This document shows positions 1 to 46,508 of a stretch of DNA of 46,508 nt, one piece after another (position 1 is the stretch's first letter; each line of letters opens with the position of its first letter). The notes beneath the pieces were generated by a model. The model had not been told where the DNA came from, made no database searches, and saw nothing but the letters and a program-made list of their open reading frames with translations. The stretch covers positions 1 through 46,508 of the forward strand of contig NZ_SMKL01000048.1 of assembly GCF_004348545.1 (NCBI RefSeq), in the 5' to 3' direction. The position numbers and the translations under genes are program-made. The DNA comes from Jiangella ureilytica. GTDB lineage: Bacteria > Actinomycetota > Actinomycetes > Jiangellales > Jiangellaceae.

Positions 1-175
1 GTCCGGTCGCGTGCAAACCCCAGGACCGGGCACGACGACAGGTCGTTCACAAGACACCACGGTCACTGATCATTCGAGTCAGCCGCACCCGACCCCAGGA
101 CCACAAAGCATCTCACTGTGATCATTCCGGACCGGGGAACGGGCGCGCGGCTGACTGTGGCCGCCGCGGCCCGGC
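1..175. other. intergenic left edge, no gene seen
   Basis: No convincing coding sequence is visible. Two short direct repeats occur: CCCCAGGACC at 18-27 and 93-102, and TGATCATTC at 67-75 and 119-127. They could be regulator sites for a gene lying to the left of the window, or chance. The neighbouring gene runs leftward and ends at 176, so this stretch is downstream of it. Confidence 0.4.
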
Positions 176-829
176 TCAGGACGCCTGGCTCTGCGCCCGC
201 TTGGCGTAGACCCCCAGGCCACGCTCGGCCGCCACACCGAACGCGTCGCCGCCCTTGGCGCGGCGGTCGTCGGTGCCCCACTGCCGGTTCCGGGGCACCG
301 GCATGAGCCGAGGAACGTGCTTGGAGCAGTGGATGTAGGCCTCGTCGACGTAGACGGCGACCCAGCGCTCCGGGCGCCGGCCGGGCACGTCGCCCTCGAC
401 CGGCTCGTCGGGGTGGCGCTCGGTGAACTCCGACGGCGACAGCAGTGCGGCCCGGCCGTTGACGTGCAAGCCGACGAGGTCGCGCACGAAGTCCATGAAC
501 AGCAGCCCGACGTGGGCGTTCTCGGTGATGTTGCCGGCGCTGGCCATGACGCCGTTGCCGCGGTACTCCGGCCAGGCCAGCGTGCTCGGGTCGAGCACCC
601 GCGCGAAGCCCGGCGGCCCGGCGCGGAAGGTGACGTCGCACTCGCCGCCGGCGTCGGCCGTGCCGACGAACATCATCTCCATGCGCGCGACGAACTCGCG
701 CATGTCGCCGTTCAGGTGGTCGGACATCTGCTCGCGATAGAACCGGTCAGCCCGTTCGCGGCTGCCGCTCGCCTCTTGCAGTGCGTGCTCGCCGGCCGAT
801 CCGGGCCGGTCGTGCGCAGCATGATCCAT
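176..829 (-). CDS. pyridoxamine 5'-phosphate oxidase (PPOX) family protein
   Basis: Predicted FMN-binding split-barrel protein of 217 residues. The segment reading YRGNGVMASAGNI then N.HVGLLFMDF is typical of PPOX-fold proteins, in which this strand region binds the flavin phosphate. The C-terminal part carries a conserved-looking YIHCSKH stretch. The reading frame stays open upstream to 916, but I place the start at 829 because GGAGGACC (834-841) sits just before that ATG and the upstream residues are Gly/Pro-rich and low in information. Members of the broad family reduce or oxidise small molecules with FMN or F420; the substrate here cannot be read from sequence. It is monocistronic, with its promoter in the 830-951 gap. 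Confidence 0.8.
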   Translation of the reverse strand: MDHAAHDRPGSAGEHALQEASGSRERADRFYREQMSDHLNGDMREFVARMEMMFVGTADAGGECDVTFRAGPPGFARVLDPSTLAWPEYRGNGVMASAGNITENAHVGLLFMDFVRDLVGLHVNGRAALLSPSEFTERHPDEPVEGDVPGRRPERWVAVYVDEAYIHCSKHVPRLMPVPRNRQWGTDDRRAKGGDAFGVAAERGLGVYAKRAQSQAS

Positions 830-951
830 GTGTGGTCCTCCACGTCCCCCGCCCCCGGGTGCGTATGACCCACCATGATCGCCTACGCATCGCGGCCTCC
901 GATACAGGAATGCCACAATTCGGTCACGCCGTGAGGGACGTCACGCGACGG

Positions 952-1290
952 TCACTGCGTGCGGCTGCGCTCGATCGCCTCGGCGATGCGCTTGATCCGC
1001 CGCAGCCGCGCGTCCCAGGTGGCGCCGACGGCGGACAGCTGCGCCACCGCGCGGGCGAGCTGGGCGTCGTCGACGCGGTAGACGCGCTCGCGGCCCGACG
1101 GCGTCGCGTGGACCAGGCCGACGCGGTCGAGGACGGCGAGGTGCTTGGCGACCGCCTGCCTGGTGACCGGCAGCTGCGCGCTCAGGCTGGTCGCCGTGCC
1201 GGAGCCCTCGGCGAGCAGCAGGTCGAGCATGCGCCGCCGGGTGGGGTCGCCCACCGCCGACCACAGGTCGTCGTCGACGGCGCTGCTCAT
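952..1290 (-). CDS. ArsR-family winged-helix transcriptional regulator
   Basis: A 112-residue DNA-binding protein. It shows the ArsR pattern: D.LWSAVGDPTRRRMLDLL at the N terminus, a helix-turn-helix around residues 33-55 (LSAQLPVTRQAVAKHLAVL), then a wing containing GRERVYRV. No metal-binding cysteines are present, so it is probably not a metal sensor. Its start overlaps the stop of the upstream SRPBCC gene by 4 bp (ATGA), so the two are translationally coupled. ArsR/SRPBCC pairs of this kind are common in actinobacteria and are usually autoregulated. A candidate operator lies upstream of the partner gene at 1755-1769. Confidence 0.9.
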   Translation of the reverse strand: MSSAVDDDLWSAVGDPTRRRMLDLLLAEGSGTATSLSAQLPVTRQAVAKHLAVLDRVGLVHATPSGRERVYRVDDAQLARAVAQLSAVGATWDARLRRIKRIAEAIERSRTQ

Positions 1291-1739
1291 CGCGGCACCA
1301 GCCCGCCCGCGTACGAGGCCAGCCGGGGCAGGAAGGCGTCCCAGCCGTTCTCGTGGTCGCGGTACTGCTCCTCGAGGACGGCGATCTCCCAGCCCTTCTC
1401 GCGAAAGCCCGTCTCCGTCAACAGCAGGAGGGTTCCCCCGCGCGACGGCGAGAGCTCGAACGTCACCAGCAGCGAGTTCCCCGGAGCGGCCGGCTCACCC
1501 TCGGGCGCCACCCAGCGGAAGGAGAACCGGCGGGGCGGGTCGGCGTCGACGACCGTCATGGTGGCGACGTGCTCGCGGTCACCCCAGACCAGCTCGCCGA
1601 CGACCCCCGGGGCGGGCTCGCCGAGCGACGCCTCGTCGGCCCACCACTCCTCGATGTGCTCCGGGCGGCTGATGACCTCGAACACCACGTCGGGCGACGC
1701 GTCGATGTGGATCCGCCGTTCCAAAGTGCCGAATTCCAT
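1287..1739 (-). CDS. SRPBCC (AHSA1-like) family protein
   Basis: A 150-residue protein of the START/SRPBCC superfamily, AHSA1 (activator of Hsp90 ATPase homologue 1-like) subfamily. Visible signatures are the opening strand ERRIHIDASPDVVFEVIS, the centre W.G.REHVATMTVVDADPPRRFSFRW, and the C-terminal helix beginning GWEIAVLEEQYRDHENGWDAFL. These proteins form a hydrophobic ligand-binding helix-grip fold, and the ligand is unknown. It is first in a two-gene operon with the ArsR regulator. AAGGGC upstream of the ATG serves as ribosome-binding site. Confidence 0.85.
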   Translation of the reverse strand: MEFGTLERRIHIDASPDVVFEVISRPEHIEEWWADEASLGEPAPGVVGELVWGDREHVATMTVVDADPPRRFSFRWVAPEGEPAAPGNSLLVTFELSPSRGGTLLLLTETGFREKGWEIAVLEEQYRDHENGWDAFLPRLASYAGGLVPR

Positions 1740-1754
1740 GCCGACAGCCCTTCC

Positions 1755-1769
1755 GCAACATTTGGTTGC
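1755..1769. promoter_or_regulatory. candidate ArsR operator (inverted repeat)
   Basis: GCAAC-ATTTG-GTTGC is a perfect 5-bp inverted repeat with a 5-bp spacer, 16 bp upstream of the SRPBCC start. The TGCAACCA...TGTTGC arrangement resembles sites used by ArsR-type autoregulators of SRPBCC operons, and the regulator is encoded in the same operon. The assignment is inference. Confidence 0.45.
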
Positions 1770-1780
1770 AGTTAACGCTA

Positions 1781-2278
1781 TCAGAACGACGCCACGTCGC
1801 GCTCCACGACGGGCCGGCCGTGCCGCCGGCAGCCGGCCGCGATCAGCCCGCCCACCTCATGCGTGCGCCGTCCCCACAGGCTCAGGGTGAGCCGGGACCC
1901 GCCGGCGAACCGGATCCGGATGACACAGCGCAGCACGAACGTGTCGGTGTGGTGGCCGACGCGGACCGACGCGAACGCGTCCCATGGCCACGCGACCACG
2001 CCGGCCGCCGTCGCGTGCACCAGGCCGTCCTCGCGGACCTCGACGTACTCGCCGGTCCCGGCCCGCAGCGCCCGTGCCAGCAGCCGCCCGCCGGGCCACG
2101 CCAGCGCCACGGCGACGACCCAGTGGACGACGCGGTCGGTGCCGCCCCCGGCGATGGTCATGGCCTCGACGGCGGACAGCACACCCCCGCCGGTGACGAC
2201 GGCGCCCAGCAGCAGCCGCCAGCCGTTGCGCTCCTCGTGCCGCACGAGCACGCGTCCCAGCCCCGCGTCGTGGGTCAT
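1781..2278 (-). CDS. hypothetical membrane protein (PH-like domain)
   Basis: 165 residues, no confident family. Two hydrophobic segments near residues 20-45 and 48-67 (WRLLLGAVVTGGGVLSAVEAM and VVHWVVAVALAWPGGRLLA) suggest a membrane hairpin. The rest looks like a small beta-rich cytoplasmic domain (EYVEVREDGLVHATAAGVVAWPW.AFASVRV), as in actinobacterial bPH2/DUF3093-like proteins. GGAG 8 nt before the ATG supports the start. It is divergent from the DUF998 gene at 2398. Confidence 0.6.
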   Translation of the reverse strand: MTHDAGLGRVLVRHEERNGWRLLLGAVVTGGGVLSAVEAMTIAGGGTDRVVHWVVAVALAWPGGRLLARALRAGTGEYVEVREDGLVHATAAGVVAWPWDAFASVRVGHHTDTFVLRCVIRIRFAGGSRLTLSLWGRRTHEVGGLIAAGCRRHGRPVVERDVASF

Positions 2279-2397
2279 GGCCCGACTCCACCACCACCGG
2301 GTGAAGCCCCGGGTGACCCGCGGACGAGCAGTCGGAGAACTCCGTGTCCGGTTCCGGCCCGCGGCGCCGACGTCCCGGTCGGAGAGAGGAGAACACC

Positions 2398-3069
2398 ATG
2401 ACCATCACACCGAGGAACCCGACCCGGAGCCTGCTCACCGCCGGCATCGTCGCCGGCCCGCTGTTCCTGACGACCTGGCTGGTCCAGGTCCTGGTGCGCG
2501 ACGGCTTCGACCCGCGCAAGCACACCCTCAGTTTGCTGGCGCTCGGCGACGGCGGCTGGGTGCAGATCGCGAACTTCGTGGTCACCGGCGCGTTGTTCGT
2601 CGCCTGCGCCGTGGGCCTGCGCCGCGGGGACGATCCGGGCACCCGCTGGGGCCCGCGCCTGGTCGCCCTGTTCGGCGTCGGGCTGATCACGGGCGGCGTC
2701 TTCGTCACCGACCCGGGCGCCGGGTTCCCGGCCGGCGCGCCCGCCGGGGCACCCGAGGAGATCACCGTCACCGGGATACTGCACAGCGCCGGCGCCGGCA
2801 TGGCCCTGGTCAGCGGTATCGCGGCCATGATCGTCTACGCCCGCGCGTTCCGCCGCAGCGGCGACCGGAGGGCCGCCCGCGCGGTCACCGCCGCCGCCGT
2901 CGCCGCCGGCGCCGTCCTGATCTACCCGTCGCCCGACGGGGTGAGCCTGCGGCTGGTCGCCGCATCGGCCATCCTGTACGCGTTCGTCGCCGCCGTGGCG
3001 GCGCACGCGCGGGCCCGGGTCGCGTCGCCGGACTCCCCGGCGACGCCGTTCGAGAGGAGTGCACGATGA
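2398..3069 (+). CDS. DUF998 family membrane protein
   Basis: 223-residue integral membrane protein with about six hydrophobic helices. The opening LLTAGIVAGPLFLTTWLVQ, DGFDPRKHTLSLLALGDGGW, and the later GILHSAGAGMALVSGI are typical of the DUF998 family, whose function is unknown. The frame opens at 2344, but I choose the ATG at 2398 because GAGAGGAGA precedes it at good spacing. It overlaps the YCII-domain gene by 4 bp (ATGA) and so heads a three-gene unit with the sigma factor. Upstream, TGTCCG (2345-2350) and CGTC (2371-2374) could be an extracytoplasmic-function promoter, but this is weak. Confidence 0.8.
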   Translation: MTITPRNPTRSLLTAGIVAGPLFLTTWLVQVLVRDGFDPRKHTLSLLALGDGGWVQIANFVVTGALFVACAVGLRRGDDPGTRWGPRLVALFGVGLITGGVFVTDPGAGFPAGAPAGAPEEITVTGILHSAGAGMALVSGIAAMIVYARAFRRSGDRRAARAVTAAAVAAGAVLIYPSPDGVSLRLVAASAILYAFVAAVAAHARARVASPDSPATPFERSAR

Positions 3070-3473
3070 AGTACCTGATCCTGACCTACGGCACGCAGCG
3101 CGACTACGACCTGATGGGCGGCGCCGGCTCGGCGCTGACGCCCGCGGACTTCGCCCCCATGCACGACTTCATGGAGACGTTCACCCACGAGCTGACGGCG
3201 TCCGGCGAACTGGTCGACACCAGGGGTCTCGCCGCTCCGGTGCACACACGCCGGGTCCAGCTGCAGGCCGGCGTGCCGGTCGTCACCGAGGGCCCGTACG
3301 CCGAGACCCAGGAGGTCCTGGCCGGCTACTGGCTGGTCGAGGTCGCGAGCTTCGACCGCGCCACCGAGATCGCGGCCCGGCTGGCGGCCTGCCCCAGCCC
3401 CGGCGGCATCTTCGCCGATGCCGTCGCCGACATCCGCCCGATCGACGAGTACAGCGGCGGACCGGAGGTCTGA
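3066..3473 (+). CDS. YCII / DGPF-domain protein
   Basis: 135-residue dimeric alpha-beta barrel protein (opening MKYLILTYG). The family's DGPF motif appears as EGPYAET at residues 75-81, followed by QEVLAGYWLVEV. DGPF/YCII proteins are the standard genomic partners of ECF42 sigma factors. Here the gene is coupled by ATGA to the upstream membrane protein and is followed within 2 nt by the sigma factor. The biochemical role of the family is not established; a regulatory or small-molecule-binding role is inferred from context. Confidence 0.9.
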   Translation: MKYLILTYGTQRDYDLMGGAGSALTPADFAPMHDFMETFTHELTASGELVDTRGLAAPVHTRRVQLQAGVPVVTEGPYAETQEVLAGYWLVEVASFDRATEIAARLAACPSPGGIFADAVADIRPIDEYSGGPEV

Positions 3474-3474
3474 C

Positions 3475-4752
3475 ATGCCGGCCGTCGAGGACCTGCTGCG
3501 CGCGCTGGCGCCGCAGGTCCTCGGCGCGCTCGTGCGCCGCTACGGCCACTTCGACACCGCCGAGGACGCCGTCCAGGAGGCGCTGCTGGCGGCGGCCACG
3601 CAATGGCCCGCCAGCGGCGTGCCCGACAACCCGCGGGCCTGGCTCATCACCGTCGCCTCGCGCCGGCTCACCGATCTGCTCCGCAGCGACCAGGCCCGCC
3701 GCCGGCGCGAGGACACCGTCGCGCAGTGGACGATCGCGGAGGACCGCCTGGCCGAGGGCGCCGACCGCGAGCACCACGACGCCGACGACTCGCTGGTGCT
3801 GCTGTTCCTCTGCTGCCACCCGTCACTGACCACGGCGGGGCAGATCGCGCTCACGCTGCGCGCGGTCGGCGGCCTGACGACGGCGGAGGTGGCGCGGGCC
3901 TTCCTCGTCCCCGAGGACACCATGACCCGGCGGATCAGCCGGGCCAAGAGGACCATCAAGGAGAGCGGGCTGCCGTTCGCCGCGCCCGCCCCGGCCGACC
4001 GCGACGCGCGCCTGGCCGCCGTCCTGCACGTGCTCTACCTGATCTTCACCGAGGGCTACGCGGCCACCTCCGGCCCGCGCCTGGCCCGCACCGACCTCTC
4101 CGGCGAGGCGATCCGGCTGACCCGGCTGCTGCACACCCTGCTGCCGGACGGCGACACCGGCGGCGGCGAGGTCGCGGGTCTGCTCGCGTTGATGCTGCTC
4201 ACCGACGCCCGCCGGCCGGCCCGCACCGGCCCGCACGGAGAGCTGGTGCCCATGGACGAGCAGGACCGCACGCTGTGGGACCGCGAGTTGATCGCCGAGG
4301 GCACGGCGCTGATCACGGCCGCGCTCCCCCGCGGCGCCACCGGCCCCTACCAGCTGCAGGCCGCCGTCGCCGCCGTCCATGACGAGGCGCCGACGGCCGA
4401 CGCGACGGACTGGGCGCAGATCGAGGCGCTGTACGAACTGCTGCTGCGCATCGACGACGGCCCCGTGGTCGCGCTGAACCACGCGGTCGCCGTGGCCATG
4501 GCCCGCGGCCCGCTCGCCGGGCTGGCGCTGCTCACAGAGCTCGAGGCCGCCGGGAGGCTGAGCGGTGAAGGAACCGCCGGGCAGCGGCTGCACGCCGTCC
4601 GGGCGCACCTGCTGGAGCGGGCCGGCGACGCCGCCGGCGCCCGCGAGCACTACCGCGAGGCGGCCCGCCTCGCCACCAGCCTCCCGCTGCAGCGTTATCT
4701 GACCGGCCGAGCCGACCGAGTGGAATCAAACGACGCAAGCCGGGAACATTGA
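3475..4752 (+). CDS. ECF RNA polymerase sigma factor, ECF42-like, with C-terminal extension
   Basis: 425 residues. Region sigma2 is near residues 1-75 (VEDLLRALAPQVLGALVRRYG.FDTAEDAVQEALLAA) and sigma4 near 105-165 (LTLRAVGGLTTAEVARAFLVPEDTMTRRISRAKRTIKESG). A long helical C-terminal extension follows from about 175 (DUF6596/SnoaL-TPR-like, with YLIFTEGYAATSG and later ALNHAVAVAMARGPLAGLALL). This architecture plus the adjacent YCII gene matches ECF42. There is no anti-sigma gene; in this group the extension itself is thought to control activity. The ATG at 3475 is chosen because it directly follows the YCII stop with GGAGG just upstream. Confidence 0.92.
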   Translation: MPAVEDLLRALAPQVLGALVRRYGHFDTAEDAVQEALLAAATQWPASGVPDNPRAWLITVASRRLTDLLRSDQARRRREDTVAQWTIAEDRLAEGADREHHDADDSLVLLFLCCHPSLTTAGQIALTLRAVGGLTTAEVARAFLVPEDTMTRRISRAKRTIKESGLPFAAPAPADRDARLAAVLHVLYLIFTEGYAATSGPRLARTDLSGEAIRLTRLLHTLLPDGDTGGGEVAGLLALMLLTDARRPARTGPHGELVPMDEQDRTLWDRELIAEGTALITAALPRGATGPYQLQAAVAAVHDEAPTADATDWAQIEALYELLLRIDDGPVVALNHAVAVAMARGPLAGLALLTELEAAGRLSGEGTAGQRLHAVRAHLLERAGDAAGAREHYREAARLATSLPLQRYLTGRADRVESNDASREH

Positions 4753-4809
4753 GACCAGACTCGCGGCGTAGCGAGCACTCCACCGAACACCGCGACGGAA
4801 GGCCCCTGA

Positions 4810-6951
4810 ATGACGTCTGCCGAGTCGATGCCGCAGTGGCCCGGGGCGGCCTACCCCCTCGGCGCCACCTATGACGGCTCCGGCACCAACTTCGCGCTGT
4901 TCAGCGAGGTCGCCGACGGTGTCGAGCTGTGCCTGTTCGACCCTGACGGCACCGAGACCCGGTTACCGCTCACCGAGGTCGACGGCTTCGTGTGGCACAC
5001 CTTCCTGCCCGGCGTCGAGCCCGGGCAGCGCTACGGCTTCCGCGTGCACGGGCCGAACGACCCGAAGCTCGGCCACCGCTGCAACCCGGCGAAGCTGCTG
5101 CTCGACCCGTACGCCAAGGCCATCGACGGCGCCTTCGAGTGGCACCAGGCGCTGTTCGGCTACGACTTCGGCGACCCCGACAGCCGCAACGACGACGACT
5201 CCGCCCCGCACATGCCGAAGTCGGTGGTCATCAACCCGTTCTTCGACTGGGGCACCGACCGCCCGCCGAGCCGCGAGTACGCCGAGACGGTCATCTACGA
5301 GGCGCACGTCAAGGGGCTCACGCAGACCCACCCGGACATCCCCGAGGACATCCGGGGCACGTACGCCGCCATCGCGCACCCCGTCGTCATCGACCACTTG
5401 ACGTCGCTCGGCGTCACGACGCTCGAGCTCATGCCGGTGCACCACTTCGCCAACGACGCCACGCTCATGGAGAAGGGCCTGTCGAACTACTGGGGCTACA
5501 ACTCCATCGGGTTCTTCGCGCCCGACCCCAAGTACAGCTCCGGCGCCACGCCGGGGTCGCAGGTGGGCGAGTTCAAGGCGATGGTCCGGGCGCTGCACGA
5601 CGCCGGCATCGAGGTCATCCTCGACGTCGTCTACAACCACACCGCCGAGGGCAACCACCTGGGCCCCACGCTGTCGTTCCGCGGCATCGACAACGCCGCC
5701 TACTACCGGCTGGTCGACGACGACAAGCGCTACTACCTCGACTACACCGGCACCGGGAACTCCCTCAACGTCGGCCACCCGCACACGCTGCAGCTGATCA
5801 TGGACTCGCTGCGGTACTGGATCACCGAGATGCACGTCGACGGCTTCCGCTTCGACCTCGCCGCCACCCTGGCCCGCGAGTTCTACGACGTCGACCGGCT
5901 GTCGGCCTTCTTCGAGCTGGTGCAGCAGGACCCGACGGTCAGCCAGGCCAAGCTCATCGCCGAGCCGTGGGACCTCGGCCCCGGCGGCTACCAGGTGGGC
6001 AACTTCCCGCCGCAGTGGTCGGAGTGGAACGGCAAGTACCGCGACACCGTCCGCGACTTCTGGCGCGGCGAGCCGGCCACGCTGGGCGAGTTCGCCTCGC
6101 GCATCACCGGCTCGGCCGACCTCTACGAGCAGTCGACCCGGCGCCCGGTCGCGTCGATCAACTTCGTCACCGCGCACGACGGCTTCACCCTCCGCGACCT
6201 GGTCTCGTACGACCAGAAGCACAACGAGGCCAACCTCGAGGACAACGAGGACGGCGAGAACCACAACCGCTCGTGGAACTGCGGCGTCGAAGGGCCCACC
6301 GACGATCCCGAGGTCAACGCGGTCCGGGCGCGCCAGCAGCGCAACTTCCTCGCCACGCTGCTGCTGTCACAGGGCGTGCCGATGATCGGCCACGGCGACG
6401 AGCTCGGCCGCAGCCAGGACGGCAACAACAACGGGTTCTGCCAGGACAACGAGATCACCTGGGTCGACTGGGAGGCCGCCGATCGGCCGCTGCAGGAGTT
6501 CACCCGCGCCGTCACCGCACTGCGGGCGACGCACCCGGTGTTCCGGCGCCGGCGGTTCTTCGACGGCCGGCCCGTGCGCCGCCCCGGCGCCGTGGAACTG
6601 CCCGACATCGACTGGCTGCGGCCCGACGGCAGCCCGATGACCGAGGCCGACTGGGACGCCGGGTTCGGCCGGGCCATCGCGGTGTTCCTCAACGGCAACG
6701 GCATCGGCGAGGTCGACGCGCGCGGGGAGCGGGTGGTCGACGACTCCTTCCTGCTCTGCTTCAACGCCCATCACGAGCCGCTGGAGTTCACCCTGCCCGA
6801 CGCCGAGTACGCCGCCGCCTGGGACACCGTCCTCGACACCGCCGACGACGACGCCGGTGACCGCGGCGGGCCTCGCGCCGAGGGCGCCGTCGTCACCGTC
6901 CAGGCCCGGTCGCTGCTGGTGCTGCGGGCGCCGCGGAACGCGACCACATGA
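4810..6951 (+). CDS. glgX: glycogen debranching enzyme GlgX
   Basis: 713-residue GH13 enzyme that removes alpha-1,6 branches from phosphorylase-trimmed glycogen, giving linear maltodextrins. An N-terminal CBM48-like domain (GATYDGSGTNFALFSEVADGVE) precedes the catalytic barrel. Visible catalytic residues are the nucleophile Asp349 in FRFD, the acid Glu385 in IAEPWD and the transition-state Asp457 in TAHDGF. YEAHVKGLT and YDQKHNEAN are also typical. Length is normal. It overlaps treY by 4 bp, so the product feeds directly into trehalose synthesis. A short hairpin CTCGC/GCGAG (4760-4775) lies between the sigma gene and glgX. Confidence 0.97.
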   Translation: MTSAESMPQWPGAAYPLGATYDGSGTNFALFSEVADGVELCLFDPDGTETRLPLTEVDGFVWHTFLPGVEPGQRYGFRVHGPNDPKLGHRCNPAKLLLDPYAKAIDGAFEWHQALFGYDFGDPDSRNDDDSAPHMPKSVVINPFFDWGTDRPPSREYAETVIYEAHVKGLTQTHPDIPEDIRGTYAAIAHPVVIDHLTSLGVTTLELMPVHHFANDATLMEKGLSNYWGYNSIGFFAPDPKYSSGATPGSQVGEFKAMVRALHDAGIEVILDVVYNHTAEGNHLGPTLSFRGIDNAAYYRLVDDDKRYYLDYTGTGNSLNVGHPHTLQLIMDSLRYWITEMHVDGFRFDLAATLAREFYDVDRLSAFFELVQQDPTVSQAKLIAEPWDLGPGGYQVGNFPPQWSEWNGKYRDTVRDFWRGEPATLGEFASRITGSADLYEQSTRRPVASINFVTAHDGFTLRDLVSYDQKHNEANLEDNEDGENHNRSWNCGVEGPTDDPEVNAVRARQQRNFLATLLLSQGVPMIGHGDELGRSQDGNNNGFCQDNEITWVDWEAADRPLQEFTRAVTALRATHPVFRRRRFFDGRPVRRPGAVELPDIDWLRPDGSPMTEADWDAGFGRAIAVFLNGNGIGEVDARGERVVDDSFLLCFNAHHEPLEFTLPDAEYAAAWDTVLDTADDDAGDRGGPRAEGAVVTVQARSLLVLRAPRNATT

Positions 6952-9239
6952 CGACGCCGGTCTCGACGTACCGGCTGCAGCTCAGCGACGTGTTCCCGGT
7001 CGCCGGGGCGGCCGAGCTGACGGCGTACCTGCGCGACCTCGGCGCCGGCGCGGTGTACTGCTCTCCCCTGCTGCGGGCGACGACGGGGTCGGCGCACGGC
7101 TACGACGTGGTCGACCCCCGGGTCATGGACGACTCGCGGGGTGGTGAGGCCGGCTGGCGCACGCTGCTCGCGGCGGCTCGCGAGCACGGCCTGGCCGTCG
7201 TCGTCGACATCGTCCCGAACCACCAGGGCGTCGGCGACCCGTCGCAGAACCCGGCCTGGCACGACCTGCTGACGCACGGCCCGGCGTCGGCGTACGCGCG
7301 CTGGTTCGACGTCGACTGGGCGGCGGGACGGCTGCTGCTGCCGGTGCTGGACAAGCCGGGCGGGTTCGAGCTGGACGGCGACGGCGCCGCCCTGGTCGTG
7401 GGTGAGCTGCGGTTCCCGCTGGCGCCCGGCACCGGGCCGCGGCCTGGCGAGACCGCCGCCGACGTGCACGATCGCCAGTTCTACGAGCTCGCCGACGCGA
7501 GCCGGGCCGACGACGACCTCACCTACCGGCGGTTCTTCGCGGTCACCTCGCTGGCCGGGGTGCGGGTCGAGGACCCGGAGGTCGCGGCGGCCACGCACGA
7601 GCGGATCCTGCGCTGGGTGAGTGACGACGGCGTCGACGGCCTGCGGGTCGACCACCCGGACGGGCTGGCCGACCCCGGCGGCTACCTGCGCTGGCTGCGC
7701 TCGCAGGTGCCGGACGTGTGGCTGGTGGTCGAGAAGATCCTCGAGCCGGCCACCGACGAGCACCTGCCGGCGGACTGGCCGGTCGACGGCACGACGGGTT
7801 ACGACGCGCTCGCCGAGGTCGGCCCGCTGTTCGTCGACCCGGCGGCGGAGCCGGCGTTCGACCGGCTCTACCGCGAGGTCACCGGCGACGACCTCGACTT
7901 CGCCGACCACGTCCTGATCGGCAAGCGGGCCGTCGCGACGACCATCCTGCGCTCGGAGTTCCATCGCATGGCCCGGCTGGCGCCATCGGTCCCGGACGCG
8001 GTGGCGGCGCTGACCGAGCTGGCGTCGGCGTTCCCGGTCTACCGTTCCTACCTGCCCGAGCACGGCGCGGCGGACCTCGGGACCGCGTTCACCGCCGCCC
8101 GGCGCCGCCGTCCCCGGCTGGCCGCCGCGTTCGACGCGCTCGAGCCGCGGCTCCGCGACGGCGCCGACGAGCTGTCCGTCAGGTTCCAGCAGGTCACCGG
8201 CGCCGTCACCGCCAAGGGCGTCGAGGACACCGCCTACTACCGCTACGCCCGGTTCGTCGCGCTCAACGAGGTCGGCGGCGACCCGGCCGCGTTCGGCCTC
8301 GGCCTCGACGACTTCCACGCCGCCCAGCAGCGGCGGCAGCAGCGGGCGCCGTCGTCGATGACGACGCTGTCCACCCACGACACCAAGCGCGGCGAAGACG
8401 TGCGTGCCCGGCTGGCGGTGCTGGCCGAGATCCCGGACGAGTGGGAGCGGCTGGTCCGGCGGCTGGCGGCCGAGGCGCCGATGCCCGACCGCCCCATGGC
8501 GTACCTGCTCTGGCAGACGGTGGCCGGCTTCGGCCTCGACCAGCCCGAACGCCTGCACGCCTACGCGGAGAAGGCGATGCGCGAGGCGGCGACGTTCACC
8601 GGCTGGGCCGACCCCGACGAGGAGCTCGAAGCCGCGGTCCACGCCGCCCTCGACGCGCTGGCCGACCGGCCGGACCTGCGGTCGGCGGTCGACGCGTTCA
8701 TCGAGCGCATCCGGCCGTTCGGGTGGAGCAATGCGCTGGGCCAGAAGCTCGTGCAGCTCACCATGCCCGGCGTGCCCGACGTCTACCAGGGCACCGAGGG
8801 CTGGGACGACTCCCTGGTCGACCCCGACAACCGCCGCCCGGTCGACTTCGCCCGGCTGCGCGCGCTGCTGGCGGACCTCGACGGCGCCGGCGCGCCTCCG
8901 CCCGTCGACGCGTCCGGCGCGGCCAAGCTCTGGGTGGTCTCGCGGGCGCTGCGGCTGCGGCGCGACCGGCCGGCGCTGTTCACGGCGTACCGGCGGGTCC
9001 CGGTGCGCGGCCCGGCGGCGGACCACGCGATCGCCTTCGACCGCGGCGGCGCGATCACCGTGGCGACGCGCCTGCCGGTGCGGCTGGCGTCGAACGGAGG
9101 CTGGGCCGACACCGTCGCCGACCTGCCGCACGGCCGCACCGACGTGCTCACCGGCCGCCGATTCGACGGCGGCAAAGTGCCGCTGGCCGGCCTGCTCGCC
9201 CACTACCCCGTCGCGCTGCTGGCACCCGAGCCGCCATGA
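6948..9239 (+). CDS. treY: malto-oligosyltrehalose synthase TreY
   Basis: 763-residue GH13 enzyme that isomerises the reducing-end alpha-1,4 bond of maltodextrin to an alpha,alpha-1,1 bond. The N terminus STYRLQLSDVFPV is family-defining. SPLLRATTGSAHGYDVVDP follows. Catalytic residues are Asp235 (GLRVDHPDG), Glu262 (VVEKILEP) and Asp478 (STHDTKR). The C terminus carries the GVPDVYQGTE signature. Length is slightly short but within family range. ATGA overlaps join it to glgX upstream and treZ downstream. Confidence 0.97.
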   Translation: MTTPVSTYRLQLSDVFPVAGAAELTAYLRDLGAGAVYCSPLLRATTGSAHGYDVVDPRVMDDSRGGEAGWRTLLAAAREHGLAVVVDIVPNHQGVGDPSQNPAWHDLLTHGPASAYARWFDVDWAAGRLLLPVLDKPGGFELDGDGAALVVGELRFPLAPGTGPRPGETAADVHDRQFYELADASRADDDLTYRRFFAVTSLAGVRVEDPEVAAATHERILRWVSDDGVDGLRVDHPDGLADPGGYLRWLRSQVPDVWLVVEKILEPATDEHLPADWPVDGTTGYDALAEVGPLFVDPAAEPAFDRLYREVTGDDLDFADHVLIGKRAVATTILRSEFHRMARLAPSVPDAVAALTELASAFPVYRSYLPEHGAADLGTAFTAARRRRPRLAAAFDALEPRLRDGADELSVRFQQVTGAVTAKGVEDTAYYRYARFVALNEVGGDPAAFGLGLDDFHAAQQRRQQRAPSSMTTLSTHDTKRGEDVRARLAVLAEIPDEWERLVRRLAAEAPMPDRPMAYLLWQTVAGFGLDQPERLHAYAEKAMREAATFTGWADPDEELEAAVHAALDALADRPDLRSAVDAFIERIRPFGWSNALGQKLVQLTMPGVPDVYQGTEGWDDSLVDPDNRRPVDFARLRALLADLDGAGAPPPVDASGAAKLWVVSRALRLRRDRPALFTAYRRVPVRGPAADHAIAFDRGGAITVATRLPVRLASNGGWADTVADLPHGRTDVLTGRRFDGGKVPLAGLLAHYPVALLAPEPP

Positions 9240-10984
9240 CGACGTTCACGCTGTGGGCGCCGTCCGCCCGGCGGGTCGCGCTGCGCGCGGGCGGACGCAA
9301 CGCGACGGCGGTCCGCGCGTCCGGCGGCTGGTGGACGGCGCACGCGCCGGCCCCGCCGGGCACCGACTACGGCTGGCTGCTCGACGACTCCCCCGACGTC
9401 CTGCCCGACCCGCGGGCCGCCTGGCTGCCGCACGGCGTCGACGGCCGGGCCCGCGTCTACGACCACGCGGCCTTCCGGTGGACCGACGGCGCCTGGGCCG
9501 GCCGCCCGCTGGCCGGCGGCGTCCTCTACGAGCTGCACATCGGCACCTTCTCGCCGTCCGGGACCTTCGACGGCGCCGTCGAGCGGCTGGACCACCTCGT
9601 CGGCCTCGGCGTCACGCACGTCGAGGTGCTGCCCGTCAACGCCGTCGACGGCGTCTGGAACTGGGGGTACGACGGCGTCGGCTGGTACGCCGTGCACGAG
9701 CCGCTCGGCGGGCCCGACGGCTTCAAGCGATTCGTCGACGCCTGCCACGCCCGCGGCCTCGCCGTCGTGCTGGACGTCGTCTACAACCACCTCGGGCCCA
9801 GCGGCAACCACCTGCCGAAGTTCGGGCCGTACCTCACCGACGGCGCCGGCACCGCGTGGGGCGACGTCGTCAACCTCGGCGAGCCCGCGGTGCGCCGGTT
9901 CATCGTCGAGAACGCGCTGATGTGGCTGCGCGACTACCACCTCGACGGGCTGCGGCTCGACGCCGTCCACGCGCTGTCCGACCCGCTCGCCGGGCACGGG
10001 CACCCGCACATCCTGGCCGAGCTGTCCGCGGCCGTCGAGCGGCTCGCCGGCGAGCTGGGCCGGCCGCTGCCGCTGATCGCGGAGTCCGACCTCAACGACC
10101 CCGTCATGATCGAGCCGCGCGACCGCGGCGGCCACGGCATGGACGCGCAGTGGGACGACGACGTGCACCACGCCCTGCATGCGCTGCTCACCGGCGAGCG
10201 GCAGGGCTACTACGCCGACTTCGGCTCGCTGGCCGTGCTGTCGAAGGTGGTCCGCGACGCGTTCCTGCACGACGGCGGCTTCTCGTCGTTCCGCGGCCGC
10301 CCGCACGGCCGCCCCGTCGACCGGGCCCGCACGCCCGGGCACCGGTTCGTCGTCTGCCTGCAGAACCACGACCAGGTCGGCAACCGCGCCGCCGGCGAGC
10401 GGCTCACCGAGCTGGTGTCCCCCGCCCGCCTGCGGGTCGGCGCCGTCCTGCTGCTGTCGCTGCCGTTCACGCCGATGCTCTGGATGGGCGAGGAGTGGGG
10501 TGCGTCGACGCGGTGGCCGTTCTTCACCTCGCACCTGGACCCGGTCATCGCCGCCGCCGTCGGCCCGGGCCGGCTCGAGGAGTTCCGCAAGCACGGCTGG
10601 GACACCTCGGCGATGATCGACCCGCAGGACCCGGCCGCCTACCGGACCGCCCAGCTGGACTGGTCCGAGCCCGGGCGGCCCGGCCACGCCGAGCTGCTGG
10701 ACCTCTACCGGCGGATGATCGCGCTGCGGGCCGCCGAGCCGGACCTGCGCGACGGCGACCTCACCGCCGTCGCGTCCGGGTTCGACGAGGCGGCCGCCTG
10801 GTTCGTGCTGCACCGCGGCTCGCTGCGCGTGGTCGTCAACCTCGCCGACCGGGCGCAGCCGGTGCCGCTGTCCGGGGCCGGCGGCGGTGACCTCCTGCTG
10901 GCCACGGGTCCGGCGGCGGTCGCGGCCGACGGCGGCAGCGTCGAGCTGGGCGCCGAGACGGCCGCCGTGGTCAGGATCCGGTAG
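9236..10984 (+). CDS. treZ: malto-oligosyltrehalose trehalohydrolase TreZ
   Basis: 582-residue GH13 enzyme that cleaves terminal trehalose from malto-oligosyltrehalose. The N-terminal E-set domain (TLWAPSARRVALR) is followed by YELHIGTFSPSGTF. Catalytic residues are Asp242 in LRLDAVHAL, Glu283 in IAESDLN and Asp379 in QNHDQVGN. WMGEEWGA and a C-terminal beta domain complete the protein. The start is the ATG overlapping the treY stop. The TAG stop codon (10982-10984) lies inside the first palindromic element. With GlgX and TreY it makes a complete glycogen-to-trehalose route, useful under osmotic or desiccation stress. Confidence 0.97.
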   Translation: MTTFTLWAPSARRVALRAGGRNATAVRASGGWWTAHAPAPPGTDYGWLLDDSPDVLPDPRAAWLPHGVDGRARVYDHAAFRWTDGAWAGRPLAGGVLYELHIGTFSPSGTFDGAVERLDHLVGLGVTHVEVLPVNAVDGVWNWGYDGVGWYAVHEPLGGPDGFKRFVDACHARGLAVVLDVVYNHLGPSGNHLPKFGPYLTDGAGTAWGDVVNLGEPAVRRFIVENALMWLRDYHLDGLRLDAVHALSDPLAGHGHPHILAELSAAVERLAGELGRPLPLIAESDLNDPVMIEPRDRGGHGMDAQWDDDVHHALHALLTGERQGYYADFGSLAVLSKVVRDAFLHDGGFSSFRGRPHGRPVDRARTPGHRFVVCLQNHDQVGNRAAGERLTELVSPARLRVGAVLLLSLPFTPMLWMGEEWGASTRWPFFTSHLDPVIAAAVGPGRLEEFRKHGWDTSAMIDPQDPAAYRTAQLDWSEPGRPGHAELLDLYRRMIALRAAEPDLRDGDLTAVASGFDEAAAWFVLHRGSLRVVVNLADRAQPVPLSGAGGGDLLLATGPAAVAADGGSVELGAETAAVVRIR

Positions 10985-11145
10985 GGGCGTCTGATGGATC
11001 TTGGTGGATGCGGGCGGCGTCCAGTCGTCGGTCCAGCAAGGCGGAGGAGGAGGTCGATGCGGAGCCATCGAGCGACGACGACACCGCAGCTGGTCGGCGT
11101 CTGGGCGTCGATCCGCGCCGCCGAAGATTCATCAGCCACCCCCTA
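10982..11145. repeat. palindromic element A (MITE-like or bidirectional terminator)
   Basis: About 164 bp forming an imperfect, nearly full-length hairpin. The ends pair (TAGGGG at 10982 with CCCCTA at 11140-11145, then CTGATGGATCTT with the complement of AAGATTCATCAG), and so do internal segments around GGCGTCCAG and CTGGGCGTC. A central hairpin is TCGATG (11054-11059) / CATCGA (11066-11071) with a 6-nt loop. The core from about 11036 to 11090 matches the core of element B (23108-23277), including GCAAGGC.GAGGAGG and ACGCAGC/CCGCAGC. It contains the treZ stop codon and the last codons of the isomerase gene. Confidence 0.7.
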
Positions 11146-11905
11146 GCCAGCTCCGCAGCGTGACGGCGTCGCGCACCAGCGCCTCGGGGTCGTCGTCCTG
11201 GACGAACTCGAGCAAGGCGTACCGCTCGGCGCCGGCCTCGGCGGACGCGCCGGCGACGGTGCCGAGCACCGGCTGCCACAGCGGTGCGCCGTCGGCCAGC
11301 GCCAGCCGGACGCCGTCGGCGGTCCAGCTGAACACGTGCACGGTGACCAGACCCGGCAGCAGCGCGCCGGCCTCGTGGACGGCTTCGGCCGGGCCGAGAC
11401 CGAGCCGAGGCTGCCAGTACGGCCGCAGCCCCGGGTGGCCGACCTCGGCGTAGAGCGCCAGCGCGGAGTCGAGCGTGTCGGTGAGCGTGCCCGGGTGGTG
11501 CTCGACGGCGATCTCGACGCCCTCGCCCGCGGCCAGCTCGGTGATGCGGCGCACGTCGCCGACGACCCCGGCCCGCTGCTGCGTCGTCAGGTCCGCCGAT
11601 CCCGCCGCGCCGGCCCAGATGCGGATGCGCGGCGCGCCGAGGGCCACCGCGGTCCGGAGCACCGCGTCGAAGTCGGCCGGGGCGTGGTCGCCGGCCCGGT
11701 AGTACGAGCCGTACGCCGCGACGCGGACGCCGTGGTCGGCCGTCGCCGCCGCCGTGCGCTTCGCCGCCGCGACGTCGCCGACCGGCACGTGCACGTCGCC
11801 ACCCCACTCGACCGCCTCGAGCCCGGTCCGCCGCAGCAGCGCCAGGATCTCGCCGACGCCCAGTTGCCGGAACGTGATCGACACCAGGCCGGGGACCACG
11901 CTCAT
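11132..11905 (-). CDS. sugar phosphate isomerase/epimerase (xylose isomerase-like TIM barrel)
   Basis: 257 residues. It has the AP-endonuclease-2/xylose-isomerase-like fold: SITFRQLGVGEILALLRRTGLEAVEWGGD at the start, then IAVEHHPGTLTDT (Glu metal ligand), PYWQPRLG, VHVFSW (His ligand) and LLEFVQDDD (Glu ligand). Related proteins isomerise or epimerise sugars or polyols; the substrate is unknown. It overlaps the upstream dehydrogenase by 4 bp (ATGA). The last codons (LGGG, stop TGA) lie in the end of palindromic element A, so the C terminus may have been set by that element. Confidence 0.88.
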   Translation of the reverse strand: MSVVPGLVSITFRQLGVGEILALLRRTGLEAVEWGGDVHVPVGDVAAAKRTAAATADHGVRVAAYGSYYRAGDHAPADFDAVLRTAVALGAPRIRIWAGAAGSADLTTQQRAGVVGDVRRITELAAGEGVEIAVEHHPGTLTDTLDSALALYAEVGHPGLRPYWQPRLGLGPAEAVHEAGALLPGLVTVHVFSWTADGVRLALADGAPLWQPVLGTVAGASAEAGAERYALLEFVQDDDPEALVRDAVTLRSWLGGG

Positions 11906-12927
11906 GCCTGCACCACCAGCTCGGCCCGGTGCACCCGGTGCCGCAGCGGCTCGCCCCGGACCAGCCGGTCCAGCTCGTCGAGGGCCAGCGCGGCGAGCCG
12001 GCGGCACTCGCTGCCCATGGCGCCGGCGATGTGCGGGGTCAGGACGACGTTGGGCAGCCGGTAGAGCGGTGAGTCCGGTGGCAGCGGCTCCGGGTCGGTG
12101 ACGTCGAGGAGGGCGTGCAGCCGGCCCCGCTCGCACTCGCCGGTGAGGGCAGCGTGGTCGACGAGCGCGCCGCGGGCGGTGTTGATCAGGGTGGCACCGT
12201 CCTTCATCAGGGCACATCGACGGGCGTCGATGAGGTGGTGGGTCGCCGGCAGCGCCGGCGCGTGCAGCGTGACGACGTGGGCCCGCCGGACGAGGTCGTC
12301 GAGCTCCACGAGCTCGGCGCCGGCCGCGGCCACCGCGGCGGCGTCGGCATACGGGTCGGCCACCAGCACCGTCAGGTCGAACGGCTGGAGCAGGCCGGCG
12401 ACCCGCCGGCCGATGCGCGAGAACCCGACGACGCCGACGGTGCGGCGGTAGTTCGACGCTTCGCCGGCCGCGCCCGCCACGCCGTCGCGCCAGGCCAGCT
12501 CGCCGGGATGGGCGCGGAAGCCGGCCGCGAACGCGTGCGCCCGCTTGCCCGCGGCCAGGATCGCGGCCAGCGTGAACTCCGCCACCGGGACGGCGTTGGC
12601 ATCGGCCGCCGTCGTGACGGCCAGCCCGCGGTCCCAGCAGGCGTCGGTGACGTGGTGCTTCACGCTGCCGGCGGCGTGCAGGACGGCCCGCAGCCGCGGC
12701 GCGTCGCCGAGCACCGCGGCGTCGAGCGGCGGGCAGCCCCACGAGGTCAGCAGCACGTCGGTGCGCCCGAGCGCGGCCCGGACGCCCGGCGAGCCGAAGC
12801 TTTCCACCGGCCCCGGCAGGACCAGCTCCGCGAGCGCATCGAGCCGCGACCGGAGCTCGTCGTCGAACAGGTCGCGGTACGCGGTGTCGGCCATGACCAG
12901 CATGACCCGGACCCGCTCGTCCGCCAT
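11902..12927 (-). CDS. D-2-hydroxyacid dehydrogenase family protein
   Basis: 341 residues. It has an NAD-binding Rossmann motif GVVGFSRIGRRVA, where the usual GxGxxG is GFSRIG (second Gly replaced by Ser), then LINTARGALVDHAAL (substrate Arg), DVTDPEPLP (Glu) and TPHIAGAMG (catalytic His). It probably reduces or oxidises a sugar-derived 2-hydroxy acid or keto-sugar. The frame opens at 13011, but GAGGGAG before the ATG at 12927 supports the shorter start. It is the first gene of a two-gene unit with the TIM-barrel isomerase, behind a LacI-type operator. Confidence 0.88.
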   Translation of the reverse strand: MADERVRVMLVMADTAYRDLFDDELRSRLDALAELVLPGPVESFGSPGVRAALGRTDVLLTSWGCPPLDAAVLGDAPRLRAVLHAAGSVKHHVTDACWDRGLAVTTAADANAVPVAEFTLAAILAAGKRAHAFAAGFRAHPGELAWRDGVAGAAGEASNYRRTVGVVGFSRIGRRVAGLLQPFDLTVLVADPYADAAAVAAAGAELVELDDLVRRAHVVTLHAPALPATHHLIDARRCALMKDGATLINTARGALVDHAALTGECERGRLHALLDVTDPEPLPPDSPLYRLPNVVLTPHIAGAMGSECRRLAALALDELDRLVRGEPLRHRVHRAELVVQA

Positions 12928-12964
12928 CGGCAACTCCCTCGTCGGATTCGGCTCGGCGTCCAGG

Positions 12965-12976
12965 TTAAGCGCTTGC
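12965..12976. promoter_or_regulatory. candidate LacI/GalR-family operator
   Basis: TTAAGCGCTTGC contains the perfect palindrome AAGCGCTT (12967-12974) with the central CG step typical of LacI/GalR operators. It lies about 40 bp upstream of the dehydrogenase start, where a repressor would block transcription. No LacI-family gene is in the window, so the regulator would act from elsewhere. Confidence 0.5.
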
Positions 12977-13079
12977 TTGAAGGCCCCGTCATTCGGATCG
13001 ATCATCCACATGCCAACGACTGATCATATTTCCGAGTCGAGCAGGCCGATGCGCCACGCCCTCGTCCTGCCCCGCAGAC

Positions 13080-13214
13080 GGTGATGGAGCTGGCGCGGTA
13101 CGGCCAGTCGAGACCACCGGCTCGACGGCGTACGTCGACGCCACCGCGATCACCTACTGCGCGGGCCTGGACCGCGATCTCGTCCGCCGGCCGGTCAGCA
13201 TCACGGTGAGCTAG
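13080..13214 (+). pseudogene. possible 3' remnant of an unidentified coding gene
   Basis: A plus-strand frame without a start reads GDGAGAVRPVETTGSTAYVD, then ATAITYCAGLDRDLV, ending SITVS and TAG at 13212-13214. It looks like the C-terminal beta-rich end of a larger (possibly secreted) protein whose 5' part is gone. Frame and composition look coding, but I cannot name the family and it may be chance. It abuts the end of the epimerase gene, with stop codons overlapping. Confidence 0.25.
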
Positions 13215-14170
13215 GACGCGTTGCCGGCCCGCAACCAGGCCACGTAGTCGGCGACGCCCCGCTCGACGTCGTACTCCGGCGCGAACCCGGTGCCGGCGCG
13301 GAGCCGGGAGACGTCGAGGAACGGGTCGCGCTCCGGCGCGCCCGGCGACCGGCCCGGCTTCAGCTCCACCTCGGTGCCCGGGACGGCGGCCGCGATCGCG
13401 TCGGCGAATTCACGGTGTGTCGCCGGCTCGCCGCTGGACACGTTGTAGGTGTCGTGCGCCAGCCGGTCGGCGGTCATGAGCAGCGCGATCGCCCGGCCGC
13501 AGTCCTTGACGTAGACGCGGTCGCCGCCGTCGTCGGCGTACGGCGGCTCGGCCAGCGCCGGAGTGACGCCCTGGACGGCGGCCCGGACCCACCACGGGAT
13601 CGGGAGGAACGGCGACTCCGGATGGCCCAGCGGCCCCCACACCGAGCCGATCCGCAGGTTCACCGCGTCGAACCCGGACTGCCGCGCGGTCAGGTTGGTG
13701 AAGACCTCGGCACCCAGCTTGAACGCCGGGATCTGGTGGATCGGGACGTTCAGTGCGAGGCCCAGTCCCTCGTGCCAGGGGCCCGGCTCGTTGCCCGCGT
13801 ACGAGCCGATGCTGCTCGCGACCGCGAACCGCGTGACGCCCCACTCCTGCGCCCCCTGCAGCACGTTGAGCAGCCCGGCGGTGTTGGCGCGCAGGAACGC
13901 GACCGGGTCGGTGACCTCGAGCCCGGCGGCGGCCAGGTGCACGACGCCGCCGATCGCGTGCTCGCGCCCGATCGCCAGGACGGCGGCGGTGTCGGTGACG
14001 TCGACATCGGCGACGGCGACCCGGTCCGGCCCGTAACCCGCGAGGAACGACGGCAGCGGCGTGGGCCGGCGCCGGGTCAGCACCACCGAGCCGCCCAGGT
14101 CGAGCAGCGCCCGCGCGGTGTGCGCGCCGATCGAGCCGAGGCCGCCCGTGACGAGCACCCGCCCGGTCAT
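13211..14170 (-). CDS. NAD-dependent epimerase/dehydratase family protein
   Basis: 319-residue extended short-chain dehydrogenase. The NAD-binding motif GGLGSIGAHTARALLDLG is intact, with Asp following (VADVDVTD) and the Ser of the active site in ASSIGSYAG. The usual YxxxK is not present: the equivalent segment reads HQIPAFKLGAEVF, with Lys retained but Ile at the Tyr position. NVSSGEP and a C-terminal substrate domain follow. It may bind nucleotide-sugar or another substrate with altered chemistry. It is last in an operon with AraC, PPOX and RibD_C genes, with ATGA overlap. Confidence 0.88.
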   Translation of the reverse strand: MTGRVLVTGGLGSIGAHTARALLDLGGSVVLTRRRPTPLPSFLAGYGPDRVAVADVDVTDTAAVLAIGREHAIGGVVHLAAAGLEVTDPVAFLRANTAGLLNVLQGAQEWGVTRFAVASSIGSYAGNEPGPWHEGLGLALNVPIHQIPAFKLGAEVFTNLTARQSGFDAVNLRIGSVWGPLGHPESPFLPIPWWVRAAVQGVTPALAEPPYADDGGDRVYVKDCGRAIALLMTADRLAHDTYNVSSGEPATHREFADAIAAAVPGTEVELKPGRSPGAPERDPFLDVSRLRAGTGFAPEYDVERGVADYVAWLRAGNAS

Positions 14171-14757
14171 CGCGGCACCCGGAAGGTCAGGTGGGTGACG
14201 CCGGGCGCCTCGACGACGCGGACCCGCTCCAGCTCCCGGGCCTCGGACAGCGCGTGGAAGTACGGCGTCCCGCCGCCGAGCAGGATCGGCACCTGGTGCA
14301 GCGTCACCTCGTCGAGCAGCCCGGCCCGCAACGCGGCCGCCGTCACGCCCGTGCCCATGACCGCGACGTCGCGGTCCCCGGCGATCTCGGTGGCGCGTGC
14401 GACGGCCTCCTCGATGGTGCCGGCGACGGTCTGTGCGGCGGACGCCTCGGGAGCCGGGCGGTGGGTCAGGAGGAGCAGCGGCGCCGTCGGGTGCGGGCTG
14501 GCGCCGCCGAAGCCGCCGGAGTGGTCGTAGGTGGTGCGGCCGACGATCACCGCGCCGTCGCGGCTCGCGAGCGCGTCGAACACCTCGGCGCTCGGGGCCG
14601 ACAGCGTGAAGCCGTCGAACACCCGGCTGGGGACGTCGCCGTCGAAGTACCAGTCGAACAGCCGCTGCCCGCCGCGGCCGAGCGCCTGCTCCGGGCTCGG
14701 GTCCGGGCCGGTGACGTAGCCGTCGACGGAGACGGACAGCGCGGCGATGACGCTCAT
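14167..14757 (-). CDS. dihydrofolate reductase-like (RibD C-terminal domain) protein
   Basis: 196 residues. MSVIAALSVSVDGYVTGPD is the standard opening of the actinobacterial RibD_C/dihydrofolate-reductase-like family. GAVIVGRTTYDHSGGF and DVAVMGTGVTAAALRAGLLDEVTLHQVPILLGGG are also diagnostic (NADPH-binding fold). The biological substrate of these stand-alone proteins is not known, and it is not the essential folA. ATGA overlaps on both sides place it in the AraC-PPOX-RibD_C-epimerase operon. Confidence 0.9.
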   Translation of the reverse strand: MSVIAALSVSVDGYVTGPDPSPEQALGRGGQRLFDWYFDGDVPSRVFDGFTLSAPSAEVFDALASRDGAVIVGRTTYDHSGGFGGASPHPTAPLLLLTHRPAPEASAAQTVAGTIEEAVARATEIAGDRDVAVMGTGVTAAALRAGLLDEVTLHQVPILLGGGTPYFHALSEARELERVRVVEAPGVTHLTFRVPR

Positions 14758-15146
14758 CCGATCACCACCACCTGGACGTGCTCGGGCTCGATGGCGTAGA
14801 CGACCCGGTCGACGCGCGGGCTGTAGGGCATGCCGATGTACGCGTCGGACATCCGGTCGATGATCTCCCAGGCGCGGTCGCCCTCGATCTTCTCCACGAC
14901 GCGCCCGCGGACCAGCGCCGACGTGGCCGGCCGGTCCCGGTCCACCACCGAGACCGCCACCCGCGGGTCGCGCTCGAGGTTGCGGGCCTTGCGGGTGGCG
15001 TCCGAGGTCAGAATGGTCACGCGGTCGCCCTCGAGCCCGACCCACATGGGGACCGAGTGCGGCGAGCCGTCGGGCAGCAGCGTGGCGAGATGCGCGGGAT
15101 GGCCGCCGCCCAGCAGGCGGCGGGCCTCGTCGGTCAGTTCGCTCAT
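14754..15146 (-). CDS. PPOX-class F420-dependent oxidoreductase
   Basis: 130 residues. LGGGHPAHLATLLPDGSPHSVPMWVGLEGDRV, then TSDATRKARNLERDPRVAVSVVDRD, matches the split-barrel F420-dependent PPOX subfamily. It likely uses reduced F420 (or FMN) to reduce an unidentified small molecule. Besides the ATGA overlap with the AraC stop, TAGCCT (15153-15158, minus strand) lies 6 nt before the ATG, so an internal leaderless promoter could also express it. Confidence 0.9.
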   Translation of the reverse strand: MSELTDEARRLLGGGHPAHLATLLPDGSPHSVPMWVGLEGDRVTILTSDATRKARNLERDPRVAVSVVDRDRPATSALVRGRVVEKIEGDRAWEIIDRMSDAYIGMPYSPRVDRVVYAIEPEHVQVVVIG

Positions 15147-16030
15147 GCCGTCAGGCTAGGAGCGCCTCCGGCGGCGTTCTTGAACGAACCGGCCAACCCC
15201 GCCGCACGCAGCAGCGGCGCGTACGACGCGGAGTGGTCGTGCCCGCAGGCGCAGGTGTCCGCGGCACCGCGCAGGAACACCCGCGGCGTCACCCCTGTGA
15301 GCCGCACGCACTCGCGGGTCAGGTGCGCCTGGTCGGCGTAGCCGGTGTCGACGGCGAGCCGGGCCAGCCCGTCGCCCGACGGCTCGGTCCCCGTCGCCAT
15401 GGCCGCCTGCGTCCGGGCGAGGAAGCCCTGGAACCGCAGGATGCGCTGCAGTGCCTTCGGTGCGATCCCGACGCCGGCCAGGCAGTGCCGCCGGAAACCG
15501 CGTTCGGAGACGTAAAGCTCGGTCCCGACGGCGCGCACCTCGGCCCCGCGCCAGGGCATCAGCCGCCTGGTCGCCTCGGCGATCAGCGGCTCGGGGGCGG
15601 TCGCGCCGGTGCGGACGGCGGCGGCCGCCACCAGGTCCTCCAGCGCGGCGACCGCGGCCTCGTCCGTCGTCGCGGCCGCCACCCGCTCGCCGGCCGCGGC
15701 TGCCGCCGTCCCCCACAGATCCGCGGCGTCGACCACCACCTCCGTGAGGTCCGCGACCGGCCGGCCCAGGACCGCCGCGGCGGCGCCCGGACGGAACCGC
15801 AGCCCGACGACCGTGGTGCCGGGCGCGAGCAGCTCGACGTGCGGGCCGGTCAGCGCGCCGGCGACCCGTGGCTCGTACCCCACGACGCAGCGCAGCTCGA
15901 CACCGCCGGTGGGCAGGTGCCGCTGCGGGTAGGCCGGCGTCCCCGGCGGGATGCGCTGCACCCAGGTCGTCGTGACGAGGGCGGCCAGCCGCGGGGCCGG
16001 CGGCCGCTCGGTGTAGGTCTGGCCCGCCAC
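15143..16030 (-). CDS. AraC-family transcriptional regulator
   Basis: 295 residues, GTG start. The N-terminal sensor domain (ERPPAPRLAALVTTTWVQRIPPG, then RHLPTGGVELRC) is the DUF6597-type found in many actinobacterial regulators. The C-terminal double helix-turn-helix spans about residues 190-285, with FLARTQAAMATG, LARLAVDTGYADQAHLTRECVRLTGVTPRVFLR as the AraC signature. A C-terminal CACGHDHSASY motif may be incidental. It is the first gene of a four-gene operon and probably controls it. It is divergent from the sialidase-fold gene. Confidence 0.92.
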   Translation of the reverse strand: MAGQTYTERPPAPRLAALVTTTWVQRIPPGTPAYPQRHLPTGGVELRCVVGYEPRVAGALTGPHVELLAPGTTVVGLRFRPGAAAAVLGRPVADLTEVVVDAADLWGTAAAAAGERVAAATTDEAAVAALEDLVAAAAVRTGATAPEPLIAEATRRLMPWRGAEVRAVGTELYVSERGFRRHCLAGVGIAPKALQRILRFQGFLARTQAAMATGTEPSGDGLARLAVDTGYADQAHLTRECVRLTGVTPRVFLRGAADTCACGHDHSASYAPLLRAAGLAGSFKNAAGGAPSLTA

Positions 16031-16182
16031 GCATGCGAGTGTGACACCTCCGCCCGCCTCGTGGAAGACCGCCGGGCGGCGGCGCTCGGTGCAACAACAC
16101 CCGTGGACGGTGGAATGGCACGCCGTTCCATCTTGGATACAGTCGGGCCGCCCACGCCGTGGATCGCACCAGGAGGCGCCTC

Positions 16183-18483
16183 ATGAGCTGGTTCCGCCGC
16201 ACGCCACGCACGCCCCGTCCACACCGATCGGCAGGCGGCCATTGGGGACTCGGGGCGCTCGCCCTGGCCCTGCTGGCCGTCGGCATCGTCATCGGGTCGG
16301 TGCTCACCCCCGGCTCGTCGGGGCCCGCCACGGCCGCGCCGCCGCAGCTCGTGGACGGCGCGCCCGGCGACGAGCCGTCGCTGTCGGCCGGCGCCATGTG
16401 GTACCCGTGGGCGCCCGGGCCGGGCGAGCTCGGCGCCAACCCTCGGGCCTTCTCGATCGACCACGTCATGGACGGCCGTACCGTCAAGAAGGTCGTGGCG
16501 TCCTGGAATCGCAACGAGGACAGCCCGAACGCGCCGCTGGTGAACACCCGCGCCGTCGGCGAGGAGAACGGGCAGATCTTCGTCCCGTACGAGGCGCTGC
16601 CGTCCGAGTACACCATGGCGGCGACGGTGCGACTGCGGGACGGTTCGGTGCTGACGAGCAGCTTCGTCCCGAAGTCCGTGACGCCACCGGCACCGACGCA
16701 CCGCATCACCTTCCCGATGGCCCGCTCCACCGATCTCGCGACGTCGTGGACGACGTGGGACGCGCCGCTGATCGAGAACAAGTGGCGGCTGAACTGGTAC
16801 CGCGTTCACCAGGACCTGATCGAGCTGGCCGACGGCACGCTCCTGCTCGGTGGCTACGGCCACGGCACCATCAACGGCGTCACCAAGGAGTACAGCCTGG
16901 TCTTCGAGTCCAGCGACGGCGGGCAGACGTTCCGGCAGCGCTCGGCGGTCAACGCCGGCTCGCAGTACGGCACCAACGAGCTCGGCATGGCGCGGACCAG
17001 TGACGGCCGGCTGATCGCCGTCATGCGCGGCTCTGAGACGGTGGCCCGGCCTCCGTCGATGCCGATGACCGTCTCGTTCTCCGGCGACGACGGACTGACC
17101 TGGGCGCCGCTGCAGCCGTACGTGCCGCCGGAGGGCATGCCGAACAACGGCATCATGCCGAAGATCGTCCTGCAGCCGAACGGCCAGCTGCTGCTGGCCT
17201 ACGGGCGCCCGGACAACAACGTGGTGGTGTCGCGCGACGGCACCGGCCGGACCTGGGACGCCGGGCAGGTCGTGTTCTCGCGGCACCCCGGCGACGATCC
17301 GCTGCGCCGCTGGATGGGCAGCAGCGGCAACATGGACCTCGTCCCGCTGAGCAGCGGCGCGTCGCTGGCGTTCGGCGACACGTGCCACAACATCTGGTGG
17401 TGCCGCGAGTACGGGCACGACAACAAGGTGTGGACGCGCAAGGTCGACGCGGTGACGCCCGGCGTCGGCAAGGTCGACCTGGCCACCAAGGTGCAGGCCG
17501 GCACCGTCACGCTCTCGGGCACGGTGGTCGCGGCCGACGAGCGGTTCGCCGAGCAGCGCATCGAGGGCGCCGTCGACGGCAGCTCCGAGTACCGCGCGGC
17601 CGCCCGCCTGGCCGGTACCCCGTCGCTCACCGTCGAACTGGACCAGGTCTACACCCTGGAGCGGATCGGCCTGATGATGTCGCGCGGTGAGCCGAACAGC
17701 GCCCGCGTCCAGGTCTCCGAGGACGGTCGACGCTGGAGCCGGCCGGTCGTCGACACCGGCGTCCGCACCGACTACGCGATGACGTACACCGACATCGAGC
17801 CGGTGCGCGCGAAGTACGTCCGGATCAACCAGGGCTCCGGTGGCGCGCCGCTGACCGCCGTCACCGAGCTCGAGCTGTTCGCGGCCGACCTGCTGACGTT
17901 CGAGAACGACGCGGTCACCAGCGTGCCTCGCACACTGAAGGACACCCGGTACGCGTTCGTGGTCGACACGATCATCCCGGGCTTCGACCACTCGCGCGCC
18001 CACATGGCGCTGGTCGACGCCGACCAGGGGGCCCGGGCCGCCGCCACCTTCCCCGCGAGCCGGCCGGCCGGCACTCAGCACATCTCCTTCGGCTACGAGG
18101 GCTACGGGTACGGTAGCGGCGCGCTCTGGGACATCCTCGGCACGAACGCCGACGGCGAGGAGGTCACAGCGTTCCGGCTGCACTTCGCCCCCGACTGGAC
18201 GGCGAACGCGATGAAGGTCCGCGCCTGGGACGGCGACTCGTGGGTCGACGTCGGCTCTGTCGGCCCGGTGCCCGCGAACCGGACGTGGATGTCCGTCACG
18301 ATCGACAGCACGGGCTCGGAGACCACCGTGAGCCTGAACGGGACGGTCATGGGCACCACGTCGCTCGCGCTGGCCGACGTCGAGGAGTTCACCGGGTTCC
18401 GGGCCGAGACCGGCCTGCTTCCCGAGGACGTCGGCAACATGGAGCACTCGTACGACGACGTCCTGATCAGGCCGTTGGACTGA
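16183..18483 (+). CDS. membrane-anchored sialidase-fold (BNR) protein with discoidin-like and C-terminal beta domains
   Basis: 766 residues. A basic N terminus and a hydrophobic segment near residues 22-41 (GLGALALALLAVGIVIGSVL) form a signal anchor, so the rest is outside the cell. A six-bladed-propeller-like region follows with Asp boxes SSDGGQTF (about 244), SGDDGLTW (about 302) and SRDGTGRTW (about 350). An F5/8 type C (discoidin-like) domain spans about 445-560 (IEGAVDGSSEYRAAA...VRAKYVRINQGSG). A LamG-like domain ends the protein. It could be an exo-sialidase or a related glycan hydrolase or binder. I could not assign the catalytic Arg triad. ATG at 16183 is supported by AGGAGG 6 nt upstream. 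Confidence 0.82.
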   Translation: MSWFRRTPRTPRPHRSAGGHWGLGALALALLAVGIVIGSVLTPGSSGPATAAPPQLVDGAPGDEPSLSAGAMWYPWAPGPGELGANPRAFSIDHVMDGRTVKKVVASWNRNEDSPNAPLVNTRAVGEENGQIFVPYEALPSEYTMAATVRLRDGSVLTSSFVPKSVTPPAPTHRITFPMARSTDLATSWTTWDAPLIENKWRLNWYRVHQDLIELADGTLLLGGYGHGTINGVTKEYSLVFESSDGGQTFRQRSAVNAGSQYGTNELGMARTSDGRLIAVMRGSETVARPPSMPMTVSFSGDDGLTWAPLQPYVPPEGMPNNGIMPKIVLQPNGQLLLAYGRPDNNVVVSRDGTGRTWDAGQVVFSRHPGDDPLRRWMGSSGNMDLVPLSSGASLAFGDTCHNIWWCREYGHDNKVWTRKVDAVTPGVGKVDLATKVQAGTVTLSGTVVAADERFAEQRIEGAVDGSSEYRAAARLAGTPSLTVELDQVYTLERIGLMMSRGEPNSARVQVSEDGRRWSRPVVDTGVRTDYAMTYTDIEPVRAKYVRINQGSGGAPLTAVTELELFAADLLTFENDAVTSVPRTLKDTRYAFVVDTIIPGFDHSRAHMALVDADQGARAAATFPASRPAGTQHISFGYEGYGYGSGALWDILGTNADGEEVTAFRLHFAPDWTANAMKVRAWDGDSWVDVGSVGPVPANRTWMSVTIDSTGSETTVSLNGTVMGTTSLALADVEEFTGFRAETGLLPEDVGNMEHSYDDVLIRPLD

Positions 18484-18487
18484 ATCG

Positions 18488-18518
18488 TTGACCTTGCCCG
18501 TGGGGGAAGGCCTAGCGT
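18488..18518 (+). promoter_or_regulatory. MerR-type promoter with 19-bp spacer
   Basis: TTGACC (18488-18493) and TAGCGT (18513-18518) are separated by 19 bp, the over-long spacing typical of promoters activated by MerR-family regulators. The spacer contains the near-palindrome CCTTGCCC-GTG-GGGGAAGG. The start codon GTG at 18526 is 7 nt beyond the -10, so the mRNA is probably leaderless and autoregulated. Confidence 0.75.
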
Positions 18519-18525
18519 TCGAGAC

Positions 18526-19371
18526 GTGGAGGACACGGCGGACGCCAGGCGGTTGCCCATCGGGCAGGTGGCTCGGCTGGCCGGGGTCACCCCGAAGACG
18601 TTGCGGCACTACGACCGCCTCGGGGTGCTCCGGCCGGCCGCCGTCGACCCGGCGACGGGCTACCGCTGGTACCGGCCGGAGCAGGTCGAGCAGGTGCGGC
18701 TGGTCCGCCGGCTGCGCGAGTTCGAGCTGCCGCTGGAGGAGGTGCGCCGGCTGCTGGCGCTGGTCGACGACGGCGACGCCTTCCGGTCCGCGCTGGCCGA
18801 TCACCGTCGCCGCATCGACGCCCGGGTCACCCGGCTGCGCGGCGTCCTCCACACCATCGACCACGCGCTGACCGACCCGGAGGGGATCGTCATGAGTCGT
18901 GCTGCTGCGGCCACGGACGCCGGTGCCGACCTGCACCGCCGCCTGGGCGCCGACCTGTTCAACGACACCTGGCGGCTGATGGAGCTCGAGGACCGCTCCC
19001 CCGCCGACGACGTGCTGATGATCCACCAGGCGCACGCGTCGGCCTACCACTGGCTGCAGGTCGGCACGCCCAGCAACGTCGCCCGCAGCCACTGGCTGTG
19101 CTCGCGGGTGTACTGCGTCGTCGGCCGGTCCGAGCCAGCGCTGTTCCACGCCCGGCTGGTGCTGTCGACCTGCCAGGACCACGGCATCGGCGACTGGGAC
19201 CTGGCGTTCGCCTACGAGTCGCTGGCCCGTGCGTACGCCGTCGCCGGCGACCGCGACGAGGCGCGCCGGCACGCGGACCAGGCGCGCCTCGCCGCCGGTG
19301 ACATCACCACCGACGAGGACCGTGAGCTGCTGCTCAGCGACCTCGAGACGATCCCCGGCGTCGAGGGCTAG
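18526..19371 (+). CDS. MerR-family transcriptional regulator with C-terminal helical domain
   Basis: 281 residues, GTG start. The N-terminal winged helix is LPIGQVARLAGVTPKTLRHYDRLGVLRPAAVDPATGYRWY (residues 10-49), followed by a coiled dimerisation helix to about 115. The C-terminal half (about 125-275) is helical with TPR-like segments (ALFHARLVLSTCQDHGIGDWDLAFAYESLARAYAVAGDRDEARRHADQA). No cysteine cluster for metals is present, so a drug-like or small-molecule ligand is more likely. The promoter at 18488-18518 has the classic MerR architecture. It is convergent with the ribosomal-protection gene, whose stop is only 12 bp away. Confidence 0.92.
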   Translation: MEDTADARRLPIGQVARLAGVTPKTLRHYDRLGVLRPAAVDPATGYRWYRPEQVEQVRLVRRLREFELPLEEVRRLLALVDDGDAFRSALADHRRRIDARVTRLRGVLHTIDHALTDPEGIVMSRAAAATDAGADLHRRLGADLFNDTWRLMELEDRSPADDVLMIHQAHASAYHWLQVGTPSNVARSHWLCSRVYCVVGRSEPALFHARLVLSTCQDHGIGDWDLAFAYESLARAYAVAGDRDEARRHADQARLAAGDITTDEDRELLLSDLETIPGVEG

Positions 19372-19383
19372 CGTCGTGGCGTC

Positions 19384-21438
19384 CTAGACCCGGCGACTGA
19401 CGCGCAGCAGGTACTCCTTCCGGTTCAGCGGGTCGTGGTCGGTGCGCGGCCGGTCCGGCGGGTCTGCGTGGACCGGCTGGTAGCGGTCGAACCGGGTCTC
19501 CAGGACGCCCTCACCGCGGGTCAGCGCCGGCAGCTGCTGCTGCAGGGCGTGCACGTGGGCGGCGGGGAGGTCGCCGTCGAGCACGTACCCGGTCCCGGCA
19601 GGCGCCGGCGCCGGCGTGCCGGGCACCGCCCGCAGCCGGGCCAGCGCCGGCAGCAGCTGGCCGAGGGTGTCGGCCGGGAGCTCCAGCTCGAACCGGTGGA
19701 TCGGCTCGAGCACGCGCGTGCCGGCCCGGCGCAGCGCCGTCATCAGCACCAGCGGGGTGAGGCCGCGGAAGTCGCCGGCCGTGCTCGACATGCTCTTGTC
19801 GAACGTGGCGTGCATGTGGCTCTGCCGCGGCGCGTACTGCGACCGCGTCAGGACCACCCGGCAGTCCGGGACCTGCCAGCCGTGCAGGCCCTGGCGCAGC
19901 GTCTCGCGGGCGGTCTCGTCGATGGCCCGGATGAACGCCAGCGGCAGCGCCCCCAGCTCGATCTCCAGCTCGAACGTGACGCCGTCGCGCTCGGGCGCCG
20001 GCTCCAGCCGCAGGCCGATGCCGGCGAGGAACGGATTGCCGTCCTTCTTGATCAGCTCGACCGCATCTCCGGTCCCGATGAGCCGCTCGACGTGGATGGT
20101 CGTCGACTCGCGGAACTCGACCTCGATGCCGTACTCCTCGGCGAGCGTCGCCTGCACGACCTCCTTCTGCACCTCGCCGTAGAGCGACACCGACACCTCC
20201 TGCCGCAGGTCGTCCTGGCGCAGGTCGATGAGTGGGTCCTGCTCGGCCAGCTGCGCGAGCGCTGCGTGCAGGGCCCCCTTCTGGCGGGCCAGGCGCGGGA
20301 CGACGACGGTCTCGAGGGTGGGCGGGGCGAAGTGGTGCCCGCCGCCGTTCTCCCGGCCGTCGCCGTCGTCCTCGCCGAGGTCGTCGCCGATGCGGACGCC
20401 GGCGAGACCCCACACCTTGGCGATCCGCCCGGCCGGCACCTCCGCCCGCGGGACCGTGCCGCCGTCGTCGAACACGCTGATCGCGGTGACTTTGCCGGCC
20501 GTGACCCGGTCGCGGGTGCGCAGGGCGCCGGCGACCATGCGGACGTAGGCGATCTTCTCCCCCGCGGGGCCGCGCTCGACCTTGAAGACGGTGCCGCGCG
20601 GCGGGCCGGGCGGGCCGGCCGTGCCGCCGCCGTCATCGGCTGTCGCCGTCGCCGTCGCCGTCGCCGTCGACGTCGACGTCGACGGGAGCAGCCGGGCGAT
20701 CCCCGTCGTGAGCTCGTCGATGCCCGCGCCGGTGATGGCGGAGCCGGCGAACACCGGATGCACGCGGGCCTGCCGGGACTGCCGGGCCAGTGCGCGGCGC
20801 AGCCGCCGGTACGACACCGACGCCGGGTCCTCGACGTAGTCGGCGAAGAGCGCCTCGTCGCCGTCGGCCAGCACGTCGAGCAGCCGGGCCCGGAACCCGG
20901 CGTCGCGCTCGCGGAACGGGCGGAAGGCGGCGGCCTTGGTCCCCTGGTGCTCGGCCGTCCCCAGCGGGACGATCCGCGGGGTCAGCGTCGTGGCCAGCTG
21001 GTCGACGACGGCGTCGAGGTCGGCGCCGCCGCGGTCGAGCTTGTTGACGAAGATCAGGGTCGGGATGCGCAGTCGCCGCAGGGTCCGCATCAGCACGCGC
21101 GTCTGCGCCTGCACGCCCTCGACCGCCGACACGACCAGCACGGCACCGTCGAGCACGCTGAGGACCCGCTCCACCTCGGCGATGAAGTCGGGGTGGCCGG
21201 GGGTGTCGATGAGGTCGACGGTGGTGGCGTCGGAGCCCGCGCCGATGGTGAAGGCGACGACGGCGGACTTGATGGTGATGCCGCGCTGGCGCTCCAGGGC
21301 CAGCGAGTCGGTCTGTGTGCTCCCGGCGTCGACGCTCCCGATCTCGTCGATGACCCCGGCCGCGTACAGCAGCCGTTCGGTCAGACTGGTCTTACCGGCG
21401 TCGACATGCGCGAGGATTCCCAGGTTGAGCGTACGCAA
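19384..21438 (-). CDS. TetM/OtrA-type ribosomal protection GTPase (EF-G-like)
   Basis: About 684 residues. The G1 motif AHVDAGKT (residues 10-17), DTPGH, NKLD and the later EF-G-like domains (ISVF..., EVQKEVVQATLAEEYGIEV, ATFDKSMSSTAGDFRGLTPLVLM) match the tetracycline ribosomal-protection family. It would remove tetracycline from the A site, or act as a resistance-like translation factor. I place the start at the TTG at 21438 because the protein then begins LRTLNLGILAHVDAGKT as in TetM. An in-frame extension to 21567 is possible. A low-complexity Ser/Thr/Ala linker is encoded by a hexanucleotide repeat. Convergent with the MerR gene. Confidence 0.88.
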   Translation of the reverse strand: MRTLNLGILAHVDAGKTSLTERLLYAAGVIDEIGSVDAGSTQTDSLALERQRGITIKSAVVAFTIGAGSDATTVDLIDTPGHPDFIAEVERVLSVLDGAVLVVSAVEGVQAQTRVLMRTLRRLRIPTLIFVNKLDRGGADLDAVVDQLATTLTPRIVPLGTAEHQGTKAAAFRPFRERDAGFRARLLDVLADGDEALFADYVEDPASVSYRRLRRALARQSRQARVHPVFAGSAITGAGIDELTTGIARLLPSTSTSTATATATATADDGGGTAGPPGPPRGTVFKVERGPAGEKIAYVRMVAGALRTRDRVTAGKVTAISVFDDGGTVPRAEVPAGRIAKVWGLAGVRIGDDLGEDDGDGRENGGGHHFAPPTLETVVVPRLARQKGALHAALAQLAEQDPLIDLRQDDLRQEVSVSLYGEVQKEVVQATLAEEYGIEVEFRESTTIHVERLIGTGDAVELIKKDGNPFLAGIGLRLEPAPERDGVTFELEIELGALPLAFIRAIDETARETLRQGLHGWQVPDCRVVLTRSQYAPRQSHMHATFDKSMSSTAGDFRGLTPLVLMTALRRAGTRVLEPIHRFELELPADTLGQLLPALARLRAVPGTPAPAPAGTGYVLDGDLPAAHVHALQQQLPALTRGEGVLETRFDRYQPVHADPPDRPRTDHDPLNRKEYLLRVSRRV
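20642..20683. repeat. in-frame hexanucleotide tandem repeat
   Basis: On the plus strand, four GTCGCC units (20642-20665) are followed by three GTCGAC units (20666-20683). On the coding strand they encode alternating Ser-Thr then Ala-Thr in an inter-domain linker of the ribosomal protection protein. Unit changes would keep the frame and only alter linker length. Confidence 0.85.
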
Positions 21439-21620
21439 TGAGCCTCGAGTCCCTTGCTCGGACGACAGGTGTCGATGGGGTGGACCCGAAAGCTCGGCGC
21501 ATGACCGCTCTCCCTTCTCGCTCGGACGTGTCCGCCCAGTCGACCACCTCCCGGCGCCGGGCGGCAACCGATTAATCGCGTGCGCCGACCCTGTCGGTGG
21601 CGGCTAGTAAGATCATTCGC

Positions 21621-21993
21621 ATGTTCGATTTCGCTACTCCACCTGCGGTTGCGCCGGGCTTCGGTCCGGCGGAGGCCGGCGGCTGGGCGGAGCCGCCCGA
21701 CCGGACCTGCCGCATGCCCGGCTGCCACCGCCCCGCCCGGGCCTACGACATCGACCACCTCGAGCCGTTCACCAACGGCGGCAGCACCTGCGCGGCCAAC
21801 TGCCACGCCCTCTGCCGCACCCACCACCTGCTCAACACCACGCCAACTGGACCGTCACAAGACACCCCGACGGCACCACCCGATGGACCAGCCCACCGGC
21901 CATCGCTACCCGAGACCGGCGGACCGATCGGGCCGTGTCACGGTTCGAGGTGGGACAGCGTTCCGGACACCGGATGACCGCAATCGGGCCTAG
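21621..21993 (+). pseudogene. frameshifted, shortened HNH endonuclease (DUF222/13E12 family)
   Basis: The frame beginning MFDFATPPAVAPGFGPAE joins almost directly to the C-terminal HNH motif of the 13E12/DUF222 family: CRMPGCHRPARAYDIDHLEPFTNGGSTCAANCHALCRTHHLLN. Family members are usually several hundred residues long, so most of the DUF222 region is missing. After HHLLN the expected continuation (THANWTVTRHPDGTTRWTSPTGHRYPRP) is found in the +1 frame from about 21838, indicating loss of one base (ACCCAC read as ACCAC). Read across the shift, the frame ends at TAG 21991-21993. The gene is inactive, and such fragments often mark old rearrangements. Confidence 0.85.
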
Positions 21994-21996
21994 CGT
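21991..21996 (+). promoter_or_regulatory. -10 promoter element of a leaderless transcript
   Basis: TAGCGT lies 6 nt before the ATG at 22003 and no Shine-Dalgarno sequence is present between them. The same GGCCTAGCGT string occurs before the MerR start at 18526. The HNH pseudogene stop TAG lies within this -10 box. Confidence 0.55.
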
Positions 21997-22002
21997 GCTG
22001 CT

Positions 22003-23112
22003 ATGTATGAGCGACTCGACGGGCGGCGGCTGAACCGGGCGACGCTCGCACGGCAGCACCTGCTGGGCCGCGTCGACCGGCGCCCGCTCGACGTGATCAG
22101 GGACGTCGCCGGGTTGCAGGGGCAAGACCCCGATCCGCCGTACCTGATGCTGTGGAACCGCATCGAGGGGTTCACGGTCGACGGGCTCACGTCGCTGCAG
22201 CTGGACCGCTCGGTCGTCCGGGCCACGCTGTTCCGGGGCACGCTGCACCTGGTGGCCACCGACGACTACCTGTGGCTGCGCCCGATGCTCCAGCCGATGC
22301 TCGACCGCTGGCAGCGCGGCGCGTGGGGCAAGGCGCTCGACGGTGTCGACCTCGGGCAGCTGGCCAAGACGGCGACGGGGCTGCTCGACGGCGGCACGCT
22401 CACCCGGCCGCGCCTGAGCCGGGCGCTCTCCGAGGTCTGGCCCGGCCACAGCGCCATGGCGCTGGCCCGCTCGGTGCAGGGCCTGCTGCCCGTGGTCCAC
22501 CCGCCGCCCAACGGCCTGTGGAACCGGCACGGCCCAGCGCACATCGCGCTCGCACGCACCTGGCTCGGCCGGCCGCTCTCACCCGGCGTGGCGCTCAGCA
22601 CGCTCGTCCGCCGCTACCTCGCCGCGTTCGGCCCGGCGACGGTCAAGGACATTCAGGCGTGGAGCGGGCTGACCCGGCTGCGCGAGGTCGTCGAGACGAT
22701 GCGCCCGCACCTGGTCACGTTCACCGGCGAGCACGGCGAGGAGCTGTTCGACCTGCCCGACGCGCCGCGGCCCGATCCCGACATGCCCGCGCCGCCGCGG
22801 CTGCTCGCCCCGCTCGACAACCTCGTCCTCGCCTACGCCGACCGCTCCCGCCTCGTCGGCCCCGGCGCGGCCGCCCGGGTCGGCTGGGAGGCCGCCGTCC
22901 TGATCGACGGCGAGGTCCGCGGGTTCTGGACAGTCGCCCGCGGCGACGACGCCGCCACCCTCACCATCGAGCTGCTCGAGCCACTGACGGGTGACCAGGC
23001 CGGCGACCAGGAGGCCGGTATCGAGGCAGAGGCGGCGGCACTGCTGGCGTTCGTCGCCCCAGCGACCGCGCGCCGCGAGGTCCGGCTGCGGATCCCCAGC
23101 GCGACGGCCTAG
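22003..23112 (+). CDS. winged-helix DNA-binding protein, AlkZ-like DNA glycosylase family
   Basis: 369 residues of the HTH_42 (winged helix DNA-binding domain) family. RQHLLGRVDRRPLDVIRDVAGLQGQDPDPPYLMLWNR is typical, with the predicted catalytic QxQ motif of AlkZ as Gln39-Gly40-Gln41. ATLFRGTLHLVATDDY, and the C-terminal LDNLVLAYADRSRL and GEVRGFW motifs follow. AlkZ-type glycosylases excise bulky alkylated or cross-linked bases, often as self-resistance to DNA-damaging natural products. Only the family is established here, not activity. It appears leaderless. Its TAG stop is in the left terminal repeat of element B. Confidence 0.88.
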   Translation: MYERLDGRRLNRATLARQHLLGRVDRRPLDVIRDVAGLQGQDPDPPYLMLWNRIEGFTVDGLTSLQLDRSVVRATLFRGTLHLVATDDYLWLRPMLQPMLDRWQRGAWGKALDGVDLGQLAKTATGLLDGGTLTRPRLSRALSEVWPGHSAMALARSVQGLLPVVHPPPNGLWNRHGPAHIALARTWLGRPLSPGVALSTLVRRYLAAFGPATVKDIQAWSGLTRLREVVETMRPHLVTFTGEHGEELFDLPDAPRPDPDMPAPPRLLAPLDNLVLAYADRSRLVGPGAAARVGWEAAVLIDGEVRGFWTVARGDDAATLTIELLEPLTGDQAGDQEAGIEAEAAALLAFVAPATARREVRLRIPSATA

Positions 23113-23277
23113 GGTGTGTCTCCCAAGTCTCGGCCGTAGCGAGCGGCGTCCAGGCGGATGCCTCGCAAGGCCGAGGAGGGAGTCATAGCGGGGTTCTATG
23201 ACGACCGACGAGAACGCAGCGAGGCATCCGCCTGGACGCCGCGCAGTAGGCCATGGACTTGGGAGACACACCCTAGG
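23108..23277. repeat. palindromic element B (MITE-like, perfect terminal inverted repeats)
   Basis: 170 bp. Perfect 22-bp terminal inverted repeats occupy 23108-23129 and 23256-23277, each bounded by CCTAGG. A second perfect 24-bp inverted repeat lies at 23143-23166 and 23219-23242. A central hairpin GTCATAG (23182-23188) / CTATGAC (23196-23202) has a 7-nt loop. Its core matches element A at 10982-11145. It contains no gene. The stops of both flanking convergent genes (TAG at 23110-23112 and its mirror at 23273-23275) lie within the terminal repeats. It could be a transposase-less insertion, a structured RNA/terminator, or both. Confidence 0.85.
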
Positions 23278-24535
23278 CGAGCGCCCGCCGCAGTGGAGCG
23301 GCCAGCATCCCGCGCGAGCCGACGTCGATGGCGTCCAGCTCGAGCCAGTCGGCCAGCCGGCGCAGCTCACCGGCCAGCGCGGGTACGACGGCGGCAAGCT
23401 CGGCGCCGTCCTCGGCGAAGGCCCCCGGCACCAGGAGCGCGCCGCGGGCGCGGTCCGCCTTGACGTCGACCCGGGCCACCAGCGCGTCGCCCAGCAGGAA
23501 TGGCAGCACGAAGTACCCGAACTCGCGCTTCTCGGGCTTCACGTACAGCTCGAAGCTGTGCCGGAAGCCGAACAGCCGCTCCACCCGGCCGCGTTCCCAC
23601 AGCAGCGAGTCGAACGGCGACAGCAGCGCCCGGCCGCCGGCCGAGCGCGGCACGGAGACCGGCGCCAGCCAGGCCGGTTCGGCCCACCCCTCCACCCGGA
23701 CCGGCTCCAGCTCGCCGGCCGCGACCAGCTCGCGCAGCCGGGCCCGCGTCTCGACCCCTGGCATCCGGAAGTAGTCGGCGACGTCGCGTGCCGTCGCCAC
23801 GCCCAGCGCGGCCATGGCCCGCCGGACCAGCTCGCGCTGCCCGTCCTCCAGCGACGGCGTGGCCTCGGCCAGTACCGGCGCCGGCAGCACCCGCTCCGGC
23901 AGGTCGTAGAGCCGCTCGAACCCGCGCCGCCCGGCCGCCGCCAGCTCGCCCGCGTCGAACAGCCCCTCGAGCGCGGACTTGCCATCGGACCAGCGGTACC
24001 AGAGCAGCGTCGAGTCGGCGTACTGGTGGTCGATGGCCGCGCGGTCGCGCTGCGCCTTGTCGGTGAGGTCGGTGTAGGCCAGCGGCCCGCGCGCCGCGAC
24101 CTCCGCCGTCAGCGCGTCCAGGTATCCGGGGCGTTCCCGTTCGACGCGGTCGCGGAACCTCTGCCACGACGCCTGCTCGGCCCGCCGGGTCATCCGCCAG
24201 CGCAACGCCGGCTGCAGCTCGACGGGCAGGAGCGACGCCGCGTGGCCCCAGTACTCGAATCCGTGCCGGCGCCGGTACACGACATCGTCGAGCAGCGCCG
24301 GCTCATAGGCGCCCAGCCGCGAGTACAGCGTCAGATAGTGCGAGCGGACCAGCACGTTGACGGCGTCCAGCTGCACCGCCCCGAGCGAGCGCAGCACCGA
24401 CCGCACCCGCGCCGCCGTCACCGCCGTCACCGCCGCACCGTCGGCAGGCGGCCGGTCGAGCAGCTGTGCCCGCAGCGCGATCCGGCGCGCCTGCGCGAGC
24501 GACAGCTCAGGCGACCGCGCCGGCCCGCCGCTCAT
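23273..24535 (-). CDS. YcaQ/AlkX-like winged-helix DNA glycosylase family protein
   Basis: 420 residues. The YcaQ family pattern is clear: LSLAQARRIALRAQLLDRP, then VRSVLRSLGAVQLDAVNVLVRSHYLTLYSRLG, with the QxD catalytic motif of AlkX/YcaQ as Gln55-Leu56-Asp57. Later motifs are RRRHGFEYWGHAASLLP, LLSPFDSLLWERGRVERLFGF, and the C-terminal YGYFVLPFLLGDALVARVD-like stretch. E. coli YcaQ unhooks interstrand cross-links and alkylated bases. It overlaps the ligase gene by ATGA. Its stop codon is inside element B. Confidence 0.92.
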   Translation of the reverse strand: MSGGPARSPELSLAQARRIALRAQLLDRPPADGAAVTAVTAARVRSVLRSLGAVQLDAVNVLVRSHYLTLYSRLGAYEPALLDDVVYRRRHGFEYWGHAASLLPVELQPALRWRMTRRAEQASWQRFRDRVERERPGYLDALTAEVAARGPLAYTDLTDKAQRDRAAIDHQYADSTLLWYRWSDGKSALEGLFDAGELAAAGRRGFERLYDLPERVLPAPVLAEATPSLEDGQRELVRRAMAALGVATARDVADYFRMPGVETRARLRELVAAGELEPVRVEGWAEPAWLAPVSVPRSAGGRALLSPFDSLLWERGRVERLFGFRHSFELYVKPEKREFGYFVLPFLLGDALVARVDVKADRARGALLVPGAFAEDGAELAAVVPALAGELRRLADWLELDAIDVGSRGMLAAPLRRALA

Positions 24536-25527
24536 CGCACGCCGGCGCCTTCGCGGACGACCTCGCGGGCCGCCTTGTCGTGCCGCAGTCCTTTGTAGGC
24601 GGGGTGGCGCAGGGTGCCGATGGCGGTCCACTCGGCGAAGGCGACCTCGCAGACCAGCTCCGGCCGGACGAAGACGCAGCCGCGCTTGTCCGGCTGGGCG
24701 CCGACGAACGGGCTCGCGTCGGTGACCAGCGGCGCGAGCAGACCGGCCAGCCGCTGCCGCTCGGCCAGCGTGAGCCCGGTGCCGACCCGGCCCGAGTACC
24801 GGAACACGCCGCCGTCGTCGTACACGCCGACCGCCAGCGCGCCGAGCGTGCCGGTGAGCCCGCCCTCGCCGGGCAGCCAGCCGCCGATGACGACCTCCTG
24901 CCGGTTGACGTTCTTCACCTTCAGCCAGTCGGTCCCACGCTTGCCCGGCAGGTAGCGGCTGCCCAGCCGCTTGGCGATGACGCCCTCGAGCCGCTGCGCC
25001 CTGGTGGCGGCCAGCATGGCGGCGCCGTTGCCGGGCACGTACGCCGGCGCCTGCCAGCCCGCGCCGCCGCCGGCCGGCAGCAGCGACTCGAGCGCCGCCC
25101 GCCGCTCCTCGTACGTCGCGTCGAGCAGCGACCGATCGTCGAGCCAGAGCAGGTCGAACAGCACATACACCGCCGGCGCGCCCGAGACCAGGGGGTCGCC
25201 CAGCCCGCTGACCTCGACGTTCATCCGCGACTGCAGCTTCTCGAAACTGGGCCGGCCGGTGTCGTCGAATGCGACGACCTCGCCGTCGAGCACCGCCCGC
25301 CGTCCGCCGCCGGCGGCGACCGCCGCGCCGACACCGTGCACGTCCGGGTACACCCGGGTGACGTCGCGCAGCGTGCGGCTCGACAACCGCACGCTGCCGC
25401 CGTCGACATAGGCGATGGTCCGCACGCCGTCCCACTTGACCTCGTAGCCGTAGGCGTCGTCGTCGGCCGGCAGCACCGGCGACGGCGAGGCCATCATCGG
25501 CTTGACGGTGCCCGGCCGCGGCATCAT
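24532..25527 (-). CDS. ATP-dependent DNA ligase (LigC/LigD ligase-domain type)
   Basis: 331 residues. The nucleotidyl-transfer motif I is EVKWDGVR with Lys31 the expected AMP acceptor. Motif III appears as [11 protein letters not shown], motif IV as EGVIAKR and motif V as WLKVKN. An OB-fold domain follows with [11 protein letters not shown] and [12 protein letters not shown]. It has no polymerase or nuclease domain, so it is a stand-alone LigC-like ligase of the NHEJ/base-excision type. It starts at the ATG overlapping the der stop (ATGA) and overlaps the YcaQ gene similarly, so repair genes are coupled to an essential operon. Confidence 0.93.
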
Positions 25528-26903
25528 GACCGGGAGCGCTTCTCTCGGATCTTCATCGAGATGTCCAGGGGCGTGCCCTCGAAGCCGAACTCCTCGCGCA
25601 GCCGGCGCTCGATGAACCGCCGGTACGACGCCTCGAGGAACCCGGTCGTGAACAGCACGAACCGCGGCGGCCGCGTGTCGGCCTGGGTGGCGAACATGAT
25701 GCGCGGCTGCTTGCCGCCGCGGACCGGGTGCGGGTGCGCCGCGACCAGCTGGCCGAGGAACGTGTTCAGCTTGCCGGTCGGGATGCGCTTCTCCCAGCCC
25801 TCGAGCGAGGTGTCCAGCGCCCGGACCAGGCGGTCGACGTGCCAGCCGGTGCGGGCGGACACGTTGATGCGCGGCGCCCACGCCACCCGGTCGAGCTGAC
25901 GGTCGATCTCGCGGTCGAGCACGTCGCGGCGCTCGTCGTCGAGCAGGTCCCACTTGTTGAACGCCAGCACGAGCGCCCGGCCGGCGTCGACGACCATCGA
26001 GATGATGCGCAGGTCCTGCTCGGCCATCGGCTCGCTGGCGTCGATGAGCACGACGGCGACCTCGGCCCGCTCGAGCGCCGACGCGGTGCGCAGAGACGCG
26101 AAGTACTCCGCACCCGACGCCTCGTGGACCCGGCGGCGGATGCCGGCGGTGTCGATGAACCGCCACTCGCGCTCGCCGAGCCCGATCAGCTCGTCGATGG
26201 GGTCGACGGTGGTGCCGGCGACGGAGTCGACGACGACGCGATCCTCACCGGCCAGCTTGTTGAGCAGGCTGGACTTGCCGACGTTGGGCTTGCCGACCAG
26301 CGCGACGCGGCGCGGGCCGCCCTCGGCCCCGTCGAACGACTCGGGCGGGGCCTCGGGCAGCGCGGCGACGACGGCGTCGAGCAGGTCGCCGCTCCCCCGG
26401 CCGTGCAGCGCCGACACCGGGTACGGCTCGCCCAGTGCGAGGTTCCACAGCGCCGCCGCGTCGGCCTCGCCGCTGGCGCCGTCGACCTTGTTGGCCACCA
26501 GGAGCACCGGTTTGCCGGATCGGCGCAGCAGCTTCGCGACCGCCTCGTCGGTGTCGGTGGCGCCGACGGTGGAGTCGACGACGAACATGACGACGTCGGC
26601 GGCGGCCATGCCCACCTCGGCCTGGGCCGTGATGCGCGCCGCCATGCCCTTGGCCTCGGGATCCCAGCCGCCGGTGTCGAGCAGCGTGAACGACCGCCCG
26701 GCCCAGGCGGCGTCATAGGCGACGCGGTCGCGGGTGACGCCGGGGACGTCCTCGACGACCGCCTCGCGACGGCCCAGAATGCGGTTGACCAGGGTCGACT
26801 TGCCGACGTTGGGCCGCCCGACGACGGCGACCGTCGGCGTGTAGGTGTCGGCCGGCGTCTCGGCGTCGGCCTCGAGAGCCTCGGCCGGGAACTGCTCTGT
26901 CAC
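25524..26903 (-). CDS. der: ribosome biogenesis GTPase Der (EngA)
   Basis: 459 residues with two tandem GTPase domains and a C-terminal KH-like domain. Domain 1 has [10 protein letters not shown] (near residue 31), DTGGW and NKVD. Domain 2 has [14 protein letters not shown] and NKWD. The end is [35 protein letters not shown]. Der is essential for assembly of the 50S ribosomal subunit. Start is GTG overlapping the plsC stop. It sits in the standard cmk-plsC-der order of actinobacteria. Confidence 0.98.
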
Positions 26904-27553
26904 GTGTGCTCCTCGGTTCGGGACGCCACGGCCTCGCGATGAGCCACCAGGGCTTCGCGCAGCTGTTCGGTCGCCGCGTCGAGTGCCGAGCGCGTGCGCC
27001 CGCCGCCGGCCGGCAGGACGACCGGGCGGCCGAAGACGACCTCGACCCGGGACCGCAGGCCGGGCATCGCACCAAATGTACGTCCCCGGGACGCGGTTCC
27101 GGCAAAGACGACCGGGATGACCGGCGCGCCGGTGCGCAGCGCGAACCAGGCCAGCCCCGTCCGCAGCTCGGAGAAGTCGCCGGCGCCGCGCGTGCCCTCG
27201 GGGAAGACGACCAGCACACGGCCCGCGTCGAGGACCCCGAGGCCGGACTTGATCATGCTGCGGCTGGGGTCGTGACGGTCGAGCGGGATCTGCCCGACGG
27301 CGTGCAGCAGCCAGCCGAGCGGCCCCTTGAACAGCTCCTTCTTGGCCAGCGTGTGCACGGGCCGCGGGCAGGTGCCCATGAGGAGCGGCGCGTCGAGGAA
27401 CCCGGTGTGGTTGGGGGCCAGGATGACCGGGCCGGTGCGCGGCACGTACTCGCCGCCGGTGATCGTGACGCGGTACAGCAGCCGGGCCAGCGTGGCCGCG
27501 GTGTACTTGCCGGCGATCGCTCCCCGGTGCGTGGGTAGAGCCGGCTCGGTCAC
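26900..27553 (-). CDS. 1-acyl-sn-glycerol-3-phosphate acyltransferase (PlsC-like)
   Basis: 217 residues. The acyltransferase catalytic motif is NHTGFLD (Asn48 to Asp54), and the glycerol-phosphate binding motif is FPEGTRGAG near residues 116-124. It would transfer an acyl chain to lysophosphatidic acid in phospholipid synthesis, at the membrane. GTG starts the gene, overlapping cmk by GTGA, and its stop overlaps der the same way. No long transmembrane segment is seen. Confidence 0.95.
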
Positions 27554-28305
27554 GCCCGCACCCCCGAGCGGGCTTCCACCAACTTGAGGACGGCGTCGAC
27601 GGTCTCGTCGAGCGACAGTATCGACGAGTCGATGACGTCGACGCCGTCGGCGGCCTCGTGGAAGCTGGCGACGGTGGAGTCGTCGGCGTCGCGGCGGATC
27701 ACCTGGTCGCGGGTGGCGTCGACGGCGGTGTCGTCGTCGGAGCCGTGCACCTCGAGCGCCCGGCGCGACAGCCGGACCCGCTCGTCGGCGGTCAGCAGCA
27801 CCCGGACCGGCGCGTCGGGCGCGACGACGGTGGTGATGTCGCGGCCCTCGACGACGACGCCGCCCTCGCGCGCGACCGCCTGCTGCCGGGCCACCAGCTC
27901 GGCCCTCACGCCGAGGTTGGTCGCGACGGCGCTGACGGCGGCCGAGATGCGGCTGGTCCGGATAGCGGCCGCGACGTCGGTGCCGGCGACGCGGACCGCC
28001 TCGGTCCGGGGGTCCAGCCCCTGCTCGAGCGGGAGCTCGCGGGCCAGCTCGGCCACCCGCTCGGTGTCAGCGAGGTCGACCCCCTGCTCGAGTGCCCACC
28101 AGGTGACCGCACGGTACATCGCGCCGGTGTCGAGGTAGCGCAGGCCGAGCGACGCGGCGACGCGCCGGGCGACCGTGGACTTCCCGGAGCCGGAGGGCCC
28201 GTCGATGGCGACGACGAGATCTCGGGCACTGACGTCAGCGGGGGTATCGGACACGTCCAGAAGGTTACCGGGCACCGGTCTCACCCGCGGCCGGCTCTCA
28301 CCCAC
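27550..28305 (-). CDS. cmk: cytidylate kinase
   Basis: 251 residues from GTG 28305. The P-loop is [10 protein letters not shown], followed by [46 protein letters not shown] and [21 protein letters not shown]. It phosphorylates CMP and dCMP. The start is uncertain: GTG at 28305 overlaps the tyrA stop by 8 bp, whereas GTG at 28254 gives a start nearer the family norm. Neither has a strong Shine-Dalgarno sequence. It lies between tyrA and plsC in a conserved operon. Confidence 0.95.
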
Positions 28306-29398
28306 GAAGGGTCCAGCCGCGTTCCCGCAACGACGCCGCCAGCTCCTGCTCGGCGCCGGGCCGGACGTCCAGCTCGACCAGGCCGAGCGGCTGGCCGGGC
28401 GCGTGCTCGATGCGGACGTCCTCGACGTTGACGCCGGCCGCCCCGGCGTCGGCGAACAGCCGGGCCAGCTGGCCGGGCCTGTCGTCGACGGCCACGATGA
28501 CGGTCACGAACTCCGTGTGCGCCGCGCCGTGCTTGCCGGGCAGCCGGGACCGGCCGTCGTTGCCGCCGCGCAGCAGCTCGCGCAGCACCGGCTGACCCGT
28601 CACCGGGCTCTCCAGCGCCGTCATGAGCCGGTCCAGGTCCGTGCGCAGCCCCTCCAGCACCGGGCGGACGGCCGCCGCGTTCGCCGTGAGGATCTCCGTC
28701 CACAGCTCCGGGTCGCCGCTGGCGATGCGGGTGACGTCGGTGACGCCCGGCCCGGCGAGGCGCACCTCGTGCCCCGGCGCGCCGGCCAGCCGGCCCGCCA
28801 TCAGCGCGGCCACCACGTGCGGCGCGTGCGAGACCAGCGCGACGGCGGCGTCGTGCTCGGCCGCCGTCATGGTCATGGGGACGGCGCCGACCAGGCGGGC
28901 GACGGCGAGCGCACGCGTGACCGCCTGCTGGTGGGTGCCGTCGTCGGGGCAGATCACCCACGGCCGGCCCTCGAACAGGTCGGCCAGGGCGGCGTTGGGC
29001 CCGCTGATCTCGCGGCCGGCCATCGGGTGGCTGCCGACGTAGCGGCCGGGGTCGGTGACGCGCTCGCGCACCTGCGTCGTCGGCAGCACCTTCACGCTGG
29101 CGACGTCGGTGGCGTACGCGGCCCGGCCGCTCTCGAGCACCTCGCCGACGACGGCGGCGACGGCCTCCGGCGGGACGGCGACGACGGCGAGCGCGGCGGG
29201 GCCGCGGCCGGCACCGTCGCCACCCGGCTCCGGCTCCGCCCGCCCGGCGCCGAGCCGGACCGCCTCGGCCAGGATCTCCGGCTTCGCGTCGGCCAGCCGC
29301 ACGTCGACCCCGGCCCGGGTCAGCGCCAGTCCGACCGACGTGCCGACCAGCCCGGTGCCGACGACGAGGACGCTGCGGCCCTCGAGTGGGTCCATCAC
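28298..29398 (-). CDS. tyrA: prephenate dehydrogenase with C-terminal ACT domain
   Basis: 366 residues. The Rossmann motif VLVVGTGLVGTSVGLALTRAG opens the protein. DVASVK is followed by GSHPMAGREISGPNAALADLFEGRPW, carrying the substrate-binding His and Arg. The C-terminal ACT domain (VIVAVDDRPGQLARLFADAGAAGVNVEDVRIEH) suggests feedback control, probably by tyrosine. It oxidatively decarboxylates prephenate to 4-hydroxyphenylpyruvate. The start is GTG 29398 or ATG 29395; both overlap the aroH stop. With adjacent aroH it makes the chorismate-to-tyrosine steps. Confidence 0.96.
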   Translation of the reverse strand: MMDPLEGRSVLVVGTGLVGTSVGLALTRAGVDVRLADAKPEILAEAVRLGAGRAEPEPGGDGAGRGPAALAVVAVPPEAVAAVVGEVLESGRAAYATDVASVKVLPTTQVRERVTDPGRYVGSHPMAGREISGPNAALADLFEGRPWVICPDDGTHQQAVTRALAVARLVGAVPMTMTAAEHDAAVALVSHAPHVVAALMAGRLAGAPGHEVRLAGPGVTDVTRIASGDPELWTEILTANAAAVRPVLEGLRTDLDRLMTALESPVTGQPVLRELLRGGNDGRSRLPGKHGAAHTEFVTVIVAVDDRPGQLARLFADAGAAGVNVEDVRIEHAPGQPLGLVELDVRPGAEQELAASLRERGWTLRG

Positions 29399-29760
29399 CG
29401 GTCCGCGAGGTCGTCGCGCAGCACGGTCGTGCCGTGCAGGTACACGTGCCGGATCTCAGAGCGCGGCTTCGTGGTCTCGACGTGCGCCATGAGCCGCACG
29501 ACCCGCGGCAGCGCCCCCGCGACGCCGATCTCCTGGGCGCACATCATCGGGACGTCGGTGATGCCCAGCTGGCGGACGGCCACCGCCGGGAACGCCGAAC
29601 GCAGGTCCGGCGTGGCGGTGAGGAAGATGCTGATGACGTCGTCGGGCGTCAGCTCGTTGCGGTCGAGCACCGTGGTCATCAGCTCGGCGGTCCGCTCCAG
29701 CAGGTGATCGGCCTCGTCGGCGTCGAGCTGGGTGGCCCCCCGTATCGCGCGTACAGTCAC
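29395..29760 (-). CDS. aroH: chorismate mutase, AroH type
   Basis: 121 residues. With GTG 29760 as start, Arg7 falls in RAIRGATQ exactly as in Bacillus AroH. ATPDLRSAFPAVAVRQLG, MMCAQEIGVAGALPRVVRLM (catalytic Glu and Arg) and HVYLHGTTVLRDD (Tyr) complete the trimeric active site. It converts chorismate to prephenate. The frame is open to 29790, but residues before the GTG do not match the family. TACCTT 8 nt before the GTG suggests a leaderless internal promoter. It overlaps tyrA by 4 bp. Confidence 0.95.
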   Translation of the reverse strand: MTVRAIRGATQLDADEADHLLERTAELMTTVLDRNELTPDDVISIFLTATPDLRSAFPAVAVRQLGITDVPMMCAQEIGVAGALPRVVRLMAHVETTKPRSEIRHVYLHGTTVLRDDLADR

Positions 29761-29786
29761 AGGACAGCAAGGTACCGGGTGCGGCG

Positions 29787-30539
29787 TCACAGCCCGACGT
29801 CGTGGTACAGCGCGGCGACCTCGGCTTTGGTGAGCGCACGCGTGTTGCCGGGGCGCAGCTCCCCCATGGCGACCGGACCGACGTGGGTCCGGACCAGCCG
29901 TTTGACCGGGTGCCCGACGGTTTCGAGCAGTCGCCGGACGATGTGCTTGCGGCCCTCGTGCAGCACGACCTCGACCATGACGCGGGTACCGGACCGGCTC
30001 ACGACCCGGAACGAGTCGACCCGCACGGGGCCGTCGTCGAGCTCGATGCCGGCCCGCAGCTCGCGGCCGAGGCCCGGCGCCACCGGCCCGGGGACCTCGG
30101 CCAGGTAGGACTTGAGCACCTCGTACGACGGGTGCGCCAGCCGGTGCGCCAACTCGCCGTCGTTGGTGAGGATGATCAGGCCCTCGGTGTCGGCGTCGAG
30201 CCGGCCGACGTGGAACAGCCGCTCGCGCCGGCCGCGGACGTAGCCGGTGAGGTCGGGCCGGCCCTCGGGGTCGTTCATGGTGCTGACGACGCCGGACGGC
30301 TTGTTCAGCGCGAGGTACACATAGCCGCTCTCGGCGGTGGTGATGCGCGAGCCGTCGACCTTGATGACCGCGGTCGTGGGGTCGACCCGGGTGCCGAGGG
30401 TCTTGACGATGCGGCCGTCGACCTCGACCCGGCCGGCGGCGATCAGCGCCTCGCTGGCCCGGCGGCTGCCGACGCCGGCCGCCGCGAGCACCTTCTGCAG
30501 CCGGACGCCCTGCGCGTCGTCGTCACGGGCATCAGGCAT
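29787..30539 (-). CDS. rluB: 23S rRNA pseudouridine synthase, RluB/RsuA family
   Basis: 250 residues. An N-terminal S4 RNA-binding domain (VRLQKVLAAAGVGSRRASEALIAAGRVEVDG) precedes the catalytic domain with VYLALNKPSGVVST and GRLDADTEGLIILTNDG, where Asp115 is the nucleophile. It isomerises a uridine in 23S rRNA. The start ATG at 30539 overlaps the scpB stop by 8 bp. The frame remains open to 30677 but that part overlaps scpB. Neighbour of scpAB in most actinobacteria. Confidence 0.96.
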   Translation of the reverse strand: MPDARDDDAQGVRLQKVLAAAGVGSRRASEALIAAGRVEVDGRIVKTLGTRVDPTTAVIKVDGSRITTAESGYVYLALNKPSGVVSTMNDPEGRPDLTGYVRGRRERLFHVGRLDADTEGLIILTNDGELAHRLAHPSYEVLKSYLAEVPGPVAPGLGRELRAGIELDDGPVRVDSFRVVSRSGTRVMVEVVLHEGRKHIVRRLLETVGHPVKRLVRTHVGPVAMGELRPGNTRALTKAEVAALYHDVGL

Positions 30540-31107
30540 GTTCGGAGTCACGTTCCTCGATGGAGTCGGCGTCGGGCAGGTAGGGCGCCAGGGGCGGCAG
30601 CTCGTCGAGCGTGGCCATGCCGAGGCGCTCGAGGAAGTATGACGTGGTCCGGTACAGGATGGCGCCGGACTCCGCATCGACTCCAGCGTCGGCGACCAAT
30701 CCGCGGGCGATCAGCGTGCGCATGACGCCGTCGCAGCTGACGCCGCGCACGGCCGAGACCCGGGCTCGGCTGACCGGCTGCCGGTAGGCGACCACGGCGA
30801 GCGTCTCGAGCGCCGCCTGGCTCAGCTTGGCGTGCTGGCCGTCGAGGACGAACCGCTCGACGACGGCGGCGCACGAGGCGTGCGTGTAGAACCGCCAGCC
30901 GCCGCCGATCTCGCGCAGCTCGAAGCCGCGGCCGGGCCGGGCGTACTCGTCGCGCAGGATCTCGAGCACGTCGGTGATCTCGCCGCGGGGCCGCTCCAGC
31001 ACCTGGGCGAGCGTGACGACGTCGATGGGCTCGTCGACGACCAGCAGGATCGCCTCGACCGACGCCCGCAGGCTCGGCTCGTCGTCAGTCAGCGTCGGCT
31101 CGTGCAC
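30532..31107 (-). CDS. scpB: segregation and condensation protein ScpB
   Basis: 191 residues. Tandem winged helices: SLRASVEAILLVVDEPIDVVTLAQVLERP, then LSQAALETLAVVAYRQPVSRARVSAVRGVSCDGVMRTLIARGLV, and YRTTSYFLERLGMATLDELPPL at the end, all typical of ScpB. With ScpA and Smc it forms the condensin that organises and segregates the chromosome. GTG start; the gene overlaps the end of scpA by 23 bp and rluB by 8 bp. Confidence 0.97.
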   Translation of the reverse strand: MHEPTLTDDEPSLRASVEAILLVVDEPIDVVTLAQVLERPRGEITDVLEILRDEYARPGRGFELREIGGGWRFYTHASCAAVVERFVLDGQHAKLSQAALETLAVVAYRQPVSRARVSAVRGVSCDGVMRTLIARGLVADAGVDAESGAILYRTTSYFLERLGMATLDELPPLAPYLPDADSIEERDSEHA

Positions 31108-31930
31108 CGCTGCCGCCCTCCTCGTCGAACTCGCCGCCGACCGCGACGTCCTCGTCGTCGTCGCCGGTCCACCGCACCGTCAGCTCGCCCAGCGCGACGA
31201 CCTGCTCGAACGCGACCGCCTTCTCGCGGTACAGCTCCAGCAGCGACAGGAACCGGGCGACCACGTGCAGCGTCGTCGGGCAGTCGGCGGCCAGCGTGCG
31301 GAACGTCAGCACCCGCGAGCGGCGCAGCCGCTCGACGACCACGACGGCCTCTTCGCGGACGCTGACCCGCGGCTGGTGCAGGTGGGTCAGGCCGACGACG
31401 GGCGGCGGCTTGGGCGTGAGGACCTTCGCGGCCAGCATGGCCAGCTCTTCCGGCCCGATCCCGATGACGACCTCGGGCAGCAGGTCGGCGAAGCGCTGCT
31501 CGAGGCCGACGGCGCGTGGGAAGCGCAGCGCCTCGTCGGCGAGGCGCCGCGCCAGCATGCTCGCGACCTCTTTGTACGCCTTGTACTGCAGCAGCCGGGC
31601 GAACAGCAGGTCGCGGGCCTCGAGCAGGGCGAGGTCGTCCTCGTCCTCGACCTCGCCGCTGGGCAGCAGCCGGGCGGCCTTGAGGTCGAGCAGCGTGGCG
31701 GCGACGACGAGGAACTCGCTGGTCTCGTCGAGATCCCAGTCCGACGCCTTGATGTAGGCGATGAACTCGTCGGTGACCTGCGACAGCGCGACCTCGGTGA
31801 CGTCGAGCTTGTGCTTGGCGATGAGTGTCAGCAGCAGGTCGAACGGCCCCTCGAAGTTCTCGAGGTGCACCTCGAACGTCGAGCTCTCGTCCTGCTCCGG
31901 CTCGATCAGCAGCGTCGCGGTGTCCGTCAC
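31085..31930 (-). CDS. scpA: segregation and condensation protein ScpA (kleisin)
   Basis: 281 residues. FEVHLENFEGPFDLLLTLIAKHKLDVTEVALSQVTDEFIAYI is the N-terminal kleisin signature that contacts the Smc neck. TSEFLVVAATLLDLKAARLLP and the C-terminal winged helix (RFLSLLELYREKAVAFEQ) contact ScpB and the Smc head. The GTG start at 31930 overlaps the parA stop (GTGA). The acidic C-terminal tail is long and Gly/Asp/Glu-rich. Confidence 0.97.
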   Translation of the reverse strand: MTDTATLLIEPEQDESSTFEVHLENFEGPFDLLLTLIAKHKLDVTEVALSQVTDEFIAYIKASDWDLDETSEFLVVAATLLDLKAARLLPSGEVEDEDDLALLEARDLLFARLLQYKAYKEVASMLARRLADEALRFPRAVGLEQRFADLLPEVVIGIGPEELAMLAAKVLTPKPPPVVGLTHLHQPRVSVREEAVVVVERLRRSRVLTFRTLAADCPTTLHVVARFLSLLELYREKAVAFEQVVALGELTVRWTGDDDEDVAVGGEFDEEGGSGARADAD

Positions 31931-32832
31931 GGGCGGGCGGGCTCCCAGCGGGCCAGGACCTCGCGGGCCAGCTGACGGTAGGCCGACGCGCCGCGCGACG
32001 ACGGCGCGAAGCTGGTGATCGGCAGCCCCGCGACGGTGGTCTCGGGGAACCGCACCGTGCGGCCGATGACCGTGTGGAACACCTTGTCGCCGAACGCCTC
32101 GACCAGCCGCGACAGCACCTCGCGGCCGTGCACCGTCCGGGAGTCGTACATGGTGGCCAGCAGGCCCTCGATCTCGAGCTGCGGGTTGAGGCGGTCGCGG
32201 ACCTTCTCGATGGTCTCTTGCAGCAGCGCGACGCCGCGCAGCGCGAAGTACTCGCACTCGAGCGGCACGATGACGCCGTCGGCCGCCGTGAGCGCGTTGA
32301 CCGTCAGCAGGCCGAGCGACGGCTGGCAGTCGATGAGCATGAGGTCGTAGTCGGCCGCCAGCGGCTTGAGGATGCGGCCCAGCGCCTGCTCGCGGCCCAC
32401 CTCGGTGACCAGCTGGATCTCGGCCGCAGAGAGGTCGATGTTGGCCGGCAGCAGGTCCATGCCCTCGATGGGCGTCTTCTGCACGATGTCGCCGGCCTGC
32501 AGCGACGGGTCCATCAGGACGTTGTAGATCGACAGCTCGAGGTCGTGCGCGTCGAGGCCGAGGCCCACCGACAGCGCGCCCTGCGGGTCGAAGTCGACCA
32601 GCAGCACCCGGCGGCCGTAGTCGGCCAGCGCCGCACCGAGGTTGATCGTGGTGGTGGTCTTGCCGACGCCGCCCTTCTGGTTGCACATGGCGACGATGCG
32701 CGCCGGGCCGTGGTGGTCCAGCCGCTTGGGCTTCGGGAAGTCGACCGGGGGACGGCGCGTGGGTCCGAGATCGAGCTCAGGCTCGGTGTCGAACGGCAGC
32801 ACGCCCGCGGCGTCCGGGTTCGAGGGTGCCAC
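31927..32832 (-). CDS. ParA-family ATPase (Soj-like)
   Basis: 301 residues. A 45-residue N-terminal extension precedes the deviant Walker A KGGVGKTTT (residues 53-61). LLVDFDPQGALSVGLG and LIDCQPSLGLLTVNAL are Walker A' and B. It is a ParA/Soj-like protein but is encoded with scpAB rather than with parB near the origin, as in other actinobacteria. It may link segregation with condensin loading. GTG start; GAGGAG lies about 11 nt upstream. Confidence 0.94.
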   Translation of the reverse strand: MAPSNPDAAGVLPFDTEPELDLGPTRRPPVDFPKPKRLDHHGPARIVAMCNQKGGVGKTTTTINLGAALADYGRRVLLVDFDPQGALSVGLGLDAHDLELSIYNVLMDPSLQAGDIVQKTPIEGMDLLPANIDLSAAEIQLVTEVGREQALGRILKPLAADYDLMLIDCQPSLGLLTVNALTAADGVIVPLECEYFALRGVALLQETIEKVRDRLNPQLEIEGLLATMYDSRTVHGREVLSRLVEAFGDKVFHTVIGRTVRFPETTVAGLPITSFAPSSRGASAYRQLAREVLARWEPARP

Positions 32833-32867
32833 GTCGTTCAGAGCTCCTCGATGGTTTGAGTGGCCTT

Positions 32868-33887
32868 CTACGCTTCGTCCTGGGACGGGAGCCTACCTCG
32901 CGGGGGCGCCGCGGAGCTGCGGGCGCGCGGGTGCGCGGCCACATAGACCTCACGGAGTTGGTCGACGGTCACCAGCGTGTACACCTGGGTGGTCGTGACC
33001 GAGGCGTGCCCGAGCAGCTCCTGGACCACCCGGACGTCGGCCCCGCCCTCGAGCAGGTGGGTGGCGAACGAGTGCCGCAGCGTGTGCGGGGTGACCGCGG
33101 TGGACAGCCCGGCCCGCCCGGCCGCCGTCCGCAGCACCGCCCACGCGCTCTGCCGCGACAGCCGGCCGCCGCGGGCGTTGAGGAACAGCGCCGCCGTCCC
33201 CTTGCCACTCATGTCCGGCCCTCGACGGGAAGACGTGTCTCGTCCGGTGCCGACCAGTGCCGGCCTGGCCCGGACCAGGTACGCGTCGACCGCCTCCCAG
33301 GCGTAGCTGCCGAGCGGGACCACGCGGTCCTTGCCGCCCTTGCCGCGCAGCAGCACCGTCCCGGTCTCGCCGTCGAGGTCGTCGCGGTCGAGCCCGACCG
33401 CCTCGGAGATGCGCGCACCGCAGCCGTACAGCACCTCGAGCAGCGCCCGGTCGCGCAGCGCCCGCGGCCCGTCGCCGAGCGACGCCGCCTCGAGCAGCCG
33501 CTCGACCTGGGCCAGCGGGATCGCCTTGGGCAGCCGCCGCGGCGGCGTCGGGGGGCGGACGGCGCCGGCGGGGTCGCCGTCGGACAACCCCTCGCGGTGC
33601 AGGAACCGGTGCAGCCCGCGGACGGCGACGACAGTGCGCGCCGCCGACGTCGCGCTGAGCGCGACCCGGTATTCGGAGCCCTCGCGCAGGTCGCGCAGGA
33701 ACGCCGTCACGTCCTCCTCCTCGACCTTCTCCGGCGCGTCGCGGCCGCGTTCGCTCAGGAACTCCGCGTAGCGGCGCAGGTCGCGACGGTAGGAGGCGAG
33801 GGTGTTGGCGGCCAGGCCGCGCTCGACGGCGAGGTGGTCGAGGTAGCCGCGGACGGCGCGTTCGAGCGCGGACTCGGCGGTGACCAT
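32868..33887 (-). CDS. xerD: site-specific tyrosine recombinase XerD
   Basis: 339 residues. A SAM-like N-terminal DNA-binding domain ([30 protein letters not shown]) precedes the catalytic domain. The catalytic set is Arg159 (GCGARISE), Lys in GKGGKDR (183-186), His268-Arg271 ([11 protein letters not shown]), His294 (GHASVTTT) and Tyr303. It resolves chromosome dimers at dif. A basic Ser/Arg/Gly-rich insert at about 213-230 ([19 protein letters not shown]) makes it longer than E. coli XerD. ATG 33887 with GGAG upstream is chosen over the longer frame. Confidence 0.96.
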
Positions 33888-33906
33888 CGACGGCGGCTCC
33901 TCGACG

Positions 33907-35022
33907 CTAGTGCAGCACTTTCTCCAGCGGGACCGACGGCAACCCATGCGCCTCGGCGACCGGCTCGTAGACGATAGCGCCGTCGTGCACGTTCACGCCC
34001 TTCGCGAGCGCCGGGTCGGACCGCGCGGCGTCGCGCCAGCCCCGATTCGCCAGCTCGACGGCGTACGGGAGCGTGACGTTGGTCAGTGCGTAGGTGGAGG
34101 TGTGCGGCACGGCGCCGGGCATGTTCGCGACGCAGTAGAAGATCGACTCGTGTACCGGGAAGGTCGGGTCGTCGTGCGTGGTGGGCCGCGAGCTCTCGAA
34201 GCAGCCGCCCTGGTCGATGGCGATGTCGACGAGCACGCTGCCCGGGCGCATGCGCGACACCAGGTCGTCGGAGACGAGCTTCGGCGCCTTCGCGCCCGGC
34301 ACCAGCACCGCGCCGATGACGAGGTCGGCGTCGACGACGGCGCTCTCGATCTCGAACAGGTTCGACGCGATGGTCTGCGCCGTGCCGCCGTAGAGCTCCT
34401 CGACGTCGCGCAGCCGGGCGACGTTCTTGTCCAGCACCCACACGTCGGCCTGCATGCCCATGGCGATGACGGCGGCGTTCATGCCGGCCATGCCGGCGCC
34501 GATGACGACCACCTTCGCCGACTTCACGCCCGGCACGCCGCCGAGCAGGATGCCCCGCCCGCCCTGCGCCCGTTCGAGCACGTGGGCGCCGACCTGCGTG
34601 GCCATGCGGCCCGCGACCTCGCTCATGGGCGCCAGCAGCGGCAGGTGCCCGCCGGGGGTCTCGACCGTCTCGTAGGCGATGGCGGTGGTGCCGGAGTCGA
34701 GCAGCGCCTGGGTGCACTCGCGCGACGCGGCGAGGTGCAGGTACGTGAAGAGCACCTGGTCGCGGCGCATGCGGTGGTACTCCTCGGCGACGGGCTCCTT
34801 GACCTTGAGCACGAGGTCCGCGGCGCCCCAGACGGCGTCGGCGTCGGGCGCGATGCGCGCCCCGGCGGCGACGTACTCCTCGTCGCGCACCGACGAGCCG
34901 GCGCCGGCGCCGGCCTGCACCACGACGTCGTGGCCGTTGCGGGCGAACTCGTGAACACCGGCCGGCGTGATGGCCACGCGGTACTCGTTGTTCTTGACCT
35001 CGGTAGGGATGCCGACCAGCAC
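33907..35022 (-). CDS. ald: alanine dehydrogenase
   Basis: 371 residues, the standard length. Starting at GTG 35022 puts the catalytic residues at Lys75 (VKVKEP) and His96 (TYLHLAAS), exactly as in characterised Ald enzymes, which decides the start over GTG 35034. The Rossmann motif [14 protein letters not shown] and [21 protein letters not shown] follow. It interconverts L-alanine and pyruvate plus ammonia using NAD. GGAAGAGG lies about 11 nt upstream. Confidence 0.97.
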
Positions 35023-35127
35023 GACGCGTTCCACCTCTTCCGTACGCCCGACGACGCTGTCGGGCCCGCCACCCGGTCTGAGCGGCGGGGCGAGTCTAAC
35101 CGCGACGCGTCATCCAGGTCTCGGTGC

Positions 35128-35137
35128 TGTCATGACA
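35128..35137. promoter_or_regulatory. short palindrome in the ald/membrane-protein intergenic region
   Basis: TGTCATGACA is a perfect 10-bp palindrome between two divergent genes, about 30 bp before the rightward gene. It could be a regulator site for either promoter; the regulator is unknown. Confidence 0.3.
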
Positions 35138-35157
35138 AGTGAAATGCGCCACGTGGG

Positions 35158-35163
35158 TACATC
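35158..35163 (+). promoter_or_regulatory. -10 element of probable leaderless transcript
   Basis: TACATC ends 6 nt before the ATG at 35170, and no purine-rich ribosome-binding site occurs between them. This predicts transcription starting at or next to the start codon. Confidence 0.45.
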
Positions 35164-35169
35164 TCACCC

Positions 35170-35841
35170 ATGTACCTCTACGCCGACCGCCCGCAGCGGC
35201 GGATGCAGCAGATCGTGACCGATCTGTTCGGGATGATGTGGTGCCTCGGGGCGGTCGCCGTGGGCATCGCGGTACGGGGGTGGGTCCGCAACCGGACCGA
35301 GCCGGCGATGTTCGTCGAGTCCACGGCCGCCTCGCTGGCCGACGCGCTGGCCGAGGCCGCCGACCGGATCGCCGACGTCCCGGTGGTCGGCGACGAGCTG
35401 GCCGCGGCGCTGCGGCGGGCCGCCGACGCCGCCGCCGGCCTGAGCACGTCGGGCGAGTCGATGGCCGGGTCGATCGAACGGATCGGCGACCTCTTCGGGC
35501 TGTTCGTCATCGTGGTGGGGGTGGGCGCGGCCGCCTCGGTCTGGCTGCGCCCGCGCATGCACTGGTACCACGAGGCATCCGACGCGCGGGCCGTGCTGCG
35601 CCTGCCGGACCGCGACGAGGTGCTGTCGGCGCAGGCGCTGGCGGGGGTGATCCAGCAGCCCGGGGCCGGACGCCTGGTCGCGGGCTGGCGGGCGGGTGAG
35701 CCGGCCGCCGTCCGGGCACTGGCCAGAGCCGAGCTGGACCGGCTCGGGATGGCCTACCCGCCGGACCTGTCGCCCGGCCTGGATCCCGCACGCCGGTCAC
35801 CGGCCGGCCAGGGCGCGTCGACCGGGCGCAGCGCGTCGTAG
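35170..35841 (+). CDS. hypothetical two-helix membrane protein
   Basis: 223 residues without a family I recognise. Hydrophobic segments lie near residues 18-36 (TDLFGMMWCLGAVAVGIAV) and 108-126 (LFGLFVIVVGVGAAASVWL). Between them is an Ala-rich external helical loop (ADALAEAADRIADVPVVGDELAAALRRAADAAAG). The C-terminal region is cytoplasmic. The last 88 bp overlap the 3' end of the convergent Nudix gene, so the true end of the coding sequence is reliable only as far as the frame shows. Probably leaderless. Confidence 0.7.
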   Translation: MYLYADRPQRRMQQIVTDLFGMMWCLGAVAVGIAVRGWVRNRTEPAMFVESTAASLADALAEAADRIADVPVVGDELAAALRRAADAAAGLSTSGESMAGSIERIGDLFGLFVIVVGVGAAASVWLRPRMHWYHEASDARAVLRLPDRDEVLSAQALAGVIQQPGAGRLVAGWRAGEPAAVRALARAELDRLGMAYPPDLSPGLDPARRSPAGQGASTGRSAS

Positions 35842-36437
35842 CCGGCGCCGTCGCGGGCGGCCTTCGCGGCCAGCACTCCGGCGCAGAGGGTCGCGTTCTG
35901 CACGTCGCCGGCCAGGACCGCCGCCACCAGGTCGTCGAGCGGGACCCACTCGACCCCGAGGTCGGCCTCCTCGTGCTCGCCGGCGAAGCGGTCGCCGTCG
36001 GGCAGCGTGTCGATGCCGCGGGCCAGGAACACCCGGATCGCCTCGTCGGTCATGCCCGGCGAGGTGAGCAGGTCGGCGAGGACGCGCCACTCGGCGGCCT
36101 CGACGTGGCCCTCCTCGTAGAGCTCGCGGGCGGCGGCCTCGTGCGGCGGCTCGCCGGCCACGTCGCGGAGCCCGGCCGGCAGCTCGACCGGGCGCAGCCG
36201 GACCGGGTGCCGGTACTGGCGGACGACCAGCACGCGGTACTGGTCGTCGACGGCGACGACGGCCACCGCGCCCGGGTGCACGACGACGTCGCGGACGAAC
36301 TCCGAGCCGTCGACGGGCGACCGGACGGTGTCGCTGCGCACGGCGACGACCCGGCCCTCGAACCGCCTCTCGGACGCGGCGACCGGCCAGCTCAGCGGCT
36401 CGTCGCGGAGCGGACCGCTGACGCCGTCGCCGCTCAC
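35754..36437 (-). CDS. Nudix hydrolase, ADP-ribose pyrophosphatase-like
   Basis: 227 residues. FEGRVVAVRSDTV, then VVRQYRHPVRLRPVELPAGL and the Nudix box at residues 89-112 resemble ADP-ribose pyrophosphatases (ADP-ribose to AMP and ribose 5-phosphate). The box reads GEPPHEAAARELYEEGHVE: the catalytic Glu residues are there, but the residue usually found between EE and G (as in EEAG) is missing. GTG start overlapping the GNAT stop by GTGA. It overlaps the convergent membrane-protein gene by 88 bp. Confidence 0.92.
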   Translation of the reverse strand: MSGDGVSGPLRDEPLSWPVAASERRFEGRVVAVRSDTVRSPVDGSEFVRDVVVHPGAVAVVAVDDQYRVLVVRQYRHPVRLRPVELPAGLRDVAGEPPHEAAARELYEEGHVEAAEWRVLADLLTSPGMTDEAIRVFLARGIDTLPDGDRFAGEHEEADLGVEWVPLDDLVAAVLAGDVQNATLCAGVLAAKAARDGAGYDALRPVDAPWPAGDRRAGSRPGDRSGG

Positions 36438-36988
36438 GCCGACGGCCCCAGGCGCAGGGGTGCGGCCAGCGGGTCGAGCGATGCCCAGGCGTACGTGAGC
36501 ACCGCCACCTCGTGGTCGCCGAACCGCTCCGTCCCGCGCCCGGCCTCGACTCCGCCCAGTGCGACGTAGAACCGCCGCGACGGCTCGTTGGTCTCGATGA
36601 CCTCCAGGTGCAGGCGGTCCCGGCCGGCGTCCTGGAGGCGGACGGCGACCTCGGCCAGCAGCCGGCGCCCGATGCCCTGGCGCTTGAGGCCGGGCCGCAC
36701 GTGCAGGTTGTCGAGCAGGGTGCCCAGCTCGGGATCGTGATCGAGCACGGCGTGGGCGAAGCCGGACAGCTGCCCGGAGGCGTCGCGGGCGACCACCGTC
36801 ACCGTGCCGGTGCGGTCGCCGAAGCGCGCCGACCAGCCCGCGGCGTGCTGGGCCGCCAGGTCGCCGTCGAGGAACGCGTCGGGCACGTGCCCGCGGTAGG
36901 CCGAGCGCCAGCTCTGCGTGTGCAGATCGGCGATGGCCGCGGCGTCGCCGTCATCGGCCAGGTCGTAGATGTGGCTCACGAGGGTCAT
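36434..36988 (-). CDS. GNAT-family N-acetyltransferase
   Basis: 184 residues. IYDLADDGDAAAIADLHTQSWRSAYRGHVPDAFL opens a typical actinobacterial GNAT domain. The acetyl-CoA pyrophosphate-binding motif is RPGLKRQGIGRRLL, followed by LEVIETNEPSRRFYVALGG. The substrate is not known. It starts 1 nt after the rsmB stop (GGAG inside the end of rsmB) and overlaps the Nudix gene by 4 bp. Confidence 0.93.
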   Translation of the reverse strand: MTLVSHIYDLADDGDAAAIADLHTQSWRSAYRGHVPDAFLDGDLAAQHAAGWSARFGDRTGTVTVVARDASGQLSGFAHAVLDHDPELGTLLDNLHVRPGLKRQGIGRRLLAEVAVRLQDAGRDRLHLEVIETNEPSRRFYVALGGVEAGRGTERFGDHEVAVLTYAWASLDPLAAPLRLGPSA

Positions 36989-36989
36989 C

Positions 36990-38369
36990 TCACTCCGTCC
37001 GCCGCAGCAGCGCCAGGTACATCGCGTCGGTGCCGTGCCGGTGCGGCCACAGCTGGACGTCCGGGCCGTCGCCCAGGTCCGGCACGCCCGGCAGGTACGG
37101 CCGCGCGTCGACCCTCTCGACGTCGTCGCGCCCTTGCAGTGCGTCGTCGACGACGGTGACCGTCTCGGCGAGGTGCGGCGAGCAGGTGATGTAGGCCACC
37201 AGCCCGCCGGGCCGGACCGACCACAGCGCGGAGCGCAGCAGGTCGGTCTGCAGCCTCCGCAGCCCCGCCACGTCGGCCGGGCGGCGCCGCCAGCGCGCCT
37301 CGGGTCGCCGCCGCAGCGCGCCGAGGCCGGTGCACGGGGCGTCGAGCAGCACCCGGTCGAAGTCGGCCTCGGGCCAGTCCGGCCGCGTGCCGTCGGCGAC
37401 CAGGACCTCGTGCTCGCCGAGGTCGCCGGCCAGCGCCTGCGCGACCAGCCGGGCGCGGTGCTCGTGCTGCTCGACGGCGAGCAGCCGGCCGCCGCGCTGG
37501 GTGAGCAGGCCCGCCAGCAACGCCGCCTTGCCGCCCGGGCCGGCGCAGAGGTCGAGCCAGCGCTCGTCCGGCGGCTCGACCGGAGCCGTGGCCAGCGCCA
37601 GCGCGACCAGCTGGCTGCCCTCGTCCTGCACCCCGGCGCGGCCGTCGCGGACCGCCGCCAGCCGAGCGGGCGACCCGGACTCGAGCACCGCGCCGTACGG
37701 CGACCAGCGGGTGGGCCGGGCGCCGGCCTCGACCAACTCGTCGACGGTGGCACGGCCGGGCCGGACGGCCAGCGTGACCTCGGCCGGCTCGTTGTCGGCC
37801 CGCAGCGCCGCCTCCAGCTCCGCGTCGTCGCCGTCGGGACCGGTGTTCAGGGCGTCGCGCAGCGCCCGGACGATCCAGGCCGGGTGCGCGTGCCGGAACG
37901 CCAGGTGACCGACCAGGTCCTTCTCGCGCGAGGGCGCCAGCTCGCCCACCCAGCCGTCGAGGTCGCGCTCGCCGACCCGCCGCAGCACGGCGTTGGCCAG
38001 CCGCGCCGCACCCTCGTTGACGTGCCGGCGGACGAGGTCGACGCTCGTCGACACCGCGGCGTGCGCCGGGACCCGGGTCGCCAGCAGCTGATGGGAGCCC
38101 AGCCGGAGCGCGTCGAGCAGCGGCGGGTCGAGGTCCTCCAGCGGCCGGGTCACGCAGGCCGCGATGATCTCGTCATAGGTGCCCTGGCCGCGCAGCGCGC
38201 CGTACCCGAGCTCCGTCGCCAGCCCGGCGTCGCGGCCGCGCAGCTCGTGCCGGCGCAGCGCCGCGGGCATGGCGAGGTTGGCGTAGGCGTCGTCGGCGGC
38301 GACCGCGCGCAGGACCTCGAACGCGGCCTCGCGGGCGGGGTCGCCCTGCCGGCCCTTCTCGTGTCTCAC
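36990..38369 (-). CDS. rsmB: 16S rRNA (cytosine(967)-C(5))-methyltransferase RsmB
   Basis: 459 residues. The N-terminal NusB-like RNA-binding domain ([26 protein letters not shown]) is followed by the SAM domain with [18 protein letters not shown]. The two catalytic cysteine motifs are DAPCTGLG (motif IV) and [11 protein letters not shown] (motif VI). It methylates C967 of 16S rRNA. GTG at 38369 overlaps the fmt stop (GTGA). fmt-rsmB is a conserved pair. Confidence 0.96.
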
Positions 38370-39295
38370 GTGCCGAGCCGCTCCCCCGGCTCCAGCCGGA
38401 GGCCGCGGGCCCAGTCGGCGGCCGGCATCGCCTTCTTGCCCTGCGGCTGGACCTCGCCGAGCACGACGGCGTGACTGCCGGTGCCGACGCGCACGCCGGA
38501 CTTCTCGACCACGATCTCGCCGGGCGCGAGGCCGTCGCGGCCGCGTTCGAGGCTGACGGGGCGCAGCTTCAGCCGCTCGCCGCGGAACGTCGTCCAGGCG
38601 CCGGGCGCGGGCGTGCAGCCGCGGACGACCCGGTCGACCCGCAGCGCCGGCGCCGTCCAGTCGACCCGCGCGTCGTCGACGGTGAGCTTGGGCGCCAGGG
38701 ACACGCCGTCGGCCGGCTGTGGCTGCGGGCGCAGCGCGCCGTCCTCGATGCCGTCGAGCGTGCGCACCAGCAGCTCCGCCCCGGACAGCGACAGCCGGTG
38801 CAGCAGGTCGCCGCTGGTGTCGGTGGGATGAACGGCCTCGGTGACGGTGCCGTAGACGGGGCCGGTGTCGAGTCCCTCCTCCAGCTGGAACGTGCACGCG
38901 CCGGTGATGTCGTCGCCGGCCAGCACCGCGTGCTGCACCGGCGCCGCGCCGCGCCAGGCCGGCAGCAGCGAGAAGTGCAGGTTCACCCAGCCGTGCTTCG
39001 GCACGTCGAGCGCCGTCCTCGGGATCAGCCCACCGTAGGCGACGATCGGCGCGCAGTCCGGCGCCAGCTCGCCCAGCCGCTCGAGGAACTCCGGGTCGCG
39101 CGGCTTGACCGGCTTCAGCACCTCGACGCCGGCCGCCTCGGCGACCTGCGCCACCGGCGACGGCGTCAGCCTGCGGCCCCGCCCAGCGGGCGCGTCGGGC
39201 CGCGTCAGGACGGCGATCACCTCGTGCCGCGAGCCGAGGACCGCCCGCAGCGACGGGACGGCGACCTCGGGGGTTCCGGCGAACAGCACGCGCAT
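38366..39295 (-). CDS. fmt: methionyl-tRNA formyltransferase
   Basis: 309 residues. [19 protein letters not shown] at the N terminus, [24 protein letters not shown] with the SLLP substrate loop, and a C-terminal OB-fold with [19 protein letters not shown]. It formylates initiator Met-tRNA with 10-formyl-THF. A peptide deformylase or priA gene, common upstream neighbours, is absent here. TAGGCT 8 nt before the ATG suggests a leaderless promoter. Confidence 0.97.
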
Positions 39296-39325
39296 GAGCG
39301 CCGAGCCTATCGGTCCCGGATCACA

Positions 39326-40435
39326 TCACTCGCCGAGGTCGACGATGGCGGCGACCGGGCCGCCGCCGTCAGGGCCCTGGTGGGCGGCCGACACCGACAC
39401 GAACGCCGCTGGGTCGCCCGTCACCGCGGCCGTCACGCCGCCGACCGCGGCCTTGATCTGGCGGTGCCAGTGCACGTCGGAGTCGTCCAGCATGGCGTTG
39501 CGCCGGCCGCGCACCACGCCGTCCTGGCTGACCTCGCACTTGAGGAACACGTTGACCAGCCGGCCGTCGAGGTCGTCGGGGTGCGGGCGGTCCGGCAGCT
39601 TCAGCCCGGCGTCGCGGATGGCGGCCCAGATGCCGTCGGCGTCGATGGCGTCGCGCATGACGGAGTGCCCGATGCGGTACCGACCGCCCACGCCGCGCAC
39701 GTTGCCGACCACCACGACCTGCGCCCGGTCGAGCTCGACGCCCGAGGAGCAGGAGGCGACGGACGAGTACAGCGACCGGTCGTGCAGGACGGCGTCGTCG
39801 TCCGGCATCGAGATCTCGCCCAGCGCGACCGCCACGCCCAGCCCCGTCGCGCCGTTGGAGAGGTCCATCGACTCGTGCGTGTTCTCGGTCCACACCTGCT
39901 TGCCGCGGGCCTTGGCGTCGCGGATGGTGTGGATGGTCAGCAGCGGCGTCTTCGTCTGCACGTAGTGGACGTCGGCGGCGTCGGCGATGCCGGCCCGCTC
40001 CATGCCCACGCCGACGGCGGCGGCCACCTTCTCGATCATGCCGCGGCGGCCGATCTCCTCGGGCAGGATCGGCTCGCTCATCGCGAACCCGACCGACAGC
40101 CGCGGCTCGTCGGTCGCCTCGGCCGAGGACGCCGGGACCGTCGCGAACACCGTCGCGTGCGGGCTGAGGACGCCGTCGGTGCCGCCGGACCAGACGATCG
40201 GGATCTGCTTGACCTCTTCGGGCGTGCGCGTGCCGCGGTCGACCAGCACCTCGCGGAAGGCGCGGTCGGCGATGATCCGGGTGTAGTCGTTGACCCCGCC
40301 GTTGCCCTCGGTCTTCCCGACGACGGCGATGACGCGGTCGGCCTCCATGACCCCGGCGTCGATCAGCTCGGCGAGCCCGGAAGCGTCGCTGACGTGCGTG
40401 ATCGGCACCTTGCGGACCTCGATCGGCTCAGGCAT
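39326..40435 (-). CDS. ring-opening amidohydrolase (barbiturase / cyanuric acid hydrolase family)
   Basis: 369 residues, the family length. The three pseudo-repeats each supply a Ser-Lys pair: Lys41 ([10 protein letters not shown]) with Ser83 (VWSGGTDG), Lys162 (VQTKTPL) with Ser231 (CSSGVE), and Lys299 (VFLKCE) with Ser347 or Ser349 ([14 protein letters not shown]). It opens a cyclic imide or N-heterocycle; barbiturate or cyanurate are the known substrates, and I cannot choose between them. The start ATG 40435 overlaps the carbamate kinase stop by 8 bp, so the two enzymes are co-expressed. Confidence 0.93.
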
Positions 40436-41402
40436 GCCCGGCCACCTCTCGTGTGATGTCTGCTGGCAGAACCGTCGTCGCGGCACCGCCCGCATCCGCG
40501 CGGACGGCGTCGGCGATGCGGCCGAGCGAGGTGATGACGGCACGGCGGCCACCCCGCTCGACGAACCGGCAGGCCGCCTCGATCTTGGGGCCCATGCTCC
40601 CGGACGCGAAGTGCCCCTCGGCGGCGTACCCGCGGAGGGTGCCGACGTCGCCGGTGCCGACGGCGCGTTCGTGCGGGGTTCCGAAGCCGAGCACGGCGCC
40701 GTCGACGTCGGTCGCGATGACCAGCACGTCGGCGCCGAGCGCCCGGCCGAGCAGCGCCGCGCCCAGGTCCTTGTCGATGACCGCCTCGACGCCGCGGACC
40801 TCGCCGTCGGGCTCGCGCACGACGGGGATGCCGCCGCCCCCGTTGGCGACGACGACGAACCCGGCGGCCAGCAGCGCGGCGGCCGCGGGCGCGTCGAGGA
40901 CCTCGAGCGGCTCCGGGCTGGCGACGACCCGCCGCCAGCCGCGCGCGCCGCGGTCCTCCCAGGTCTCGCCGTGGTCGATCAGCACCGCCGCCTCGTCGCG
41001 CGGCAGGTACCGCCCGATCGGCTTCGTCGGCCGCGCGAACCCCGGATCGGCGGCGTCGACCAGCGTCCGGGTGACGACGGCGGCGACCCTGCGGCGCACG
41101 CCGCGCGCGGCCAGCGCCCGCTCCAGCGCGTCGATGACGATGAACCCGATGGTCCCCTGGGTCTGCGCGCCGCACCAGTCCAGCGGCACCGGTGGCACGA
41201 CGGCGACCGCGAGCTCGTTCTTGACCAGCAGGTTCCCCACCTGCGGCCCGTTGCCGTGGGTCAGCACGACGTCATAGCCGGCGGCGACGAGGTCGGCGAC
41301 CGGCTCCATGGCGACGGTGACCGCGGCGATCTGGTCGCCCGGCCGCGCCCGCCCGTCGGCCGAGGTCATGGCGTTGCCGCCCAGAGCGATCAGCACCCGC
41401 AC
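40428..41402 (-). CDS. carbamate kinase
   Basis: 324 residues. [68 protein letters not shown] and [22 protein letters not shown] are all canonical. It makes ATP from carbamoyl phosphate and ADP, or the reverse. No arginine deiminase or carbamoyltransferase is adjacent; the partner is the ring-opening amidohydrolase. GTG start 6 nt after TAGGCT (minus strand, 41409-41414), so the mRNA is probably leaderless. Confidence 0.96.
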
Positions 41403-41515
41403 GCGCCGAGCCTACGGACCGCCGTCGGGCGCGACGATGGTCACCTTCGCCCAATCGGCTTCCGGGGTTCGGCATGATGTGCCGTCACAGCCGTTCTCGA
41501 GTGTCGGAGGTCCCC

Positions 41516-42622
41516 ATGGCCGGCGCCGGCTTCCCGCCGGACACCAGGCTCACGTACCGCATCGGAGAGACGTGGCTACTGGTGCTGCTGCTCGCGTTCG
41601 GGTACGCCGCGCTGCTCGGGTTGCTGCTGCAGTGGCTCGTCGGCTGGCCCTGGTGGGTGGCGCTGGTCGCTCCGCTGGTCGGCGGCGCAGTCGTGTACGC
41701 CATCGAGGACGGCGCGGTGCTGCCGCGCACGCTCCCCGTGACCGATGCCGATGCCGCCGCCGTCGCCGACCGCCGGTTGTTCGCCGTCGTGGACCGGCTG
41801 TGCGCGCTGGCCGCGCTGGACCGGCCCAGGCTCAAGGTCATCGACGCGACCTGGCCCAACGCGCTGACGTTCCGGCTGCCCGGCCGCAAGCCGACCATCG
41901 CCGTCACCCGCGGGCTGCTCGATCAGAGTGACGACTCGCGGCTGGACGCCGTCCTGGCGCACGAGCTCGCCCACATCGCGCACCGCGACGCGGCCGCCAT
42001 GACCGTCGCGATGGCGCTGTCGACGTCGCTGGCGCTGGCGCCGATGGCGCTGCTGGCGCCGCTGATGGCTCTGGAGGTGCCGCTCTGCCGGGCGGCGCGC
42101 TGGTGCGGGCGGCAGTGGAAGCCGGCCACCGAGGACGACGACTTCCTGATGCCGCCGGTACGGTCCGACGCGCCGTCGGTGCTGCTGCTGGTCGTGGCGG
42201 CGCTGACGCTGGCCCGGGTGGCGAACTTCATGCTGCTGGCGGGGCTCGGCATCGTGCTGGTGCCGCCGATGCTTCTGCTGGCGCTGCCGGCCGCCGGCAT
42301 CATCGCCCGGCTCGGCCGCTACCGAGAACTGGCCGCCGACCGTGGCGCGGCCGCGCTGACGGGCCGGCCCGCCGCGCTCGCCGCGGCCCTCACCGCCCTG
42401 CACGCCGACGGCCCGGCGATCCCGGTGAAGGACCTGCGCGAGCTCCGGGCGATGTCCTCGATGACGATCGTCGCGCTACCGCCCGACGACGCCGACGGCA
42501 CCGGCACCGGCACCGACTGGTTCTCGCGGCTGCTCGACCGGACGATGGCCTCGCACCCGCCGCTCGCGGCGCGGCTGGAGCCGTTGGCCGCCCTCTCGCG
42601 CGACCTGAGCGGTTCGGCATGA
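41516..42622 (+). CDS. M48 family zinc metalloprotease, membrane protein
   Basis: 368 residues. The zinc motif is HELAH (His149 and His153, catalytic Glu150), with the third ligand Glu271 in RYRELAADR. Four hydrophobic stretches: near 19-39, 44-62, 165-190 and 219-262, as in HtpX/M48 proteins that cut damaged membrane proteins. GGAGG at 41506-41510 decides the start at 41516 rather than the upstream ATGs. It overlaps the following Nudix remnant by ATGA. Confidence 0.93.
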   Translation: MAGAGFPPDTRLTYRIGETWLLVLLLAFGYAALLGLLLQWLVGWPWWVALVAPLVGGAVVYAIEDGAVLPRTLPVTDADAAAVADRRLFAVVDRLCALAALDRPRLKVIDATWPNALTFRLPGRKPTIAVTRGLLDQSDDSRLDAVLAHELAHIAHRDAAAMTVAMALSTSLALAPMALLAPLMALEVPLCRAARWCGRQWKPATEDDDFLMPPVRSDAPSVLLLVVAALTLARVANFMLLAGLGIVLVPPMLLLALPAAGIIARLGRYRELAADRGAAALTGRPAALAAALTALHADGPAIPVKDLRELRAMSSMTIVALPPDDADGTGTGTDWFSRLLDRTMASHPPLAARLEPLAALSRDLSGSA

Positions 42623-42876
42623 GTCGGCGGCCGGCCGCGTACGCCATGTGCATCGAGGACGGTCGCGTACTGCTCGCCCTTCAGGTGCCGCTCACTGGCG
42701 GAGAGCTCCGGCCGCAGCCGGGCGACGAGGTCGCGGAGTCGGCGTGGACGCCGCTCCCCGAGGTCGCGCTGCTCCGCCGCTCGTCGCTGGTCGACATCGG
42801 CATCGCCCTGGCGCTCGCCGTCCCGCCGACCGGTCACGTCACTCCCGTCGCTGTGGGCGGCCCGATCCAGCACTAG
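42619..42876 (+). pseudogene. internally deleted Nudix hydrolase gene
   Basis: 85 codons. The beginning (AAYAMCIEDGRVLLAL) is a standard Nudix first strand, and the end (GGELRPQPGDEVAESAWTPLPEVALLRRSSLVDIG) is the usual Nudix C-terminal segment. The central Nudix box with REU.EE.G is absent, so a deletion of roughly 70-90 codons kept the frame. Catalysis is not possible. ATGA coupling to the M48 gene suggests it is still translated. Confidence 0.8.
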
Positions 42877-42880
42877 TCCA

Positions 42881-42930
42881 TGATCATCAACCTTCTGTGC
42901 TGCCCTGACGACACAGAAGGTTGATCATCA
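42881..42930. terminator. bidirectional hairpin terminator
   Basis: An inverted repeat has arms at 42881-42899 and 42912-42930, 18 of 19 positions pairing, around a 12-nt loop. It lies in the convergent junction between the M48/Nudix unit and the CoA-transferase gene. Confidence 0.75.
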
Positions 42931-42963
42931 CGGGTATCCACCGCCAGGCGCGGGCGATACCCG
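42931..42963. terminator. second hairpin in convergent junction
   Basis: CGGGTATC (42931-42938) pairs with GATACCCG (42956-42963) across a 17-nt loop, immediately after the first hairpin. Confidence 0.5.
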
Positions 42964-42987
42964 ACTCCACCGATTCCGGCCGTCACA

Positions 42988-43001
42988 CCGGCTTCGGCCG
43001 G
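42988..43001 (-). terminator. small tetraloop hairpin after the CoA-transferase stop
   Basis: CCGGC-TTCG-GCCGG lies 4 bp beyond the CoA-transferase stop codon. It is a compact stable stem-loop and may help terminate that transcript or protect its 3' end. Confidence 0.5.
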
Positions 43002-43005
43002 CCCG

Positions 43006-44184
43006 CTAACCGTCGGACGCCAGCCAGGCGCGAACGCTCTCGTCGTGCTCGCCCAGCAGGGGCGGCGGGGCGTGCCGCTTCGGGGCGGCGCCGTCGAAGC
43101 GGATCGCCGGACCGGGCAGCTGCACGGTCCCCAGCAGCGGGTGCTCGACGTCGACCAGCAGGCCCTGGGAGCGGGTCTGCTCCCACTCGTAGACCTCGTC
43201 GAGCGTGCGCACCTTGCCGCTCGCGATCCCCGCGGCGTCCAGCAGGGCGAGCCAGTGGTCGCGCGGGTGGGCGGCGAACGCCTTCTCGATGGCGGCGATC
43301 AGCTCGCCGCGGTGCTGGACGCGCAGCCGGTTGGTCGCGAACCGGGCATCGTCCGGCTCCAGGCCCACCACTCCGGCGAAGGCGCGCCACGACAGGTCGT
43401 TGCCGACGGCGACCTGCAGAGCCCCGTCCGAGGCGTTGAACAGTCCGTACGGGGCGATGGACGGGTGGTGGTTGCCAATGGCGTGCGGCACCTCGCCGGC
43501 CACCGTCCAGCGGGTGCCCTGGAAGGCGTGCACGCCGACCAGCGCCGACAGCAGCGAGACGCGGACGACGCGGCCGCGGCCGGTCCGCTCGCGCTCGAGC
43601 AGCGCCGCGAGCAGGCCGGACACGCCGTACATGCCGGCCAGCAGGTCGCCGATGGGCACGCCCACCTTGGCCGGCTGGTCCGGCTCGCCGGTGAGGCTCA
43701 TGATGCCGGCCTCGCCCTGGGCGATCTGGTCGTAGCCCGCCCGGCCCGCCTCGGGACCGTCGGGCCCGAACCCGGTGATCGACAGGACGACGAGCCGCGG
43801 GTTGAGCTCGTGCAGCCGCTCGACGCCGAAGCCGAGGCGGTCGAGGACGCCGGTGCGGAAGTTCTCGACCAGGACGTCGGCCCGCTCGACCAGCCGCGTG
43901 AGCAGCTCCTTGCCCTCCGGCGACTTGAGGTCCGCGGTGACCGACTCCTTGTTGCGGTTGCAGGACAGGAAGTACGACGACACCGGGTCGTCGTCGGGGC
44001 CGAGGAACGGCGGGCCCCAGGTGCGCGACTCGTCGCCGTGGCCGGGCGCCTCGACCTTGATGACGCGCGCGCCGAGGTCGCCGAGCATCATGCCGGCGTG
44101 CGGCCCGGCGAGCGCCCGGCTCAGATCGACGACGACGTAGCCGGCCAGCGGTCCGGCATCGGCGGACTCCTGGGTGTCGGACAT
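43006..44184 (-). CDS. family III CoA-transferase (CaiB/BaiF)
   Basis: 392 residues. LAGYVVVDLSRALAGPHAGMMLGDLGARVIKVEAPGHGDESR contains the typical catalytic Asp region; YFLSCNRNKESVTADLKSPEG, DVLVENFRTGVLDRLG, ITGFGPDGPEAGRAGYDQIAQGEAGIMSLTG are all family hallmarks. It moves CoA between carboxylic acids; the acids are unknown. ATG at 44184 is chosen because TAATCT (minus strand, 44191-44196) is 6 nt upstream; GTG at 44190 is an alternative. Confidence 0.94.
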   Translation of the reverse strand: MSDTQESADAGPLAGYVVVDLSRALAGPHAGMMLGDLGARVIKVEAPGHGDESRTWGPPFLGPDDDPVSSYFLSCNRNKESVTADLKSPEGKELLTRLVERADVLVENFRTGVLDRLGFGVERLHELNPRLVVLSITGFGPDGPEAGRAGYDQIAQGEAGIMSLTGEPDQPAKVGVPIGDLLAGMYGVSGLLAALLERERTGRGRVVRVSLLSALVGVHAFQGTRWTVAGEVPHAIGNHHPSIAPYGLFNASDGALQVAVGNDLSWRAFAGVVGLEPDDARFATNRLRVQHRGELIAAIEKAFAAHPRDHWLALLDAAGIASGKVRTLDEVYEWEQTRSQGLLVDVEHPLLGTVQLPGPAIRFDGAAPKRHAPPPLLGEHDESVRAWLASDG

Positions 44185-44190
44185 CGTCAC

Positions 44191-44196
44191 AGATTA
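44191..44196 (-). promoter_or_regulatory. -10 element for the CoA-transferase gene
   Basis: On the minus strand TAATCT lies 6 nt before the ATG at 44184, predicting a leaderless transcript. It overlaps by 2 bp the rightward -10 box at 44195-44200. Confidence 0.55.
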
Positions 44197-44200
44197 CGCT
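44195..44200 (+). promoter_or_regulatory. -10 element for the carbonic anhydrase gene
   Basis: TACGCT lies 7 nt before the ATG at 44208, predicting a leaderless transcript divergent from the CoA-transferase. Confidence 0.5.
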
Positions 44201-44207
44201 GACGACC

Positions 44208-44942
44208 ATGATCGACGGCGGCCTGCTGTCCCGGCGTGAGACCCTCGGCCTGCTCGGTGCTCTCGGCTTGTCGGCGACGGTGTTCGCGTCCTGTTCGCGC
44301 GGGGGCGAGCCGGAAGCCGCCGATGCCGCGGCCACCCCGTCGCCCGTCCCCACCAGTCCCGACGACGTCTGGGCGGTGCTCGCCGCCGGCAACGAGCGGT
44401 TCGCGACGGGGACGCCGCGGCACCCGCACGAGGACACCGCCTACCGCGAGTCGCTGGTCGCCGGGCAGCACCCGATCGCCTGCGTGCTCAGCTGCGCCGA
44501 CTCGCGGGTCGCGCCGGAGCTCGTCTTCGACCAGGGCCTCGGCGACCTGTTCACCGTCCGCTCCGCCGGCGAGGTCCTCGACGACGCCGTCGTCGGCAGC
44601 ATCGAGTACGCCGTCGAGCACGTCGCCGTCGCGCTGGTCGTCGTGCTCGGGCACGCCGGCTGCGGCGCCGTCCAAGCCACCGTCGACGTCGTCCGAGGAG
44701 CCCCCGCGCCCGGCGGCTCCATCGCGGCGCTGGTGCGGGCCATCGAGCCGGCCGTCCGCGAGGTGCCCGCCGGCGGCGACGACACCGCCTACCTGGCCGA
44801 CTGCGTCGCCGCCCAGGCCCGGCACGCCGCGGCGGCGCTCACCACCGCCTCGCCGATCGTGCACGAGGCGGTCGCCGCCGGCCGCACCGCCGTCGTCGCC
44901 GGGGTCTACGACCTCGAGTCGGGCCGCGTCAGCCAGCTCTGA
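44208..44942 (+). CDS. beta-carbonic anhydrase, predicted Tat-exported lipoprotein
   Basis: 244 residues. The N terminus has a twin-arginine motif (SRRETLG, residues 8-14), a hydrophobic stretch and a lipobox ending at Cys29 (VFASC). The mature part is a beta-class carbonic anhydrase: zinc ligands Cys96, His149 and Cys152 with the Asp98-Arg100 pair (CADSR) and GHAGCGA. It interconverts CO2 and bicarbonate, here outside the cytoplasmic membrane. It overlaps the convergent MHYT gene by 37 bp. Confidence 0.93.
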   Translation: MIDGGLLSRRETLGLLGALGLSATVFASCSRGGEPEAADAAATPSPVPTSPDDVWAVLAAGNERFATGTPRHPHEDTAYRESLVAGQHPIACVLSCADSRVAPELVFDQGLGDLFTVRSAGEVLDDAVVGSIEYAVEHVAVALVVVLGHAGCGAVQATVDVVRGAPAPGGSIAALVRAIEPAVREVPAGGDDTAYLADCVAAQARHAAAALTTASPIVHEAVAAGRTAVVAGVYDLESGRVSQL

Positions 44943-45928
44943 ACGACCGGCGGGTCGTCGCGCGAGTCCCCGTCCTCACGCGGCGTCCGGGTGGGCAACG
45001 GCCGCGGCTGCGGCGCCCGCCGCAGCGGCGTGGGCTGGCGGCGGACCCCCGGCTGCACGTACGGGCGCGCGGCGGCCGGGGTCGTCGGCGCGGGCGACGG
45101 CGGTCCAGCGGCCTGCCGCTGCGTCGGGCGCGAGCGCGGCACGAACAGGTTCTCCCGCTCCCCCTCGACCGGCGGGGCGTAGGGCTCGTCCTCGTCGTCG
45201 GGCGGGCGCAGCTCGACCGGCGACACGGCGATGACGGTGAACCCGGCCAGCAGCAGCGCCCCGAGCCCGATCGTGAACGGCACCAGGAACTCCGTCGCCG
45301 TCGCACCGGCGACCGGGGCGGCCGCGTCGGCGAGGTCGGCCGACACCGCCGCCATGGCGGTGTAGTGCATGCTGCTCACGGCCAGGCCCATGACCAGGGC
45401 CGCGGCGACGGCGCCGGCGAAGGTGCGGATGTTGAACACCAGCCACAGCGCCACGGTGGCCGCGACGATGGCGATCGCCACCGAAGCCGCGACCAGGTCG
45501 CCCCGGTAGTGGATGCTCCCGTTGATGTGCACCGACGCCATCCCGCTGTAGTGCATGGCGGCAACGCCTACGCCGGTACCCAGCCCGCCGAGCAGCAGGG
45601 AACGGGTGCGGTTCCTGCCGTAACCGACCATCAGGACGCCGGCACCGACCACGAGGAAAGCGACGATCAAACTGATCACGGTGAGCGCTACGTTGTAGCG
45701 CACCGGGCTGCCGGAAACGCGGAAGCCGAGCATTGCGATGAAGTGCAGCGTCCAGATCCCGGCGGCCAGCGACGCCGCTCCGGTGATCAACCAATTGCGC
45801 CGCGCGTCACCGGACGATTCTCGCGCGCGGACGGTGCACATGAGCCCGATCACGGCCGCCATCACCATGAAGACGTAACCGATCGCGGGTGTGATGGGTC
45901 CATGCGTGAAATGATCGACATGACTCAT
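44906..45928 (-). CDS. MHYT-domain membrane sensor protein
   Basis: 340 residues with about seven transmembrane helices (residues 15-240). The MHYT-type repeats appear as LHFIAM, AMHYSGM and SMHYTAM, which may bind copper and sense CO, NO or O2. Unlike classical MHYT proteins there is no GGDEF/EAL or kinase output; the C terminus (about 245-340) is a Pro/Arg-rich cytoplasmic tail. The 3' end overlaps the carbonic anhydrase gene. Upstream lie three TGATCAACT repeats. Confidence 0.9.
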   Translation of the reverse strand: MSHVDHFTHGPITPAIGYVFMVMAAVIGLMCTVRARESSGDARRNWLITGAASLAAGIWTLHFIAMLGFRVSGSPVRYNVALTVISLIVAFLVVGAGVLMVGYGRNRTRSLLLGGLGTGVGVAAMHYSGMASVHINGSIHYRGDLVAASVAIAIVAATVALWLVFNIRTFAGAVAAALVMGLAVSSMHYTAMAAVSADLADAAAPVAGATATEFLVPFTIGLGALLLAGFTVIAVSPVELRPPDDEDEPYAPPVEGERENLFVPRSRPTQRQAAGPPSPAPTTPAAARPYVQPGVRRQPTPLRRAPQPRPLPTRTPREDGDSRDDPPVVQSWLTRPDSRS

Positions 45929-46114
45929 GCAGACACAGCCCCCCGTGCGTCCAGTGGATCAATATCAATGTGTTTAGATGATCAACTCATGTGATCAACT
46001 TCTAGTGATCAACTGTGGCATCTCGCGGAAACCACAATGGGGAGCATGTGATATCGCGCTATGCGCCGTCAATAGCTGATTGCGGATGAATTGCCCGATT
46101 CGGCACGTTCTCGA
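45929..46114. other. AT-richer intergenic region upstream of MHYT gene
   Basis: Unlike most of the window this 186-bp stretch is comparatively AT-rich (for example 45958-46000). It holds the promoter region of the MHYT gene and, near 46115, the end of the hydantoinase B gene. Apart from the direct repeats at 45979-46014 I see no gene or hairpin. Confidence 0.5.
45979..46014. repeat. three direct repeats TGATCAACT
   Basis: TGATCAACT occurs at 45979-45987, 45992-46000 and 46006-46014, at 13- and 14-bp intervals. A weaker copy (GGATCAATA) lies about 20 bp before the first. Spacing is not a whole helical turn, so a regulator would contact different faces. A regulator-binding array for the MHYT promoter is the simplest reading. 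Confidence 0.6.
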
Positions 46115-46508
46115 TCAGAGCCGGTCGACGGCGGCGGACGTCGCGCCGCCGGACAGCCGGGCGTACCCGGGGCCGCGGTCGAAGAACGGCTCGTCGCCGG
46201 TCCGCTCCGCCCGCAGGTCAGCGCGGAGCGCGGCGGTCGCGGCCTCGTCGGCGACGGGGTCGTCGAGCGTGCCGCCCACCACCACCCCGTAGTCCGAGCG
46301 GGCGCCGTCGACGGACACCTTCCGCCAGCGCACGTCGCGCAGCACCTCGTCGACCGGGCGGTCCAGCGGATCGCCCCAGCCGCCCCCGCCCGTGGTCCGG
46401 ATGCGGATCACCTCGCCGGCCCGCACCGGCTCGGCGTCGGCGAGCGCGTCCACCGTCCGCTCCCCGGGGCCTCCCGGGTCGATCGTCACCGAGAACGGCC
46501 GCCCGGCC
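46115..46508 (-). CDS. hydantoinase B / oxoprolinase family protein (partial, N terminus beyond window)
   Basis: The last 131 codons or so of a HyuB-type subunit. The IRTTGGGGWGDPLDRPVDEVLRDVRWRKVS motif and the following YGVVV are typical of the C terminus of 5-oxoprolinase/hydantoinase B subunits, which carry out ATP-dependent hydrolysis of cyclic amides such as hydantoins. The frame stays open through the right edge. Whether hyuA lies beyond is not visible. Confidence 0.9.
   Translation of the reverse strand, partial: AGRPFSVTIDPGGPGERTVDALADAEPVRAGEVIRIRTTGGGGWGDPLDRPVDEVLRDVRWRKVSVDGARSDYGVVVGGTLDDPVADEAATAALRADLRAERTGDEPFFDRGPGYARLSGGATSAAVDRL

Follow-up and report, generated by a model that had tools for sequence, protein, structure and literature searches.

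MITEs are usually taken as IS remnants that are defined by their ends. RUP of Streptococcus pneumoniae, a 107 bp element with a TA-containing target, is thought to be mobilised in trans by the end-matched IS630-Spn1, and the available part of that source reports no other signature of structure or function for it (PMC2229807). ERIC and NEMIS are short mobile palindromes able to fold as RNA, the orientation of ERIC affecting mRNA (PMC2229807), and REP and REPIN are imperfect palindromes found mostly between unidirectional and convergent genes (PMC3733652). The element described here lies in a window (the whole stretch of DNA analysed) of 46,508 nucleotides from Jiangella ureilytica. It is probably a recent MITE insertion, moved in trans by an IS5-type transposase with duplication of TA, that carries a strand-specific core within exchangeable ends.

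The element and its insertion site

The initial annotation described a 170-bp, fully foldable double palindrome with CCTAGG ends and no coding capacity, placed between two convergent DNA-repair genes. Its two nested perfect inverted repeats (23108-23129/23256-23277 and 23143-23166/23219-23242) are present, and both flanking genes are AlkZ-like (PF06224, E = 1.6e-75 and 1.1e-63). The lack of coding capacity is borne out by three of the longer ORFs crossing the element, which have no match in Pfam. The palindrome is real, but the mobile unit proper is shorter, 162 bp (23112-23273), beginning GGG and ending CCC and bounded by two TA dinucleotides. CCTAGG is indeed found at the ends, but as target plus element edge, not as element alone. 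Similarly, the palindrome folds, but its stem is broken by internal loops, and the central loop is its most conserved part. The features are as follows.

22003-23112, + strand: AlkZ-like gene; its TAG stop (23110-23112) is the target TA plus the first G of the element
23109-23112, no strand: left CTAG; TA 23110-23111 is the putative target duplication and G the first base of the element
23112-23273, + strand (the core strand): MITE copy, 162 bp, GGG...CCC, with a covariance-model match at C111:23143-23242:+
23112-23129, + strand: left terminal inverted repeat GGGTGTGTCTCCCAAGTC, 18 bp, perfect
23143-23166, + strand: 5' inner arm, 24 bp, perfect only in the window copy among the Jiangella copies listed
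23167-23177, + strand: 5' side of the conserved internal loop, AAGGCCGAGGA
23182-23202, + strand: apical hairpin GTCATAG...CTATGAC, variable in sequence, with compensatory changes
23207-23217, + strand: 3' side of the conserved internal loop, GACGAGAACGC, with a covarying S-S pair and possible tandem G.A/A.G pairs
23219-23242, + strand: 3' inner arm
23256-23273, - strand: right terminal inverted repeat, identical to the left
23273-23276, no strand: right CTAG; TA 23274-23275 is the putative target duplication and C the last base of the element
23273-24532, - strand: AlkZ-like gene convergent with the first, start approximate; the same construction gives its TAG stop (23275-23273)

The palindrome arms (23107-23166 and 23219-23278) are 60 nt long and 87% complementary overall, with a 52-nt spacer. 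Folding of 23095-23290 with DNA parameters gives z = -11.9 relative to 200 dinucleotide shuffles, none of which folds as well (0/200). The inner arm is bulged in the usual Jiangella copies, and the 24-bp inner repeat of the window copy is without the bulge. The two convergent AlkZ-like (PF06224) genes stand side by side across 22003-24532, and one of them has matches of about 70% DNA identity elsewhere in Jiangella.

Eleven congeners were compared, of which five have the locus at 84-87% identity, while the rest have only matches of about 70%, taken as paralogues. The element is absent from this locus in all five (5/5). The empty site reads GGCCTAGAAC in G005 and GCTTAA in G004 and G011, and in these three congeners the two stop codons overlap in one uninterrupted palindromic tetramer, CTAG or TTAA; in G001 and G009 the element is also absent, but the junctions differ. 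The window flanks, joined without the element, read GGCCTAGGCG. Together, the empty sites and the joined flanks indicate insertion into a CTAG used as a stop by both convergent genes. A TAG stop is directly visible in the sequence on each side of the insertion, and each gene keeps it through the duplicated TA together with the G at the start and the C at the end of the element. This shared stop codon and the conserved core described below did not figure in the initial annotation, the core not being visible to its reader.

The duplicated unit appears to be TA within a YTAR target. Most young copies lie in CTAG, and at such sites alone a TA duplication and a TA carried by the element give identical sequence. 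However, loci L100, L121 and L144 read TTA-GGG...CCC-TAA, so TA rather than CTAG is taken to be duplicated, and these YTAR variants, with the IS comparison below, argue for duplication. A four-base CTAG duplication was rejected, since these three copies would then have unequal flanks.

Copies in Jiangella and candidate IS5-family partners

A search of the genome for copies with the same termini, proposed with the initial annotation, returned ten full copies including that in the window (6.35 Mb in 168 contigs, the window being contig C111), as well as two internally deleted copies and one hybrid. The nine other full copies are 94-98% identical to the window copy, and all ten have CTA before and TAG after the element (10/10). 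An end-pattern search of the same genome with up to 3 mismatches gave 13 forward and 14 reverse matches, with none for the reversed control. Among congeners, 20 core matches were found in G009 and 27 in G011. The window copy looks young, a recent insertion, and the element is best classed as a MITE: it is short and non-coding, and it has terminal inverted repeats, dispersed copies, empty sites and TA flanks that fit target duplication. A related autonomous element is represented by near-matching, not identical, IS5 ends in G001 and G171.

The hybrid (L074 1501-1593, own C135:25383-25475) is 93 bp long and CTAG-flanked, with one end like that of a G001 IS and one MITE end. A 116-aa ORF on its left stops at the element; the gene end on its right was read by eye only. 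Both terminal repeats are kept in the deleted forms of this genome (L011, C113:107435-107521; L012, C117:26772-26857) and of congeners (L126, L127, L148 and L154), the deleted derivatives measuring about 45-90 bp overall. Some of these internally deleted derivatives may be mobile mini-forms.

The IS with ends of the same kind were found in relatives. Congener G001 has three IS of about 1 kb with ends reading CTA followed by GGGCGTGTCTC(T/C)TAAGTC. These contain two overlapping frames, both above the NF033580 cut-off and also matching PF13340 and PF01609, which assigns them by sequence to the IS5 family. GGGTGTGTCTCCCATATC is present in 5/6 copies of a second IS of G001, including one with ACTA...TAAT flanks, which fit a TA duplication. 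Related ends next to CTA or TTA are seen at further IS5-type loci in G001, G011, G012 and G005; at several others (e.g. L190, L191, L197 and L199) no TA-flanked MITE-like end was seen. A further example comes from a second genus: in G171, the ends GGGCCTGTCTGACAAATG and GAGCGTGTCTGACAATTC, both next to CTA, enclose an IS5-type transposase, and the MITEs of its genus-mates G037 and G104 start GGGAGTGTCTGACAAATG. This transposase shares 54% identity with the query over 159 residues, the search in that genus resting on one query.

The draft genome of J. ureilytica itself yielded no related transposase at E<=1e-15 and, by pattern search, no IS-sized pair of MITE ends. The exact MITE repeat, searched in this genome, G009 and G011, occurs in short pairs and some unpaired ends, with no IS. 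From the ends in relatives, we infer that an IS of this kind mobilised the window element itself. The suggestion that the palindrome is a MITE moved in trans is supported by copies, empty sites, TA flanks and the IS ends of relatives. The sequence is neither single-copy nor conserved at its locus, and related IS ends exist elsewhere.

In the mechanism that we propose, an IS5-family transposase (DUF4096 + DDE_Tnp_1 type) would move the MITE in trans. Insertion would duplicate the TA inside a CTAG that formed the overlapping TAG stops of two convergent genes, and the first G and last C of the element would complete TAG for each gene. The core strand, in RNA or ssDNA form, would fold on itself, most likely aiding the element's own mobilisation, and new terminal repeats would be acquired around the same core, giving it the use of different IS5-type transposases.

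A hairpin core shared by elements with different ends

Homologues with differing ends in other genera have in common the core motif AAGGC-S-GAGGA / GACGA-S-AACGC. Among the 16 elements with assigned ends, out of 26 alignment rows, mean pairwise identity falls from 0.95 in the loop to 0.66 in the inner stem, 0.54 in the apical stem and 0.45 in the terminal repeat; the loop figure is somewhat raised by the partial use of a loose loop motif in recognising elements. In the complete genome G142 the core occurs within three end types (GGCCGTGTCTC..., GG(C/T)CGTGTTGCGAAAGTC and GTGTCGCGTGT.GAAAATT), and G028 has the Jiangella repeat itself, GGGTGTGTCTCCCAAGTC, as well as GTGTCGTGTGAGGGAAGC. We read this pattern as exchangeable ends around a conserved strand-specific hairpin, the process of exchange being deduced from it.

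A covariance model of the core (R1) matches 94/393 genomes sampled in the class (Actinomycetes), in 28/137 genera. In a phylum sample at E<=1e-4 it matches 19/396 genomes, nine of them outside the class. Nine loci of the phylum scan were viewed; the eight from outside the class lack the strict loop motif, and several outside-class loci (L290, L291, L293 and L297-L301) have a variant loop middle such as AAGGCCGCAGGGA / GACTGAGAACGC. Genomes of family f19, genus g24, have up to 36 R1 matches each. An element from this genus matches 40 PLSDB plasmid records, all Streptomyces, and the genus is probably Streptomyces. No match to phage sequences was found for the one element searched; in IMG/VR, three viral contigs (L340-L342) contain the strict core pattern.

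Of the 24 pairs in alignment A1 (26 sequences), 17 show compensatory change, and 93.4% of cells are paired, compared with 79.8% when shuffled. The covariation score is 0.433 (0.205 shuffled, 0.032-0.105 slid), and 0/500 shuffles score as high. One internal pair is G-C in 14 sequences, C-G in 11 and broken in 1. This pair is flanked by GAGGA/GACGA, where tandem G.A/A.G pairs enclosing an invariant G-C could form. For the core comparison, 6/64 Jiangella copies without the strict loop were dropped, and the 77 elements kept were collapsed to 61 distinct cores, so that loop conservation here, as in the strand analysis below, is measured in a set selected in part by a loose loop pattern. A coding reading of the core is not favoured, given in-frame stops in places and spacer lengths that differ by non-multiples of three. 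A literature search that included the core letters as text, and that covered few subscription journals, found no description of it, which leaves room for one in print.

For analysis of strand asymmetry, arms were aligned with symmetric scoring, and 94 elements were kept after a loose loop pattern was required and duplicates were collapsed. On the core strand, G.U mismatches outnumber A.C mismatches outside Jiangella (210 vs 55 in 48 elements; 40 elements with more G.U, 2 the opposite and 6 ties) and within it (225 vs 53 in 46 elements). The complementary strand would carry the reverse ratio. By region outside Jiangella, G.U:A.C is 115:8 in the innermost 20 nt, 49:13 in the terminal repeats and 46:34 in the mostly unpaired middle, which serves as an internal control. 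As 28/48 elements were found with an RNA model that favours G.U over A.C, and as related elements share some wobble pairs, p-values are nominal. The counts are 132:25 in the 28 model-found elements (24 with excess, 1 opposite, 3 ties) and 78:30 in the 20 found with BLAST (16, 1 and 3); in the terminal repeats, which are largely outside the RNA model, they are 33:8 and 16:5, respectively. The covarying helices and the excess of G.U over A.C on the core strand suggest selection on one strand for its ability to fold alone, whether as RNA or as ssDNA.

A simpler explanation would be that this is a plain IS5-derived MITE whose core has no function and is shared only by descent, the covariation of its arms arising by template-switch repair. 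Comparable MITEs are well documented (PMC2229807), and some of the arm covariation may well come from such repair of palindromes: the orthologues L100 and L144, with flanks 97% identical, show two compensated double stem changes of the sort that template switching would make, and the inner arm of the window copy is now perfect. Three further orthologous pairs have one, none and one kept compensated double change. However, template-switch repair would neither keep a loop constant, as seen in its 95% identity against 45% for terminal repeats and 54% for apical stems, nor produce the G.U excess, having no preference for G.U over A.C on one strand. We consider a MITE without a functional core unlikely, though well worth keeping in mind. 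A bolder reading, somewhat less likely than not, is that the conserved, strand-specific folded module is the real replicating unit, which would have spread through Actinomycetota by gaining new terminal repeats time and again and so exploiting different IS5-type transposases, its folded RNA or ssDNA strand aiding mobilisation.

Gene context, replication polarity and known systems

In all ten copies of the J. ureilytica genome, the CTAG at the insertion site doubles as the TAG stop of a neighbouring gene, as compared with 26/101 background CTAG sites (Fisher p = 5e-6). The background comes from 446.5 kb of the same genome, in stretches without other copies and with the window element left out; 26 sites are at TAG stops (2 common to two genes), 62 between predicted genes and 13 inside them. 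Of the stop-adjacent ORFs at the other nine copies, 9/10 tested have a Pfam match, 8 of them above the family cut-off. With copies L003 and L006, which have no such match, scored as misses, 8/10 are at stops (p = 0.001). Such a stop is found, counted by eye, at 30/54 full copies in other Jiangella species, many of which are old and have lost the TA. Outside Jiangella this placement is weaker, with about 11/37 by eye and 2/12 placed copies in G142 (12/15 loci placed; L411, L414 and L415 left out). Between convergent genes lie 30/64 full Jiangella copies and 5/5 of the placed loci from f19 genomes. Gene calls for stop placement, orientation and the CTAG background (Jiangella, other genera and G142) are from a home-made GC-position scorer.

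This placement would suit an RNA element useful to the host, such as a bidirectional terminator or a stabiliser or destabiliser of mRNA 3' ends, as discussed for ERIC and NEMIS. However, it may reflect CTAG targeting and/or purging of harmful insertions, an insertion at such a site being potentially harmless where TA duplication and the edge bases restore TAG on both sides. The element is moreover missing from the locus in all five congeners, and the core strand shows no co-directional excess relative to tandem flanking genes (same/opposite orientation 14/12 in Jiangella, 5/13 among 37 elements elsewhere and 3/5 in G142). Service to the host thus seems rather improbable. The same orientation counts give no support to co-transcription with neighbours as the cause of the strand-specific fold, and they make a context-driven mutation bias unlikely as the cause of the G.U excess. 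As they show no excess of insertions that would place the core strand under transcription from neighbours, a role in mobilisation is weakly preferred over service to neighbours, and it is our best guess for the core.

Agreement of core strand with replication polarity was scored by chromosome halves, using matches of all core types. It is 14/16 in G142, the one genome where the origin was checked (DnaA at record start), and 14/18 in G182, 20/31 in G362 and 7/12 in G260, where a mid-chromosome origin was assumed. In the others it is 6/11 (G226), 4/6 (G383), 12/20 (G009, whose record starts with minus-strand rpoB, so that the split is not at the origin) and 16/27 (G011, with no dnaA among the ORFs viewed at the record start). 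GC skew samples were uninformative for origins. A polarity bias would fit an ssDNA fold and is offered as no more than a lead. It could just as well mean that the strand prone to form hairpins survives less well on the lagging template.

A strand-specific hairpin and a possible polarity bias, strongest in G142, are also what a REP/REPIN-type element moved on single-stranded hairpins by a RAYT tyrosine transposase might show. However, the exact 18-bp terminal repeats, flanked on either side by TA, resemble those of DDE-type IS5, and the ends lack the GTAG tag by which the REP/RAYT association is defined in the consulted part of PMC3733652, making this origin very improbable. Membership of a known structured RNA family is scarcely credible, since no Rfam 15 family is matched at gathering score and the sub-threshold matches, to miRNA and a few other models (one of them in eight homologous loci), are far below cut-off and mostly to eukaryotic miRNA models, to which any long hairpin would fit.

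In the elements described here it is the ends that vary and the internal fold that is constant, across many actinobacterial families. If the core acts in mobilisation, a DDE-type element would contain a single-strand signal working in cis, and this would hint at how so small a parasite switches between transposase hosts. R1 also offers a handle for annotating the repeat, including on Streptomyces plasmids.

Among known systems, the IS5-family IS (NF033580 'transpos_IS5_3') of the same genus are like the MITE in their similar terminal repeats (2-3 mismatches/18 for the G001 IS) and TA-flanked CTAG/YTAR targets. The MITE differs in having no transposase gene, and the similarity, judged by eye, is confined to the ends, an exact partner not having been found. 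The alternative of a REP/ERIC-like element, also raised by the initial annotation, fares unevenly: REP is unsupported, and ERIC fits by analogy only. REP and REPIN differ in that the MITE has no GTAG tag and its TA-flanked ends are those of a DDE-type IS in appearance. RUP is associated with a different IS family and, unlike the MITE with its conserved core, has no other structural signature reported. ERIC and NEMIS differ in host and, it appears, in ends, and among the elements described here the core persists while the terminal repeats change.
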